Shown here piece by piece: positions 1 to 64,000 of a stretch of 64,000 bases of DNA (position 1 is its first letter; every line of letters starts with the position of its first letter). The notes under the pieces were generated by a model that was not told the DNA's origin, did not search any database, and saw only the letters and a list, made by a program, of their open reading frames with translations. Source of the stretch: Streptomyces virginiae (GTDB lineage: Bacteria > Actinomycetota > Actinomycetes > Streptomycetales > Streptomycetaceae); NCBI RefSeq assembly GCF_000720455.1, contig NZ_JOAK01000013.1, positions 1 through 64,000 on the forward strand. The letters run 5' to 3'. Made by a program: the position numbers and the translations under genes.

Positions 1-102
1 CCGCCGCCCCGCGCCCCCCGGACCGCCCCCGCCAGGTGGGTGTTCGCGAACCCCGTAGAGTACGGGCAGGCAGCCGTACGGAACGGGGGGCGGAGCCGCC
101 GG

Positions 103-924
103 ATGACCACGACGACACCGCGGACCACGATCCCGGGCGAGCCCGACCCCTGGTCCCCGCCGCCCCAGCCCGCACACGCCCCGCCCCGCCGCCACCCCGC
201 CCGCGTCGCGGCCGCCACGCTCTGCCTCGTCCTCGGCGGCGGCCTCGTCGGCGGAGCCGCCGTCACCACCTGGGCCGAACACCGCGCCGCGAACCGCCCC
301 CTGCCCGCCGACGCCGCCTACCGCAAGGCCGGCTCGCTGTGGCGCGACGCCCCCGTGGACAGCCTCCTCCCGCCCGTCCTCACCGGCCCCTCGGCCGGCC
401 CCGGCGGCGCCGACCGCACGTGGACCCGCATCGCCCTCGCCCCCGACGCCGACTGCCCGGCCGCCCTCGCGGCCGACTGGCAGGCGCTGCTCGCCCCCAC
501 CGGCTGTACCCGCGTGCTCCGCGCCACCTACACCGACGCCACCCGCAGCTCCCTGATCACCGTCGGCATGGTCTTCACCCCCGCCGACGAGCCGACGATG
601 AGCGCGCTCGACGGCCGGCTCACCGCCCCGCCCGCCTACGGGTTCGCCGACAACCAGCGGGCCGCCTGGGCCACCTTCGTACCCACCGAGGCCCCCGTCG
701 TCGTCTACACCGTCTCCGCCTTCGCCGACGGCCGCCCGCAGGACGCACCCCGCCCCGCCGCGGACCTCGTCAAGAAGGACGCCACGGGAGCCGCCGCCCA
801 GGCGGGCCTCGGCCACGAGGCGAAGGCGCTCGCCGACCGCCTCGGGGACGGCCTCGCGACCCTCGCCGCACCCCAGGCCACAAGCACCGCGCCCACCACC
901 CCCGCGCCGAAGGCCGCACGATGA
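103..924 (+). CDS. Membrane-anchored protein, unknown function
   Basis: A 273-residue protein not assigned to a named family. A Pro-rich cytoplasmic N-terminus (residues 1-30) precedes one hydrophobic segment (about 34-56), then an extracytoplasmic domain with Cys residues and a Thr/Pro/Ala-rich tail. I chose ATG 103, preceded by a purine-rich GGGGGGCGGAG, over the in-frame GTG at 40. Its stop overlaps the start of the downstream protease (ATGA), so the two are translationally coupled and probably act together at the membrane. Similar protease neighbours occur in actinobacterial type VII secretion loci, but no other such component is visible here. Confidence 0.75.
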   Translation: MTTTTPRTTIPGEPDPWSPPPQPAHAPPRRHPARVAAATLCLVLGGGLVGGAAVTTWAEHRAANRPLPADAAYRKAGSLWRDAPVDSLLPPVLTGPSAGPGGADRTWTRIALAPDADCPAALAADWQALLAPTGCTRVLRATYTDATRSSLITVGMVFTPADEPTMSALDGRLTAPPAYGFADNQRAAWATFVPTEAPVVVYTVSAFADGRPQDAPRPAADLVKKDATGAAAQAGLGHEAKALADRLGDGLATLAAPQATSTAPTTPAPKAAR

Positions 925-2165
925 CCCGCGCCCGCGCCCGCACCCGCACCGGCACCCCCGCCCGCACCCCCGCCCGCACCCCCCTGCGCGGCGCAGCCGT
1001 ACTCGCCGCCTCCGCCCTCCTCGCCACCGCCACCGCCGCCCCGGCCGCCGCCGACACCATCCGCGACCGCCAGTGGGGACTCCTGGCCCTGCGCGCCGAG
1101 GAGGCCTGGGGCACCACGCGGGGCGACGGCGTGACCGTCGCCGTCCTCGACACCGGCGTCGACGAGTCCCACCCCGACCTGTCCGGGCAGGTCCTCGCCG
1201 GCACCGACCTCATCGGCATGGGCGCCGGCCCCGGCGACCGCGCCTGGGCCCGCCACGGGACCGCCATGGCGAGCATCATCGCCGGGCACGGCCACGGCCC
1301 CAGCCGCGGTCAGGGCGTGCTCGGCATCGCCCCGCAGGCACGGATCCTGCCGGTACGGGTGATCCTCGAAGAGGGCGACCCGGGCCGGGCCAAGGCCCGC
1401 GAGAGCAAGGGCGGCGCCCTGGCCGAAGGCATCCGCTGGGCGACGGACCACGGCGCCGACGTGATCAACCTGTCCCTCGGCGACGACAGCGACTCCGCCC
1501 ACCACGAGGCGGGCGAGGACGAGGCCGTCCAGTACGCCCTCGCCAAGGGCGTGGTCGTCGTCGCCTCCGCGGGCAACGGCGGCGAGTCCGGCGACCGCGT
1601 CTCCTACCCGGCGGCCTACCCGGGGGTCATCGCCGTGACCGCGGTCGACCGCCGCGGCCGGAAGGCGAAGTTCTCCACGCGCAACTGGTACGCGACCGTG
1701 AGCGCCCCCGGCGTCGACGTCGTCATCGCCGACCCCGACCGCTCGTACTACGAGGGCTGGGGCACCAGCGCCGCCGCGGCCTTCGTCTCCGGCGCGGCCG
1801 CCCTCGTCAAGGCCGCGCACCCCGACCTCTCCCCGGCCCAGGTCAAGAAGCTGCTGGAGGACACCGCCTCCGACTCCCCGGCCGGCGGCCGCGACGACGC
1901 CCGCGGGCACGGAACGGTGGATCCCGCCGCCGCACTCCAGGTCGCCGAGGCGATGCAGGCGGAGGCCGCGGTGCCCGCGCCGGCCGCGGCCGCGAGCCGG
2001 TACTTCGGCCCGGGCCCCGAGCCGGTCCGCCCGCCCGAGCGGGGCGCCCGGCTCGGCGCCCCGGCGGCGGCGGTCGCCGGAGCGGTGCTGCTCGTGCTGG
2101 CCGCCGTACTGGCCCGGCGCCCGCGCCGGGGTCCCCGGGGCCACGACGCGCACCCGGCACAGTAG
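921..2165 (+). CDS. Mycosin-like subtilisin (S8) serine protease, membrane anchored
   Basis: A 414-residue secreted subtilase. An Arg/Thr-rich N-region and hydrophobic core form a signal peptide (about 1-44, ending Ala-Ala-Ala-Asp). The catalytic triad is visible: Asp77 in VAVLDTGVD, His112 in RHGTAMAS, Ser283 in GTSAAAAF; Asn219 in SAGNGG is the oxyanion residue. A hydrophobic segment (about 379-398) followed by a basic tail anchors it by the C-terminus, the architecture of mycosins (MycP) of type VII secretion. The motif after Ser283 is SAAAAF rather than the usual SMAAP. ATG 921 overlaps the upstream stop by 4 nt. The subtilase call is firm; the type VII link is inference because no EccB/C/D/E gene is in view. 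Confidence 0.88.
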   Translation: MTRARARTRTGTPARTPARTPLRGAAVLAASALLATATAAPAAADTIRDRQWGLLALRAEEAWGTTRGDGVTVAVLDTGVDESHPDLSGQVLAGTDLIGMGAGPGDRAWARHGTAMASIIAGHGHGPSRGQGVLGIAPQARILPVRVILEEGDPGRAKARESKGGALAEGIRWATDHGADVINLSLGDDSDSAHHEAGEDEAVQYALAKGVVVVASAGNGGESGDRVSYPAAYPGVIAVTAVDRRGRKAKFSTRNWYATVSAPGVDVVIADPDRSYYEGWGTSAAAAFVSGAAALVKAAHPDLSPAQVKKLLEDTASDSPAGGRDDARGHGTVDPAAALQVAEAMQAEAAVPAPAAAASRYFGPGPEPVRPPERGARLGAPAAAVAGAVLLVLAAVLARRPRRGPRGHDAHPAQ

Positions 2166-2177
2166 GGTCGGGTAACT

Positions 2178-2927
2178 GTGGCGAACATGGCGAACAAGAA
2201 CATTCCCGACCCCGGCTTCTCCGACGACGACGGCTCCGCCGACCCCGAGCTGACCGCGGCCCTCGCCGCGTGGGCCGGGGACCGCACCCAGGAGCCGCGG
2301 GTGCTGGCGGCGCTCAAGGGCGCCCGGCTGCTGGTCCCGGTGGTCGCGGTGCTCGGCGAGGTGGAGACCGACCCCGAGACCGGCCTCAAGCGGGAGAAGA
2401 CCAGCGACATGGCCGTCCCGACCCTGCGGGCGGGCGACCGCCGGGCCCTGCCCGCCTTCACCTCGATCGCCTCGCTCGCGCTCTGGGACCCTGCCGCCCG
2501 GCCGGTGGCCGTGCCGCTGCACCAGGCCCTGGCGGCCGCTGCGCACGAGAAGGCCGACACGGTGGTGCTGGACCTGGCCGGCCCGGTCGCCTACCAGCTG
2601 ACCGGCCCCGCGCTGCTCGCGCTCGCCGAGGGCCGCACGGACACCGACCCGCTGGCCGACCCCGCCGTACGGGAGGCCGTACGGGTGGCTGTGTCCGCCG
2701 AGCCCGCCGTGCTCCGCGCCCACCTCGGCCCGGGCGGCGCGGACGCCGACGGGATTCTGGCGATCGTGCTCGCCGCCGACGCCCAGGCCCCCGCCGCGGC
2801 CCGCCGCGTCGCCGAGGCCCTGGCGGCGGACACCACCCTGCGGGCCCGCCTGGTGCGCGGCCTGAACCTGGCGCTGCTGCCGTCGGACGCCCCGGCCCCG
2901 CCCGGCGAGCCGCTCTTCACCCGCTGA
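2178..2927 (+). CDS. SseB-family protein
   Basis: A 249-residue soluble protein resembling the SseB N-terminal domain family common in Streptomyces next to infC. The ARLLVPVVAVLGEV segment near residues 48-61 and the later AFTSIASLALWDP stretch are typical. There is no signal peptide or membrane segment. The biochemical role is unknown; it is not a virulence effector in this setting. GTG 2178 lies nine bases after a TAGGGT hexamer and ATG 2187 is an alternative start. It ends at a very strong bidirectional terminator. Confidence 0.75.
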   Translation: MANMANKNIPDPGFSDDDGSADPELTAALAAWAGDRTQEPRVLAALKGARLLVPVVAVLGEVETDPETGLKREKTSDMAVPTLRAGDRRALPAFTSIASLALWDPAARPVAVPLHQALAAAAHEKADTVVLDLAGPVAYQLTGPALLALAEGRTDTDPLADPAVREAVRVAVSAEPAVLRAHLGPGGADADGILAIVLAADAQAPAAARRVAEALAADTTLRARLVRGLNLALLPSDAPAPPGEPLFTR

Positions 2928-2979
2928 ACGACGAAGGAGGGGCGGGCCGTGACAGCACGGCCCGCCCCTCCTTCGTCGT
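2928..2979. terminator. Bidirectional intrinsic terminator, 24-bp perfect stem
   Basis: Perfect inverted repeat with arms 2928-2951 and 2956-2979 and a 4-nt loop (ACAG). It begins one base after the sseB-like stop and separates it from the convergent DUF1844 gene, so it can serve both. There is no U-tract, as is usual in Streptomyces. Confidence 0.9.
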
Positions 2980-2995
2980 GTTCCGCTTGCGGGGA

Positions 2996-3379
2996 TCAGC
3001 CGAAGACGGGGCCGGTGAACTTCTCGCCCGGGCCCTGGCCCGGCTCGTCCGGGACGATCGAGGCCTCGCGGAAGGCCAGCTGGAGCGACTTCAGGCCGTC
3101 GCGCAGGGGGGCGGCGTGGAAGGAGCTGATCTCGGTGGCGCTCGCGGTCACCAGGCCGGCGAGGGCCGTGATCAGCTTGCGGGCCTCGTCGAGGTCCTTG
3201 TGCTCGGAGTCCGGCTTGTCCAGGCCCAGGTTGACCGCCGCGGCGCTCAGCAGGTGCACGGCCACCGTGGTGATCACCTCGACGGCGGGCACGTCCGCGA
3301 TGTCGCGGGTCATGGCGTCGTAGTCGGGGGTGCCGTCGGCAGCGGTTTCGGTGGAGGTGGAGGGTGTCGCGTCAGTCAT
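2996..3379 (-). CDS. DUF1844 domain protein
   Basis: A 127-residue protein of the DUF1844 family, conserved beside infC in Streptomyces. The N-terminus is Thr/Ser/Asp-rich and disordered; the core (about 22-105) is predicted helical with the segment AVEVITTVAVHLLSAAAV, and the C-terminus is Gly/Pro-rich. Function unknown. I chose the ATG at 3379 (MTDATPS) over a start 9 nt upstream. A TATCGT hexamer ends 7 nt before this ATG, which would suit a leaderless transcript. It is divergent from infC. Confidence 0.85.
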   Translation of the reverse strand: MTDATPSTSTETAADGTPDYDAMTRDIADVPAVEVITTVAVHLLSAAAVNLGLDKPDSEHKDLDEARKLITALAGLVTASATEISSFHAAPLRDGLKSLQLAFREASIVPDEPGQGPGEKFTGPVFG

Positions 3380-3417
3380 GCGGACCACGATATGCCGTGC
3401 GGCGGGCTTGCAACGCG

Positions 3418-3430
3418 GGTGCTAGTATGT
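3418..3430 (+). promoter_or_regulatory. Candidate infC operon promoter (extended -10)
   Basis: TG-C-TAGTAT at 3420-3428 is a good extended -10 element with no strong -35 at 17 bp. It lies 300 nt upstream of infC and divergently from the DUF1844 start. A transcript from here would carry the long structured infC leader. Confidence 0.45.
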
Positions 3431-3434
3431 ACAT

Positions 3435-3729
3435 CGACCGGCCGGATGCTTTGGTGTCCGGCCCACAAGTGGAGGCTCCGTTCTCCCACCTGACCGCCTT
3501 CCGGGGCGGCGGGTCACCGGTCAGGCGGCATCCATCGTTCCGTACGGACGATGGAAAGCCGCCCGAGTCTGCGCCCCGCGTCTTCGCATGCGGCGGTGCT
3601 CCGGTTGTTTTGGAGCCCCTGCCTGTGCCCGGCGGGGCTTTTTTCATTCTCCCGCCGTGGTCGGTCTGACGGAAATACACGTCAGCGGCTGTCTGCCAGG
3701 CAGTCGTGTGGTGCTACCGAGGAGGATCC
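3435..3729 (+). promoter_or_regulatory. Structured infC leader with attenuator terminator
   Basis: About 295 nt of untranslated leader. Visible structure includes a CCTGACC/GGTCAGG pairing around 3489-3524, a compact hairpin with arms CCATCGT (3532-3538) and ACGATGG (3548-3554), and an intrinsic-type terminator at 3614-3644 (AGCCCC...GGGGCT followed by six T). A T-rich terminator upstream of the coding region is unusual for Streptomyces and suggests transcription attenuation. Leaders controlling infC-rpmI-rplT by L20 or IF3 are known in other phyla; this one does not obviously match the Firmicutes L20 leader. Confidence 0.6.
3614..3644 (+). terminator. T-tailed terminator inside the infC leader
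   Basis: Stem AGCCCC(T)GC pairs with GCGGGGCT, and the right arm runs into TTTTTT at 3639-3644. It is 86 nt upstream of the infC start, so it can act only as an attenuator or as an end point for a short leader RNA. Confidence 0.65.
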
Positions 3730-4419
3730 ATCAGCACCGAGCCCCGCATCAACGACCGGATTCGCGTTCCCGAGGTACGACTCGTCGGTCCCAGCGGCGA
3801 GCAGGTCGGCATCGTGCCGCTTGCCAAGGCGCTTGAGCTCGCGCAGGAGTACGACCTCGACCTGGTCGAGGTCGCGGCGTCCGCACGCCCGCCGGTCTGC
3901 AAGCTCATGGACTACGGCAAGTTCAAGTACGAGTCGGCCATGAAGGCCCGTGAGGCGCGCAAGAACCAGGCGCACACGGTCATCAAGGAAATGAAGCTCC
4001 GGCCGAAGATCGACCCGCACGACTATGACACCAAGAAGGGTCACGTCGTTCGGTTCCTCAAGCAGGGCGACAAGGTCAAGATCACGATCATGTTCCGTGG
4101 TCGCGAGCAGTCCCGGCCGGAACTCGGCTACCGACTGCTGCAGCGTCTCGCTTCGGACGTCGAGGAGCTCGGCTTCATCGAGTCGAACCCGAAGCAGGAC
4201 GGCCGAAACATGATCATGGTCCTCGGTCCGCACAAGAAGAAGACCGAGGCGATGGCCGAAGCCCGCGAGGCGCAGGCCGCCCGCAAGGCCGAGCGCCAGG
4301 GCGCCGCCGCTGCCGACGAGGCGACTCCTTCCGAGGAGACCGCCCCGGTCGAGGCGACGGACGCCACGGATGCCGAGGTCACCGAGGCCGACGCCGGTGA
4401 GGCGAACGCCGAGGCCTGA
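3730..4419 (+). CDS. infC: Translation initiation factor IF-3
   Basis: A 229-residue IF-3 that binds the 30S subunit and polices start-codon selection. The N-domain ([14 protein letters not shown]) and C-domain ([20 protein letters not shown]) are canonical; an Ala/Glu-rich tail of about 50 residues is a Streptomyces-type extension. The open frame reaches back to GTG 3706, but conserved homology begins at STEPRIND, directly after ATC at 3730, which follows GAGGAGG by only 4 nt. I therefore call an AUC start, matching the AUU start used elsewhere for IF-3 autoregulation. It is first in infC-rpmI-rplT. Confidence 0.95.
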
Positions 4420-4457
4420 TTCCGAGGCACCTGTCTCGAATCACCTACACAACATGA

Positions 4458-4498
4458 CGCTCCCACAAGCCGGTCCGGTCCGGACCGGCGAGGGAGCG
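4458..4498 (+). promoter_or_regulatory. Stem-loop upstream of rpmI
   Basis: Outer stem CGCTCCC (4458-4464) with GGGAGCG (4492-4498) and inner stem GCCGGTCC (4469-4476) with GGACCGGC (4482-4489). It lies just before the rpmI ribosome binding site (GAGGAG) and shares its outer-stem sequence with the hairpin between rpmI and rplT. A likely control element or operon-internal structure. Confidence 0.55.
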
Positions 4499-4523
4499 CC
4501 ACCGACGAGGAGATAACGGCGCC

Positions 4524-4718
4524 ATGCCGAAGAACAAGACGCACAGCGGTACCAAGAAGCGCTTCAAGGTCACCGGCTCCGGCAAGGTGCTCCGCGAGCG
4601 CGCCGGCAAGCGCCACCTGCTCGAGCACAAGTCGTCCCGTGTCACCCGCCGCCTCACCGGCAACGCGGAGATGGCTCCCGGCGACGCCGCGAAGATCAAG
4701 AAGCTTCTCGGCATCTGA
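4524..4718 (+). CDS. rpmI: Large-subunit ribosomal protein bL35
   Basis: A 64-residue, very basic protein beginning MPKNKTHSG and containing the conserved [10 protein letters not shown] and RHLLEHKSS segments; full family length. It is assembled into the 50S subunit. It lies second in the infC operon, with a clear GAGGAG site 6-11 nt before ATG. Confidence 0.99.
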
Positions 4719-4724
4719 CATCCA

Positions 4725-4746
4725 CCGCTCCCCCTGCAGGGAGCGG
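4725..4746 (+). promoter_or_regulatory. Hairpin between rpmI and rplT
   Basis: Stem CCGCTCCC (4725-4732) pairs with GGGAGCGG (4739-4746) around a 6-nt loop. It lies 79 nt before rplT and is nearly identical in stem to the structure ahead of rpmI. Possible L20 binding or processing site; with no T-tract and rplT essential, a full terminator is unlikely. Confidence 0.5.
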
Positions 4747-4825
4747 ATGCATGTCGAGACCGGGACCCCATCGAATTTCCGGGTCGTGTGAAGACACCCA
4801 CGGCCCCGCTACAAGGAGTTAAAAA

Positions 4826-5212
4826 GTGGCACGCGTCAAGCGGGCAGTAAACGCCCACAAGAAGCGCCGGGCGATCCTCGAGGCGGCCTCCGGCTACCGC
4901 GGTCAGCGTTCGCGCCTGTACCGCAAGGCCAAGGAGCAGGTCACCCACTCGCTGGTCTACAACTTCAACGACCGCAAGAAGCGCAAGGGCGACTTCCGTC
5001 AGCTGTGGATCCAGCGCATCAACGCCGCTGCCCGCCAGAACGGCATGACGTACAACCGCCTCATCCAGGGTCTGAAGGCCGCCAACATCGAGGTGGACCG
5101 CAAGATCCTCGCGGAGCTGGCCGTCAACGACGCCAACGCGTTCGCCGCGCTCGTCGAGGTCGCGCAGAAGGCGCTCCCGGCCGACGTCAACGCCCCCAAG
5201 GCCGCCGCGTAA
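4826..5212 (+). CDS. rplT: Large-subunit ribosomal protein bL20
   Basis: A 128-residue basic protein of normal family length with the [16 protein letters not shown]-terminus and the [14 protein letters not shown] core. It nucleates 50S assembly and is the autoregulator of this operon in several bacteria. GTG start with AAGGAG 8 nt upstream. Last gene of infC-rpmI-rplT before the terminator at 5244-5278. Confidence 0.99.
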
Positions 5213-5243
5213 GGCCTGGCCGGCCGCACGAGCGGTCGGCACC

Positions 5244-5278
5244 CTCGGACCCGCAGGCGATGCGCCTGCGGGTCCGAG
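5244..5278 (+). terminator. Terminator of the infC-rpmI-rplT operon
   Basis: Perfect 16-bp inverted repeat, arms 5244-5259 and 5263-5278 with a 3-nt loop, 31 nt after the rplT stop. No T-tract. Confidence 0.85.
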
Positions 5279-5338
5279 TGCTTTCCCCGCACCGTCGCGC
5301 CCCGGGCGCCCGCACCCCGAGAGAGAACCGCAGAGACC

Positions 5339-6208
5339 ATGGCTGACCTGGGTCACCCCGCCGAGCTGATCTCCCCCCGATCCCCGCGGGTGGCCGCCGC
5401 CAGGCGACTGGCGCGGCGCAACTTCCGCACCAAGGAGCGCCGGTTCATCGCCGAGGGCCCCCAGGCGGTCCGTGAGGCCGTCGAGCACCGCGGCCCCACG
5501 GGAGAGCCGACCCTGATCGAGCTGTTCGCCACCGTCGAGGCCGCCGAGCGCTACTCGGAGATCATCGGCGCGGCCCTGGACGCGGGCGCGCGCGTCCACT
5601 ACGCCTCCGACGAGGTGCTCGCCGAGGTCTCCCAGACGGTCACCCCGCAGGGCCTCGTCGGGGTCTGCCACTTCCTCGACTCGCCGTTCGAGGAGGTCCT
5701 CAAGGCCGGGCCGAAGCTCGTCGCGGTCCTCGCGCACGTCCGCGACCCCGGCAACGCCGGCACGGTGCTGCGCTGCGCGGACGCCGCCGGCGCCGACGCT
5801 GTCGTGCTCACCGACGCCTCCGTGGACCTCTACAACCCCAAGTCCGTACGCGCCTCCGTGGGCTCCCTCTTCCACCTCCCGGTCGCCGTCGGCGTTCCGG
5901 TGGAGCAGGCCGTCCAGGGGCTGCGCGCGGCCGGCGTACGGATCCTCGCGGCCGACGGGGCGGGCGAGGACGACCTCGACGCCGAACTCGACGCGGGCAC
6001 CATGGGCGGGCCCTCCGCCTGGGTGTTCGGCAACGAGGCCTGGGGCCTGCCGGAGGAGACCCGGGCCCTCGCGGACGCCGTGGTGCGGGTCCCGATCCAC
6101 GGGAAGGCGGAGAGCCTGAACCTGGCGACGGCCGCCGCCGTGTGTCTCTACGCGTCCGCGCGAGCACAGCGGGCGCCCGGAGGGTGCCGCTCCGTGACCC
6201 CCAGCTAG
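5339..6208 (+). CDS. TrmH/SpoU-family RNA 2'-O-methyltransferase
   Basis: A 289-residue SPOUT methyltransferase that uses S-adenosylmethionine to methylate ribose, probably on rRNA. An N-terminal substrate-binding domain (about 1-110; FIAEGPQAVREAVE) precedes the knotted SpoU domain with motif 1 RDPGNAGTVLRCADA, motif 2 VFGNEAWGL and motif 3 ESLNLATAAAV, all intact. This type of gene is conserved directly after rplT in Streptomyces. The exact target nucleotide cannot be read from the sequence. Confidence 0.92.
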   Translation: MADLGHPAELISPRSPRVAAARRLARRNFRTKERRFIAEGPQAVREAVEHRGPTGEPTLIELFATVEAAERYSEIIGAALDAGARVHYASDEVLAEVSQTVTPQGLVGVCHFLDSPFEEVLKAGPKLVAVLAHVRDPGNAGTVLRCADAAGADAVVLTDASVDLYNPKSVRASVGSLFHLPVAVGVPVEQAVQGLRAAGVRILAADGAGEDDLDAELDAGTMGGPSAWVFGNEAWGLPEETRALADAVVRVPIHGKAESLNLATAAAVCLYASARAQRAPGGCRSVTPS

Positions 6209-6264
6209 TAGTGTGGCGGCCCGGGGGGCCCACGGCGCTACTCGGAGATGTGGGGTACGGGGAC

Positions 6265-7530
6265 ATGACGGACATGACCGTCGGTACGAACAGCGCACCT
6301 GGGGTCGCGGCCGCGGCCGAGGAGCGGTTCCGGGACGCCCCCGAACCCCCGGCCGCAGCCGCCGACGGGCTGTGCGGCGTACCGCCGCAGGCCGTGGACT
6401 CGGCCCGCGCGCGCGGCGCCGGACCCGCCGCCCGCCCGGTCCGCGCGGACCGGGCGGCCGCAGGGGCACCGGGCGCGGGCTTCGGCCCCGGCTTCGCCGT
6501 GGACCCCGACTACCTGCCCGACGGACTCGTCGTCGCCGACGACACCGGTCGGGTGGTCTGCTTCAACGCGGCCGCCGCGCGGATCACCGCCCTCGCGCCG
6601 GAGCAGGCGCTCGGCGCCCCCATCGACCGGGCCCTCCCGCTGGAGGACCTCGAAGGCCGCCGCTGGTGGGCGCTGACCGACCCGTACGGGGGCCTCGCCA
6701 CCCGCCGCGGCCAGCCCGAGCGGAACCTGCTGCTCCCGGGCGGCCGCGAGGTGCTCGTCTCCGCGAGCTACATCCGCACCCACCCCACCGGCCCGGTGCG
6801 CCGCCTCGTCGTCACCCTGCGCGGCACCGAGGCCCGCCGCCGCACCGAACGCAGCCACGCCGAGCTGATCGCCACGGTCGCCCACGAGCTGCGCTCGCCG
6901 CTGACCTCCGTCAAGGGCTTCACCGCGACCCTCCTGGCCAAGTGGGAGCGGTTCACCGACGACCAGAAGCGGCTGATGCTGGAGACCGTCGACGCCGACG
7001 CCAACCGCGTCACCCGCCTGATCACCGAGCTCCTCGACATCTCGCGCATCGACTCCGGCCGCCTGGAAGTCCGCCGCCAGCCGGTCGACATCGCCACCGC
7101 GGTGGGCCGGCACGTCCAGGCGCTCACCGCGAACGGCCAGGCCCCCGAGCGGTTCCTCGTCAGCATCAGCCGCCCGCTCCCCGACCTGTGGGCCGATCCC
7201 GACAAGATCGACCAGATCCTCGGCAACCTCCTGGAAAATGCGGTGCGCCACGGCGACGGAACGGTCACCATCGGGGTATCGCCGCATGAGAAGGGAACCG
7301 CCGTCACCGTGTCCGACGAAGGCCCCGGGATCCCCGAGGAGTCGATGGCCCGCGTCTTCACCCGCTTCTGGCGGGGGAGCAAGCGCGGCGGCACCGGGCT
7401 GGGCCTGTACATCGTCAAGGGCATCGTGGAGGCGCACGGCGGCACCATCACGGTCGGCCGCGGCCCCGGCGGCGGCGCCGAGTTCCGATTTATCCTGCCC
7501 GTGAGCGCCCCGGCCTACCTCACGCAGTAG
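6265..7530 (+). CDS. Orphan PAS-containing sensor histidine kinase
   Basis: A 421-residue kinase (from ATG 6265) without membrane segments. A PAS-like sensor module occupies about 85-190 (YLPDGLVVADDTGRVVCFNAA), followed by a HisKA domain with phospho-acceptor His207 (VAHELRSPLTS) and an HATPase domain with N box (LLENAVRHGDG), G1 (DEGPGIPEE), F box (FTRFWRG) and G2 (GGTGLGLYIVKG). No response regulator is adjacent. The start is uncertain: ATG 6274 is 9 nt downstream and the frame opens at 6142 inside the preceding gene. Its place just before pheST is syntenic in Streptomyces but its signal is unknown. Confidence 0.9.
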   Translation: MTDMTVGTNSAPGVAAAAEERFRDAPEPPAAAADGLCGVPPQAVDSARARGAGPAARPVRADRAAAGAPGAGFGPGFAVDPDYLPDGLVVADDTGRVVCFNAAAARITALAPEQALGAPIDRALPLEDLEGRRWWALTDPYGGLATRRGQPERNLLLPGGREVLVSASYIRTHPTGPVRRLVVTLRGTEARRRTERSHAELIATVAHELRSPLTSVKGFTATLLAKWERFTDDQKRLMLETVDADANRVTRLITELLDISRIDSGRLEVRRQPVDIATAVGRHVQALTANGQAPERFLVSISRPLPDLWADPDKIDQILGNLLENAVRHGDGTVTIGVSPHEKGTAVTVSDEGPGIPEESMARVFTRFWRGSKRGGTGLGLYIVKGIVEAHGGTITVGRGPGGGAEFRFILPVSAPAYLTQ

Positions 7531-7588
7531 TCCTGCGGAGCGTCTCACCGGGCGGCCCACGGGCTCCTTCACCCCCGGCGACCTTTAG

Positions 7589-8808
<1,220 letters not shown>

Positions 8809-8809
<1 letters not shown>

Positions 8810-11337
8810 TGCGGGTCCCGCTTTCGTGGCTGCGGGAGTACGTCGACCTCCCCGCGGGTGAGACCGGTCGCGACGTCGCGGCGAAGCTCGTCGACGCCGG
8901 CCTGGAGGTCGAGACGGTCGAGCAGCTCGGCGCCGGGCTCAAGGGCCCCCTCGTCGTCGGCCAGGTGCTGACCATCGAGGAGCTCGAGGGCTTCCGCAAG
9001 CCGATCCGGTTCTGCACGGTCGACGTCGGCTCCGCCAACGGCACCGGCGAGCCGCAGGAGATCGTCTGCGGCGCCCGGAACTTCGCCGTCGGCGACAAGG
9101 TCGTCGTGGTCCTGCCCGGCGCGGTCCTGCCCGGCGACTTCGCGATCGCCGCGCGCAAGACGTACGGCAAGACCTCGCACGGCATGATCTGCTCCGGCGA
9201 GGAGCTCGGCATGGGCGACGACGGCACGCACGGCATCATCGTGCTGCCGCCGGAGCACGAGACCGGCACCGACGCGATCGAGCTGCTCCAGCTCGTCGAC
9301 GAGGTGCTGCACATCGACGTCACCCCGGACCGCGGCTACTGCATGTCCCTGCGCGGCATCGCCCGCGAGGTGGCCACCGCCTACGGCCTGCCGCTGCGCG
9401 ACCCCGCGCTGCTCGACGTGCCCGGGCCGAACTCGTACGGCTACCCGGTCAAGATCGACGACCCGGCCGGCTGCGACCGCTTCACCGCCCGCACCGTGAC
9501 CGGTCTCGACCCCGAGGCCCGCTCCCCGATCTGGCTCCGGCGCCGCCTCCAGAAGGCCGGCATGCGCCCGATCTCGCTCGCCGTCGACATCACCAACTAC
9601 GTGATGCTCGAACTCGGCCAGCCGCTGCACGCCTACGACCGCTCGCGGATCGACGGCACCATCGGCGTCCGCCGTGCCGAGCAGGGCGAGAAGTTCACCA
9701 CCCTCGACGGGGTCAAGCGCACGCTCGACGCCGAGGACCTGGTGATCACCGACAACAGCGGGCCGATCGGCCTCGCCGGCGTCATGGGCGGTGCCAACAC
9801 CGAGATCGCCGACTCCGTCACCGACCCGGAGACCGGAGCCGTCACCGGGACCACCGACGTGGTCATCGAGGCCGCGCACTTCGACTCCGTGTCGATCTCG
9901 CGCACCGCCCGCCGCATGAAGCTCTCCTCCGAGGCCTCCAAGCGCTTCGAGCGGGGCGTCGACCCGCTGGCCGCCGCCGCGGCCGCGCAGCGGACCGTCG
10001 ACCTGCTCGTGCTCCTCGCGGGCGGCACCGCCGAGGCCGGGGTCACCGAGGTCGTCGCCCCGGGCGCGCCGCGCACCATCGCGATGGCCGCCGACCATCC
10101 GGACCGGGTCGCGGGCATGGAGTACGGCCGCGAGACCGTCGTGCGCCGCCTCCAGGAGATCGGCTGCGACGTCTACGGCCAGGACGAGCTCGTCGTCACG
10201 CTGCCCTCGTGGCGGCCCGACCTCGCCGCGCCCAACGACCTCGCCGAAGAGGTCATCCGGCTGGAGGGCTACGGCAACCTCCCGTCGACCCTGCCGCAGG
10301 TGCCCTCCGGCCGCGGTCTGACCGCCCGGCAGCAGCTGCACCGCCGGGTCGGCCGCGCGCTGGCCGGTGCGGGCTACGTCGAGGCGCTCAGCTACCCGTT
10401 CCTCGGTGAGGGCGTCTTCGACCAGCTCCAGCTGCCGGCGCACGACGTCGCCCGCCAGGTCGTCAAGCTGGTCAACCCGCTCTCCGACGAGGAGCCGGCG
10501 CTGCGCACCACGCTGCTGCCGGGTCTGCTCGGCGCGCTGCGGCGCAACGACAGCCGCGGCAGCCACGACCTCGCGCTCTTCGAGACCGGTTCGGTCTTCC
10601 GGGCCGCCGCCCGGCCGGGTGTCGCCGTACGGCTGCCCGTCGACCGGCGTCCCACGGACGAAGAGGTCGCCACCCTGGACGCGGCGCTGCCCGCGCAGCC
10701 GCGGTACGCCGCGGTCGTGCTGGCCGGTGCGCGCGAGCAGGCCGGCTGGTGGGGCAAGGGCCGTCCGGCCGACTGGGCGGACGCGGTCCAGGCCGCCCGC
10801 GCGCTGGCCGTCGAGGCCGGCACGGAGCTCGTCGTCCGCCAGGGCCAGTACGGCCCCTGGCACCCGGGCCGCTGCGCCGAGCTGGTCGTCACCGTCGACG
10901 GTGTGGAGCAGGTCATCGGCCACGCCGGCGAGCTGCACCCGCGGGTGGTCAAGGCGATGGGCCTGCCGGCCCGCACCAGCGCGATGGAGCTCGACCTGGA
11001 CCGCCTCGCGGCGGCCGGCGGAGAGGCCGTCCAGGCGCCCCGGATCTCCTCCTTCCCGGTGGCGACCCAGGACGTCGCGCTGATCGTCGACGCGTCCGTT
11101 CCGGCCGCCTCGGTGGAGGCCGCCCTGCGCAAGGGCGCCGGCGAACTCCTGGAGTCGCTGCGCCTGTTCGACGTGTTCACCGGTGAGCAGGTCGGCGAGG
11201 GCAAGAAGTCCCTGGCGTACGCGCTGCGCTTCCGCGCGAGCGACCGCACGCTGACCGCCGAGGAGTCCACCGCCGCGCGCGACGCGGCGGTGGCGCTCGC
11301 CGGCGAGCGCACCGGAGCGGTGCTCCGGGGCGCGTAG
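8809..11337 (+). CDS. pheT: Phenylalanyl-tRNA synthetase beta subunit
   Basis: An 842-residue beta subunit of usual actinobacterial length. Domains in order: an EMAPII-like tRNA-binding domain (about 40-155, VVGQVL...CGARNF), the B3/B4 editing domain (about 210-400), the B5 domain (about 430-500), the inactive class II core, and the C-terminal ferredoxin-fold anticodon-binding domain (about 750-842, [16 protein letters not shown]). It forms the heterotetramer with PheS and edits mischarged Tyr-tRNA-Phe. One-base overlap with pheS. Confidence 0.98.
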
Positions 11338-11369
11338 CCGAACGGTCCTCGGACCCGTTCGAGGCCTGG

Positions 11370-11403
11370 TGAGGGGCGTATCCGGTACCGGATACGCCCC
11401 TCA
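11370..11403 (+). terminator. pheST terminator, perfect 34-nt palindrome
   Basis: A perfectly self-complementary 34-base palindrome (17-base arms, centre GGTACC) located 33 nt past the pheT stop. It would fold with a small loop at the centre. No T-tract. Confidence 0.8.
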
Positions 11404-11489
11404 CTCATTCGGGTGAGAACCTCCGCGGCCCGTGTCGGGGGCCGCCGTCCGGTCGACACAATCGATCCGGCCGGAGGGGAGACCTACGG

Positions 11490-12515
11490 ATGATCACGCG
11501 CGGGCAGATGACCCAGGTGCGCCGGGTGTGCGTCGCGGCCTGGGGCGGCGCCGCCGTGTCCTGGGAGCTGTCCACCCCCGGAATGCTGGTGCCGAGCCTG
11601 GCCACCTGTGCCGCCTTCCTGCTGCTGGCCACCGGGTGCGCCCTGCACATCCGGCGCGGGCTGATGGCCGAGCTGCACCGGTCCGAGGAGATCGCGGGCG
11701 CCGCGCAACGGGCGCTGCTGCGGCCGCTGCCGGGCCGCATCGACGGGCTGACCCTGGCCGCGGCGCAGCTCTCCGCGAGCCGGGGCGCCGCGGTGGGCGG
11801 CGACCTGTACGAGGCCGTGCCCACGGCCCACGGGATCCGGGTGGTCATCGGGGACGTACGGGGCCACGGGCTGCCGGCGCTGGGCGCGGCCGCAGCCGTC
11901 CTCGGGGCATTCCGCGAGGCCGCGTACGACGAGCCCTCGCTCGGCGGTGTCCTGCGGCGGATGGAACGGGCCCTGGGCCGGCACGTACGGGACCGGGCCC
12001 GGTCCGAGCACCCGTCGGCCTGCCCGGCCGAGCCGGAGTCCCCGGCGGCGGAGGAGTTCGTGACGGTCCTGCTCCTCCAGATCGCTGCGGACGGCGCCCT
12101 GACGGCCCTGAACTGCGGCCATCCCTGGCCCTATCTGCTCCGTCCGGTACCGCAGCACTGCGCTGTGCAACTCCGGGGCTCCGCCCCGGACCCCGCGCCC
12201 CACATGCCGGCGGGGGTGGAATGGCTCGACGGCGAGACCCTGCCGCCGCTCGGCGTGGTGCCGTTACCGCGGGATCCGCGGGTGCACGCGTGCGGGGAAC
12301 TGCGGCCCGGGGAGACGTTGTTCCTGCACACCGACGGGGCCGAGGACGCCCGTGACGGCGCCGGGCGGTTCTTCCCCCTGCGCAGTGTCCTCGCGCAGGC
12401 GCCGCTCACGCCCGCGCGGCTGGTCGCGGGCGTGCACGCGGCCCTGTTGCGGCACACCGGCGGGCGACTCGCCGACGACGTCGCCCTGCTGGTGCTCCGC
12501 AACGACCGGCATTGA
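11490..12515 (+). CDS. SpoIIE-type PP2C serine phosphatase, membrane-bound
   Basis: A 341-residue protein with a hydrophobic N-terminal region (about 13-50, probably two membrane segments) and a C-terminal SpoIIE/PP2C domain. Metal-binding motifs are visible: GGDLYEAV, GDVRGHGLPA, LHTDGAEDARD and ADDVALLVL. Such proteins dephosphorylate anti-anti-sigma factors or related regulators in Streptomyces; the partner is not encoded nearby. A GGAGGGGAGA site precedes ATG 11490. Confidence 0.88.
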   Translation: MITRGQMTQVRRVCVAAWGGAAVSWELSTPGMLVPSLATCAAFLLLATGCALHIRRGLMAELHRSEEIAGAAQRALLRPLPGRIDGLTLAAAQLSASRGAAVGGDLYEAVPTAHGIRVVIGDVRGHGLPALGAAAAVLGAFREAAYDEPSLGGVLRRMERALGRHVRDRARSEHPSACPAEPESPAAEEFVTVLLLQIAADGALTALNCGHPWPYLLRPVPQHCAVQLRGSAPDPAPHMPAGVEWLDGETLPPLGVVPLPRDPRVHACGELRPGETLFLHTDGAEDARDGAGRFFPLRSVLAQAPLTPARLVAGVHAALLRHTGGRLADDVALLVLRNDRH

Positions 12516-12523
12516 CCCACGCA

Positions 12524-12550
12524 CGCCGGGCCCGGTGGATGGGCCCGGCG
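12524..12550 (+). terminator. Terminator after the SpoIIE-type phosphatase gene
   Basis: Arms CGCCGGGCCC (12524-12533) and GGGCCCGGCG (12541-12550), perfect 10 bp, 7-nt loop, 8 nt past the stop codon. Confidence 0.75.
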
Positions 12551-12791
12551 CGCGTCCGATCCGGTCCGCTGCCGGGGTCCGGCGACCAACCGGGCGCCCG
12601 GCGGAACCGGAAGGCGCCGCCCGCCTGCCATGGAGTGTCGGGCAGACAGCAGGACGGGCGGCGCGGTGACGGGTCGTCGCACTGTACGAGGGGGAGCCGA
12701 CGACCCGAGCTCCTCTTGGCGAGGGCCTTCAGTCAAGCGCGTCCAGGGGTCCGTGCGGCAGAGTGCGGATCGCATTTATGCGCGTACTCAC
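12551..12791. other. Intergenic stretch without a gene
   Basis: The gap from 12516 to 12853 holds the terminator at its left end and the promoter/operator at its right end. Between them I see no ORF with believable codon use, no RNA fold and no repeat. Confidence 0.6.
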
Positions 12792-12826
12792 TTCACACCC
12801 CGTGTGAACCGCGCACCCACTAGCCT
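12792..12826 (+). promoter_or_regulatory. Operator-like palindrome and -10 of the TPR regulator
   Basis: Inverted repeat TTCACAC-N3-GTGTGAA (12792-12808) sits where the -35 region would be, 12 nt ahead of a TAGCCT -10-like hexamer (12821-12826). ATG of the regulator is 27 nt further on. The arrangement suits repressor binding, possibly autoregulation. Confidence 0.5.
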
Positions 12827-12853
12827 GATACCGACGAGCTCCGGGAGCGGCCC

Positions 12854-14194
12854 ATGCAGCCCAATGTCCTGCTCGACGCCCTCCTCGCAGAGGCGGGCAT
12901 GTCCCACGCCGGGCTCGCCGCCCACGTGAACCAGGCGGGCCGCACCCGCGGGCTGGCCCTGCGCTACGAACACACCGCCGTGACCCGGTGGTTGAAGGGG
13001 CAGCGCCCGCGCGGCCAGGTCCCCGACCTGATCTGCGAGGTGCTCGGGGGCCGGCTGCGGCGGCCGGTCGGTCTGGACGACATCGGCCTCGGCGCGGCGG
13101 ACCACCCGGTCTCCCTGCACGCCTCCCCCCTCGCCGGGTTCGTGGACCGGGCCGCGGCCCTGTGGCGCTCCGACGGCCAGGCCCGGCCCCAACTGCTCAC
13201 CGCCGAGGCGGTGACCGGCACCCCGGCCGTCATCCCGGTCTGGGAATGGGAGAACCCGCCCGAGGACGCAGACGTCTCGCGCGACGGACCGAACCGGATC
13301 GGCCCCGAGCACGTGGAGATCCTCAAGGCCGCCCGAGCCCACTACGAGCTGATGTACCGCCGGGCCGGCGGCATGGCCACCCGCGACCGGATCGTCCGCT
13401 TCCTCGGCACCGAGACCGCGCCGATGCTGCGCGGGAGTTACCCCGACGACCTCGGGCGCCGGCTGCACCGGGCCACCGGGTCCCTGGTGGCGGTGGCGGG
13501 GATCTGCGCGTACGACTCCGACGCGCACGGGCTGGCCCAGCGCTACTTCCACCAGGCGCTGCGGCTGGCCAAGGCGAGCGGGGACCGGGGGCTCGGGGCG
13601 TACGTGATCGCCCTGATCGTCAACCAGTCCCTGCACCTGCGGGAGTACCGCCAGGCCGTCGCCTTCGCCGAGGCCGCGCTGCGCGCCGCCGGCCGGCACA
13701 CCACCCCGGCGCTCGCCGCCGACCTGCACGCCATGCAGGCCAAGGCCTATGCCCAACTCGGCGACACGCAGGCCGCGCTGGCGTGCATCCGGGGTGCCGA
13801 GACGGCCGCCGCGCGGATCCACCCGGGCAGCGAACCGGACGAGACCGGCTACGTACAGCCCGGCCTCGTCAACGTCCAGGTCGCCGAGGCACTGCTCAGT
13901 CTGGGGGATCTGGAGGCGGCGCGGGTCCAGGCGGCCGCCGCCGTCGGCACCCCCGCTCACGACCGGGGGCGGGTGCACCGGCTGGCGATGCTCTGCGAGA
14001 TCCAGCTCCGTCAGGGAGAGGCGGACCGGGCCGCGGCGGGCGCGGCCGAGATGGCCGAGCGGGCCCGCGGGATGGAGTCGCTGCGCCTGCGCGACCGGCT
14101 TCGGGCAGTCCGCGAACAGCTGCTGACCAGCGGTTGTTCGGACGCGCGGGAGACCGTGCGGCTCATCGACGGGGCGCTGCGCGTTCCGCTGTGA
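12854..14194 (+). CDS. HTH/TPR regulatory protein (NsdA-like architecture)
   Basis: A 446-residue protein. The N-terminus (about 1-75) resembles a Streptomyces-specific helix-turn-helix module (LLAEAGMSHAGLAAHVNQAG...YEHTAVTRWLKGQRP); the C-terminal two thirds is alpha-helical with degenerate TPR repeats (for example YFHQALRLAKASGDRGLGAYVIA). This architecture is shared with NsdA-type regulators of development and antibiotic production, but the exact orthology cannot be settled here. ATG 12854 has GGGAGCGG upstream. The palindrome in its promoter is a possible autoregulatory site. Confidence 0.75.
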   Translation: MQPNVLLDALLAEAGMSHAGLAAHVNQAGRTRGLALRYEHTAVTRWLKGQRPRGQVPDLICEVLGGRLRRPVGLDDIGLGAADHPVSLHASPLAGFVDRAAALWRSDGQARPQLLTAEAVTGTPAVIPVWEWENPPEDADVSRDGPNRIGPEHVEILKAARAHYELMYRRAGGMATRDRIVRFLGTETAPMLRGSYPDDLGRRLHRATGSLVAVAGICAYDSDAHGLAQRYFHQALRLAKASGDRGLGAYVIALIVNQSLHLREYRQAVAFAEAALRAAGRHTTPALAADLHAMQAKAYAQLGDTQAALACIRGAETAAARIHPGSEPDETGYVQPGLVNVQVAEALLSLGDLEAARVQAAAAVGTPAHDRGRVHRLAMLCEIQLRQGEADRAAAGAAEMAERARGMESLRLRDRLRAVREQLLTSGCSDARETVRLIDGALRVPL

Positions 14195-14247
14195 CAGGGC
14201 AGCTGCTGCGATGTTTGCCACCTACTCGAACGGAAGGTGGCACAGCC

Positions 14248-14781
14248 GTGCAGTGGACGAACCTGAGTGAGCAGACTGTGTACAAGAACCGCTGGTTCGA
14301 CGTGAATCTCGCCGATGTGGAACTTCCCGACGGCCGGCACCTGGACCACTTCGTGATCCGGCTGCGTCCGGTGGCCGTCGCCACGGCCGTCAACGAGGCC
14401 AACGAGGTGCTGCTGCTCTGGCGGCACCGCTTCATCACCGACAGCTGGGGCTGGGAGCTTCCCGCCGGGGTGGTCGAGGACGGCGAGGACATCGCCGCCG
14501 CCGCGGCCCGCGAGATGGAGGAGGAGTCGGGCTGGCGGCCCGGCCCGCTCCACCACCTGATGACCGTCGAGCCGTCCAACGGGCTCACCGACGCCCGCCA
14601 CCACCTCTACTGGGCGGACGGGGCCACCTACACCGGCCACCCCGAGGACGACTTCGAGTCCTCGCGCCGGGAGTGGGTCCCCCTCAAGCTGGTGCCCGAC
14701 ATGATCGCGGACGGGGAGATCCCGGCCGCCAACATGGCGGCCGGGCTGCTCCTGCTGCACCACCTGCGGCTCGGCCGGTAG
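14248..14781 (+). CDS. Nudix hydrolase
   Basis: A 177-residue pyrophosphohydrolase of nucleoside-diphosphate derivatives. The Nudix box Gx5Ex7REUxEExGU is fully matched by a stretch starting GVVEDGE and ending REMEEESGW. The N-terminal portion (VYKNRWFDVNLADVELPDG) resembles ADP-ribose pyrophosphatase-type Nudix proteins. GTG 14248 is supported by GGAAGG about 10 nt upstream; the frame is open much further back but that part is a shadow of the regulator gene. It ends 19 nt from the convergent dehydrogenase gene with no hairpin between. Confidence 0.9.
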   Translation: MQWTNLSEQTVYKNRWFDVNLADVELPDGRHLDHFVIRLRPVAVATAVNEANEVLLLWRHRFITDSWGWELPAGVVEDGEDIAAAAAREMEEESGWRPGPLHHLMTVEPSNGLTDARHHLYWADGATYTGHPEDDFESSRREWVPLKLVPDMIADGEIPAANMAAGLLLLHHLRLGR

Positions 14782-14800
14782 GGGCGTCGGGCCCGGGCGG

Positions 14801-15673
14801 TCAGCCGTACGGGTAGAAGCCCGCGCCCGTCTTGCGGCCCAGGCGGCCGGCGTCGACCATGCGCTGGAGCAGCGGGGGAGCGGCGTACAGCGGCTCCTTG
14901 TACTCGGCGTACATCGAGTCGGCGATCGAGGCGATGGTGTCCAGACCGATGAGGTCGGACAGCTTCAGCGGACCCATGGGGTGGGCGCAGCCCAGCTCCA
15001 TGCCGTTGTCGATGTCCTCGCGGCTCGCGATGCCCGACTCGAACATCCGGATCGCGGACAGCAGGTAGGGGACGAGGAGCGCGTTGACGACGAAGCCGGA
15101 ACGGTCCTGGGCGCGGACCGCGTGCTTGCCGAGCACGTCCCGCACCAGGGCCTCCGCCCGCTTGATGGTCTCCTCGCCCGTGGTCAGCGCCGGGATCAGC
15201 TCGACGAGCTTCTGCACGGGGGCCGGGTTGAAGAAGTGGATGCCGATGACCTGGTCGGGCCGCGAGGTGGCGACGGCCAGCTTGACCAGCGGGATCGAGG
15301 AGGTGTTGGAGGCGAGGATCGCGTCCGGGCGGGTGATCACCTGGTCCAGGACCTGGAAGATCTCGGTTTTGACCTGCTCGTTCTCGACGACCGCCTCGAT
15401 GACGAGGTCACGGTCGGCGAACTCGCCGAGGTCGGTGGTGAAGGTGAGGCGGGCCAGGGTGGCGTCCCGCTCCTCTTCGGTGATCTTGCCGCGTTCGGCG
15501 GCCTTGGTCAGGGAGTTGTGCAGCCGGGTACGGCCGATCTCCAGGGCTTCGCCGGTGGTCTCGGCGACCTTGACCTCAAGGCCGCTTCGGGCGCACACCT
15601 CGGCGATACCCGCGCCCATCTGGCCACAGCCCACTACGCCGACTCGTGTGATGTCGGAAGGGAGGTCAGTCAC
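14801..15673 (-). CDS. 3-hydroxybutyryl-CoA / 3-hydroxyacyl-CoA dehydrogenase
   Basis: A 290-residue NAD(P)-dependent dehydrogenase. The Rossmann motif GxGxxG appears as VGVVGCGQMGAGIAEV, the catalytic region as ASNTSSIPLVKLA and HFFNPAPVQKLVE, and the C-terminal dimer domain as AHPMGPLKLSDLIGLD. It interconverts 3-hydroxybutyryl-CoA and acetoacetyl-CoA in butyrate, PHB or beta-oxidation metabolism. GTG 15673 has GAAAGG 6 nt upstream; ATG 15694 is the alternative start. Confidence 0.93.
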   Translation of the reverse strand: MTDLPSDITRVGVVGCGQMGAGIAEVCARSGLEVKVAETTGEALEIGRTRLHNSLTKAAERGKITEEERDATLARLTFTTDLGEFADRDLVIEAVVENEQVKTEIFQVLDQVITRPDAILASNTSSIPLVKLAVATSRPDQVIGIHFFNPAPVQKLVELIPALTTGEETIKRAEALVRDVLGKHAVRAQDRSGFVVNALLVPYLLSAIRMFESGIASREDIDNGMELGCAHPMGPLKLSDLIGLDTIASIADSMYAEYKEPLYAAPPLLQRMVDAGRLGRKTGAGFYPYG

Positions 15674-15833
15674 TTCGTGCCTTTCGCAGCTCATCCGTCG
15701 GCGGGTCCCCCGTACGATTCCGGCGCCCGCCACGCCCCCCGACGTTACTCCCGACCTTGCGCGGCGTGGCGGGCCGGGGCGGGCATGCTGAGCGGACACC
15801 TCGCATCGTCACTCAGCGAAACGGAGTCGTCAC

Positions 15834-17075
15834 ATGGCGCACATCGGTCGACGGGCACTGCTGGCGGGAGCGGCGGCGGTGATCGCCGCCGCGACGGGGG
15901 GGCCGGCCTTCGCCGGGCCGCGGAGTTCCGGTCCGCCCCCCGGCTGGGGTGCCGCGACCCCCGAGTTCCGGGGCATGTGGATCGCCACCGTCTCCAACGT
16001 GGACTGGCCCTCGCGCAGCGGGCTGTCCGCCGCGACGCAGCGCAAGGAGCTGCTCGCCCTCCTCGACACCGCCGTGCGCCGCCGGCTCAACGCGGTGGTC
16101 CTGCAGGTCCGGCCCGCGGCCGACGCGCTGTGGCCCTCCCCCTTCGAGCCCTGGTCGCAGTGGCTCACGGGGGAGCAGGGGGTCGATCCGGGCTGGGACC
16201 CCCTGGGCACGGCCGTCGCCGAGGCCCACGCCCGCGGTCTGGAGCTGCACGCCTGGTTCAACCCCTACCGGGTGGCCAACCACACCGACTTCGACCGGCT
16301 GGTGCCCGAGCACCCCGCGCGGCAGGACGGCTGGACCGTCGAGTACGGCGGGAAGCTCTACTACAACCCCGGGGTGCCCGAGGTGCGGCGGTTCGTGCAG
16401 GACGCCATGCTCGACGCGGTCACCCGCTACCCGCTGGACGCGGTCCACTGGGACGACTACTTCTACCCCTATCCGGTGGACGGCGAGTACTTCGACGACG
16501 ACGCGGCCTACGAGGAGTACGGCGGCGGTTTCTCTTCGCGGGCCGCCTGGCGCCGCAACAACACCGACACCCTGGTCCGCGAGATGTCCGAGCGGCTGCG
16601 CGCCCTGCGGCCCGCGGTCAGGTTCGGCATCAGCCCCTTCGGGATCTGGCGCAACTCCGACCGGGATCCGGCCGGCTCGCAGACCCGGGGGCTCTCCGCG
16701 TACGACGACCTGTACGCGGACACCCGCAAGTGGGTCAGGCAGCGCTGGATCGACTACGTCGTGCCGCAGGCCTACTGGCACATCGGGCACCCGACGGCCG
16801 ACTACGCGGCGCTCGTCCCCTGGTGGGCCAGGACGGTCGCGGGCACCGGCGCGGCCCTGTACGTGGGGGAGGCGCTCTACCGCTGCGAAGCCGACAGCCC
16901 CACCGCGGCCTGGCGTGATCCGGCGGAGCTGTCCCGGCACGTGCGGTTCGCCCGCGGATACCCCGAGGTCCGCGGTCACGTCTACTTCTCGGCGAAGCAG
17001 GTGGCCGCGGACCCCAACGGCGCGATGGCACGTGTGGTCGCCGACCATTACGGCTCGGCCGTGCCGCCGCGGTGA
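15834..17075 (+). CDS. Secreted GHL10-type glycosyl hydrolase
   Basis: A 413-residue secreted protein. The N-terminus has twin Arg before a hydrophobic stretch (GRRALLAGAAAVIAAATG...AFAG), consistent with a Tat or Sec signal. The mature part matches the glycosyl-hydrolase-like 10 family (DUF187): FRGMWIATVSNVDWPS, LNAVVLQVRPAADA, LELHAWFNPYRV, AVHWDDYFYP, DYVVPQAYWHIGH. Family members are thought to act on cell-wall or envelope glycans; substrate unknown. Its stop is separated by one base from the convergent DUF1918 stop. Confidence 0.9.
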   Translation: MAHIGRRALLAGAAAVIAAATGGPAFAGPRSSGPPPGWGAATPEFRGMWIATVSNVDWPSRSGLSAATQRKELLALLDTAVRRRLNAVVLQVRPAADALWPSPFEPWSQWLTGEQGVDPGWDPLGTAVAEAHARGLELHAWFNPYRVANHTDFDRLVPEHPARQDGWTVEYGGKLYYNPGVPEVRRFVQDAMLDAVTRYPLDAVHWDDYFYPYPVDGEYFDDDAAYEEYGGGFSSRAAWRRNNTDTLVREMSERLRALRPAVRFGISPFGIWRNSDRDPAGSQTRGLSAYDDLYADTRKWVRQRWIDYVVPQAYWHIGHPTADYAALVPWWARTVAGTGAALYVGEALYRCEADSPTAAWRDPAELSRHVRFARGYPEVRGHVYFSAKQVAADPNGAMARVVADHYGSAVPPR

Positions 17076-17076
17076 A

Positions 17077-17274
17077 TCAGTGCCCGGGCTCTGCGGGGTG
17101 GCGGACGATGCAGTCGGGTCCGGGCGCCATCAGCGCTTCGTGTCCGTCCTGGAAGCGGACCCGGTACGGGGGCGTCCCGTTCTCGCCGAGCACCTGGGTG
17201 ATCTCGCCCACTTTGTCGGGTTGTCCGACGATCCTGCCGTGCTGCACCAGCTGGTCGCCCTCGGTCGCTCGCAT
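17077..17274 (-). CDS. DUF1918 domain protein
   Basis: A 65-residue protein of the small DUF1918 family, predicted as an SH3-like beta barrel. It begins MRATEGDQLVQHGRIVGQPD and ends with PDCIVRHP. A strong GAGGAGG site is 6 nt before ATG 17274. It follows the EamA gene by 33 nt on the same strand and is probably cotranscribed. Function unknown. Confidence 0.88.
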   Translation of the reverse strand: MRATEGDQLVQHGRIVGQPDKVGEITQVLGENGTPPYRVRFQDGHEALMAPGPDCIVRHPAEPGH

Positions 17275-17307
17275 GTCTGACCTCCTCGGTGGCGCTCCGA
17301 TCCGGTG

Positions 17308-18237
17308 CTAGCAGTTTAGGTCGTTCCGGGGCTGTTTGACCCGTTGGGTCACCGCAATGCAGACGAGAACCGCGCAGGCGGCGGCCGGTGCGGCGGGGGC
17401 GAGCCGCTCCCCGAGGAGCGCCACGGACCAGACCAGGGTCAGCAGGGGCTGGGCGAGCTGGAGCTGGCTGGCCCGGGGCGCTCCGATCTCCGCCATGCCC
17501 CGGTACCAGACGTACAGGCCGAGGAAGGTGGAGCCGGCCGCCGCCCAGAGGAGTCCGGCCAGTCCGTGGCCGGTGAGGTGCACAGGCTCGTACGCGAGCC
17601 CGAGCGCGGAGCCGGCCGCGCTGAGCGGCAGGCACAGCACCAGGGCCCAGCCGATCACCTGCCAGCCCGGCAGCGTCCGGGCGAGCCGCCCGCCCTCGGT
17701 GTACCCGGCGGCGCACACCAGCAGCGCCGCGAAGAGGTAGCCGTCGCCGGCCGAGAGGGAGCCGCCGCTCTGCGCGAGGGTGAAGCCGAGCACCACCACG
17801 GCCCCGGCCACCGCCGCGGCCCAGAAGGCCCGCGGGGGCCGGGTGCCGGTGCGCAGCGCGGACAGCGCGGCCGTGGTCAGCGGCAGGAGGCCGACCACGA
17901 CGGCGGCGTGCGAGGTGGTGGAGGTCCGCAGCGCCAGGGTCGTCAGCAGCGGGAAGCCGACGACCACCCCGCCGGCGACGACGGCGAGGCCGGCCCAGTG
18001 CTCGCGGGCCGGCGGCCGGACCCGGCGGGCCAGCAGGAAGATGCCCGCGATCGCGGCTGCCAGGACGCTGCGCAGGGCCACCAGCGACCACGGACCGAAG
18101 CTCTCCAGCCCCCAGGCGGTGGCGGGGAAGGTCAGCGAGAAGGCGACGACGCCGAGCGAGGCGAGAGCCGTGCCGCGCAGCAGCGGATTCTTCACCGCTA
18201 TCGCGGCCGGGAGAGTAGCGCTATTCTGTGCTGTCAT
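17308..18237 (-). CDS. EamA-family (DMT) transporter
   Basis: A 309-residue integral membrane protein with about ten hydrophobic segments in two EamA repeats (first about 20-145, second about 160-300). Members export amino acids, nucleobases or related metabolites. It is divergent from the MocR regulator with start codons sharing the bases of CATG, so that regulator is the obvious candidate controller. The substrate cannot be told from sequence. Confidence 0.9.
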   Translation of the reverse strand: MTAQNSATLPAAIAVKNPLLRGTALASLGVVAFSLTFPATAWGLESFGPWSLVALRSVLAAAIAGIFLLARRVRPPAREHWAGLAVVAGGVVVGFPLLTTLALRTSTTSHAAVVVGLLPLTTAALSALRTGTRPPRAFWAAAVAGAVVVLGFTLAQSGGSLSAGDGYLFAALLVCAAGYTEGGRLARTLPGWQVIGWALVLCLPLSAAGSALGLAYEPVHLTGHGLAGLLWAAAGSTFLGLYVWYRGMAEIGAPRASQLQLAQPLLTLVWSVALLGERLAPAAPAAACAVLVCIAVTQRVKQPRNDLNC

Positions 18238-19684
18238 GTATGAGCGTAGCAGTGTCGCGGAGCTGGCCGATTCCTTGAGGTCCGAGCTGAACCGCTACTC
18301 GGTGGGTGGAAAGCTCCCGTCGAGCCGCGCCCTCGTCGAGCACTACCGGGTCAGTCCCGTCACCGTCTCCCGGGCCCTCGCGCAGCTCGCCGCCGAGGGC
18401 CTGGTCGTCACCCGGCCGGGCGCCGGCGTCTTCCGGTCCGCGCCGCGCACGTCGCTCCCCGCGGCGGGGGACACCTCCTGGCAGGAGGTCGCCCTCAGCG
18501 CGGAGACGCCCGGCGAGATCGTGCCGCGCTCGGTGGACGCGTCCGGGGTGCTGGCCTGCCTGGCCGCGCCGCCGCCGTCGGTGATCGGCCTCAACAGCGG
18601 CTACCTGCACGCCTCCATCCAGCCCGAGCGGGCCATGGCCGCGGCGCTCGCCCGGGCCGGGCGGCGCCCCGGAGCCTGGGACCGGCCGCCGATGGAAGGG
18701 CTGCCCGAGCTGCGCGACTGGTTCGCCCGCGAGATCGGCGGTGCCGTCGGGGCCGCCGACGTACTGGTCACCGCGGGCGGGCAGAGCGCGCTGACCACCG
18801 CACTGCGGGCGCTGGCCCCGCCCGGGGCGCCGATCCTGGTGGAGTCCCCGACCTACCCCGGGCTGCTGGCCATCGCCCGCGCCTCCGGATGCCGCCCGGT
18901 GCCCGTGCCGGTGGACGCCGAAGGGGTCCGGCCGGAGCTGCTCGCCGCCGCCTTCGAAGCGACCGGTGCGCGGGTGTTCGTGTGCCAGCCGCTGTTCCAG
19001 AACCCCACCGGTGCGATCCTCGCGCCCGCGCGGCGGGCCGAGGTGCTGCGGATCGCCCGGGCCGCCGGGGCCTTCGTGGTCGAGGACGACTACGCCCGCG
19101 CCCTGGGGCACGACGACTGCGGTCCGCTGCCCCCGACGCTGGCCGCCGAGGACCACGACGGGGTGGTCGTGCACGTCCGGTCCCTGACCAAGGCCACCTC
19201 GCCCAGCCTGCGGGTCGGCGCCCTGGCGGCCCGGGGCCCGGTGGTCGACCGGCTGCGGGCCATCCAGGTGGTGGACAGCTTCTTCGTGCCCCGGCCGCTC
19301 CAGGAGGCCGCACTGGAGCTGGTCGGCGCGCCCGCCTGGCCGCGCCACCTGAAGGCCGTGGCCGCCGAACTGCGTCACCGGCGGGACGTGCTGGCGGGCG
19401 CGCTGCGCCGGGAGCTGCCCGGGCTGACCCTGCCCCATCTGCCCTCGGGCGGATACCAGTTGTGGGCCCGGATGGCCGGGGGCGGTGACGACGCGGCCTT
19501 CGCGGCCGCGGCCCTGCGCGCCGGAGTCGCGGTGGCTCCCGGCCGCCCCTACTTCTGCGCCGAGCCGCCCGCCCCGTACGTCCGGCTGAGCTTCGCCGGC
19601 GTCTCCGGCCCGGCCGAACTGGTGGAGGCCGTCCAGCGGCTGCGCGCGGGCCTGGGAGAGGAGCCGGATTCTCCGGACGCTTGA
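18236..19684 (+). CDS. MocR-type GntR regulator with aminotransferase domain
   Basis: A 482-residue fusion. The N-terminal winged helix (about 1-75) shows GKLPSSRALVEHYRVSPVTVSRALAQL; the rest is a class I aminotransferase fold with the probable PLP lysine in SLTKATSPSLRVGAL and the cofactor-site segment VEDDYAR. MocR proteins sense PLP plus an amine and often control an adjacent transporter or enzyme, here the EamA gene. ATG 18236 overlaps the EamA start. A TATTCT hexamer ends 8 nt before ATG, consistent with leaderless initiation. Confidence 0.92.
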   Translation: MYERSSVAELADSLRSELNRYSVGGKLPSSRALVEHYRVSPVTVSRALAQLAAEGLVVTRPGAGVFRSAPRTSLPAAGDTSWQEVALSAETPGEIVPRSVDASGVLACLAAPPPSVIGLNSGYLHASIQPERAMAAALARAGRRPGAWDRPPMEGLPELRDWFAREIGGAVGAADVLVTAGGQSALTTALRALAPPGAPILVESPTYPGLLAIARASGCRPVPVPVDAEGVRPELLAAAFEATGARVFVCQPLFQNPTGAILAPARRAEVLRIARAAGAFVVEDDYARALGHDDCGPLPPTLAAEDHDGVVVHVRSLTKATSPSLRVGALAARGPVVDRLRAIQVVDSFFVPRPLQEAALELVGAPAWPRHLKAVAAELRHRRDVLAGALRRELPGLTLPHLPSGGYQLWARMAGGGDDAAFAAAALRAGVAVAPGRPYFCAEPPAPYVRLSFAGVSGPAELVEAVQRLRAGLGEEPDSPDA

Positions 19685-19715
19685 CCCGCCGCCGTGTGCG
19701 GCCCACCATCGCCGC

Positions 19716-20291
19716 ATGCATGTTCGGGTTTCGCTTGTCGCCGCAGCCCGTAGTTCCTCGCTGCTCGCCGAGCGCTTCGACGACGACCGCCCGCTGGACG
19801 GAGCCGGCTGGCGGGCCGTCGAGTCCGCCGCCCAGGGCCTCGTACCCCTGGGCGCGGCCGAGTTGCGCTACTGCTCGCCGACCCCGCGCAGCCGGGCCAC
19901 GGGCGAGGCCCTCGGGTACGCGCCCCTGGCCCAGCCGGCGCTGCGCGAGTGCGACATGGGCCGCTGGCGGGGGCTGACCCTCGCCGAGGTGACCGCGCAG
20001 GAGCCCGCAGCGGTCGACCAGTGGCTCAGCGACCCGCGGGCCGCCCCGCACGGAGGGGAGTCGCTGCTCGCCTTCATCTCCCGGATCGGCGGCTGGCTCG
20101 ACACCCGGCCCGCCGACGACGGCGGCGCGATCGTGGCGGTGGCGGAACCCTCCGTGGTCCGCGCCGCCCTGGTCTACGCCCTCAAGGCGCCCCCGCTGAC
20201 CTACTGGAACGTGGACGTCCGGCCGCTGTCGACGATGACCCTCACCGGCTGGTCCGGTCAATGGCACCTCTGCCTGCAGGCCCCGGCCTGA
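19716..20291 (+). CDS. Histidine-phosphatase-like protein lacking catalytic His
   Basis: A 191-residue protein with the fold signature of the histidine phosphatase (phosphoglycerate mutase) superfamily: CSPTPRSRATGEAL corresponds to the second-arginine motif, and ECDMGRWRGLTLAEV to the conserved acidic stretch. The catalytic RHG is replaced by a Val-Ala-Ala-Ala-Arg-Ser segment, and the second His motif reads VAEPSVVRAAL with Glu in place of His. It is probably not a classical phosphatase and may bind a ligand or use another chemistry. Start ATG 19716 has no clear ribosome binding site. Confidence 0.75.
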   Translation: MHVRVSLVAAARSSSLLAERFDDDRPLDGAGWRAVESAAQGLVPLGAAELRYCSPTPRSRATGEALGYAPLAQPALRECDMGRWRGLTLAEVTAQEPAAVDQWLSDPRAAPHGGESLLAFISRIGGWLDTRPADDGGAIVAVAEPSVVRAALVYALKAPPLTYWNVDVRPLSTMTLTGWSGQWHLCLQAPA

Positions 20292-20307
20292 ACGCGCCGT
20301 GAGAGCC

Positions 20308-20346
20308 GACCGCGGGGCCCGGCCGGGGCCCCGCGGGCCCGCGGTC
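20308..20346 (+). terminator. GC-rich terminator before argC
   Basis: Arms GACCGCGGG... (20308-20320) and ...CCCGCGGTC (20335-20346), 12 bp with one bulged G, and an inner self-pairing GGGGCC loop. It lies 17 nt after the phosphatase-like gene. Confidence 0.65.
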
Positions 20347-20527
20347 GTCTCGTCGACGGGACCGCCACCGCGGCACCGGACGGTCCAGTGCGGTCCAGCT
20401 CCGGGACCCGCTCCCGACGCGACCGGCGCAATCGCCGCCGCACGGCGGGCTTTCCTGCTAGACATCTTTCAGGGGGAGCGTGACGCGCCCGTTCCCTCGG
20501 TCAGGCCCTCCCGCCGAGATCCACAAC

Positions 20528-20566
20528 ATTGCATAAACGTGCGGACGTACGTATAGTCATGCCATC
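20528..20566 (+). promoter_or_regulatory. argC promoter with two ARG-box-like operators
   Basis: TTGCAT (20529-20534) and TATAGT (20552-20557) are 17 bp apart, a good sigma-70-type (HrdB-like) promoter. Two tandem ArgR-type half-palindromic sites overlap it: TTGCATAAACGTGCG (from 20529) and TACGTATAGTCATGCC (from 20548). ArgR encoded by the fifth gene of the operon would repress here with arginine as corepressor. Confidence 0.8.
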
Positions 20567-20581
20567 AATGAGGAGGGTCCG

Positions 20582-21610
20582 ATGGTGGTACGTGTAGCGG
20601 TGGCCGGAGCGAGCGGGTACGCGGGCGGAGAAGTCCTGCGCCTGCTGCTCTCGCACCCCGAGGTGGAGATCGGTGCGCTCACCGGCAACTCCAACGCCGG
20701 ACAGCTCCTGGGCTCCCTGCAACCGCACCTCGTGCCGCTGGCGGGCCGCACCCTGGAGGCGACCACCCCCGAGGTGCTCGCCGGCCACGACGTCGTCTTC
20801 CTCGCCCTTCCGCACGGCCAGTCCGCCGCCGTCGCCGCCCAGCTCGGCGGCGACGTCCTCGTCGTCGACATGGGCGCCGACCACCGCCTCAAGGACCCCG
20901 CCGACTGGGACGCGTTCTACGGCGCCCCGCACGCCGGGACCTGGCCCTACGGACTCCCCGAACTCCCCGGCGGCCGCGCCGGACTGGAAGGCGCCAAGCG
21001 GATCGCCGTCCCCGGCTGCTTCCCCACCGCCGTCTCCCTGGCGCTCTACCCCGCCTACCAGGCGCGGCTCGCCGAGCCCGAGGCCGTGATCGTCGCCGCC
21101 ACCGGCACCTCTGGCGCGGGCAAGGCGCTCAAGCCGCACCTGCTCGGCGCCGAGGTCATGGGGTCCGTGACCCCGTACGGCGTCGGCGGCGGCCACCGGC
21201 ACACGCCCGAGATGGTGCAGAACCTCAGCCCGCTCGCGGGCGAGCGGGTCTGCGTCTCCTTCACGCCGACCCTCGTGCCCATGGCCCGCGGCATCCTCGC
21301 CACCTGCTCGGCCAAGGCCCTGCCCGGCACGACCGCGCAGTCGCTGCGCGCCGCTTACGAGAAGGCGTACGCCGACGAGCCCTTCGTGCAGCTGCTGCCC
21401 GAGGGCCGGATGCCGTCCACCAAGTCCGTCCACGGCTCCAACGCCGTCCACGTCCAGGTCGCCTACGACGAGTCCGCCCGGCGGATCATCGCCGTCAGCG
21501 CCATCGACAACCTCACCAAGGGCACCGCCGGCGGCGCGGTGCAGAGCATGAACATCGCCCTGGGGCTCCACGAGGGCCTGGGTCTTTCGACGATCGGAGT
21601 CGCACCGTGA
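20582..21610 (+). CDS. argC: N-acetyl-gamma-glutamyl-phosphate reductase
   Basis: A 342-residue NADPH-dependent enzyme for the third step of arginine synthesis, making N-acetylglutamate semialdehyde. The Rossmann start ([18 protein letters not shown]) and catalytic Cys in [14 protein letters not shown] are present; length is typical. ATG 20582 follows GAGGAGG. First gene of argCJBDR; its stop overlaps the argJ GTG by 4 nt. Confidence 0.98.
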
Positions 21611-22776
21611 GCGTCACGGCAGCACAGGGATTCACGGCGGCGGGCATCGCCGCCGGGATCAAGGCCAACGGCAACCCGGACCTGGCCCTCGTGGTCAACA
21701 ACGGGCCGCGCCTCGCCGCCGCGGGCGTCTTCACCTCCAACCGCGTCAAGGCCGCTCCCGTCCACTGGTCCGAACAGGTCCTGCGCGGCGGCACCGTCAG
21801 CGCCGTGGTCCTCAACTCCGGCGGGGCCAACGCCTGCACCGGCCCCAAGGGCTTCCAGGACACCCACGCCACCGCGGAGAAGGTCGCCGCCGTCCTCAAC
21901 GAACACGGACTCGGCGAGCACAACGCCGGCGAGGTCGCGGTCGCCTCCACCGGCCTGATCGGCGTCCTGCTCCCCATGGACAAGCTGCTCCCCGGCATCG
22001 AGACCGCCGCCGCCGCCCTGTCCGAGGACGGCGGCGAGGCCGCCGCCGTCGCCATCAAGACCACCGACACCGTGCACAAGACGGCCACCGTGTCCCAGGA
22101 CGGCTGGACCGTCGGCGGCATGGCCAAGGGCGCCGGCATGCTCGCCCCGGGCCTGGCCACCATGCTCGTCGTGCTCACCACCGACGCGGACGTGGACGGC
22201 CCCGCCCTCGACAGGGCGCTGCGCTCCGCCACCCGCACCACCTTCGACCGGGTCGACTCCGACGGCTGCATGTCCACCAACGACACGGTGCTCCTGCTGG
22301 CCTCCGGGGCGTCCGGCCGTACGCCCGCCCACGCGGACTTCGCCGAGGCCGTCCGCAAGGTCTGCGACGACCTGGCCCGCCAGCTGATCGGCGACGCCGA
22401 GGGCGCCAGCAAGGACATCCGCATCGAGGTCATCGGCGCGGCCAGCGAGGACGACGCGGTCGAGGTCGGCCGCTCCATCGCCCGCAACAACCTGCTCAAG
22501 TGCGCCATCCACGGCGAGGACCCCAACTGGGGCCGGGTGCTGTCCGCGATCGGCACCACCAAGGCCGCCTTCGACCCGGACCGGCTCAACGTCGCCATCA
22601 ACGGCGTGTGGGTCTGCAAGAACGGCTCGGTCGGCGAGGACCGCGACCTGGTCTCGATGAAGGACCGCGAGGTCCGCATCACCGCGGACCTCTCCACCGG
22701 CGACGAGTCCGCCGTCATCTGGGCCAACGACCTGACCGCCGACTACGTCCACGAGAACAGCGCGTACTCCTCATGA
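21607..22776 (+). CDS. argJ: Ornithine acetyltransferase / N-acetylglutamate synthase
   Basis: A 389-residue ArgJ that recycles the acetyl group from N-acetylornithine to glutamate and may also use acetyl-CoA. The proenzyme self-cleaves before the nucleophilic Thr in the motif [13 protein letters not shown], visible here after [10 protein letters not shown]. Conserved [10 protein letters not shown] is also present. GTG start overlapping argC; stop overlaps the argB ATG by 4 nt. Presence of argJ means no separate argE is required. Confidence 0.98.
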
Positions 22777-23705
22777 GCGACGAGAAGGCCGGCCAGCCCG
22801 GCACCGCCCGCAAGCACACCGCCCTGCCCAAGGCGCAGATCCTCATCGAGGCACTGCCCTGGCTCCGGCGCCACAACGGCAAGGTCGTCGTCATCAAGTT
22901 CGGCGGCAACGCCATGATCGACGAGGACCTCAAGGCCGCCTTCGCCCAGGACGTCGTCTTCCTGCACCAGGCCGGCCTCAAGCCGGTCGTCGTGCACGGC
23001 GGCGGCCCGCAGATCAACGCCCAGCTCGACAAGCAGGGCCTGGTCAGCGAGTTCAAGGCCGGCCTGCGCGTGACGACCCCGGAGGCCATGGACGTCGTAC
23101 GGATGGTCCTGGCGGGCCAGGTCCAGCGCGAGCTGGTCGGGCTGCTCAACCAGCACGGGCCGCTCGCCGTCGGCATGACCGGCGAGGACGCCCGCACCAT
23201 CACCGCGACCAAGCACAGCCCCGAGATCGACGGCGAGGTCATCGACATCGGCCGGGTCGGCGAGATCACCGCCATCGACACCGGCGCCATCGAGGCACTG
23301 CTGGCCGACGGCCGGATCCCGGTCATCTCCTCCATCGCCCGCAGCGCCGACGACCACCACGTCTACAACGTCAACGCCGACACGGCGGCCGCGGCGCTCG
23401 CGGCCTCCCTCGGCGCCGAGACGCTGATGGTCCTCACCGACGTAGAGGGCCTCTACGCCGACTGGCCGCACAGCGACGAGGTCATCAGCCGGCTCACCGT
23501 CAGCGAGCTGGAGAAGCTGCTGCCCGAGCTGTCCAGCGGCATGGTGCCCAAGATGGAGGGCTGCCTGCACGCGGTACGCAGCGGCGTCGGCACCGCCCGC
23601 GTCCTCGACGGGCGGGTCCCGCACTCGATCCTGCTGGAGATCTTCACGGACTCCGGCATCGGCACGATGGTCGTGCCCGACCGACAGTCAGGGGGAGCAG
23701 CATGA
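22773..23705 (+). CDS. argB: Acetylglutamate kinase
   Basis: A 310-residue amino-acid kinase that phosphorylates N-acetylglutamate. KFGGNAMID is the nucleotide-binding start, [10 protein letters not shown] the substrate loop, and [19 protein letters not shown] the C-terminal motif shared with arginine-inhibited (hexameric) enzymes. ATG 22773 overlaps argJ; the stop overlaps argD. Confidence 0.98.
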
Positions 23706-24907
23706 CGAAGGGCACCGGCAACCAGGAGTACGGCGCACGCTGGCAGGGCGCGCTGGCCGACAACTACGGCACGCCCGCCCTCGCCCTCGTACGCGGCCAG
23801 GGCGCCCAGGTCTGGGACGCCGACGGCAAGCAGTACACGGACTTCGTCGGCGGTATCGCCGTCAACGCCCTCGGCCACGCCCACCCGGCGATCGTGACGG
23901 CCGTGACCGAGCAGATCTCCACCCTCGGCCACGTCTCCAACCTCTTCGCCTCCGAGCCGGTCATCGCGCTCGGCGAGCGGCTGCTCCAGCTCTTCGGCCG
24001 CCCCGGCAAGGTCTTCTTCTGCAACTCCGGCGCCGAGAGCATCGAAGCCGCCTTCAAGATCGGCCGGCTGACCGGGCGGACCCACATGGTCGCCACCGAC
24101 GGCGGCTTCCACGGCCGGACCATGGGCGCCCTCGCGCTCACCGGCCAGCCGAAGAAGCAGGAGCCCTTCCTGCCGCTGCCCGGCGACGTCACGCACGTCC
24201 CGTACGGCGACGTCGAGGCCCTGCGGGCCGCCGTCACCGAGGAGACCGCGCTCGTCGTCATCGAGCCGATCCAGGGCGAGAACGGCGTGGTCGTGCCCCC
24301 CGCCGGATACCTGACGGCCGCCCGCGAGATCACCCGGGCCACCGGCACCCTGCTGGTCCTCGACGAGGTCCAGACCGGCATCGGCCGCTGCGGCCAGTGG
24401 TTCGAGCACCAGGCCCACGAAGGCGTCGAGCCCGACATCGTCACGCTGGCCAAGGGGCTCGGCGGCGGCCTCCCGATCGGGGCCGTCGTCGCCTTCGGTC
24501 CCACCGCCGACCTCCTCCGGCCCGGCCAGCACGGCACCACCTTCGGCGGGAACCCGGTCGCGTGCGCCGCCGGCCTCGCCGTCATCGACACCATCGCCGC
24601 CGACGACCTGCTCGACCGGGTCAAGGCGCGGGGCGAGCGGCTGCGCTCGGGGATCGAGTCCGCGGGACACCCACTGGTATCCCACGTCAGGGGTGCCGGC
24701 CTGCTCCTGGGTATCGTGCTGACCGAGCCGCTCGCGCCCAAGGTGCAGCAAGCGGCCCAGGACGCCGGCTTCCTGGTCAACGCGCCCGCCCCCGACGTCG
24801 TACGGCTCATGCCCCCGTACGTACTCACCGAGGACGAGGCTGACGCGTTCGTCCGGGCTCTGCCCGGCATCCTCGACGCAGCCCACGGGGACGGATCCGG
24901 AGAATGA
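23702..24907 (+). CDS. argD: Acetylornithine aminotransferase
   Basis: A 401-residue class III PLP aminotransferase. [15 protein letters not shown] and [15 protein letters not shown] are family motifs, and the PLP lysine lies in [14 protein letters not shown]. It converts N-acetylglutamate semialdehyde to N-acetylornithine. ATG overlaps argB by 4 nt; argR follows after 7 nt. Confidence 0.98.
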
Positions 24908-24914
24908 GACGACG

Positions 24915-25451
24915 ATGAGCCAGGCGCAGGACAACGAGCACGGCGGGCAGGCCGTCCCGCAGACCCGCACCGCGCGTCACCGCCGGATCGTGGACATCCT
25001 CAACCGGCAGCCGGTCCGCTCCCAGAGCCAGCTGGCCAAGCTGCTCGCCGACGACGGGCTGAGCGTCACCCAGGCGACGCTCTCCCGCGACCTCGACGAG
25101 CTGGGCGCGGTGAAGATCCGCAACACCGGCGGCGAGCTGATCTACGCGGTGCCCAGCGAGGGCGGCTTCCGCACCCCGCAGGCCCCGCTCGGCGAGTCCG
25201 CGAAGGAGGAGCGCATGCGGCGCCTCTCCGGGGAGCTGCTGATCTCGGCGGAGGCCTCCGCGAACCTCGTGGTCCTGCGCACCCCGCCGGGCGCGGCGCA
25301 GTTCCTCGCCTCGGCCATCGACCAGGCCGAGCTCCGCGAGATCCTCGGCACGATCGCCGGCGACGACACCCTGATGCTGATCAGCCGGGACCCGGCGGGC
25401 GGCCAGGCCCTCGCCGACCACCTCCTGCGACTGGCGCAGAAGGAGGGCTGA
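24915..25451 (+). CDS. argR: Arginine repressor
   Basis: A 178-residue ArgR. The N-terminal winged helix ([20 protein letters not shown]...[13 protein letters not shown]) binds ARG boxes, and the C-terminal domain ([16 protein letters not shown]...[12 protein letters not shown]) binds arginine and forms hexamers. It closes the argCJBDR operon and should act on the operators before argC and argG. A weak GGCGCCG/CGGTGCC hairpin with one G-T pair lies near 25474-25494, downstream. Confidence 0.97.
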
Positions 25452-25525
25452 GCAGGGCAGCGGGGGAGTCCGGGGCGCCGTAAATCCCGGTGCCGCAGCG
25501 GTGTTCGCCGACATAGCCTCGGGGC

Positions 25526-26440
25526 GTGCGCCAACTCGCCCTCGCCATACTGGTGTCCGCCGTGACCGCCGCCGTCTACGGGCCCGTCGCCCTGCTGTGG
25601 TGGCGCCGCGCGCGGGTCCGCAGCCGGACGCTCCGGCTCGTCGCCGCCGTCGAGCTGGAGCCGTACCACGCCGCCCTGTTGCGCAACGAGGCGACCGAGG
25701 CCGCCGCCGCCGAACTCGTCCTCGCCGGGTACCTCCGGATCGACGACGAAGGCGCCGCGTTCCTGACCGAGCAGGGCCGCGACCCGGCCCGGGCCCCCGC
25801 CCACCCGCTGCCCGCCGCCCTGCTGGAGGCCGTACGCCGGCACGATCCCGAGCCCGTGTCGATCGGCTGGATCGACTGGTGCGACGACGACTACCACCAG
25901 CGCCTGGGCGCCTACCGCAGCGAACGGAAGACCCTGCTGCCCCCGCTCCCGCGGATGCCCGGCGGCGAGCGGAACCCGTTCCTGGCCTGCTGCGGTTGTG
26001 TGGGCATCGCCCTGGTGATGCTCTTCTGGCTCCTCGCGAGCGCGCTGCTGGTGACCGGCCGCCCGCAAGGCCTGCGGGAATGGGCCTGCGCCGTGGTGGC
26101 CGGTCTCGGCCTGTCGGCGCTGCTGCTGGCCGAGAAGGCCGGCCGGGTGGTCCGGGAGCGCACCGAGTGCGGCGACCCGCTGGGCGACCTGGTGCGCTCC
26201 CAGCCGCACCCGGCCTTCGCGGCGCTGGACGAGGAGCAGCGCACGCTGGTGCTGGGCAGCATCGGCGACCGCCACACCTGGCGCGGCGTCGACACCGTCG
26301 TCCACGAGGAGTCAGAGGAGGAGGACGACGAGGACGACGAGTGGCTGGACGACAAGGTCTGGTGGGAGGACGCCTACGAGTACCGGGCCTCCGACGAGGA
26401 CGAGGTCGCGTCCGAGAGGAGGCCGGGGGACACGCCCTAG
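25526..26440 (+). CDS. Membrane protein, unknown function
   Basis: A 304-residue protein with an N-terminal membrane segment (about 3-24), a soluble helical domain (YHAALLRNEATEAAAAELVLAGYL), a central pair of hydrophobic helices (about 150-172 and 183-205) and a very acidic C-terminus (residues about 262-280 mostly Glu/Asp). The helical part recalls TIGR04222-type proteins but I am not certain. A TAGCCT hexamer ends exactly 6 nt before GTG 25526, suggesting a leaderless transcript. Its stop overlaps the convergent L,D-transpeptidase stop. Confidence 0.7.
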   Translation: MRQLALAILVSAVTAAVYGPVALLWWRRARVRSRTLRLVAAVELEPYHAALLRNEATEAAAAELVLAGYLRIDDEGAAFLTEQGRDPARAPAHPLPAALLEAVRRHDPEPVSIGWIDWCDDDYHQRLGAYRSERKTLLPPLPRMPGGERNPFLACCGCVGIALVMLFWLLASALLVTGRPQGLREWACAVVAGLGLSALLLAEKAGRVVRERTECGDPLGDLVRSQPHPAFAALDEEQRTLVLGSIGDRHTWRGVDTVVHEESEEEDDEDDEWLDDKVWWEDAYEYRASDEDEVASERRPGDTP

Positions 26441-27138
26441 TACCGCGTGACGGCGAGCGGTCCGTCCTGTGTGCCGATCGCGATGTGCGGGCGCCGGTCC
26501 GGGTCCGCCCAGCGCAGGATCGCCCGCATGTCCCGCTCGGCCACCGACACGCAACCCGCCGTCGCGCCCTTGCCGTTGACGTGCAGGAAGATCCCGGCGC
26601 CCCGGCCGCGCACCGGCCGGTCGTAGTTGAAGGCGATCAGCAGCGCGTGCGCGTACTGCTTCTCGTAGGTGACCAGGTGCTCGGCCTCGCCCGGCGCGCA
26701 GTCCGCGGGCAGCGGCTCCACCCAGCGGTTGTAGGCGGCCGACGCGTTGTCCTGGCACCACCAGGAGTCCGCGTTCACCCGCCGGTAGACGTACTCCGTC
26801 CCGGCGGGCGCCCGCCGGATCCCGAAGGCGTACGGCAGCTCGTACAGCCCCGTCGGGGTGGTGTTGGTGCCCTGGACACGGGTCGCGCCCTCGGTGAGGC
26901 CGCCCGCCCCGAAGCGGGCGGGCGCGCTCCCGACCTCGTACCAGCGCCCCGCCCACCGGTCCCACCAGGTCACCCGGCCGGTCGTGGATCCGGGCGCGGG
27001 CGCGACGGCGGTGATCAGCTGACTGCCGCCGCCGGTGTCGGCGAGACGGGTGGGCAGGGGCCCGGTCGGGGGCGCGGCCCCGTGCGGGAGCAGCGCGGTG
27101 ACGATCAGTGAGCCGGTGACGAGAGCGGTACGCAGCAC
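26437..27138 (-). CDS. L,D-transpeptidase (YkuD-like) family protein, secreted
   Basis: A 233-residue protein with a signal peptide (about 1-22) and an L,D-transpeptidase/ErfK-like domain. The catalytic region reads GIFLHVNGKGATAGCVSVA, with His and the nucleophilic Cys in T-A-G-C. Such enzymes make 3-3 peptidoglycan cross-links or attach proteins; many Streptomyces members of this subgroup are annotated only as L,D-transpeptidase family. Start is 3 nt after the upstream PNPOx-like gene ends, so they are coupled. Confidence 0.82.
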   Translation of the reverse strand: MLRTALVTGSLIVTALLPHGAAPPTGPLPTRLADTGGGSQLITAVAPAPGSTTGRVTWWDRWAGRWYEVGSAPARFGAGGLTEGATRVQGTNTTPTGLYELPYAFGIRRAPAGTEYVYRRVNADSWWCQDNASAAYNRWVEPLPADCAPGEAEHLVTYEKQYAHALLIAFNYDRPVRGRGAGIFLHVNGKGATAGCVSVAERDMRAILRWADPDRRPHIAIGTQDGPLAVTRY

Positions 27139-27141
27139 ATG

Positions 27142-27723
27142 TCAGACGGTACGTGCAGGAAGGGGCAGGGGCAGTGCAGGCAGGCCGTCGAGGCTCGTCG
27201 CGATGTGGTCCTTCTTCTCGCAGTACTCGGCGAACTCCTCGTCGGTCTTGCGGGCCAGGTAGTCCGCATGGAGGGTGCGCTCGCCCTGGTACTCCATGAA
27301 GGGGACGGCGTAGCCGCACACATCGGCGATCCGGCGGGCGCGCACCAGGATGACCGCCCGCGCGCCGGGTCCGTCGGCCTCGCCGAACAGGGCGATCAGC
27401 TCGGGCCAGCGCGGGTCGTCGCGGAAGACCGCCTCGCCCTCGCCGTGGATGCGCACGATGTTCGGCGGCCCGCTGAAGGCGCACCACATGAGGGTGATCC
27501 GGCCGTTCTCGCGCACGTGGGCGATGGTCTCGGCGCCGCTGCCGCCGAAGTCGAGGTAGGCGAGCCGCTGTTCGTCGATGACGACGAGGGTGCCGGCGCG
27601 GCCCTTGGGGGACAGGTTGACGTGGCCGTCACCCGAGAGCGGGGCGGTCGCGGTGAAGAAGACAGGCTGCTCCTCGATGAACGTGCGGAGCCTGCCGTCT
27701 ATGCGTTCGTAGAGCTTTCCCAT
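27142..27723 (-). CDS. Pyridoxamine 5'-phosphate oxidase-like flavoprotein
   Basis: A 193-residue split-barrel protein of the pyridoxamine phosphate oxidase-like superfamily. It shows QPVFFTATAP...GHVNLSPKG and NGRITLMWCAFSGPPNIVRIHG, typical of the FMN- or F420-binding class common in actinobacteria. Substrate unknown. I chose ATG 27723 (MGKLYERID); GATAAT ends 6 nt before it, inside the palindrome GCCGAT-T-ATCGGC (27726-27738). Followed closely by the L,D-transpeptidase gene. Confidence 0.82.
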   Translation of the reverse strand: MGKLYERIDGRLRTFIEEQPVFFTATAPLSGDGHVNLSPKGRAGTLVVIDEQRLAYLDFGGSGAETIAHVRENGRITLMWCAFSGPPNIVRIHGEGEAVFRDDPRWPELIALFGEADGPGARAVILVRARRIADVCGYAVPFMEYQGERTLHADYLARKTDEEFAEYCEKKDHIATSLDGLPALPLPLPARTV

Positions 27724-27775
27724 GAGCCGATTATCGGCCCGCACTGCCCGCACCTGCGGAACGGGCCGGGGGATT

Positions 27776-29224
27776 TCACGTCCTGAGCCCCAGTCTGCTG
27801 CGCCGCAGCCCCAGTTCGTAGTCGCCGAAGAGCTTCGCGGTCCGCTTGAGCAGGGCCGCCAGCTCCGTCCTGTCCGCCTCCCCGTCGAACTGCGCCGGAT
27901 GCCACTGGCAGGCCCGCACCGCGGTCCGCGCCGTCTCGCGCGTCCTCGGGTGCCAGTCGTCGATGAGCGCGACGGCGGCCCGCAGCGCGTGGATCCCGCC
28001 CCGGGCGCGCAGCAGGCGGAAGGCGGCGCGCCGGACGTGCAGCGGGCCGCGCGGGTCCAGCCGTCCGGCGAGGTGCGCCGGGTCCAGGCGCCCGGCCGCG
28101 GGCAGCAGGCCCAGGCTCGCCTCGCGGGCCACCGAAGGCGTCGGGTCGTCCAGCAGCGCGAGCAGGACGGAGTCCGCCACGACGGCGTCCCGGCGCCGCA
28201 GCCCGGCCAGCGCGGCCGCCCGGACCGGCCCTGCGGGGTGCGCCACGAGCCCTCGCAGCAGGCCGGTGTCCTCGCCGCGGCCGCACTCGGCGAGTCCGGC
28301 CACCGCGTACGGGGACGGCCCGGCGGGATCGCGGACCAGCCAGCGGTAGTGCTCGTGGGGGTCGCCGCCGTCCTGGCCGACCAGCCAGCGGGCGCAGGAG
28401 CGGACGAGAGCGGAGCGGTCGGCGAGGTGCGAGACGCCCTCGGCGGCCCGGCCGGCCCGGCGCAGCGCGGTGACCCCGGCGGCGCGCACGGCGGGTGTCC
28501 GGGCGCCGGCCAGCACGTCGATCACCGTGTCGTCGGCCGCGGCCAGGGCGGCGTCGGTCCAGAGCCCGGCCGCGGCCGGGTCGGACTCGGCGGCGGCCCG
28601 ACGGGCGCACTCCAGGGCGTCGGCCCGCCCGGGCCCGGTGAGGGCGAGCCGGACGGCGAACTGCCGGGCCTGCCGGTCGGGGCGGTCCAGCAGTTCGGCG
28701 AGGACGGCGGCCGCGCCGGTCCCGCCGTGCGACGGCGCCGACGGCCCGGGCAGGTGCCACCAGGGCGGGGCGGCCGCGGCCTGCCGGCGCAGCGCCTCCT
28801 CGAACCGTTCCAGGATCCATCCGCCCCGCGCCCGCCGCCCCAGCCGCAGCGCGAGCGGGGTCAGCGCCCGCAGGGTTGCCTCCGGGCGGGCGACGAGGAG
28901 GTGCTCCAGCCGGGCGCGGGCCCGGTCCCGTACGGGCGCCGCCGAGTCGGTGGTCAGGACGGCGACCAGCTCCCCGGGGGCGTCCGGCTCGGCGAGGGCC
29001 GCCTCGCGGACCCAGCCCCGCGGGTGGCACAGCCGTAGCGCCGGGGGTGCCGGCACGGGCGGCCGCCGCCCGCCGTGGGCCCGGCTGCGGACCTGCTCGG
29101 CGAAGGCGAGCCAGACGTCCGGCCCCGACCCGGGCGCCGGCACCGCGGCAGCGCACCCGTCCAGCAGCTCCTCCGCCAGGGCGCGCCCCGTCGCGGCATC
29201 GGTGCCCGTCCCCATGCGGTCCAT
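27776..29224 (-). CDS. HEAT-repeat-like protein
   Basis: A 482-residue protein made largely of Ala/Leu/Arg-rich helical repeats of about 30-40 residues (for example AARAAGVTALRRAGRAAEG and VRAAALAGLRRRDAVVAD), a HEAT-like solenoid. There is no signal peptide, membrane segment or catalytic motif. Probably a protein-interaction scaffold. The start could also be Met4. It is followed by the PNPOx-like gene after 52 nt. Confidence 0.7.
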   Translation of the reverse strand: MDRMGTGTDAATGRALAEELLDGCAAAVPAPGSGPDVWLAFAEQVRSRAHGGRRPPVPAPPALRLCHPRGWVREAALAEPDAPGELVAVLTTDSAAPVRDRARARLEHLLVARPEATLRALTPLALRLGRRARGGWILERFEEALRRQAAAAPPWWHLPGPSAPSHGGTGAAAVLAELLDRPDRQARQFAVRLALTGPGRADALECARRAAAESDPAAAGLWTDAALAAADDTVIDVLAGARTPAVRAAGVTALRRAGRAAEGVSHLADRSALVRSCARWLVGQDGGDPHEHYRWLVRDPAGPSPYAVAGLAECGRGEDTGLLRGLVAHPAGPVRAAALAGLRRRDAVVADSVLLALLDDPTPSVAREASLGLLPAAGRLDPAHLAGRLDPRGPLHVRRAAFRLLRARGGIHALRAAVALIDDWHPRTRETARTAVRACQWHPAQFDGEADRTELAALLKRTAKLFGDYELGLRRSRLGLRT

Positions 29225-29331
29225 CTGTCGCCACCCCTCCCGAAGGCGTTCCGAGCCCCGATCCTAAGCGGCGGCCATGATTCCGGGCTCGGAATATCCG
29301 CCCTGGTCACGCGCCCGCCGCGCACCCTCGA

Positions 29332-29367
29332 TTGACGAAACATACGGAGCAGTGCATAGTTATGCCT
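29332..29367 (+). promoter_or_regulatory. argG promoter with ARG box
   Basis: TTGACG (29332-29337) and CATAGT (29355-29360) are 17 bp apart. A well-formed ArgR-type palindrome, AGTGCATAGTTATGCC from 29351, covers the -10. Transcription of argG should therefore be repressed by ArgR-arginine like the argC operon. Confidence 0.8.
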
Positions 29368-29398
29368 GTCGTTGAACGCACCGCAGAGGAGGAGTCCC

Positions 29399-30592
<1,194 letters not shown>

Positions 30593-30617
30593 CCCCGCCG
30601 TCCCGGCCGGCCCGCAG

Positions 30618-30653
30618 ACGGCCTCCCCGTTACCTCCGCGGCGGGGAGGCCGT
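30618..30653 (+). terminator. Hairpin between argG and argH
   Basis: Arms ACGGCCTCCCC (30618-30628) and GGGGAGGCCGT (30643-30653), perfect 11 bp, 14-nt loop. It could terminate or only attenuate argG transcription into argH. A short ACACATGCAG sequence follows, faintly like an ARG half-site, but I do not call a second operator. Confidence 0.65.
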
Positions 30654-30678
30654 TCTCCATCCACACATGCAGTCTTGA

Positions 30679-32121
<1,443 letters not shown>

Positions 32122-32205
32122 ACGCCCCCACTGCCTCCGCCGCCCTGCGGCCCGCACGCCCGACGACCCGGGTCCGGGCCTGTACGTCCGCACGCGGCGG
32201 AATGC

Positions 32206-32248
32206 CCGGAGGGGCGGCGGGAGCCCATCGCTCCCGCCGCCCCTCCGG
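32206..32248. terminator. Bidirectional terminator after argH
   Basis: Perfect 19-bp inverted repeat (32206-32224 with 32230-32248), 5-nt loop CCATC, between the convergent argH and lipoprotein genes. Confidence 0.85.
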
Positions 32249-32264
32249 CGCGTCGGCCTCCCGC

Positions 32265-33437
32265 TCAGCCGAGCGGGTGGTCCGGCTCGTAGTTGGTCAG
32301 GACGCAGCCCTCGACCTGGGACTTCTCCAGCCGGTAGCCGGACGGGGCGGAGAAGCCGGGAACGCAGTTCAGGTACAGGAACTGCAGCTGGTAGAGGCCG
32401 TGGCGGGACGAGGGGCTGTTGGTCTCGACGGCGATGTTCTCCCCGACGAGCAACCGGCTCGCGGTCTCCTTGAGCTTGCCGTCGTCCTTGTAGTCCGCCA
32501 GCTGGGCGGCCTTGGCCCTGGTCTGGAGCAGTTTCATGTTCCCGACGGTGTCGAGCCAGCTCAGGTCGCGGGCGCGCTGCGCTCCGGCGGGCTGCCCGCA
32601 CAGGGCCCGTCCCGTCAGGCCCCACTCCAGGTCGCCGCCCGTCACCACCGGCGCGTAGTCGATCGACTCGATCGCGACGGCGTCGGGGTCGGTCGAGAAG
32701 TGCTTCTCGCAGTCGAGGCTGCTGCCCACCAGCTTCCGCAGCTCCGCCATGCTGCCGGCGCGGGGGAGCCCCAGGCTGCCCGTCTTCGGCTGACCCGGCT
32801 TCTCGCCCTCGCCCGCCGGATCCTGCGGGGTCTCCAGGTTCGGGCTGCCCGATCCGTCCTCGGAGCCGACGAAGTCGCTGAGGTTGCAGTGTTCGACCAG
32901 CGGCTTCTCCCGCTTGTAGCCCTTGGGGACGGGAGCGCCCGGGTTGCAGGTCAGGACCCGCAGGTCGGAGCGGACCAGCGCGAGCGCCGTCTTGGTGCTG
33001 GTCGGGAACGCGACGAAGCCCTTGCCGATCAGGACCCGGCTCTCCAGCCCGTACGCGCCGTCACCGCCGTCGATCCTGTCCAGGACGTACTTCTTGTAGC
33101 CCTCCTGGAACTGCTTCATGTCCGTGGGAACTGCGATGACGATCTCGCCCTGGCGGACCTTGTCGCTGCAGACGCCCAGCTCCTTCACCGACCACTGCCC
33201 GGCCTTGGGGAAGTCGGCCGCGGGCACCCGGGGGTCGTCGGGCCGGTCGCTCAGGTCGTCGCAGTTGGCGAACTGCCGCAGGTACTGCTGGGCCTCGGCG
33301 AGCGGGCCCGTGGCGGCGGCCGCGGACGTGGACGACGACGCGGCCGGTGCGTCCGGCTTCCCTCCGTCCTTGCACGCGGCGAGTGTGGCGAGGCAGCAGA
33401 GGGTGGCGGTCGCGGCGAGGATCCGCTGAAGGCGCAT
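32265..33437 (-). CDS. Secreted lipoprotein, unknown function
   Basis: A 390-residue lipoprotein starting at ATG 33437. The signal peptide ends in the lipobox LAAC with Cys22, followed by an Ala/Ser linker. The mature part contains two related halves, each with several Cys and segments like KGYKREKPLVEHCNLSDF and SGYRLEKSQVEGCVLTNY, suggesting an internal duplication with conserved disulfides. No family recognised. It is convergent with argH. Confidence 0.75.
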   Translation of the reverse strand: MRLQRILAATATLCCLATLAACKDGGKPDAPAASSSTSAAAATGPLAEAQQYLRQFANCDDLSDRPDDPRVPAADFPKAGQWSVKELGVCSDKVRQGEIVIAVPTDMKQFQEGYKKYVLDRIDGGDGAYGLESRVLIGKGFVAFPTSTKTALALVRSDLRVLTCNPGAPVPKGYKREKPLVEHCNLSDFVGSEDGSGSPNLETPQDPAGEGEKPGQPKTGSLGLPRAGSMAELRKLVGSSLDCEKHFSTDPDAVAIESIDYAPVVTGGDLEWGLTGRALCGQPAGAQRARDLSWLDTVGNMKLLQTRAKAAQLADYKDDGKLKETASRLLVGENIAVETNSPSSRHGLYQLQFLYLNCVPGFSAPSGYRLEKSQVEGCVLTNYEPDHPLG

Positions 33438-33550
33438 GGGTCGCTTTCGTCGATACGGAGCGGGGGGCATGTGCATGCTAAGTCGCGGCCGGGGCATGAT
33501 CAAAAATCGGACCGAGGCGCCCCCCGGCCCCCGCCCCGCGCCGCTGCGCC

Positions 33551-34060
33551 TCACGCGGCCCAGTCCGCCAGGGCGTCGAAGTCCTCCCGGACCAGCCCGA
33601 TCCGCTCGTCGACGCGCATCAGCAGGGTCCGCGCCGGATGGCGCTGGTCGACGTACTCGCGGTCCATCGCCGTGATGTCGTCGTCGATCCAGGCGAAGGG
33701 GCGCTCGCCCGCGTACTCCAGGACGTACTGGGTCTTCCAGAAGGTGCCGCGCGGCGCCCGGCCGTGCATCACCGGCCAGTCGATGAACGGGAGCCGGGGC
33801 AGGCCCAGGTGCGGGCCTATCCAGTCGTTGGCCTCGTCCTTCCAGGTGGTCGCCCAGACCAGCTCGTACGCGTCCGCGAGCGCGCGCAGCTCCGCGCCGT
33901 GGCCGTGGTTCAGCCAGACCCGCAGCGGCTTCGCGCTCTCCTTCTCCGTCCAGCCCGTCGGCCGCATCCGGTGGGTGGAGTACCCCTCGGGGCGGCGCTG
34001 CGCCTTGGCCGCGTAGGGGTTCAGTGGTCCGTCGACGTCGATCAGCAGCAGCGGCTTCAT
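33551..34060 (-). CDS. HAD-like hydrolase superfamily protein
   Basis: A 169-residue protein with an N-terminal LLLIDVDGPLNPY motif, the DxDxP phosphatase-type nucleophile region of HAD proteins, and a late AWIDDDITAMD acidic motif. The central part VWATTWKDEANDWI resembles a HAD motif II region. Probably a small phosphatase; substrate unknown. It is divergent from the TetR gene. Confidence 0.75.
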   Translation of the reverse strand: MKPLLLIDVDGPLNPYAAKAQRRPEGYSTHRMRPTGWTEKESAKPLRVWLNHGHGAELRALADAYELVWATTWKDEANDWIGPHLGLPRLPFIDWPVMHGRAPRGTFWKTQYVLEYAGERPFAWIDDDITAMDREYVDQRHPARTLLMRVDERIGLVREDFDALADWAA

Positions 34061-34113
34061 CTCGGCATGATTCCCTTCCGGCCGCCCGGGGGGCAGCCCA
34101 TTTTTCCCAAGAA

Positions 34114-34150
34114 TGAGACGTCAGTGTCTCAATTGGTGTACGCTTGTCTC
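34114..34150 (+). promoter_or_regulatory. TetR-type operator and leaderless promoter
   Basis: Inverted repeat TGAGAC-N6-GTCTCA (34114-34131), with a further GTCTCAT at the start codon, overlaps the -35 region. TACGCT (34139-34144) ends exactly 6 nt before ATG 34151. The layout predicts autorepression of the tetR-MFS operon. Confidence 0.65.
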
Positions 34151-34702
34151 ATGGCCATGGATCGTGACCAGGTGCTCCGCGACGCGGCCGCCCTGCTCTC
34201 CCGCAAATCGACCGCCACGATGGACGAGGTCGCCCGAGCCGCCGGAATCGGCCGCGCGACCCTCCACCGGCACTTCGCCGGGCGCGACGCCCTCGTACGC
34301 GCCCTGGAAGACCTCGGCATCCGGGAGTTCGAGGTGGCGTTCGACAACGCCCGCCTCGACGAGGGCACTGCGGTGGAGGCGCTCAGACGCCTCGTGGCCG
34401 AGGCCGAGCCCAACGCCGAACTGCTGGCCTTCCTCGTCACCGAGAACCAGCTCTTCGAGGGCGACGAGGTCAACGAGGGCTGGGCCCGGCTCGACGCCCG
34501 CGTCACCGCCCTGTTCCGGCGCGGCCAGGAAGAGGGCGACATCCGGATCGACCTGAGCCCCGCATGGCTCACCGAGGCCCTCTACGGCCTCATCGGCAGC
34601 TGCGCATGGGCCGTCATGGACGGCCGGGTCGCCGCCAAGGACTTCCAGTACATGATCATCGAGCTGCTGCTCGGTGGCGCCCGACGGAGCGTGGAGAAAT
34701 GA
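34151..34702 (+). CDS. TetR-family transcriptional regulator
   Basis: A 183-residue regulator. The TetR helix-turn-helix is visible as ATMDEVARAAGIGRATLHRHFAGRDALVRAL (residues about 17-48); the C-terminal ligand domain is helical. ATG 34151 is supported by a -10 element 6 nt upstream. Its stop overlaps the efflux gene start by 4 nt, and a palindrome at 34114-34131 is its probable operator. Confidence 0.92.
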   Translation: MAMDRDQVLRDAAALLSRKSTATMDEVARAAGIGRATLHRHFAGRDALVRALEDLGIREFEVAFDNARLDEGTAVEALRRLVAEAEPNAELLAFLVTENQLFEGDEVNEGWARLDARVTALFRRGQEEGDIRIDLSPAWLTEALYGLIGSCAWAVMDGRVAAKDFQYMIIELLLGGARRSVEK

Positions 34703-36243
34703 GCCGTACCGAACAGCTGATACGTCAGACGGGGGTGGAGGAGAAGAGCCGCGGCCGCTGGCTCGCGCTCTCCGTGCTCGTCCTGGCCGTGCTGCTGGTC
34801 GCGGTGGACGCCACGGTCCTCGGCCTCGCCACACCCTCCCTCAGCGAAGACCTCAAGCCGTCCGGCACCCAGCTGCTGTGGATCGGCGACATCTACTCCT
34901 TCGTCATCGCCGGACTCCTGGTCTCCATGGGCTCCCTCGGTGACCGCATAGGCCGCAAGAAGCTGCTCCTCGTCGGCGCCACCGCCTTCGGCGCCGTCTC
35001 GGTCCTGAACGCCTACGCGACCAGCCCCGAGATGATGATCGTCGCCCGCGCCCTGCTCGGCGTGGCCGGCGCCACCCTGATGCCGTCCACCCTCGCGCTG
35101 ATCCGCAACATCTTCACCGACCCCCGGGAGCGCAGCCTCGCCATCGGCATCTGGGGCGCCACCGCCTCGGCCGGCGCGGCCGTCGGCCCGGTCGTCGGCG
35201 GAGCCCTGCTCCAGCACTTCTGGTGGGGCTCGGTCTTCCTCATCAACCTCCCCGTGATGATCGCCCTGGTCCTCGTCGGGATCAAGCTGCTTCCCGAATC
35301 GAAGAACCCGGTCGCGGGCCCCTGGGACCTCGTCAGCGTCGCCCTCTCCCTCGTCGGCGTGATCGGTGTGGTCTACGCCGTCAAGGAAGCCGCCACGCAC
35401 GGCATGACCTGGGAGGTCGCGGTCGCCGGGATCCTCGGCGCGGGCGCGCTGTACGCCTTCGTCCGCCGCCAGTTCACCCTGCCGTCCCCGCTCCTCGACA
35501 TGCGGCTCTTCCGCCACCGCGGCTTCTCCGGCGCGGTCCTCGCCGACCTGCTCACCGTCTTCGGCCTCTCCGGGCTGGTCTTCTTCCTCTCCCAGTTCCT
35601 CCAGCTCGTCCAGGGCCGGGGCCCGCTGGAGGCGGGCCTGGCCGAACTGCCCGCCGCCATCGGCGCGGTGGTCACCGGCCTGGTCGCGGGCCGGTACGCC
35701 CGCCGGTACTCGGTGCGCTCCGTCGTCACCGGCGGCCTCGCCGCCATCGGCCTGGCCCTCGCCGTCCTGACCGTGATCCACAAGGAGAGCGGCTATCCGC
35801 TGCTCGGCGCGGCCCTGCTCGTCGTCGGCCTCGGCGCCGGCTTCTCCTTCACCGTCACCGCCGACGTGATCCTCTCCAGCGTCCCCAAGGAGCAGGCCGG
35901 TTCGGCCTCCGCCGTCTCCGAGACGGCGTACGAACTCGGCGCCGCCCTCGGCATCGCCCTGCTCGGCTCCATCGTCACCGGCGTCTACCAGGGCTTCACC
36001 GCCCCGGCCTCCGTCAGCGGTCCGGTGGCCGACGCCGCGCACGAATCCCTCGGCGGAGCCGTGGAGGCCGCCAAGACGCTGGACCCGGACACCGCCGCCC
36101 ACATGGTCGGCGCCGCCCAGGACGCCTTCGTCGACGGCCTGCGCTTCGCCTCCGGCGTCGGCGCGGCCGTGCTGCTGGCCACCGCCGTGGCCGCCTGGTT
36201 CCTGCTCCGGGGCCAGCGCCTCCAGGAGGGCGTCGAGCACTGA
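34699..36243 (+). CDS. MFS drug efflux transporter (DHA2, 14-TM type)
   Basis: A 514-residue major facilitator with about 14 membrane segments, of the EmrB/QacA type. The first helix carries the Asp in VAVDATVLGLATPSL, and motif A is GSLGDRIGRKKLL. It exports cationic or amphipathic compounds by proton antiport; actual substrate unknown. Translationally coupled to tetR and presumably derepressed by its own substrates. Confidence 0.92.
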   Translation: MSRTEQLIRQTGVEEKSRGRWLALSVLVLAVLLVAVDATVLGLATPSLSEDLKPSGTQLLWIGDIYSFVIAGLLVSMGSLGDRIGRKKLLLVGATAFGAVSVLNAYATSPEMMIVARALLGVAGATLMPSTLALIRNIFTDPRERSLAIGIWGATASAGAAVGPVVGGALLQHFWWGSVFLINLPVMIALVLVGIKLLPESKNPVAGPWDLVSVALSLVGVIGVVYAVKEAATHGMTWEVAVAGILGAGALYAFVRRQFTLPSPLLDMRLFRHRGFSGAVLADLLTVFGLSGLVFFLSQFLQLVQGRGPLEAGLAELPAAIGAVVTGLVAGRYARRYSVRSVVTGGLAAIGLALAVLTVIHKESGYPLLGAALLVVGLGAGFSFTVTADVILSSVPKEQAGSASAVSETAYELGAALGIALLGSIVTGVYQGFTAPASVSGPVADAAHESLGGAVEAAKTLDPDTAAHMVGAAQDAFVDGLRFASGVGAAVLLATAVAAWFLLRGQRLQEGVEH

Positions 36244-36275
36244 TCCACCGCCAAGGGACGGTGTACCGGACCGAG

Positions 36276-36312
36276 TTGACAGTCCGTGGAACACCGGGAC
36301 ACCATCCCGGCG
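36276..36312 (+). promoter_or_regulatory. Candidate promoter of the repeat-rich membrane gene
   Basis: A consensus -35 TTGACA (36276-36281) is followed 18 bp later by CACCAT (36300-36305), 7 nt before ATG 36313. A small hairpin CCGGGA-N5-TCCCGG (36294-36310) overlaps it. Confidence 0.4.
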
Positions 36313-37788
36313 ATGGAGATCAACGATCTGACCCCGGCCGAGCGCCGCGTATGGGAGGCCTTCCCGCGCGGCGACGGCGTCGACTTCCGGGAGCACCCCG
36401 ACGACAGCTCCGTCGACGGGGCCGGCTGGGGCCCCGGCCGCACCCTGCGGGCCGAGGTGCTGCGGGCCCTCCTGCTGGGCGCCGCCCCCGCCGTGGAGGG
36501 CCGGGTCGCGGGGCTCAAGATCAAGGGCGCGAGGATCGTCGGCAAGCTCGACCTGCGCTACGCGGTGATCGACCACCCGATCCGGATGCGCGACTGCTGG
36601 TTCGAACGCAAACCGCTCCTGTACGGAGCCCAGCTCAAGGCCCTCGTCCTCGGCTACTCCACCCTGCCCGGCCTCACCGCCGCCACCGTGCGCGTCGACG
36701 TCGTCCTGCGGCTCTCCTGCTGCCGGATCAGCGGCCCCGTCCGGCTCCAGGGCGCCAAGATATCCGGCGGCCTCTTCCTCCAGGGCGCGGTGGTCGGCCC
36801 CACGTCGGGCGAGGAGGCGGACGAACCGCCGCTCCAGCTCAACCACGCGGAGGTCGGCACCGACATCATCGCCAACGACCTGACCGTCCACGGCCAGCTC
36901 CGCCTCAACGGCGCCGTCGTCGGCGGCCAGATCAACCTCGACGACGCCCGCCTGCTCGCCCCGGACGGCACCGCCCTCCAGGCCGAGACCCTCACGGTCG
37001 GAACCAACCTCCAGGCCGCGCGGGCCCGCGCCCAGGGCCGCCTCAACCTCACGGGATCGCGCATCCCCGGCCGTCTCAACCTCGCGCGCGCGGTCCTCGA
37101 CAACCCGGGCGGCGTCGCCCTGCGCGCCTCCAGCTGCACGGTCGGCGAGATGTGGCTGCCCGCCTGCGACGACGTGCGCGGCACCGTGAACCTGCGGCGC
37201 TCGCAGTTCGACCTGTTGAACATGCGGCCGGGGACCTGGCGGGACCCGCTGCGCCTCGACGGCCTGACCTACCGCGCACTGGGCCCCCACCTGCCCGCCG
37301 AGGAGCGGCTGGCCGCGCTGGAGACCGGTGAGCCCGGATACCTCCCGTACCCGTACGAACAGCTGGCCGCGGCCTACCGCACCGCGGGCGACGAGGCGGC
37401 CGCCCGGACCGTCCAGCTCGCCAAGCTGCGCAGGCACCGCCGGACCCTGCCCCGGCACACGCGCGCGTGGGGGCTCCTCCAGGACGCCACCGTCGGCTAC
37501 GGCTTCCGGCCGCTGCGCGCGGCGGGCTGGCTGACGGCGCTGCTGCTCACCGGGGCGATCGCGTTCGCGCTCCAGCCCCCGCGCCCGCTCAAGCAGGGCG
37601 AGGCGCCGGACTTCAATGCCGTCTTCTACACCATCGACCTGATGCTGCCGATCATCGGTTTCGGCCAGGAACAGGCCTTCGCGCCGAGCGGCTGGCACCA
37701 GTGGCTGTCGTACCTGCTGATCGTGACCGGCTGGATCCTCGCCACCACGACGGCGGCGGGCGTCAGCCGGTCACTGAGACGGCAGTGA
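36313..37788 (+). CDS. Repeat-rich membrane protein with two-TM C-terminus
   Basis: A 491-residue protein often mislabelled membrane-associated oxidoreductase in Streptomyces. Residues about 60-310 contain solenoid-like repeats (GPVRLQGAKISGGLFLQGA, GQINLDDARL, GRLNLTGSRIPGRLNL) reminiscent of bactofilin or pentapeptide beta-helices. The C-terminus has two hydrophobic segments (about 400-418 and 455-480) with a re-entrant-looking loop, AVFYTIDLMLPIIGFGQE, between them. No cofactor motif is visible. I chose ATG 36313 over GTG 36286. Confidence 0.75.
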   Translation: MEINDLTPAERRVWEAFPRGDGVDFREHPDDSSVDGAGWGPGRTLRAEVLRALLLGAAPAVEGRVAGLKIKGARIVGKLDLRYAVIDHPIRMRDCWFERKPLLYGAQLKALVLGYSTLPGLTAATVRVDVVLRLSCCRISGPVRLQGAKISGGLFLQGAVVGPTSGEEADEPPLQLNHAEVGTDIIANDLTVHGQLRLNGAVVGGQINLDDARLLAPDGTALQAETLTVGTNLQAARARAQGRLNLTGSRIPGRLNLARAVLDNPGGVALRASSCTVGEMWLPACDDVRGTVNLRRSQFDLLNMRPGTWRDPLRLDGLTYRALGPHLPAEERLAALETGEPGYLPYPYEQLAAAYRTAGDEAAARTVQLAKLRRHRRTLPRHTRAWGLLQDATVGYGFRPLRAAGWLTALLLTGAIAFALQPPRPLKQGEAPDFNAVFYTIDLMLPIIGFGQEQAFAPSGWHQWLSYLLIVTGWILATTTAAGVSRSLRRQ

Positions 37789-37795
37789 AAGCCGT

Positions 37796-37823
37796 GGGGA
37801 CCCCCGGGACACCGGGGGACCCC
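37796..37823. terminator. Terminator between convergent genes
   Basis: Arms GGGGACCCCCGG and CCGGGGGACCCC with one mismatch and a GACA loop, 8 nt past the upstream stop and 6 nt before the acyltransferase stop. Confidence 0.7.
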
Positions 37824-37828
37824 AGGTA

Positions 37829-38500
37829 CTACGCGGCCTTCGCCTTGGTCGCGTACATGTCGACGTACTCCTGGCCCGAGAGCCGCATGACCTCGGCCAT
37901 CACCGAGTCGGTGACGGCGCGCAGCACGTACCGGTCGCGGTCCATGCCCTCGTAGCGGGAGAACTCCATCGGCTCGCCGAAGCGGACCGTGACCCGGCCC
38001 GGGCGCGGCATGCCGGCGCCGCCGGGCTGGAGCTTGTCGGTACCGATCATCGCGAACGGCACCACGGGGGCGCCGGTCATCAGGGTGAGGCGGGCGATGC
38101 CCGTGCGGCCGCGGTACAGCCGGCCGTCGGGGGAGCGGGTGCCCTCCGGGTAGATGCCGAAGATCTTGCCCTCTTCGAGGATCCTGCGGCCGGTCATCAG
38201 GGCCGCGACGCCGCCGTTCGCACCGTCACGGTCGACGGGGATCATGCCGGAGCCGGTGAAGAACCACGCCATGAGCCGGCCCTTGAGCCCCTTGCCGGTC
38301 ACGTACTCGTCCTTGCCGATGAAGTGGACCGTGCGGTCGCACACCAGCGGAAGGATCATGGAGTCGATGAAGGTGAGGTGGTTGCCCGCCAGAATCACCG
38401 GTCCGGAGCCGGGGATGTTCTCGACGCCCTCCACGCGGGTGCGGAACATCGTGCGCATGACCGGTCCGACAGTGGCTTTGATGAGCTTCGTACGGAACAA
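37829..38500 (-). CDS. 1-acyl-sn-glycerol-3-phosphate acyltransferase (PlsC-like)
   Basis: A 223-residue phospholipid acyltransferase. The HX4D catalytic motif is NHLTFID and the EGTR motif is YPEGTRS; GVENIPGSGPVILAGNH is typical of the actinobacterial branch. It acylates lysophosphatidic acid at the inner membrane face. I chose a TTG start at 38500 because GGAGGG lies 6 nt upstream and the conserved part begins there; a GTG at 38536 is the alternative. Convergent with the repeat-rich membrane gene. Confidence 0.88.
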   Translation of the reverse strand: MFRTKLIKATVGPVMRTMFRTRVEGVENIPGSGPVILAGNHLTFIDSMILPLVCDRTVHFIGKDEYVTGKGLKGRLMAWFFTGSGMIPVDRDGANGGVAALMTGRRILEEGKIFGIYPEGTRSPDGRLYRGRTGIARLTLMTGAPVVPFAMIGTDKLQPGGAGMPRPGRVTVRFGEPMEFSRYEGMDRDRYVLRAVTDSVMAEVMRLSGQEYVDMYATKAKAA

Positions 38501-38764
38501 CGTGGGCCCTCCGGCATCGAAAAGCGGCTCGCGCACCCACCACTCGGCAGTAGCGCAGGTGAGGACGATACTCGCGGGTCAGCTCCGAGCGCACATCGGG
38601 TTCACGTGTCGGATACGTATTGTTGACGCGCGTTTTCGCCAAGTTCCCCGGATGTGCCCACGAGGCACCCCCTGCGGCCACCCCCGTTTGCCTACCATCG
38701 GCACGCCGATCACGACCTTCACGCTTCACGGCCTTCGGGGCCTTCACGACGAGGAGTGGCACTC

Positions 38765-39937
38765 ATGACGCAGGGCGGGGCAGCGCGGCGCACGGTCCTG
38801 GGGGCGGCCGTGGTGGCGGCCGGGGCCGGGATCACCGGACTCGCGGCGGGACCGGCCGCCGCCTCCGGGGAGGGCGGCGGCCGCGGCGGCGACGGCGGCT
38901 TCCGGGACCTCCCGTACCCCACGGTCATCGGCCACCGCGGCGCCAGCGGCTACCGGCCGGAGCACACGCTCGGCTCCTACCAGCTGGCCCTCGACCTGGG
39001 GGCGGACGTCGTCGAGCAGGACCTGGTCCCCACCCGGGACGGCCACCTGGTGTGCCGCCACGAGAACGAGATCGGCGGCACCACCGACGTCGCCGACCAC
39101 CCCGAGTTCGCCTCGCGGCGTACCACCAAGTCCGTCGACGGAGTCTCGGTCACCGGCTGGTTCACCGAGGACTTCACCCTCGCCGAGCTGAAGACCCTGC
39201 GCGCGAAGGAACGTATCCCCGCCGTCCGCCAGCGCAACACGCTCTACGACGGCCAGTGGGCGGTCCCCACCTTCGAAGAGGTGCTCCGCTGGGCCGACCG
39301 CGAGGGCCGGCGGCGCGGCGAGCGCGTCTGGCTCCACGTCGAGACCAAGCACCCCAGCTACTTCCGCGGCCTGGGCCTCGGCCTGGAGGAGCCCCTCGCC
39401 CGGCTGCTGCGCCGGTACCGCCGCGACGGCCGTGACGCCGCCGTCTTCCTCCAGTCCTTCGAACCCTCCAGCATCCAGCGGCTCTCCCGGCTGGTCTCCG
39501 CGCCCCGGGTGGTCCTGCTCTCTGCGGCCAACACCCGCCCCTGGGACTTCGAACAGGCGGGGGACCCGCGTACGGTCGCCGACCTGGTCAAGCCCGAGGG
39601 CCTCAAGTGGATCGCCGGCTTCGCCCAGGGCATCGGCCCCACCATGGACCTGATCCTCCCGCGCGACGCGGCCGGCCGGCTCGGCGCACCGACCACCCTG
39701 GTCAAGGACGCCCACGCCCGCGGGCTGCTGCTGCACCCCTATACCGCGCGCAACGAGAACAGCTTCCTGCCCGCCGAGTACCGCAGGGGTACGGATCCGG
39801 CCGCGTACGGGGACGCCCTCGGCGCCTTCCGCACGTACTTCGAACAGGGCATCGACGGGATCTTCACCGACAACCCGGACACCGGACTGCTCGCCGCCGA
39901 AGCCTTCCGCCCGGGCCGACGCCCCGTCAACGGCTGA
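38765..39937 (+). CDS. Secreted glycerophosphodiester phosphodiesterase
   Basis: A 390-residue GDPD. The N-terminus (GGAARRTVLGAAVVAAGAGI) is a twin-arginine-type signal. The catalytic domain starts GHRGASGYRPEHTLGSYQLA and includes EQDLVPTRDGHLVCRHE and FTDNPDTG, the GDPD metal-site and terminal motifs. It hydrolyses glycerophosphodiesters to glycerol-3-phosphate and an alcohol outside the cell, as in phosphate scavenging. ATG 38765 has GAGGAG about 9 nt upstream. Confidence 0.92.
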   Translation: MTQGGAARRTVLGAAVVAAGAGITGLAAGPAAASGEGGGRGGDGGFRDLPYPTVIGHRGASGYRPEHTLGSYQLALDLGADVVEQDLVPTRDGHLVCRHENEIGGTTDVADHPEFASRRTTKSVDGVSVTGWFTEDFTLAELKTLRAKERIPAVRQRNTLYDGQWAVPTFEEVLRWADREGRRRGERVWLHVETKHPSYFRGLGLGLEEPLARLLRRYRRDGRDAAVFLQSFEPSSIQRLSRLVSAPRVVLLSAANTRPWDFEQAGDPRTVADLVKPEGLKWIAGFAQGIGPTMDLILPRDAAGRLGAPTTLVKDAHARGLLLHPYTARNENSFLPAEYRRGTDPAAYGDALGAFRTYFEQGIDGIFTDNPDTGLLAAEAFRPGRRPVNG

Positions 39938-39951
39938 GCGCCGCTTCCCGA

Positions 39952-40000
39952 ACGAGTGGGCCGCGCCCGGTGGGGAAACCGCCGGGCGCGGCCCACTCGT
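39952..40000 (+). terminator. Strong terminator after the phosphodiesterase gene
   Basis: Perfect 19-bp stem, arms 39952-39970 and 39982-40000, 11-nt loop. It ends only 10 nt before the ATG of the sigma-like gene, leaving no room for a normal promoter in between. Confidence 0.85.
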
Positions 40001-40010
40001 CCCGCTCGGC

Positions 40011-40582
40011 ATGGACCTGCTGAAGGACCCCGACCTCGTCAACGAACTGGGCCCGCTGCTCTCCGCGGAGGCGGCGGCGGAGGCCCCGGGCGCCGGAGTG
40101 GACGCGGCCGACCTGGAACAAGCCGTCTGGGTCAGGCTGCTGGAGAGCGGCCGGCGCGCACCCGATCCCGCCGACCCGGCCGAGCCGGCCCGCTGGCTGC
40201 GCCGCGCGGTACGGGCCGAGGCCCGGCTCGCCCGGCGCCGCGCGCGCCGTGAGATGCCGTACGACCACCGCCGCCGGCGCGTGGACGACCACCGCCCGCG
40301 GGCCGACGCCGCCGGCGGGCCCGGGCCGGAGCCCGAAGACGCCCTGCTGCACGGGGAGGAGAACCGGGCCCTCCGATCGGCCGTCGCCCGATTGCCCGGA
40401 CGCTGTCCCGAGCTGATGAGGCACTTCTTTCGCCCAGAGACCTCACATACCGTGAAATCGCAGGAGAGTTGGGTATCTCACAAGGAAGTTTAGGGCCTGT
40501 GCGTTCCCGTTGCCTGGGATGTCTGCGCAGAATGCTCGCGGCAGAGGTTGCGGCTCCTGGCCTTCGGGGAATGGAGCGGTAG
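40011..40582 (+). pseudogene. Sigma-70 (ECF-like) factor gene, apparently frameshifted
   Basis: The first frame (ATG 40011) encodes residues like sigma region 2 (LEQAVWVRLLESGRR...WLRRAVRAEARLARRRAR) and then ends early at 40493 with an unrelated tail. From about 40430 the -1 frame continues with a sigma region 4 helix-turn-helix, LTYREIAGELGISQGSLG, then RSRCLGCLRRML, stopping at 40582. Restoring one G in AGG at about 40428-40432 gives a continuous protein of about 190 residues. The downstream frame contains a TTA leucine codon at 40490-40492. The start lacks a ribosome binding site and abuts a terminator. Either a pseudogene, a sequencing error, or an odd expression mode. Confidence 0.75.
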
Positions 40583-40619
40583 ACCAACGGGCTACCAGGT
40601 GAGCTGGAGGCATGCGCAC

Positions 40620-41126
40620 ATGGGCATGAGCGTGACCATTTCGGCGGCGACTGCCGAGGACGCCGAGCAGATCTTCAAACTGCAGTACCTGGCCTTCCAG
40701 CGCGAGGCCGAGCTGTACGGCAACTACCTCATCCAGCCGCTCACCCAGTCCCTGGACTCCCTCAAGGGAGAGCTCGCGACGGACACCGTCCTGGTGGCCC
40801 GGCTCGGCGACGAGATCGTCGGGACCGTACGCGGCAGCGTGGACGAGGAGGGCACCGCCAAGATCGCCAAGCTCTGCGTCCACCCGCGCCTGCAGGGACA
40901 CGGGCTCGGCGCCCGCCTGCTGCGCGCCGTGGAGGAGGCCCTCGCGAGCCCCGGCACCACCACCCGCTTCCGCCTGCACACGGGTCACAAGAGCGAGTCC
41001 AACCTGCGCCTCTACCGCAAGGCCGGCTACGTCAAGGTCGGCGGGCGCACGGCGTCCGACGGCGTGCAGCTGGTGATCCTGGAGAAGGAAGCCAAGGACC
41101 CGACCGACTTCGCGGTCAGCGCCTGA
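40620..41126 (+). CDS. GNAT-family acetyltransferase
   Basis: A 168-residue GNAT. The acetyl-CoA binding motif is RLQGHGLGARLLRAVEEAL (Q/RxxGxG/A), followed by LRLYRKAGYVKVG. Substrate unknown. ATG 40620 follows GGAGG by 9 nt. It lies 37 nt after the sigma-like gene and may share its transcript. Confidence 0.9.
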   Translation: MGMSVTISAATAEDAEQIFKLQYLAFQREAELYGNYLIQPLTQSLDSLKGELATDTVLVARLGDEIVGTVRGSVDEEGTAKIAKLCVHPRLQGHGLGARLLRAVEEALASPGTTTRFRLHTGHKSESNLRLYRKAGYVKVGGRTASDGVQLVILEKEAKDPTDFAVSA

Positions 41127-41139
41127 TCCGGCCTCCGGT

Positions 41140-41559
41140 TCAGCGCTTGCGCAGCCAGAGCATCCCGGTGATCGGCAGGATCACCGGGATGAACAGGTAG
41201 CCCAGCCCGAACTGCGACCAGACGGTCGTGTCGGGGAAGGACTCCGGGCGCAGCACCGTCCAGGTGCCCACGGCAAGCACGCCCGCCAGTTCCGCGGCGC
41301 AGCACACCAGCGCCGCCCTGCGCGCCGCCTCGCCGCCGCGCACCAGCGAGTAGGTGATGAACGCGTAGGCCAGCGCCGCCACCGCGGACAACGAGTAGGC
41401 CAGCGGCGCCCGGTCGAACTCGGTGGAGATCTGGAAGGCCGACCGCGAGACCGCGCCCACCACCATCACCCCGTACAGCCACACCAGCAGCAGCCCCGGC
41501 CCGGAGACCAGCCGCTTGCGCCCGGCGTCAGTGGCGGTCGTCGTCTCAGCGTCAGGCAC
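41140..41559 (-). CDS. Small integral membrane protein
   Basis: A 139-residue protein with about four hydrophobic segments (25-45, 53-72, 82-100, 115-134) and a charged N-terminus. No family recognised. GTG 41559 lies within the end of the upstream membrane gene (8-nt overlap), so the two are translated as a pair. Confidence 0.75.
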   Translation of the reverse strand: MPDAETTTATDAGRKRLVSGPGLLLVWLYGVMVVGAVSRSAFQISTEFDRAPLAYSLSAVAALAYAFITYSLVRGGEAARRAALVCCAAELAGVLAVGTWTVLRPESFPDTTVWSQFGLGYLFIPVILPITGMLWLRKR

Positions 41560-41920
41560 CGGTCGTTCCCCAGATGTCGTAGAGCCGTACTTCGAGGACG
41601 GCGAGGACGACCGCGCCGGCGGCCACCGTCACCGATCCCCACTTGGTCCGCTCGGTCAGCGAGAGCAGCCCGGCGGCCGGTACCGCGGCGAAGGCGCCGA
41701 GCAGGTAGGCCACGAAGATCACCGTGCCCTCGTCGGGCTTCTCGCCCCTGGCCAGCTGGACCAGGCCGATCACCAGCTGGGCCAGGACCAGGACGGTCAC
41801 GACGGCCATGCCGATGAAGTGCCAGTCCTTGGTGGGCTGGTCGCGCAGCGCGGCGAAACCGCACCAGGCGGCGAGGGCGAGTGCGGCCACGCCGATGGCG
41901 ACCGTCAGGGCGTCGAGCAT
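41552..41920 (-). CDS. Small integral membrane protein
   Basis: A 122-residue protein with about four membrane segments, starting MLDALTVAIGVAALALAAW. It precedes and overlaps the other small membrane gene; they probably form a complex. A TAATAC hexamer lies 9 nt before the ATG on the minus strand. Function unknown. Confidence 0.75.
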   Translation of the reverse strand: MLDALTVAIGVAALALAAWCGFAALRDQPTKDWHFIGMAVVTVLVLAQLVIGLVQLARGEKPDEGTVIFVAYLLGAFAAVPAAGLLSLTERTKWGSVTVAAGAVVLAVLEVRLYDIWGTTGA

Positions 41921-42173
41921 GCAGCGAGGGTATTACGGGCCGAAAGACCCGATGCGCGCGCCCCTTCCCGTACGGCGGCCCCCGCACGGCCGCCGTGCCC
42001 CTCGCCGCGACCGTGGTCTTGACCACAAGGAGCCCCCGCGAAGGCCCCGTCGAGAGCCCCCGGAACGCCCCCCGCCGCGGGCCCGGCGGAGCACGTCGGC
42101 GCAGGTCAGCGGCGAGGGCGGCAGGGTGGGACGGATGACCCCGACCGACCGGTGTTGTCCGGTATGCGGCCGA
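41921..42173. other. Intergenic stretch without a gene
   Basis: GC-rich spacer between the divergent membrane pair and the met leader. It holds the minus-strand promoter near 41930 and nothing else that I can support. Confidence 0.55.
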
Positions 42174-42228
42174 ATAGCGTCCGCTATCCGGACAGCTTTG
42201 ATCGGTGAGGGGGTACGTCTGCTTTACT
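42174..42228 (+). promoter_or_regulatory. met leader promoter with upstream palindrome
   Basis: Palindrome ATAGCG-TC-CGCTAT (42174-42187), flanked by GTCCGG and TCCGGAC, precedes TTGATC (42198-42203) and TTTACT (42223-42228). The spacing of 19 bp is long. TTTACT ends 7 nt before the leader-peptide ATG, so the transcript may be leaderless. The palindrome is a candidate operator for a sulfur regulator. Confidence 0.5.
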
Positions 42229-42235
42229 GGGGCCC

Positions 42236-42322
42236 ATGACCACGACGAGCAGCCGCACCCTTGCGACCGAGGCGACGATGACGCCCGGTGCTCGCTGTAT
42301 GTGTCGAATGTGCGCCTTCTGA
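42236..42322 (+). CDS. Cys/Met-rich leader peptide upstream of metNIQ
   Basis: A 28-residue open frame too short for routine calling. Its C-terminus reads A19-R-C-M-C-R-M-C-A-F28, with Cys codons at 21, 23 and 26 and Met at 22 and 25 immediately before the stop. That concentration of sulfur amino acids is the hallmark of a transcription-attenuation leader, where ribosome stalling reports low charged tRNA. CGAGGC (42268-42273) inside it can pair with GCCTCG (42337-42342), competing with a downstream CTCGC/GCGAG hairpin (42339-42356). Confidence 0.6.
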   Translation: MTTTSSRTLATEATMTPGARCMCRMCAF

Positions 42323-42524
42323 GGGCCCCTTCCTGAGCCTCGCGCCCCGAAGCGAGACCGGCCGCGCCAGTACGTCACCACCTGATGGACAACACGGCCC
42401 ACTCATGCCCCGCGCACGCGTCGAAGCCATCGTTTTCTGACGGTTCGTCCCGTATCGCGTCCCAGATGTTTGCCCCGTGCCCGGCACCCCGCTGCGCCGT
42501 GCACTCGACAGCGACGGAATTCCT
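42323..42524 (+). promoter_or_regulatory. met leader region between peptide and metN
   Basis: About 200 nt with several short pairings, including CTCGC-N8-GCGAG at 42339-42356, but no classical T-tailed terminator. I could not match it to a SAM-I or SAM-IV riboswitch by eye. GTG 42477 is an alternative metN start within it. Confidence 0.4.
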
Positions 42525-43589
42525 GTGATCACCACATCGGGCCTCACGAAGGTCTACCAGTCCCGTGGCCGCGAGGTCACCGCCCTGGACGGCGTCGACC
42601 TCCACGTCCGCGAGGGCGAGGTCTACGGAGTCATCGGCCAGAGCGGCGCCGGCAAGTCCTCCCTGATCCGCTGCGTGAACCTGCTGGAGCGCCCCACCAC
42701 CGGCACCGTGCACGTCGACGGTGTCGACCTCACCGCGCTGGCCGGCCGCGGCCGCCGCGCCGGCAAGGAACTCCGCGAGGCCCGCAGCCGTATCGGCATG
42801 GTCTTCCAGCACTTCAACCTGCTGTCCTCGCGCACCGTCCAGGCCAACGTCGAGCTGCCCCTGGAGATCCTCGGCGTCTCCGGCCGCGAGCGCTCCCGCA
42901 AGGCCCTGGAACTCCTCGACCTCGTCGGCCTCGCCGACAAGGCCAAGGCCTACCCCACCCAGCTCTCCGGCGGCCAGAAGCAGCGCGTCGGCATCGCCCG
43001 CGCCCTGGCCGGCGACCCCAAGGTGCTGCTCTCCGACGAGGCCACCAGCGCCCTCGACCCCGAGACCACCCGCTCCATCCTGAAGCTGCTGCGCGACCTC
43101 AACGAGCAGCTCGGCCTCACCGTGCTCCTCATCACGCACGAGATGGACGTCGTCAAGACCGTCTGCGACTCGGCCGCCCTGATGAAGAAGGGCCGGATCG
43201 TCGAGTCCGGCACCGTCGCCGAACTGCTCGCCACCCCCGGCTCCGAGCTCGCCGGCGAGCTGTTCCCGGTCACCGGCGCCGCCTCCGGCCCCGACCGCAC
43301 GGTCGTCGACGTCACCTTCCACGGCGAGGCCGCCGCCCAGCCGGTCATCTCGCAGCTCTCGCGCACGTACAACATCGACATCTCGATCCTCGGCGCCGCG
43401 ATGGACACCGTCGCCGGCCGGCTCATCGGCCGCATGCGCATCGAACTGCCCGGCCGCTACGAGGACAACGTCGTGCCGGTGGGCTTCCTGCGCGAGCAGG
43501 GCCTCCAGGTCGACGTCGTCGACGAGGCCGACGGGATCGACAACGAACTGGCCGAACTGACCGAGCTGGCCAAGGATGGTGCCAAGTGA
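42525..43589 (+). CDS. metN: Methionine ABC transporter ATP-binding protein
   Basis: A 354-residue ATPase of the methionine uptake ABC system. Walker A GQSGAGKSS, signature LSGGQKQRVGIARAL and Walker B KVLLSDEATSALDP are intact; the C-terminal NIL domain (about 265-345) is the regulatory methionine-binding module. GTG 42525 (reading VITTSGLTKVY) gives the family N-terminus; GTG 42477 would add 16 residues. Stop overlaps the metI GTG by 4 nt. Confidence 0.97.
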   Translation: MITTSGLTKVYQSRGREVTALDGVDLHVREGEVYGVIGQSGAGKSSLIRCVNLLERPTTGTVHVDGVDLTALAGRGRRAGKELREARSRIGMVFQHFNLLSSRTVQANVELPLEILGVSGRERSRKALELLDLVGLADKAKAYPTQLSGGQKQRVGIARALAGDPKVLLSDEATSALDPETTRSILKLLRDLNEQLGLTVLLITHEMDVVKTVCDSAALMKKGRIVESGTVAELLATPGSELAGELFPVTGAASGPDRTVVDVTFHGEAAAQPVISQLSRTYNIDISILGAAMDTVAGRLIGRMRIELPGRYEDNVVPVGFLREQGLQVDVVDEADGIDNELAELTELAKDGAK

Positions 43590-44254
43590 CCTGGTCCGAG
43601 ATGCAGCCCCTGCTCACCCAGGGCACCTACGACACCCTCTACATGGTGCTGTGGTCCACCCTGGTGACCGTGCTCGGCGGACTGCCCATCGGCATCCTGC
43701 TGGTCCTCACCGACAAGGGCGGCCTGCTGCAGAACCAGCCGCTCAACAAGGTCCTCGGCGTGATCGTGAACATAGGCCGCTCGCTGCCGTTCATCATCCT
43801 GCTGATCTTCCTGATCCCGGTCACCACCGCGGTCGTCGGCACCTTCATCGGCCCCACCGCCATGATCGTCCCGCTCGCCATCGGCGCCATCCCCTTCTTC
43901 GCCCGGCTCGTCGAGACCGCCGTCCGCGAGGTGGACCACGGCCTGATCGAGGCCGTCGAGTCCATGGGCGGCGGCATCCCGACCCTGGTCGGCAAGGTCC
44001 TCCTGCCGCAGGCCCTGCCCTCCCTGGTCGCCGGCGTCACCACCACCGTCATCACCCTCGTCGGCTACTCCGCCATGGCGGGCGCCGTCGGCGGCGAAGG
44101 CCTCGGCTCCAAGGCCATCACGTACGGCTTCCAGCGCTTCGAGACCGGCTTCATGGTCGCCACCGTCGTGGTCCTCATCGTCCTCGTCACCGTGGTCCAG
44201 CTGATCGGCGACGGCGTCGTACGCCTCCTGGCCCGCCGCGGCCGGACGGCCTGA
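43586..44254 (+). CDS. metI: Methionine ABC transporter permease
   Basis: A 222-residue permease with about five membrane segments and the EAA loop (EVDHGLIEAVESMGGG) that contacts MetN. GTG start overlaps metN by 4 nt. Full family length. Confidence 0.97.
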   Translation: MTWSEMQPLLTQGTYDTLYMVLWSTLVTVLGGLPIGILLVLTDKGGLLQNQPLNKVLGVIVNIGRSLPFIILLIFLIPVTTAVVGTFIGPTAMIVPLAIGAIPFFARLVETAVREVDHGLIEAVESMGGGIPTLVGKVLLPQALPSLVAGVTTTVITLVGYSAMAGAVGGEGLGSKAITYGFQRFETGFMVATVVVLIVLVTVVQLIGDGVVRLLARRGRTA

Positions 44255-44367
44255 CCGCGACCACGGGCCGCGGCCCCCACCGATTTCCCCCATAGAGCCC
44301 GCACTTGTCGTGCTTGGGCCACCACCAGCAAGTCCTCGGTACTTGTTCAGCAAGAAAGGCACTCTTC

Positions 44368-45225
44368 GTGCGTAAGAACATCAAGCTCACCGCCCTCGCC
44401 GCCACCGCCACCGCGCTGACCCTCGGCCTCACCGCCTGCGGCAGCTCCTCGGACCCGTCCTCCGCCAAGGCCGACGGCGGCAAGGCCGACGAGAGCAAGC
44501 CGCTCGTCATAGCGGCCTCCCCGAGCCCCCACGCCGACATCCTGAACTTCGTGAAGGACAAGCTCGCGGCCAAGGAAGGCCTCAAGCTGGAGGTCAAGGA
44601 GTTCACGGACTACGTCCTGCCCAACACCGCCACCGAGCAGGGCCAGGTCGACGGCAACTACTTCCAGCACAAGCCGTACCTCGACGACTTCAACAAGAAG
44701 AACAACACCCACGTCGTCCCCGTCGTGAACGTGCACCTGGAGCCCCTCGGCCTCTACTCCAAGAAGGTCAAGGCACTCTCCGACATCAAGGCCGGCCAGA
44801 CCATCGCCGTCCCCAACGACACCACCAACGAGGGCCGCGCCCTCCAGCTGCTCGCCGCGAACAACCTGATCACCCTGAAGGAGGGTGTCGGCACCAGCGC
44901 CAAGCTGTCCGACATCACCGACAAGAAGGGCCTGGAGTTCAAGGAGCTGGAGGCCGCCACCGTCCCGCGCGCCCTGGGCGACGTGGACGCCGCGGTGATC
45001 AACGGCAACTACGCCCTCGAGGCCAACCTGGCGCCCGCCAAGGACGCGCTCGTCCTGGAGAAGGCCGAGGGCAACCCCTACGCCAACTTCCTCGCGGTCA
45101 AGGACGGCAACCAGAACGACCCGCGGATCCAGAAGCTCGCCAAGCTCCTGAACTCCGACGACGTCAAGAAGTTCATCGAGGAGAAGTACCAGGGCTCGGT
45201 CGTCCCGGCCTTCGGCACCTCCTGA
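44368..45225 (+). CDS. metQ: Methionine-binding lipoprotein
   Basis: A 285-residue substrate-binding lipoprotein with lipobox LTAC (Cys24). The NlpA/MetQ core shows ASPSPHADILNFVKD, FTDYVLPNTATEQGQVDGNYFQHK and QTIAVPNDTTNEGRALQLL. It delivers D- or L-methionine (or sulfoxide) to MetNI. GTG 44368 has GAAAGG 8 nt upstream. The three genes end at a terminator at 45266. Confidence 0.97.
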   Translation: MRKNIKLTALAATATALTLGLTACGSSSDPSSAKADGGKADESKPLVIAASPSPHADILNFVKDKLAAKEGLKLEVKEFTDYVLPNTATEQGQVDGNYFQHKPYLDDFNKKNNTHVVPVVNVHLEPLGLYSKKVKALSDIKAGQTIAVPNDTTNEGRALQLLAANNLITLKEGVGTSAKLSDITDKKGLEFKELEAATVPRALGDVDAAVINGNYALEANLAPAKDALVLEKAEGNPYANFLAVKDGNQNDPRIQKLAKLLNSDDVKKFIEEKYQGSVVPAFGTS

Positions 45226-45265
45226 CCCCGCCGCCCGACCCCGTCGGGCCCGGACGGTCATGCAT

Positions 45266-45303
45266 CTCGGCCCCGCACGCCCCTGTCGGCGCGCGGGGCC
45301 GAG
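45266..45303 (+). terminator. Terminator of metNIQ
   Basis: Arms CTCGGCCCCGC (45266-45276) and GCGGGGCCGAG (45293-45303), perfect 11 bp, 16-nt loop, 41 nt past the metQ stop. Confidence 0.75.
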
Positions 45304-45481
45304 TCCTGCCCGCCCCCGGAGCCGAGCCCTGCCCGCTCCCGGGCAACCCGGCCCTGCACATCCCCCGTTCGATGCTGCATGCTGTGGCCTACGACCCGTG
45401 GATCAGGTCCCGCACCAACGGCCCCGCACCACGGTCGCATCGCAACACGGTCGCACCACGTTCTCAGGCATGGAGCTGCGC

Positions 45482-46207
45482 ATGACTACCACCTTCCCGG
45501 ACGTCACCATCAGCACGGAACGGCTGGTGCTGCGCCCGTTCGAGGAGGAGGACGTCACCGCGCTCGCCGAGATGATGAACGACGAGAACATCACCGCCTG
45601 GACCTCCGTACCGCACCCCTACACCCGGGCCGACGCGCACGCCTGGGCCACCCGGGACTCCCACACCGAACGCGCCGAGGGCCGCGGCATCGTCTTCGCC
45701 GTCACCGAGTTCCTCACCCAGCGCCTCGTCGGCATCGTCCACCTCCGCAACACCAACTGGCGCACCCGCGCCACCGAGGTCGGCTACGTCACCGCGCCCT
45801 GGGCCCGCGGCGAGGGCTACGCCAGCGAGTCCGTCCTGGCCGTCGCCCAATGGCTCTTCCGCGAGCAGGCGTTCGAGCGCCTCGAACTGCGCACAGCCGC
45901 CGACAACACCGCCTCCCAGCAGGTCGCCCAGAAGATCGGCTGCATCAGCGAGGGCGTCCTGCGCAACGCGTGGACAGTGCGCACGCAGACCGCCGACGGC
46001 GGCTGGACCGACACCCGCACCGACCTCATCGTCTGGAGCCTCCTGCCCGAGGACCTCGACGAAGGCGACGGCTACGACGGGTACGACGGCTACGAGAGCT
46101 ACGAAAGCCACGACACCCACGGCGGCCCCGGCGGACGTCCGGGCGACGCGGTCCCCGGACAGCGGTCCGACGCGCACGGCCACCCCGTCGGCGCCGACCG
46201 GAAATGA
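45482..46207 (+). CDS. GNAT (RimJ/RimL-like) acetyltransferase
   Basis: A 241-residue protein. Residues about 1-180 are a RimJ/RimL-type GNAT: ISTERLVLRPFEEEDVTAL, GYVTAPWARGEGYASESV and LRTAADNTASQQVAQKIG. A C-terminal tail of about 50 residues is rich in Asp, Gly and Tyr (DGYDGYDGYESYES) and probably disordered. ATG 45482 has GGAG 7 nt upstream; ATG 45470 is an alternative. Confidence 0.88.
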   Translation: MTTTFPDVTISTERLVLRPFEEEDVTALAEMMNDENITAWTSVPHPYTRADAHAWATRDSHTERAEGRGIVFAVTEFLTQRLVGIVHLRNTNWRTRATEVGYVTAPWARGEGYASESVLAVAQWLFREQAFERLELRTAADNTASQQVAQKIGCISEGVLRNAWTVRTQTADGGWTDTRTDLIVWSLLPEDLDEGDGYDGYDGYESYESHDTHGGPGGRPGDAVPGQRSDAHGHPVGADRK

Positions 46208-46278
46208 ACCGATGACCGGGTAGTCTCACCGTGCCCGCCCCACCCTCCCGCCCCCCCCACATCAGGAGACAGACGACG

Positions 46279-47487
46279 ATGGCCGACCGGGTCACGGTGA
46301 TCGGCTGGGACGGTTCGCCCCTGACCTCGGCCGCCCGGTCCGCGCTCTCCGCCGCCACCCTCGTGGCCGGAGCCGCCCACCACCTCGCCCTCCCCGAAGT
46401 CCCGCCCACCGCCGAACGCATCCGCCTCGGCAGCCTGGGCCTCGCCGCCCGCCGCATCGCCGGCCACCGCGGCACCGCGGTGGTGTTCGCCGACGGCGAC
46501 CCCGGCTTCTTCGGCGTCGTACGCACCCTGCGCGCCCCGGAGCACGGCCTGGAGGTCGAGGTCGTCCCCGCCGTCTCCTCCGTCGCGGCCGCCTTCGCCC
46601 GCGCCGGCATGCCCTGGGACGACGCCCAGGTGGTCGTCGCCCACCCCCGCACCCTGCGGCGCGCCGTCAACGTCTGCCGCGCCCACCCCAAGGTCGCCGT
46701 CCTCACCTCGCCCGGCGCCGGCCCCGCCGAACTCGCCCTGCTCCTCGACGGGGTCCACCGCACCTTCGTCGTCTGCGAGGAACTCGGCACGGACCGCGAG
46801 CAGGTGAGCGTCCTCACCTCCGACAAGGCCGCCGACCACAGCTGGCGCGACCCGAACGTCGTCATCGTCATCGGCGGCGCGGGCCAGGCCCCGGCCGCCG
46901 ACCCCGGCTGGCTGCTCGGCCAGAGCGCGGCCCACTCCGCCGACCGCGGCTGGGCCCGCCCGCAGACCGGCGCGGGGGAGGGCGAGGGGGAGTCTGCACT
47001 GCTGCACGCGGCCCAACTCGCCCGGCTCGGCCCGCGTACCGGCGACCTCGTCTGGGACATCGGCACCGGATCCGGCGGCGTGGCCGTGGACGCGGCCGCC
47101 CTCGGCGCGGCCGTGATCGCCGTGGACGCCGCCCCCGGGGCCCGCGAGCGCGTGACCGCCGCCGCCCGCAAGCGAGGAGTGCAGCTGCAGTTCGTCGCCG
47201 GGCGCGCCCCGCACGTCCTGGAGAACCTGCCCGAACCCGACGTCGTCCGCGTCGGCGGCGGCGGCGCCGAGGTCGTCGCGGCCGTCGCCGACCGGCGCCC
47301 CGAACGGATCGTCAGCCACGCCTCCACCCGGGACGAGGCGGAGGCCATCGGCCGCGTACTCACCGAACACGGTTACGACGTCGAGTGCGCCCTCCTCCAG
47401 GCCGTCGGCCTCGACCCCCGCACCTGGGCCGAACAGGACCGTTCCGTGGTGTTCCTCCTGGCAGCTCAGCGCCCTGTCGCCCGCTGA
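46279..47487 (+). CDS. cobL: Precorrin-6Y C5,15-methyltransferase (decarboxylating)
   Basis: A 402-residue bifunctional corrin enzyme. The N-terminal half (about 1-205) is CbiE-like, a tetrapyrrole methylase (VTVIGWDGSPLTS, GDPGFFGVVRTL); the C-terminal half (about 230-402) is CbiT-like with the SAM motif WDIGTGSGGVAVDAA. Together they methylate C5 and C15 and decarboxylate ring C in cobalamin synthesis. ATG 46279 has AGGAG upstream. It starts the cob group here. Confidence 0.93.
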   Translation: MADRVTVIGWDGSPLTSAARSALSAATLVAGAAHHLALPEVPPTAERIRLGSLGLAARRIAGHRGTAVVFADGDPGFFGVVRTLRAPEHGLEVEVVPAVSSVAAAFARAGMPWDDAQVVVAHPRTLRRAVNVCRAHPKVAVLTSPGAGPAELALLLDGVHRTFVVCEELGTDREQVSVLTSDKAADHSWRDPNVVIVIGGAGQAPAADPGWLLGQSAAHSADRGWARPQTGAGEGEGESALLHAAQLARLGPRTGDLVWDIGTGSGGVAVDAAALGAAVIAVDAAPGARERVTAAARKRGVQLQFVAGRAPHVLENLPEPDVVRVGGGGAEVVAAVADRRPERIVSHASTRDEAEAIGRVLTEHGYDVECALLQAVGLDPRTWAEQDRSVVFLLAAQRPVAR

Positions 47488-47760
47488 GACGAGGGGCGGG
47501 TAGGCTGGCCGATCGTCGTACTGCGCGGACGTTCCGGGCATCGCGACACGGCCTGGACGCGCGACGTGGCGCAGTCCACAGAGGACCGTGGTGGTTATGG
47601 CCGCCACGATCGCTAACGGGCGCGACAATGCTTACTGGTTGTCGCGCAGGCGCACGTGAGACGGACTCGTCGCACCCGCGACACCGCACGGCAACTCCGC
47701 TCGGAGGCCTCGTGGGCGACCGGGTGATCGAAGAGGCAACACGATGGGCGAGGGGTAAGC
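47488..47760 (+). other. Spacer before the BluB-CobT gene
   Basis: A 273-nt gap. It contains a hairpin CGCGACAA/TTGTCGCG (47621-47628 with 47639-47646). I looked for a cobalamin riboswitch (B12 box) and do not see a convincing one. GAGGGG precedes ATG 47761. Confidence 0.45.
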
Positions 47761-50979
<3,219 letters not shown>

Positions 50980-50980
50980 G

Positions 50981-51013
50981 CCCCACGGATCCGCGGTACG
51001 GGGTGCCGTGGGG
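50981..51013 (+). terminator. Candidate terminator after the BluB-CobT gene
   Basis: CCCCACGG (50981-50988) with CCGTGGGG (51006-51013), perfect 8 bp with a 17-nt loop, two bases after the stop. Confidence 0.55.
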
Positions 51014-51196
51014 TTGAGGACACTCAGGGAGGTCCCGCAGGCCGAGCGAACCCGCCGCCGGGCGGCGGGCCGGTCCGGCTCGGGGTGCGCGAGCCGAGGA
51101 GACCTGCCGGTGGGGCACCGCCCCACCGCGAAGCCGCCCCGAACCCCCGCCCTCCGGGCCGGGACACCGGGCCGGCGCTTCCGCCCGCCGGAACCC
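51014..51196. other. Non-coding GC-rich spacer
   Basis: Part of the 439-nt gap before the cysG-like gene. It contains the sequence CGCCCTCCGGGCCGGG near 51148, which recurs about 48 nt on, next to the palindromic repeat. No coding signal or RNA fold beyond local GC-rich pairing. Confidence 0.5.
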
Positions 51197-51280
51197 GCCC
51201 TCCGGGCCGGGGCGCAGCCCCGTAACCCCAGCCCCGCCGGCGTTTGAGGCGCGGGGTCCGGGGCGGAGCCCCGGGAGGCC
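51197..51280. repeat. REP-like palindromic repeat
   Basis: Contains CCCCGC...GCGGGG (51232-51256) around the core GCGTTTGAGG, then CCGGGGC-GGA-GCCCCGG (51258-51274). I recognise this as a repeat type scattered in Streptomyces intergenic regions. It may fold as a terminator or mRNA-end structure. Copy number must be checked genome-wide. Confidence 0.6.
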
Positions 51281-51418
51281 GGGCGCGGCCCCCGTCCGCG
51301 CTACGGGACGGCCCGCGCCGTATGGTGGACCCGCACCGGATCACCGCACGTCAGTACACCGCCGCTCCAGCGCCGCAGCGGCACGCTCAGAACCGCCGCC
51401 CTCAGGAGCCGCACCGCC

Positions 51419-52654
51419 ATGGCCGACACCCCCGCCTACCCCGTAGGACTCCGCCTCGCCGGCCGCCGCGTCGTCGTCATCGGCGGTGGCCAGGTCGCCC
51501 AGCGCCGCCTCCCGGCGCTCATCGCGGCCGGCGCCGACGTCCTGCTCGTCTCGCCCTCCGCCACCCCCTCCGTGGACGCCATGGCCGAGACCGGCGAGAT
51601 CCTCTGGGAGCGCCGCCGCTACCAGGACGGCGACCTCGCCGGTGCCTGGTACGCCCTCATCGCCACGCAGCACCGCGACGTCAACGAGCGGGCCTCCGCC
51701 GAGGCCGAGCGCGAGCGCGTCTGGTGCGTCCGCGCCGACGACGCCTCCGCGGCCACCGCCTGGACCCCGGCCACCGGACGCATCGAGGGCGTCACCGTCG
51801 CCGTGCTGACGGGCAACGACCCGCGCCGCAGCGCCGCCGTGCGCGACGCCGTGATCGAGGGCCTGCGCGACGGCAGCCTCGCCGCCCCCGGGCACCGCCA
51901 CAAGTCCACCCCCGGCGTCGCCCTCGTCGGTGGTGGTCCCGGCGACCCCGACCTGATCACCGTGCGCGGCCGCCGCCTCCTCGCCGAGGCCGACGTGGTC
52001 ATCGCCGACCGGCTCGGCCCCCGCGACCTGCTCGACGAACTCCCCCCGCACGTCGAGGTCATCGACGCCGCGAAGATCCCGTACGGCCGGTTCATGGCCC
52101 AGGAGGCCATCAACAACGCGCTGATCGAGCACGCCAAGGCCGGCAAGGCCGTGGTCCGGCTCAAGGGCGGCGACCCGTACGTCTTCGGACGGGGGATGGA
52201 GGAACTCCAGGCCCTCGCCGAGGAGGGGATCCCCTGCACCGTCGTGCCCGGCATCTCCAGCTCCATCTCGGTGCCCGCGGCCGTCGGCATCCCGGTCACC
52301 CACCGTGGCGTGGCCCACGAGTTCACCGTGGTCAGCGGCCACGTCGGCCCCGACGACCCGCGGTCCCTCGTGGACTGGGCCTCCCTCGCCAAGCTCACCG
52401 GCACCCTGGTGGTCCTGATGGGAGTCGACAAGATCGGCCTGATCGCCGAGGCGCTCGTCCGGCACGGCCGCTCCGCCGACACCCCCGTCGCCGTCGTCCA
52501 GGAGGGCACCACCGCCACCCAGCGCCGCGTGGACGCCACCCTCGCCACGGTCGGCGAGAGGGTCCGCGCCGAGGAGGTCCGCCCGCCCGCGGTCATCGTC
52601 ATCGGCGAGGTGGTCCGTGTCGGAACCCCGGACCTTCCCACCACCAGCGCCTGA
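51419..52654 (+). CDS. cysG: Uroporphyrinogen-III C-methyltransferase / precorrin-2 dehydrogenase
   Basis: A 411-residue fusion. The N-terminal domain (about 1-165) is the NAD-dependent precorrin-2 dehydrogenase type (RVVVIGGGQVAQRRLPALI); the C-terminal SUMT domain (about 170-400) shows LVGGGPGDPDLITVRGRR, VVRLKGGDPYVFGRG and GIPVTHRG. It makes precorrin-2 and then sirohydrochlorin, feeding siroheme and cobalamin. Product could also be called cobA. ATG 51419; GGAG lies 8-11 nt upstream. Confidence 0.92.
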   Translation: MADTPAYPVGLRLAGRRVVVIGGGQVAQRRLPALIAAGADVLLVSPSATPSVDAMAETGEILWERRRYQDGDLAGAWYALIATQHRDVNERASAEAERERVWCVRADDASAATAWTPATGRIEGVTVAVLTGNDPRRSAAVRDAVIEGLRDGSLAAPGHRHKSTPGVALVGGGPGDPDLITVRGRRLLAEADVVIADRLGPRDLLDELPPHVEVIDAAKIPYGRFMAQEAINNALIEHAKAGKAVVRLKGGDPYVFGRGMEELQALAEEGIPCTVVPGISSSISVPAAVGIPVTHRGVAHEFTVVSGHVGPDDPRSLVDWASLAKLTGTLVVLMGVDKIGLIAEALVRHGRSADTPVAVVQEGTTATQRRVDATLATVGERVRAEEVRPPAVIVIGEVVRVGTPDLPTTSA

Positions 52655-52696
52655 CAGGCCGTTGGCACCGCACCCAGGACAAGGCAGTATCACCCT

Positions 52697-53506
52697 GTGG
52701 CTGATCTCATCACCATCACCGACCCCGACGACCCGCGCCTGCGCGACTACACGGGCCTGACCGACGTCGAACTGCGGCGCAGGCGGGAGCCCGCGGAGGG
52801 CCTCTTCATCGCCGAGGGCGAGAAGGTCATCAGACGGGCCAAGGACGCCGGGTACGAGATGCGCTCGATGCTGCTCTCCGCCAAGTGGGTCGACGTCATG
52901 CGCGACGTCATCGACGAGCTCCCGGCACCGGTCTACGCCGTCAGCCCCGACCTCGCCGAACGCGTCACCGGCTACCACGTGCACCGCGGGGCCCTCGCCT
53001 CCATGCAGCGCAAGCCGCTGCCCACGGCCGAGGAACTCCTCGCCACGACCCGCCGCGTGGTCGTCATGGAAGCGGTCAACGACCACACCAACATCGGGGC
53101 CATCTTCCGCAGCGCCGCCGCCCTCGGCATGGACGCGGTGCTGCTGTCGCCCGACTGCGCCGACCCGCTCTACCGGCGCTCGGTGAAGGTCTCCATGGGC
53201 GCGGTGTTCTCCGTGCCCTACGCCCGGCTGGAGGCCTGGCCCAAGAGCCTGGACTCGGTGCGCGAGGCCGGCTTCAAGCTGCTGGCGCTGACCCCGCACG
53301 AGAAGGCGACGCCGATCGAGGTGGCCGCTCCGCAGTCCCTGGAGCGGGTCGCCCTGATGCTCGGCGCCGAGGGCGACGGCCTGTCCACGCAGGCACTGGT
53401 CGCCTCCGACGAGTGGGTGCGCATCCCCATGGCCCACGGTGTGGACTCGCTGAACGTGGGTGCCGCCGCGGCGGTCGCCTTCTACGCGGTGGCCCAGGGC
53501 CGGTAG
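52697..53506 (+). CDS. TrmH-family RNA methyltransferase
   Basis: A 269-residue SpoU-class methyltransferase, the second in this window. The substrate domain (GLFIAEGEKVIRRAKDAG) precedes motifs EAVNDHTNIGAIFRSAAA, LMLGAEGDGLS and DSLNVGAAAAVAF. Target RNA unknown. CAGTAT ends 6 nt before GTG 52697, suggesting a leaderless transcript rather than readthrough from cysG. Confidence 0.9.
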   Translation: MADLITITDPDDPRLRDYTGLTDVELRRRREPAEGLFIAEGEKVIRRAKDAGYEMRSMLLSAKWVDVMRDVIDELPAPVYAVSPDLAERVTGYHVHRGALASMQRKPLPTAEELLATTRRVVVMEAVNDHTNIGAIFRSAAALGMDAVLLSPDCADPLYRRSVKVSMGAVFSVPYARLEAWPKSLDSVREAGFKLLALTPHEKATPIEVAAPQSLERVALMLGAEGDGLSTQALVASDEWVRIPMAHGVDSLNVGAAAAVAFYAVAQGR

Positions 53507-53513
53507 GGGCGCG

Positions 53514-54710
53514 TTACAGCTTCTGCGCGGCAGCGATGCCCAGCGCCACGATCAGCGTGACCACGATGAACACGATCAGGCGCTGGCGCATCAGTCTCGG
53601 GTCCGGCCGCGAGGGGCGCCGTCCCGTACCCGTCGTCCTGGGCGCCGGGCGGCCGCCCGTGCGTCCCGCGGTCGGCCGGGAGGACGGGCCGCCGGGATTG
53701 CGCGGGTTGCGCGAGGAGGACGGCCGAGAGTGCGGGCCGCCGGGCGCGCCGCCCTGCACCGCCCTGGGCGCGCTGCCGCCCGTACGACGCTCCGCACGCT
53801 GCTCCGCGTGGTCCGGTCCCTCGGGCAGCCGTCCCGTCGGCCGCTCGGTCCGTGCCCGCTGCGCCGGCGGGCGGCCGTCCGAGAGCCCCTGCGCCTCGCG
53901 GGCCGCGATCTCCTTGAGGCGCATCGACAGCTGGAGCGTGCTGGGCCGCTCCTCGGGGTCCTTGGCCAGGCAGGCCCGTACGAGGGGCGCCAGGGCGTCC
54001 GGGACGCCCTGCAGGTGTGGTTCCTCGTGCACCACGCGGTACAGCATGACCTCGGAACTGCCGTGCCCGAAGGGCGAGTCGGCGGTCGCCGCGTAGGCGA
54101 GGGTGGCACCGAGCGCGAAGACGTCGGTGGCCGGGGTGACGGCGGCGCCCCGCACCTGCTCGGGCGCGAGGAACCCGGGGGAGCCGACGGCCGTACCCAC
54201 ATGGGTGAGGGTGCTCGCCCCGGTCGCCCAGGCGATGCCGAAGTCGATGATCCGCGGGCCCTTGGGGGACAGCAGGATGTTCGAGGGCTTCAGGTCCCGG
54301 TGGACGACCCCCGCCTCGTGGACGGCGACCAGCCCCTCGGAGAGCGCGGCGCCGACGGCGGCGATCTGCGAGGCCGTCAGGGGGCCCTCCTCGGCCACCT
54401 TGTCGTGCAGCGAGGGCCCGGGCACGTACTGGGTGGCGAACCACGGCCGCTCGGCCTCCAGGTCCGCGGCGACCAGGCGCGCCGTGCACCCGCCACGGAT
54501 CCGCCGTGCGGCGGACACCTCGCGGGCGAACCGCGAGCGGAACTCCTGGTCCTCGGCGAGGTCCGGCCGGATGACCTTGAGGGCGACCCGCTGCCCGCGC
54601 CGGTCCGAGCCCAGGTAGACCACGCCCATGCCGCCGGCCCCGAGCCGCCGGTGCAGTCTGAACGAGCCGACGACACGCGGGTCCTCGCGCCGGAGCCGCA
54701 TCATCGCCAT
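53514..54710 (-). CDS. Serine/threonine protein kinase, single-pass membrane
   Basis: A 398-residue Hanks-type kinase. Residues about 16-275 form the kinase domain: glycine loop RRLGAGGMGVVYLG, Lys45, HRDLKPSN (Asp139), DFG (Asp156) and APEQ. A Pro/Arg/Ser-rich linker (about 290-370) leads to one membrane helix (about 376-394) with almost no outer domain, so it lacks a PASTA sensor. ATG 54710 is preceded by GCGGGGTGGA. Substrates unknown. Confidence 0.93.
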   Translation of the reverse strand: MAMMRLRREDPRVVGSFRLHRRLGAGGMGVVYLGSDRRGQRVALKVIRPDLAEDQEFRSRFAREVSAARRIRGGCTARLVAADLEAERPWFATQYVPGPSLHDKVAEEGPLTASQIAAVGAALSEGLVAVHEAGVVHRDLKPSNILLSPKGPRIIDFGIAWATGASTLTHVGTAVGSPGFLAPEQVRGAAVTPATDVFALGATLAYAATADSPFGHGSSEVMLYRVVHEEPHLQGVPDALAPLVRACLAKDPEERPSTLQLSMRLKEIAAREAQGLSDGRPPAQRARTERPTGRLPEGPDHAEQRAERRTGGSAPRAVQGGAPGGPHSRPSSSRNPRNPGGPSSRPTAGRTGGRPAPRTTGTGRRPSRPDPRLMRQRLIVFIVVTLIVALGIAAAQKL

Positions 54711-55007
54711 GTCCACCCCGCTGACGGTCGTCCTGTTGACGTGGCACAGCTTACGGACCATCCGGCATGCGTGCTCAGAGGCCGCGCCCTCGTCGGGAGA
54801 TTCGATTGTCAGTGCGGCACAGCACACTTGAGAGAGTCTCAGGGATCCGGAGCCCGTGTCCGGCCGTGGCCGCCGGCGTGCTCAAACGGCCCTTCACGCA
54901 AGGGGATTGGCGCACCACCGCAGGCCGGCGGGCACCGGAGCGAGCGCCGGAGCCGCCGCGACCCGAGTCGATCTTGCAGATGCCCGGTCGGCGGACACGC
55001 ATGCACG
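54711..55007. other. Intergenic stretch without a gene
   Basis: Left part of the 550-nt gap between the kinase and a small membrane gene. It should carry the kinase promoter on the minus strand. I see no ORF with believable codon use and no RNA fold. Confidence 0.5.
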
Positions 55008-55040
55008 GGAAGTGACGGAAGTGAGGGAAGTCACTACCCT
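55008..55040 (+). promoter_or_regulatory. Three tandem 9-bp repeats with a promoter-like element
   Basis: GGAAGTGAC, GGAAGTGAG and GGAAGTCAC are contiguous at 55008-55034. GTGACG inside them is 17 bp from TACCCT (55035-55040). Tandem direct sites of this sort may bind a regulator in head-to-tail arrangement. Confidence 0.4.
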
Positions 55041-55260
55041 CCGGTCATCCCCTCGGGGAAGACCCCGACGCGAGGGGGACGCTCTCCACCCAGGGGAGTA
55101 CACGGCGTGGCCGCCGTCATCCTCCTGGAGGCCCGGGAATGGGTACGAGGGCATGAGGCCGGCGGACGTCCGCCCGCCTAGTGTTGAGGTCAAGCGGCGG
55201 GTGATGCACTCGTCCCCCGAGGTCAAAAGCCCGCCGCTGCCAGACGACAGGGAGAGGGCC

Positions 55261-55446
55261 ATGGCGGACATCGCACGGCAGGGACGCAAGGCATTCGCGT
55301 TCAACAGCCATGAGTCCGGCACCCGCCACCCACTGGTGGCCGCGGCCATGGTGCTCCCCCTGGCCGCCCTGCTGCTCTTCCTCTTCGGAGGATTCGATCA
55401 GCTGGCGGCGCAGGCGTCGTCCGTGGGCATGATGCCGGGGCGCTGA
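55261..55446 (+). CDS. Small single-pass membrane protein
   Basis: A 61-residue protein with one strong hydrophobic segment (about 27-43, AAMVLPLAALLLFLFGG). ATG 55261 has GGGAGAGGG 3-11 nt upstream; an in-frame ATG 55204 would add 19 residues. TAGTGT at 55179 is a possible -10. Function unknown. Confidence 0.65.
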   Translation: MADIARQGRKAFAFNSHESGTRHPLVAAAMVLPLAALLLFLFGGFDQLAAQASSVGMMPGR

Positions 55447-55534
55447 GCGGCGCCCCGGGCCCGGGAGAGCGGCCCGGGCCGGGACATCGGCCTGTCGTAC
55501 CCCGTGGGGACGGGGGCGCGACGGACGGCAGGTG

Positions 55535-55583
55535 AAGGGTGCTGCCCGTACGACTGGGGAGTCGTACGGGCAGCACCCTTTTT
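55535..55583 (+). terminator. Terminator with 21-bp perfect stem and T-tract
   Basis: Arms 55535-55555 and 55560-55580 with loop GGGG, followed by TTT (five T in a row from 55579). It lies 88 nt after the small membrane gene and blocks transcription toward the tRNA cluster. Confidence 0.9.
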
Positions 55584-55610
55584 GACGTCCGCACACCCGT
55601 GTGGCGGAAC

Positions 55611-55645
55611 GCGAAAGCCCCGGCCGTCGAAACGGCCGGGGCTTT
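55611..55645 (-). terminator. tRNA operon terminator with UUCG tetraloop
   Basis: On the minus strand, AAAGCCCCGGCCGT pairs with ACGGCCGGGGCTTT (55632-55645 and 55614-55627) around loop TTCG, a very stable tetraloop. It lies 8 nt downstream of the last tRNA-Val. Confidence 0.88.
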
Positions 55646-55652
55646 CAGGTGG

Positions 55653-55724
55653 TGCGCGATACTGGGATTGAACCAGTGACCTCTTCCGTGTCAGGGAAGC
55701 GCTCTCCCGCTGAGCTAATCGCGC
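55653..55724 (-). tRNA. tRNA-Val (anticodon GAC)
   Basis: A 72-nt cloverleaf: acceptor GCGCGAT/ATCGCGC, D arm GCTC...GAGC, anticodon stem CTTCC/GGAAG with loop CTGACAC, T arm ACTGG-TTCAATC-CCAGT, discriminator A; CCA not encoded. Reads GUC. Confidence 0.97.
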
Positions 55725-55764
55725 GGGACCGCGGTACGAAACCGCAGGTGGTGCGTGTACTGCG

Positions 55765-55836
55765 TGCGCGATACTGGGATTGAACCAGTGACCTCTTCCG
55801 TGTCAGGGAAGCGCTCTCCCGCTGAGCTAATCGCGC
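55765..55836 (-). tRNA. tRNA-Val (anticodon GAC), second copy
   Basis: Identical in its 72 nt to the first copy, separated by a 40-nt spacer. Part of the Gly-Cys-Val-Val-Val cluster. Confidence 0.97.
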
Positions 55837-55855
55837 GGGGATCCTTGCGGATCAG

Positions 55856-55927
55856 TGGACGATACTGGGATTGAACCAGTGACCTCTTCCGTGTCAGGGA
55901 AGCGCTCTCCCGCTGAGCTAATCGTCC
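55856..55927 (-). tRNA. tRNA-Val (anticodon GAC), variant third copy
   Basis: Same as the other two except that the acceptor stem reads GGACGAT/ATCGTCC, a compensatory double change at two positions. First valine copy in transcription order. Confidence 0.97.
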
Positions 55928-55928
55928 T

Positions 55929-56002
55929 TGGAGGTGGAGACGGGATTTGAACCCGTGTAGACGGCTTTGCAGGCCGTTGCCTCGCCTCTCGGCCACTCCA
56001 CC
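55929..56002 (-). tRNA. tRNA-Cys (anticodon GCA), CCA encoded
   Basis: Acceptor GGTGGAG/CTCCACC, anticodon stem ACGGC/GCCGT with loop CTGCAAA, T arm ACGGG-TTCAAAT-CCCGT, discriminator U, then CCA encoded in the DNA (55929-55931). Body is 71 nt without CCA. Confidence 0.96.
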
Positions 56003-56041
56003 ATGGAGCTGCAGGGGTTCTCGGGAAGATCCCCCACTTCG

Positions 56042-56114
<73 letters not shown>

Positions 56115-56294
56115 AGGTCACCTTGTTCGCTCCGGGGTTTTCCCCCTTCGCTCCCTGGCGACGTGTTGAACTCTAGCGGATTCCCGGGCCAGCTCAAAAA
56201 CGCGTTTCCGCAGCGTGCTGCCGCTCGATCACCACAGGTCACCCGGCCGTCACCGCACCGGCGCCGCCGCGTCGCCGGTCATAGACTCGCAGCC

Positions 56295-57377
56295 GTGCAC
56301 GACCTGCCCCCCATGGCCCGCTTCGGCGGCCTCCTCGCGACCGACCTGCGGGATGTCACCAGTGACCCCGCCGCCCTCGACTCCACCGGCTTCTGGGCGG
56401 TGGCCGCCGACTTCGAAGGGCGGCTCGTCTGCGCGCGTTTCGGGGACGTCCGACCGGACCCCGTACCCGCGCCCGTGCCCGGTACCTGGCACGGTCCCGA
56501 CGCCGACCGCTGGACCTCCTCGCTCGACCGCGCCGCGTACGTCGCCGGAGTACGCCGCATCCGCGAGCACATCGCGGCCGGCGAGGTCTACCAGGCCAAC
56601 CTCTGCCGGGTGATGTCCGCGCCGCTGCCGGACCCGGACCGCGCCGACGTCGACGCCCTCACCGCGCACCTCGCCCGCGGCAACCCCGCACCCTTTGCAG
56701 GAACGATTCGCCTCGCCGCCCACGGCGTGGAGATCGCCACCGCCTCCCCCGAGCTCTTCCTGCGCCGCGACGGCCGCCGGGTCGAGTCCGGACCGATCAA
56801 GGGCACCGGCCGCACCGTCGACGACCTCCTCCCCAAGGACCACGCCGAGAACGTGATGATCGTGGACCTCGTACGCAACGACCTCGGCCGGGTCTGCGCC
56901 ACGGGCTCCGTGTCCGTTCCCGAGCTGTGCGCCGTCGAGGAGCACCCCGGCCTCGTCCACCTCGTCTCCACCGTGAGCGGCGAACTGGCCGACGGCGCAG
57001 GCTGGCCCGAACTCCTCGACGCGACCTTCCCGCCCGGATCCGTCACGGGCGCGCCCAAGTCGTCCGCCCTGCGGATCATCGAAGCCCTGGAGACCGCCCC
57101 GCGCGGCCCCTACTGCGGAGGCATCGGCTGGGTCGACGCGGACCGCGGGGCCGGCGAGCTCGCCGTCGGCATCCGGACCTTCTGGATCGACCGGGCGGCC
57201 CCCGGCGGCCCCCGCCTGCTCTTCGGCACCGGGGCCGGCATCACGTGGGGGTCCGACCCCGACCGCGAGTGGGCGGAGACCGAGCTCAAGGCCGCCCGCC
57301 TGCTGCGGGTCGCGGCGGGCCGGGAGACCAGCGCGACCCAGGGGGCGAACGGCACCACCGGAAGGACAGCACCATGA
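56295..57377 (+). CDS. pabB: Aminodeoxychorismate synthase component I
   Basis: A 360-residue chorismate-utilizing enzyme. The C-terminal chorismate domain has ASPELFLRRDGRRVESGPIKGT, LVRNDLGRVC, FPPGSVTGAPK and YCGGIGWVD. The N-terminus is shorter than in anthranilate synthase. With PabC it makes 4-aminobenzoate for folate; it may pair with a glutamine amidotransferase encoded elsewhere. GTG 56295 lies 7 nt after TAGACT, suggesting leaderless initiation. Stop overlaps pabC by 4 nt. Confidence 0.9.
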   Translation: MHDLPPMARFGGLLATDLRDVTSDPAALDSTGFWAVAADFEGRLVCARFGDVRPDPVPAPVPGTWHGPDADRWTSSLDRAAYVAGVRRIREHIAAGEVYQANLCRVMSAPLPDPDRADVDALTAHLARGNPAPFAGTIRLAAHGVEIATASPELFLRRDGRRVESGPIKGTGRTVDDLLPKDHAENVMIVDLVRNDLGRVCATGSVSVPELCAVEEHPGLVHLVSTVSGELADGAGWPELLDATFPPGSVTGAPKSSALRIIEALETAPRGPYCGGIGWVDADRGAGELAVGIRTFWIDRAAPGGPRLLFGTGAGITWGSDPDREWAETELKAARLLRVAAGRETSATQGANGTTGRTAP

Positions 57378-58201
57378 GAATCTGGCTCGACGGAGCCCTG
57401 CGGGACGTCGACAGCGCGACGGTGTCCGTCCTCGACCACGGGCTCACCGTGGGCGACGGCGTCTTCGAGACGCTCAAGGCCGTCCGCGGCCGGCCCTTCG
57501 CGCTCACCCGCCACCTGGAACGGCTGACCCGCTCGGCCCGGGGCCTCGGCCTCCCCGACCCCGACCTCGACGAGGTGCGGCGCGCCTGCGCCGCCGTCCT
57601 GGAGGCCGAACCGGTCGAGCACGGACGGCTGCGCCTCACCTACACCGGCGGGGTCGCCCCGCTCGGCTCCGACCGGGGCGACGCCGGGACCACCCTGATC
57701 GCCGCCGTCGCCGCGTCCCCGCGCCGCCCGGACACCACCTCCGTCATCACGGTCCCCTGGGTCCGCAACGAGCGCTCCGCCGTGGCCGGCCTGAAGACCA
57801 CCTCGTACGCGGAGAACGTGGTAGCGCTCGCCGCCGCGCACCGGGCCGGAGCCTCCGAGGCGCTGCTGGCCAACACCGTCGGGCGGCTCTGCGAGGGCAC
57901 CGGCTCCAACGTGTTCGTCGTGCTCGACGGGGAACTGCACACCCCGCCCCTGGAATCCGGCTGCCTCGCCGGCATCACCCGTGCCCTCGTCGTCGACTGG
58001 GCCGGCGCCAAGGAGACCGACCTGCCCTTCGAGGTGCTCGCGGACGCCGAGGAGGTCTTCGTGACCTCCTCGCTGCGCGACGCCCAGGCGGTCGTCCGCC
58101 TCGACGGCCGCGAACTCGGAACGGGAGGCGGACCCGGACCCGTCACGGCCGAGGTCATGCGGATCTTCGAGGTGAAGGCCGGCGCGGACCTCGATCCGTG
58201 A
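57374..58201 (+). CDS. pabC: Aminodeoxychorismate lyase (class IV aminotransferase)
   Basis: A 275-residue fold-type IV PLP enzyme. SVLDHGLTVGDGVFETLKA is the family start, the PLP lysine is in GLKTTSYAENVVAL, and GTGSNVFVVLDGEL and ESGCLAGITRALV follow. Position directly after pabB, with ATGA overlap, favours 4-amino-4-deoxychorismate lyase over a branched-chain aminotransferase. Confidence 0.9.
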   Translation: MRIWLDGALRDVDSATVSVLDHGLTVGDGVFETLKAVRGRPFALTRHLERLTRSARGLGLPDPDLDEVRRACAAVLEAEPVEHGRLRLTYTGGVAPLGSDRGDAGTTLIAAVAASPRRPDTTSVITVPWVRNERSAVAGLKTTSYAENVVALAAAHRAGASEALLANTVGRLCEGTGSNVFVVLDGELHTPPLESGCLAGITRALVVDWAGAKETDLPFEVLADAEEVFVTSSLRDAQAVVRLDGRELGTGGGPGPVTAEVMRIFEVKAGADLDP

Positions 58202-58273
58202 ACACCGGTCCGCACACACCGGTCTGCGACGCACCGGTGACGTGGAGCCGCGGGGCAGGTAGAACTCCAAGTG

Positions 58274-59116
58274 ATGACCACCACCCTGCGGCCCGCGCAG
58301 CCGCTCCAGCGAAACAGTGACGGCACCCGGCGGCGGACCTACGAGGTCCGGGTCAACAGCCGTCGGGTCGGCACGCTCGAACTGGCCACCCGGTCCGCCG
58401 CCCAGCCCACCGTCGGCGTGATCCGGGGGCTGTGGATCGACGAGGACGACCGCCGGCGCGGACGCGGCACGGTCGCCGCGCTCGCGGCCGAGGAGGTGCT
58501 GCGCTCCTGGCGCTGCACCGGGATCGCGGTGTCGGTGCCCGCCGACGCCGGACCGGCGCTGCGGATGGCCGCGTCCCTGGGCTACCGCGAGACCGGCCGG
58601 ATCATGGTCAAGGAACTGCCGGCGCAGCCGCCGGGCCTCCCGGCGGGCAGCGTCGGCCGGCCGATGACCCGGGCCGAGTTCGATGCCTGGCTCGAGCCGG
58701 GCATCGTGGAGTACGGCCGCCGGCTCGTCGCCCCGGGCATGACCGACGAGCAGGGCGTGGCCGCCTCCCGCGCCGAACACGCCAGGATGCTGCCCGACGG
58801 CCCGGACACCCCCGGGACGGACTTCCTCCTGCTGGAGTCCACGGCGGGGGAGACCCTGGGCACGGTGTGGACCGGGCAGTGCGAACTGCCCGGCCTCGGC
58901 GCCGTCCCGTACGTGTACGACGTCAAGGTCGCGCCCGAACACCGCGGGCAGGGCCACGGGCGGACCCTCATGCTCCTCGCCGAGCGGACCGTGCTGGCCG
59001 CCGGAGGCCACCGGCTGGGCCTGCACGTGGTCGAGGGCAACACCCCGGCCCGGCGGCTCTACGAGTCGCTCGGATACCGGGACATCGCGGTGAACGCCTC
59101 CAAGGAACTGATCTAG
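58274..59116 (+). CDS. Tandem GNAT acetyltransferase
   Basis: A 280-residue protein with two GNAT-like halves. The first (about 20-115) has RGLWIDEDDRRRGRGTVAAL; the second (about 130-280) has the stronger acetyl-CoA motif VKVAPEHRGQGHGRTLMLL and ARRLYESLGYRDIAVN. The first half has a less complete motif and may be structural. Substrate unknown. ATG 58274; GTG 58271 is adjacent. Confidence 0.88.
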   Translation: MTTTLRPAQPLQRNSDGTRRRTYEVRVNSRRVGTLELATRSAAQPTVGVIRGLWIDEDDRRRGRGTVAALAAEEVLRSWRCTGIAVSVPADAGPALRMAASLGYRETGRIMVKELPAQPPGLPAGSVGRPMTRAEFDAWLEPGIVEYGRRLVAPGMTDEQGVAASRAEHARMLPDGPDTPGTDFLLLESTAGETLGTVWTGQCELPGLGAVPYVYDVKVAPEHRGQGHGRTLMLLAERTVLAAGGHRLGLHVVEGNTPARRLYESLGYRDIAVNASKELI

Positions 59117-59138
59117 AGCGCCCAGGGCGTGCCCTGCG

Positions 59139-59226
59139 GCCTAGGTCGTGTCCGCGAAGTCCCGCCTGCGCGGCGGGGTCCGGCACGCGCGCTTGCCGCG
59201 TTGTCGTCGGCGGACACTCCCTAGGC
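59139..59226. repeat. Inverted-repeat element, MITE-like or terminator
   Basis: Imperfect terminal arms 59139-59155 (GCCTAGGTCGTGTCCGC) and 59210-59226 (GCGGACACTCCCTAGGC) match at 15 of 17 positions. The 54-nt interior contains a further hairpin. It fills the gap between convergent genes and its right arm includes the dsbA-like stop codon. The CGCGTTGTCGTCGG motif recalls scattered Streptomyces repeats, from memory only. Confidence 0.45.
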
Positions 59227-59718
59227 CGAGGCGATCAGGCGGTCGACGATCTCCTCGATGCGGGCGCGCAGGCCCTCCTGGCTCTTGCCGCCGTCGAGGC
59301 GCTCGCCGTCGATCACGTACGTCGGGGTGCCGGTCACGCCGATCGCCTTGCCCTCGGCCTGGTCGGCGTCGACGATCAGGATGTGCCGTCCGTCGATCAG
59401 GGCGGTGTCGAACTCCTCGACGTCCAGACCCAGGCCGCGGGCCACGTCCAGCAGCACGGGCTCGCCCTTGTCGGCCAGCTCCGCCGTACGGGCCAGCAGG
59501 GCCTCCGCGTAGGGCCAGCCCTGCCCCTGCTCGGCGGCCTCCTCGGCCGCCTGCGCGGCGGCGAACGCGTGCTTGTGCTTCTCCAGGGGGAAGTGGCGCA
59601 GCCGGATGTCCAGCCGGTCGCCGTAGCGGGCCCGCAGGGCGCGGACGTCGTCCAGGGCGCGGTGGCAGTCCGGGCACTGCAGTTCGCACCAGACGTCGAG
59701 GATCACGGAATCGGTCAT
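59221..59718 (-). CDS. DsbA-family thioredoxin-fold protein
   Basis: A 165-residue cytoplasmic protein with a CPDC active site (Cys15, Cys18) near the N-terminus and the cis-Pro loop in TGTPTYVIDG. It resembles the FrnE/DsbA-like oxidoreductases. No signal peptide. I chose ATG 59718; an upstream GTG would add 14 residues. Substrate unknown. Confidence 0.88.
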   Translation of the reverse strand: MTDSVILDVWCELQCPDCHRALDDVRALRARYGDRLDIRLRHFPLEKHKHAFAAAQAAEEAAEQGQGWPYAEALLARTAELADKGEPVLLDVARGLGLDVEEFDTALIDGRHILIVDADQAEGKAIGVTGTPTYVIDGERLDGGKSQEGLRARIEEIVDRLIASA

Positions 59719-59897
59719 GCGAACAGTCTCCCAGCCCCCGCCCGCCCCACCGACCGGCACCTGCGAAGGACCCCGACCCCGAGATACCCCGGAGATCCGT
59801 CCGGCGGAGGCCCAGCGCCTGGCCCCTGCGGCGGCGGGCGGTGCACGATGGACGGACGGGGACAGACCGCCCCGCCGCCGAGAGTCCGGAGGACCGC

Positions 59898-60311
59898 ATG
59901 CTTGCCGAGACCATTTGCTCCGCGGTGTCCGCGGCGGGCCTGGGCATCGCCGCAGTGACCGCCTACCGCAGGCGGTTCCTGGCCGCCGCGCGGATCGCCG
60001 CGTACGCGCTGGTGCCGGTCGGCCTCGTGATGACGGGTGTCGTGGAGTGGCTGACCGGCATCGTCTTCAACCCGACCGTCTGGATCGGATTCGGGCTGCT
60101 GGGGCTGGCCTGGCTGATCCTCGCCACCACCCGCGCGGTGGAGCGGCGCAGCCTGGGCGGTGCCGGTAGGCCCGCGAAGAAGACGAAGGCCGGCCCGTCC
60201 CGGGAGGCCGTCGCCCCGGCCGCCTCCAAGCCCTCCCTGAGCACCCCCGCCCCGGCCCCGGCGGACGACTTCTCCGACATCGAGGCCATCCTCAAGAAGC
60301 ACGGCATCTGA
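59898..60311 (+). CDS. Small membrane protein, unknown function
   Basis: A 137-residue protein with about three hydrophobic segments (4-20, 30-50, 57-80) and a Lys/Pro/Ala-rich cytoplasmic tail ending in DDFSDIEAILKKHGI, a possible amphipathic helix. ATG 59898 has GGAGG about 8 nt upstream. No family recognised. Confidence 0.8.
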   Translation: MLAETICSAVSAAGLGIAAVTAYRRRFLAAARIAAYALVPVGLVMTGVVEWLTGIVFNPTVWIGFGLLGLAWLILATTRAVERRSLGGAGRPAKKTKAGPSREAVAPAASKPSLSTPAPAPADDFSDIEAILKKHGI

Positions 60312-60536
60312 CCCCCGCCCCCGCCCCCGGCCGCTGAGCGACAGTGGTCGAGTCCCCGCACAGCCGCCAGGGCGCACCTCAGGGGCACGCGGTGCAGGCG
60401 CCGGGCGGCGCGAAGCACGTGGGAGGGGGTCCGGGGGTGCGGAGGGCGGTGCGTCCACGAGATCGAGCGAACTGCCGCGCGAGTGTTGGCGTGTTGAGGC
60501 GTGCGGGGCGGTGCGCTGCGCCATCATCGCCCCGAC

Positions 60537-60710
60537 ATGTTCGAGACATCGCAGAGTGACCCCGCCGTGCCCGTCGCGGTACCCGACCCTGTCGCCGACG
60601 AGCCGCGGGGCTGTCTGTTCGCGCTTTCCCAGCCGCCCCTGATGATCTTCCTAGCGGTGATCGGGATCCTGTTGCTGCTCGCCGCCGTGCACGATCTGTT
60701 CCTGCTCTGA
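60537..60710 (+). CDS. Very small membrane protein
   Basis: A 57-residue ORF with a strong hydrophobic C-terminal helix (about 35-55, PPLMIFLAVIGILLLLAAVHD). It overlaps the convergent CGNR gene by 60 nt (60651-60710). Codon use and the clean membrane helix suggest it is real, but there is no obvious ribosome binding site. Confidence 0.55.
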   Translation: MFETSQSDPAVPVAVPDPVADEPRGCLFALSQPPLMIFLAVIGILLLLAAVHDLFLL

Positions 60711-61271
60711 CGGTCCCGCGTCGGCCTCCTTGCGGCGGGCCCGGTACGCCGCCACGTGCAGCCGGTTCCCGCAGGTCCGGCTGTCGCAGTAACGCCGGGA
60801 GCGGTTCCGCGAGAGGTCCACGAAGGCGCGCCGGCAGTCGGGGGCCTCGCAGCGGCGCAGCCGCTCCTCTTCCCCGGAGACCACGATGAAGGCCAGTGCC
60901 ATGCCGCCGTCGGCCGCCAGGTGGTCGCCCACCGAGGCGCCCGGCGCGAAGTAGTGCACGTGCCAGTCGTAGCCGTCGTGGTCGGTCAGCTGCGGGGTGG
61001 TGCCCGCGGTCGCCACGAGCTCGTTGATCAGCACGGACGCGGCGCGGGCGGTCGGCGCCGCGAAGACCTGGGCGAACTTCGAGCGCACGGTCCGCACGCC
61101 GGCCAGATCGCGGGCCCCGAGCTCACCGACGTCGCTGATCGAGTACTCCTGGACGAAGCCGCGCAGCGCTCCGATGTCCGAGAGCCCGTCGGGCTGGTCC
61201 GGTTCCGCCGCGGTGTTCACCAGCGCGACGACGACGTCGAGCGCGCGACGGGTGTCGTGTGGGATCTGCAC
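60651..61271 (-). CDS. CGNR zinc-finger regulator (ABATE domain)
   Basis: A 206-residue protein. The N-terminal ABATE-like domain (about 1-140) is followed by a CGNR zinc finger, CEAPDCRRAFVDLSRNRSRR then YCDSRTCGNR. Such proteins are probable stress-related transcription factors. GTG 61271 has GGGAGACACC upstream. Its last 20 codons overlap the opposing small membrane gene. Confidence 0.88.
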   Translation of the reverse strand: MQIPHDTRRALDVVVALVNTAAEPDQPDGLSDIGALRGFVQEYSISDVGELGARDLAGVRTVRSKFAQVFAAPTARAASVLINELVATAGTTPQLTDHDGYDWHVHYFAPGASVGDHLAADGGMALAFIVVSGEEERLRRCEAPDCRRAFVDLSRNRSRRYCDSRTCGNRLHVAAYRARRKEADAGPSEQEQIVHGGEQQQDPDHR

Positions 61272-61469
61272 GGTGTCTCCCTCGGGGGCCGGGCCTGCGG
61301 CGACGGGGGTGCCGCCGTGCCGCCCGACAATAGCCGGTCCCCGAGCAGCACACAGGCGCCGTCCTCGCGGGTGGCTTCCGCGGGAACAGCGCCGGGCGCA
61401 GGCGTATGTGGTTGTCCGCTCCGCACCGTCGCCCCGAGTCGGACGGTGTCGAGCGGCTGTGAGCCTGGC

Positions 61470-61883
61470 TCAGCTTTCGGCCAGGATGTGGGAGAGCTCC
61501 TTGTCGAGGTCGAAGTGCCGGTGCTCGGTCCCGGGTGGAACCGCGGCGTCCGTCCGCTTGAGGAACGACTCCAGGGCTCGGGCGGGTGCTTCGAGAAGCG
61601 CTTCTCCCTCCGGTGAGCTCAGGGCGATGCAGACGACGCCCTGACCGTGACTGCGGGAGGGCCAGACGCGGACGTCGCCGGTACCGGTGGGCCGGTGGAG
61701 GCCCTCCGCGAGGAGGTCGCGGGCGAACACCCATTCGACCGTTTCCTCGGCGCCGGTGTGGAAGGTGGCGTGCACGGCGTAGGGGTCGGCCGTGTCATAC
61801 CGCAGGCCCGCGGGAACAGGCAGTGAGGACTCGCTCGACACAACGAGGCGCAGGTGCAGCTCGCAGCTGACCGTGGTGTTCAT
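61470..61883 (-). CDS. ssgB: Sporulation and cell division protein SsgB
   Basis: A 137-residue SsgA-like protein, a near-exact match from memory to S. coelicolor SsgB (MNTTVSCELHLRLVVSSESS at the start, SHILAES at the end). SsgB is recruited by SsgA and brings FtsZ to future septum sites during sporulation. ATG 61883 gives the known length; upstream in-frame codons are not needed. A possible SigB/SigH-like promoter, GTTT-N14-GGTGGC, lies about 60-85 nt upstream on the minus strand. Strong marker for a sporulating Streptomyces. Confidence 0.96.
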   Translation of the reverse strand: MNTTVSCELHLRLVVSSESSLPVPAGLRYDTADPYAVHATFHTGAEETVEWVFARDLLAEGLHRPTGTGDVRVWPSRSHGQGVVCIALSSPEGEALLEAPARALESFLKRTDAAVPPGTEHRHFDLDKELSHILAES

Positions 61884-61942
61884 AAGCGCCAGGGCCTTTC
61901 GCTCAGTGTGCGCTCGGGGATTCGCACGTCGGCGAAATCGAC

Positions 61943-61968
61943 ATGCCACCTACGGTGTCGTTGTAAAC
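61943..61968 (-). promoter_or_regulatory. Candidate stress-sigma promoter of ssgB
   Basis: On the minus strand GTTT (61968-61965) and GGTGGCAT (61950-61943) are 14 nt apart, resembling SigB/SigH-type promoters. ssgB transcription depends on SigH in S. coelicolor (published knowledge); the match here is only partial. Confidence 0.35.
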
Positions 61969-62059
61969 CCCTCTGACCGTTTTGCGGACCTCTGGGTCCC
62001 TCGGACGGCGGATCCAAACCACCGTTCCCGTGTGCTTCGCGCTCGGGTAGATTCGACCC

Positions 62060-62542
62060 ATGAATACGGGGAGTGACCGCGGAACGAACGAGTCCGCTAC
62101 CGGCGACGCCGCCACGGAAGCCACCGCACAGGCCGCTGCGGGAACCGCCGAGGAGACCGCGGAGGAAAAGCCGCACGTCTCGAAGGCGCCCGCCTTCATC
62201 AAGGCGCGCAAGAGCCTGCACCTCAGCTGGCAGGTCGGAGTCTTCGTCGTCGGACTCGCGGTGATCGCGGCCGGCGTCGCCATGCTCGTCCTGCCCGGCC
62301 CCGGCTGGGTCGCGATCTTCGCGGGCCTGGCGATCTGGGCCACCGAGTTCGCCTGGGCCCACCTCGTGCTGCGCTGGACCAAGCGCAAGGTCACCGAGGC
62401 CGCCCAGAAGGCGCTCGACCCGAAGGTGCGCCGCCGCAACATCATCCTGACCACCACGGGCCTCGTCATCGCGGGCGCCCTGATCGGCTTCTACCTGTGG
62501 AAGTACGGGCTCGTCCTGCCCTGGGACCTCAAGGACCAGTGA
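62060..62542 (+). CDS. PGPGW/TIGR02611 membrane protein
   Basis: A 160-residue protein with an Ala/Glu-rich N-terminus (1-45), a first membrane segment (about 58-85) running into the hallmark PGPGWVAIFAGLAIWATEF, and a last segment (about 128-150). Family PF09656/TIGR02611; conserved beside ssgB in Streptomyces. TAGATT ends exactly 6 nt before ATG 62060, predicting a leaderless mRNA. Function unknown. Confidence 0.9.
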   Translation: MNTGSDRGTNESATGDAATEATAQAAAGTAEETAEEKPHVSKAPAFIKARKSLHLSWQVGVFVVGLAVIAAGVAMLVLPGPGWVAIFAGLAIWATEFAWAHLVLRWTKRKVTEAAQKALDPKVRRRNIILTTTGLVIAGALIGFYLWKYGLVLPWDLKDQ

Positions 62543-62588
62543 TGGTCAAAGAGCACCGCTGACATGGGGTAATGTTTGCGGTGCGTCC

Positions 62589-62660
62589 GGGCGATTAGCT
62601 CAGTGGGAGAGCACTTCGTTCACACCGAAGGGGTCACTGGTTCGAACCCAGTATCGCCCA
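62589..62660 (+). tRNA. tRNA-Val (anticodon CAC)
   Basis: A 72-nt cloverleaf: acceptor GGGCGAT/ATCGCCC, D arm GCTC...GAGC, anticodon stem CTTCG/CGAAG with loop TTCACAC, T arm ACTGG-TTCGAAC-CCAGT, discriminator A. Reads GUG. TAATGT about 20 nt upstream is a likely -10. Confidence 0.97.
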
Positions 62661-62670
62661 CCCGGACCAG

Positions 62671-62700
62671 AGGCCCGGAGACTTCACCGTCTCCGGGCCT
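62671..62700. terminator. Terminator after tRNA-Val(CAC)
   Basis: Perfect 12-bp stem AGGCCCGGAGAC/GTCTCCGGGCCT with a 6-nt loop, between the tRNA and the convergent membrane gene. Confidence 0.8.
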
Positions 62701-62714
62701 CCGGCGTTCCCGCC

Positions 62715-64000
62715 CTACCGCAGCCGCCCGATCACGGCCCGCAGCCTGCGGGCGTCGCGCAGCCGCTTCTCGTACGTCGCCCCCACCGCCAGCAGCAGCA
62801 CGCCCGCCAGGGCCGGCAGCACCCAGCGCGGCAGCGCACCCGCGACCTGCACCACGTACGGGGCCAGCTCGTGCACCGCCACCGCCGCCAGCACCGCGCC
62901 GCCCAGCAGGAGCGGGGCCTGCAGCCGCCACCTCGCGCCCGCCAGGGTCACCGCCAGCGCGGCCACCCCCAGCACCAACGGGCGCACCCAGTCCGCGTCG
63001 GCCCAGGCCGCCAGCAGGCTCGGCAGCAGCGTCGCCGCCAGCCCCGGTCCGTACGCCGCCCAGGACGAGGCCCGTGCGTCCCGGCGCCGCCGCAGGAACC
63101 CCACCGCGAGGGCGGGCACGGTGACCGGCAGCGTGTAGGCCTCCGGCGCCGTCACCCCCGCCTCCGCCAGCCGCACCCACGTCGCCGCCACGAACAGCGC
63201 GCCCGCGGCCCAGCCCAGCACCCGCCGCTCCGGCCGCACCGCCGCCCCCGCGCAGACCACCCCGGACAGCGCCAGGACCAGCGCCAGCGTCCCGGGCCGC
63301 CCCGCGGACAGGGCCAGGGCCAGGACGCCCGACACGGCCGCCGCGATCTCGGCCGGCAGCCGTACGGCCCCCAGCCGCGGACCCAGCGCCGCCACCAGCG
63401 CCGGAACCGCGAGGACCGGCAGCGCCCACCAGACCACCGCCAGGTCCGTCACCGCGGCCGCCGCCACCAGCAGCCCCGTCGCGTAACCGACCGCGCACAC
63501 GGCCGCCCCCGACCGCACCCACCGCACGGCGGGCCCGTACGCCGCTCCCGCCGCACAGCCGGCACCCAGCAGCCCCCAGACCGCGAAGGTCGCCGCGCGG
63601 CCGTCCAGCGCGCCCAGGGACACGTTCACGGCCCCCGCCAGCGCGCACGCGGCCGCGGCGATCCCGGCCCCCCGCCCCGGGGAGCGCAGAGCCAGGAACC
63701 CCGCCGCGCCCGTCACCGCGAGCTGTAGCGCGAACACCGCCGCCACCGGGAACCCCAGCAGCACCGGCGCCGCGAACAGACCCGCCCAGCCCAGTACCAC
63801 CGCCAGCACCCCGGGCTCCGGCCGCGCCGACACCCGCGACAGCCACCGGGCCGCCCCCGCCGTCAGCAGCAGCCCGACCGCCGCCGACGCCCCCGGACCG
63901 TACGCATCCGCCGCCGGGGTGGTCGCCGCCCACACCTCCTCCAGCACCCGCAGCCGGGCCACCAGCACCGGAGCCACCGCCGCGCCGGACGCCAGCGCGC
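62715..64000 (-). CDS. Multi-pass membrane protein, 5' end outside window
   Basis: At least 428 residues with 12 or more Ala/Leu/Val-rich hydrophobic segments and few charged loops. The frame stays open to the right edge, so the start is beyond 64000. It resembles the large SCO7613-type membrane proteins of Streptomyces, but I cannot assign a function. The C-terminus is short and basic (YEKRLRDARRLRAVIGRLR). Confidence 0.75.
   Translation of the reverse strand, partial: ALASGAAVAPVLVARLRVLEEVWAATTPAADAYGPGASAAVGLLLTAGAARWLSRVSARPEPGVLAVVLGWAGLFAAPVLLGFPVAAVFALQLAVTGAAGFLALRSPGRGAGIAAAACALAGAVNVSLGALDGRAATFAVWGLLGAGCAAGAAYGPAVRWVRSGAAVCAVGYATGLLVAAAAVTDLAVVWWALPVLAVPALVAALGPRLGAVRLPAEIAAAVSGVLALALSAGRPGTLALVLALSGVVCAGAAVRPERRVLGWAAGALFVAATWVRLAEAGVTAPEAYTLPVTVPALAVGFLRRRRDARASSWAAYGPGLAATLLPSLLAAWADADWVRPLVLGVAALAVTLAGARWRLQAPLLLGGAVLAAVAVHELAPYVVQVAGALPRWVLPALAGVLLLAVGATYEKRLRDARRLRAVIGRLR

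Follow-up and report, generated by a model that had tools for sequence, protein, structure and literature searches.

Upstream of the methionine uptake operon metNIQ of Streptomyces virginiae lies a 28-codon open reading frame that ends in a cluster of cysteine and methionine codons, which raises the question of whether this short gene controls the transporter behind it and which amino acid it reads. We studied the locus in a window of 64,000 nucleotides (contig NZ_JOAK01000013.1 of an 8.3 Mb genome), for which an initial annotation had proposed a peptide attenuator and a mutually exclusive RNA switch. Comparison across genomes brings out the ORF, its tail, three predicted RNA hairpins (P1, P2 and P3), a promoter palindrome and the link to metN (Table 1). 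The ORF is probably a leaderless leader peptide gene, metL, that gates metNIQ by ribosome-mediated attenuation according to the supply of Cys-tRNA and Met-tRNA, beside a control at the promoter.

The leader ORF and its association with metN

The sequence bears out the reading frame that had been called, with an ATG at 42236, a TGA stop at 42320-42322 and the C-terminus Cys-Met-Cys-Arg-Met-Cys-Ala-Phe. The ATG follows TTTACT after 7 nt, as annotated, and metN, recognized by its ABC_tran and NIL domains, begins 202 nt after the leader stop, in line with the distance of about 200 nt given at first. The spacing to the -10 element together with the report for S. lividans (see below) suggests that the ORF is leaderless. 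TTTACT was found in 140 of 144 upstream regions, the Streptomyces leaders having been extracted with that motif; the extraction missed two of 32 later loci, both from Streptomyces, with TTAACT or TTTAAT instead (L135, L152). Among relatives, the stop codon is TGA or TAG, set by a one-base insertion (CTGAGGG vs CTAGAGGG; window position 42320), and a Shine-Dalgarno-like GAGGG run is mostly retained directly 3' of the stop despite the insertion.

The leader itself is already published. The window ORF is the ortholog of metL (SLIV_29928), which the reannotation of S. lividans TK24 places before metNIQ as a leaderless gene for the peptide MSTTSDRTPATEATTTPGARCMCRRMCAF and reports as a methionine attenuator with several methionines and threonines; it has no typical Rho-independent terminator, and its termination was described as unclear (PMC8079986). 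Both leaders share the place before metNIQ, the leaderless start and the lack of a clear terminator. The published account deals with one strain in a few sentences, and its passages on metL hold no analysis of conservation, cysteines, covariation, codons or an operator. Our search, which covered few subscription papers, found no literature on this leader beyond that study. A short ORF directly upstream of metNIQ, the Cys/Met/Arg tail and the predicted leaderless start place the window locus among the metL leaders. New here are the linkage to metN across most sampled genera of the family and the occurrence in Actinomadura and Glycomyces; judged by the alignments, this barely described leader is a conserved Cys/Met/Arg variant with an RNA element of its own.

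DNA matches to the leader region were obtained in 142 of 150 Streptomyces genomes, and a promoter-to-hairpin pattern matched 206 of 246 genomes. At an E-value of 0.001, a covariance model recovered the leader from 208 of the 297 genomes examined within the family, spread over 12 of 17 genera; in two further genera, whose MetN is 70 % identical (G526, G529), it was recognized by a weak model score (E 0.0155) and by eye. Within the order, 222 of 245 genomes gave a match at E 0.01, and the matches listed were without exception from that family. The leader accompanies metN in 14 of the 17 sampled genera of the family, and no such MetN was found in the three remaining ones (G527, G534, G541), each represented by one genome. 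In 151 of the 152 extracted leaders metN lies 147-360 nt downstream, and the remaining contig ends too soon. MetN was absent at E 1e-60 in 11 of 13 examined Streptomyces genomes that lack the leader, a set from which two incomplete genomes had been left out; in G008 it misses the first 42 residues, the contig apparently ending there, and G232, without a leader of this type, has MetN only as 47-53 % identical paralogs. That leader and metN occur together and mostly vanish together was counted in favor of attenuation.

A scan of named genomes with TGYCGAATGTGYNNNNNNTGAGGGCCC returned at least 118 stretches. Here, metN was located 50-700 nt downstream in all 109 that could be assessed (9 were too short to tell), and the P2 loop was found by a strict expression in 111 of these 118, with a near form in most of the other 7. 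Among the 80 matches listed by name, 77 are from Streptomyces, two from Actinomadura and one from Glycomyces; the metN homologs downstream of the Actinomadura and Glycomyces leaders are 67, 64 and 61 % identical, and these leaders carry the P2 hairpin, a feature outside the search pattern. A pattern scan of the whole class matched 40 of 394 genomes; of these, 39 belong to the same genus and one (G905) to a different family, and the control with the reversed pattern gave zero among the matches listed. In G905 and its congener G471, metN directly follows the leader. Outside the genus, distant DNA matches turned up in 15 members of the class; the one in G471 is a real leader, and the others look like chance similarities over short stretches (L087 and L088 gave no leader). 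At the search settings used, the leader is sparse outside its family. A second short ORF was seen by eye between P2 and metN in two Actinomadura genomes and two genomes of one genus (L228, L248, L356, L357), and its product contains HLLSHAPYPPG in all four.

Table 1. Position of the leader, its predicted control elements and the metNIQ genes in the window.
Feature	Position	Strand	Basis
Degenerate second palindrome copy	42156-42172	.	
15-bp palindrome GTCCGCTATCCGGAC, probable IclR/NdgR-type operator	42179-42193	.	conservation and likeness to NdgR sites
-10 element TTTACT	42223-42228	+	transcription start predicted at A of ATG (leaderless)
Leader peptide ORF, metL ortholog, MTTTSSRTLATEATMTPGARCMCRMCAF	42236-42322	+	frame-preserving length changes and conserved tail
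Hairpin P1 within ORF, codons 10-19, GC.ACCG.A.GGCG:CGCC.CGGU.GC	42263-42291	+	RNAalifold consensus, 70 leaders
Putative sensing codons TGT ATG TGT CGA ATG TGC (Cys Met Cys Arg Met Cys)	42296-42313	+	tail statistics, codon rarity
GGGCCCC right after stop	42323-42329	+	predicted pseudoknot of GGGC with GCCC of the P2 loop
C-rich untranslated stretch, stop to metN	42323-42524	+	candidate Rho-loading region
Hairpin P2, CTCGC-GCCCCGAA-GCGAG	42339-42356	+	loop and pairing across 252 post-stop stretches
Hairpin P3 just 5' of metN, GTGC...GCAC	42477-42504	+	outer pairs versus shuffles
metN, methionine ABC transporter ATPase	42525-43589	+	Pfam ABC_tran and NIL; GTG start
metI, permease (approximate start)	43589-44254	+	BPD_transp_1 match in frame ending at 44254
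metQ, substrate-binding lipoprotein	44305-45225	+	Lipoprotein_9, E 1.5e-91

RNA elements and the output of the leader

The consensus fold of 70 leaders contained two hairpins, P1 within the ORF and P2 behind its stop, which covary according to the base changes in the alignment. Double changes were present in 4 of the 14 pairs, 3 of them among the 10 pairs of P1. With P2 counted as 7 bp, six pairs of P1 and P2 combined had changed on both sides compared to 2.4 in shuffles, and none of 500 shuffles reached this value. Compared to synonymous recodings, P1 is barely more stable (mean z -0.81 for Streptomyces and -0.24 for the other leaders). Predicted folds of 28 leaders from other genera, read by eye, mostly contain a hairpin at the same place. 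The P2 loop GCCCCGAA was found in 242 of 252 distinct post-stop stretches, with five pairs formed in 219 of the 242. Pairing in P2 exceeded all 2000 shuffles, which leave the relatedness of the sequences in place, at pair 4 (238 vs at most 234), pair 5 (229 vs 227) and pair 6 (67 vs 60, mostly unpaired), while pairs 1-3 and 7 stayed within the shuffle range. The Glycomyces stem reads GCCGC:GCGGC in place of CUCGC:GCGAG. Of the 10 stretches without the loop, four come from leaders of a single other genus that have an entirely different sequence behind the stop.

Directly behind the stop, 236 of the 252 stretches start with GGGCCC or AGGGCC, in a set enriched by a pattern that contains GGGCCC. 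Geometrically, this GGGC could form a pseudoknot with GCCC in the P2 loop, as a ribosome at the last Cys codon or the stop should cover GGGC. Given strands with almost no variation and a data set selected in part by the GGGCCC pattern, we treat the pseudoknot as a prediction. The sequence comparison delimits an apparent cassette of CGA-AUG-UGY, stop, GGGCCC and GCCCCGAA hairpin that is common to distant actinobacterial families, the rest of the peptide being free to change. The third hairpin, P3, was scored by anchored arms because its variable loops defeat an automatic consensus fold; 116 of 133 sequences could be scored and 17 could not. All four outer pairs were complete in 96 of the 116 (2000 shuffles: mean 78.9, maximum 85), and the arms read GUGC:GCAC 76 times and GUAC:GUAC 10 times.

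The initial annotation had explained the leader by a pairing of CGAGGC in the ORF (42268-42273) with GCCTCG (42337-42342), mutually exclusive with the hairpin at 42339-42356. All three are present as sequence, but the switch itself was rejected on pair counts and masked folding. The two strands pair in 91.4 % of the cells of the pair count, yet they do not covary (216 of 500 shuffles were as good), and the pairing is absent by eye in genera whose ORF reads ACCGGC there. When a ribosome footprint was masked at codon 21, 23 or 26 or at the stop, the probability of this pairing exceeded 0.5 in at most 3 of 84 leaders. P2 stayed formed at every masked position (mean probability 0.77-0.95), so that no structural switch was seen. 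CGAGGC is instead part of the covarying P1 hairpin. Pairings of codons 16-19 with the stop region (GGTGC:GCGCC, GCCC:GGGC) were dropped because they had no double changes. Among the chosen pairings tested, no trp-type antiterminator with covariation support was found.

A pattern scan of 42140-42560 yielded 0 intrinsic T-tailed terminators, in agreement with the earlier remark that none is visible, and there is no U-tract after P3 in the alignments. Lacking the U-tract terminator and the covarying antiterminator, metL is not a classical trp-type attenuator. From the stop to metN, the skew of C over G was above 0.1 in all 92 scored leaders (mean 0.22); the value for this leader is 0.212, and 3.4 % of 5104 segments of the same length (202 nt) from both strands of the window score at least as high. 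Such a skew would suit Rho termination before metN. In Rfam, the window leader region had no match at the gathering score and two far sub-threshold matches only. A leader ORF with regulatory codons and a conserved RNA element including a predicted pseudoknot is also described for the LEU element of actinobacterial leuA leaders, which differs from metL in responding to leucine and in a base stem that includes the Shine-Dalgarno box of leuA (PMC1262725); no sequence relation between the two is apparent.

The conserved tail and the signal it may read

The peptide comparison was based on 152 ORFs with 105 distinct products, or 106 with the G529 peptide added. L135 and L152 with their other -10 boxes, L166 from another genus (MTTTNRRCHATEATTPGVRCMPGRRRACRMCD) and the leaders of Actinomadura, Glycomyces, G905 and G471 were left out of the tail counts; all of them retain Cys and Met in the tail. 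While the N-terminal half varies strongly between genera, the tail stays rich in Cys, Arg and Met. Within the last 12 residues, Cys occurs at least once in 106 of 106 peptides and at least twice in 101, and Met at least once in 105 and at least twice in 73. The mean tail content per 11 residues is 2.8 Cys, 2.7 Arg and 1.75 Met, with a background of 0.9 % Cys and 1.4 % Met in the window ORFs; as Arg is as common as Cys, it could belong to the signal. A last Arg-Met pair is present in 105 of 106 peptides, followed by Cys (84), Arg (20) or His (1), and is separated from the stop by three residues in 100 of the 105. Several longer peptides repeat R-M-C in their tails (for example RMCRMCHMCRMCA and GCRCMCRSCQMCRMCGC), whereas others hold unrelated inserts instead. 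A loss of the last Cys was not significantly compensated by an upstream Cys in the compared peptides (p 0.09).

The tail also favors rare codons. The last Arg-Met is written CGA-ATG in 102 of 104 cases, although CGA makes up 2.8 % of 981 Arg codons in the window ORFs, and TGT accounts for 200 of 294 tail Cys codons compared to 7.8 % of 115 in the background, which comprised 29 long window ORFs picked by the GC content of their codon positions. CGAATG is in the ORF frame at 105 of 105 occurrences (first 140 nt of 105 distinct leaders), the last Arg-Met being located at nine different distances from the start codon. In contrast to these in-frame length changes, the distance from the stop to P2 is spread over all three phases (58, 20, 16). 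The preserved frame argues for coding conservation and against a chance ORF. In addition, synonymous recodings of the tail are on average more structured than the tail itself (mean z 1.79). Elsewhere in the genome there is no excess of Cys-Met-Cys copies: TGYATGTGYMGN had 7 matches including the window's own and 27 in the reversed control. With Cys and Met codons both conserved in relatives, the idea of a leaderless, attenuator-like leader for metNIQ holds up. The conserved enrichment of these codons close to the stop is a general trait of attenuators, and judging by its sequence metL probably works like an amino-acid leader attenuator, one that lies outside the known Cys-leader families; in NCBIfam and Pfam the peptide had no family match.

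From this arrangement we infer stalling, the sign of the control, a contribution of Rho and the sensing of both amino acids. Transcription would start at the ATG from a promoter with an NdgR-like operator. A passing ribosome would melt P1 and reach the little-structured Cys/Met/Arg stretch with its rare codons (TGT, CGA). If Cys-tRNA or Met-tRNA is short, it would slow down or stall near the stop, over or just before GGGCCCC; if both are plentiful, it would terminate and depart, P1 would re-form and the C-rich stretch with P2 would lie bare. Rho could then stop transcription on the bare RNA before metN, which a parked ribosome would prevent in a tna-like manner. In the tna leader of Escherichia coli, the position of the ribosome near the leader stop decides on Rho-dependent termination, and free tryptophan is sensed through nascent-peptide arrest. 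We take tna as a model for the output of metL, apart from its sensing of free tryptophan, in which tna differs. Alternatively, the GGGC:GCCC pseudoknot between the post-stop strand and the P2 loop could pass the signal on to metN. If Streptomyces can convert methionine into cysteine by transsulphuration, methionine import would be sensible under cysteine shortage.

In a more specific version, which we put forward tentatively, metL is a two-input sulphur attenuator whose Arg-Met-Cys units read both Cys-tRNA and Met-tRNA. The near-constant and poorly decoded CGA would fix the ribosome three codons before the stop over the GGGC of the pseudoknot, and occupancy of GGGC rather than a terminator hairpin would be the switch.

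The presence of Cys in every tail also accommodates an attenuator of the mycobacterial poly-Cys type, with only Cys-tRNA mattering and Met as a bystander, a reading we consider possible but doubtful. Mycobacteria possess leaderless poly-cysteine uORFs upstream of sulphur genes (PMC4633059; Canestrari 2020 as cited in PMC9094748), and metL resembles these and the families NF042933, NF042934 and NF042936 in its leaderless start, the Cys codons near the stop and the sulphur genes downstream. The same genome contains seven other NF042934 leaders above cut-off (L198-L204), some of them near lookalikes, by eye, of cysteine synthase, thiosulphate sulphurtransferase, sulphatase and sulphonate-binding protein. 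In contrast to the poly-Cys uORFs, metL mixes Met and Arg with Cys, contains P1 and P2 and is the leader of metNIQ. Neither the window peptide nor any of three relatives gave a match to the three families even at E 10, longer tails gain Met along with Cys, and the Met of Arg-Met is lost in only 1 of 106 peptides. In G232, a different leader, MRIPLMWRRVVDLRRVASSLCR, precedes the 53 % identical metN paralog (L195) and weakly matches NF042934 (E 1.7e-4, below cut-off), a case of two unlike Cys leaders for related transporters.

The near-constant CGA codon and the fixed distance of Arg-Met to the stop would likewise be explained by a codon-specific or nascent-chain arrest at CGA-AUG-UGY, in which slow CGA pauses the ribosome and the outcome depends on the downstream pseudoknot or on a ligand. 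The presence of GGGCCC and a GCCCCGAA-type loop in Actinomadura and Glycomyces agrees with this, but the part of the peptide before the tail differs greatly from genus to genus, unlike in known arrest peptides, no ligand is suggested, and the pseudoknot strands vary too little for covariation testing. We regard an arrest of this kind as conceivable rather than expected.

A plain methionine attenuator, with sensing Met codons and incidental Cys, is unlikely, even though metNIQ imports methionine, Arg-Met is the most constant residue pair near the stop, and the S. lividans study chose the name metL and stressed methionine and threonine (PMC8079986). In some leaders a Leu, Thr, Arg, Val or Pro takes the place of the first tail Met while a flanking Cys stays, tail Cys exceeds Met, and a single leader lacks tail Met altogether but has four tail Cys.

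The promoter palindrome and the regulatory context

Ribosome-mediated attenuation would operate beside a promoter that carries its own conserved element. The palindrome, searched as GTCCGNNATNCGGAC with up to two mismatches, was found in 128 of 144 distinct upstream regions (109 of 116 in Streptomyces, 19 of 28 elsewhere). It starts at -56 to -59 in 102 of them, at -66 to -68 in 25 and at -78 in a single case. One turn of the helix separates the two main positions, as would be the case for an activator or repressor bound to the DNA. Its GTCC-N7-GGAC form is shared with NdgR sites, whose ChIP-seq motifs include GTCCGCCATGCGGAC (PMC4340878, Table 1). The NdgR regulon comprises cysteine genes and metF, and the regulon table, drawn from 19 ChIP-seq loci, does not list metNIQ (PMC4340878). 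Control by the promoter alone, with an ORF devoid of a regulatory role, is very improbable, because the palindrome with its fixed helical phase and NdgR likeness leaves the frame-preserving tail conservation, P1, P2 and P3 unexplained and metNIQ is missing from that table. In S. coelicolor, SCO1557-1559 are up-regulated together with cysteine genes under oxidative stress, dependent on HbpS-SenS-SenR (PMC4991794), which can be seen as a functional echo in favor of sulphur attenuation.

As far as is known, most leader peptides that act as attenuators respond to a single amino acid or pathway. In metL, two sulphur amino acids and a rare Arg codon are conserved together in one peptide, joined to an RNA element distinct from terminators and from the known riboswitches. 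Attenuation without a terminator in actinobacteria, a long-open question, becomes directly testable, since the cassette is short, laboratory strains have an ortholog and natural variants separate its parts. The leader could account for a coupling of methionine import with cysteine supply in Streptomyces, which bears on redox stress and on antibiotic precursor supply.

Copies of the palindrome elsewhere in the genome (13 loci looked at) are mostly next to genes without an evident link. One lies just 5' of the melC1-melC2 tyrosinase operon (Pfam; L036:1500-2781, contig C6 near 326970); tyrosinase is methionine-induced in some Streptomyces. Others precede the genes of an M28 peptidase (L032) and an amino-acid permease (L033). 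The window also contains the Streptomyces sRNA Scr1601 of Rfam at 3433-3645 (154.5 bits).
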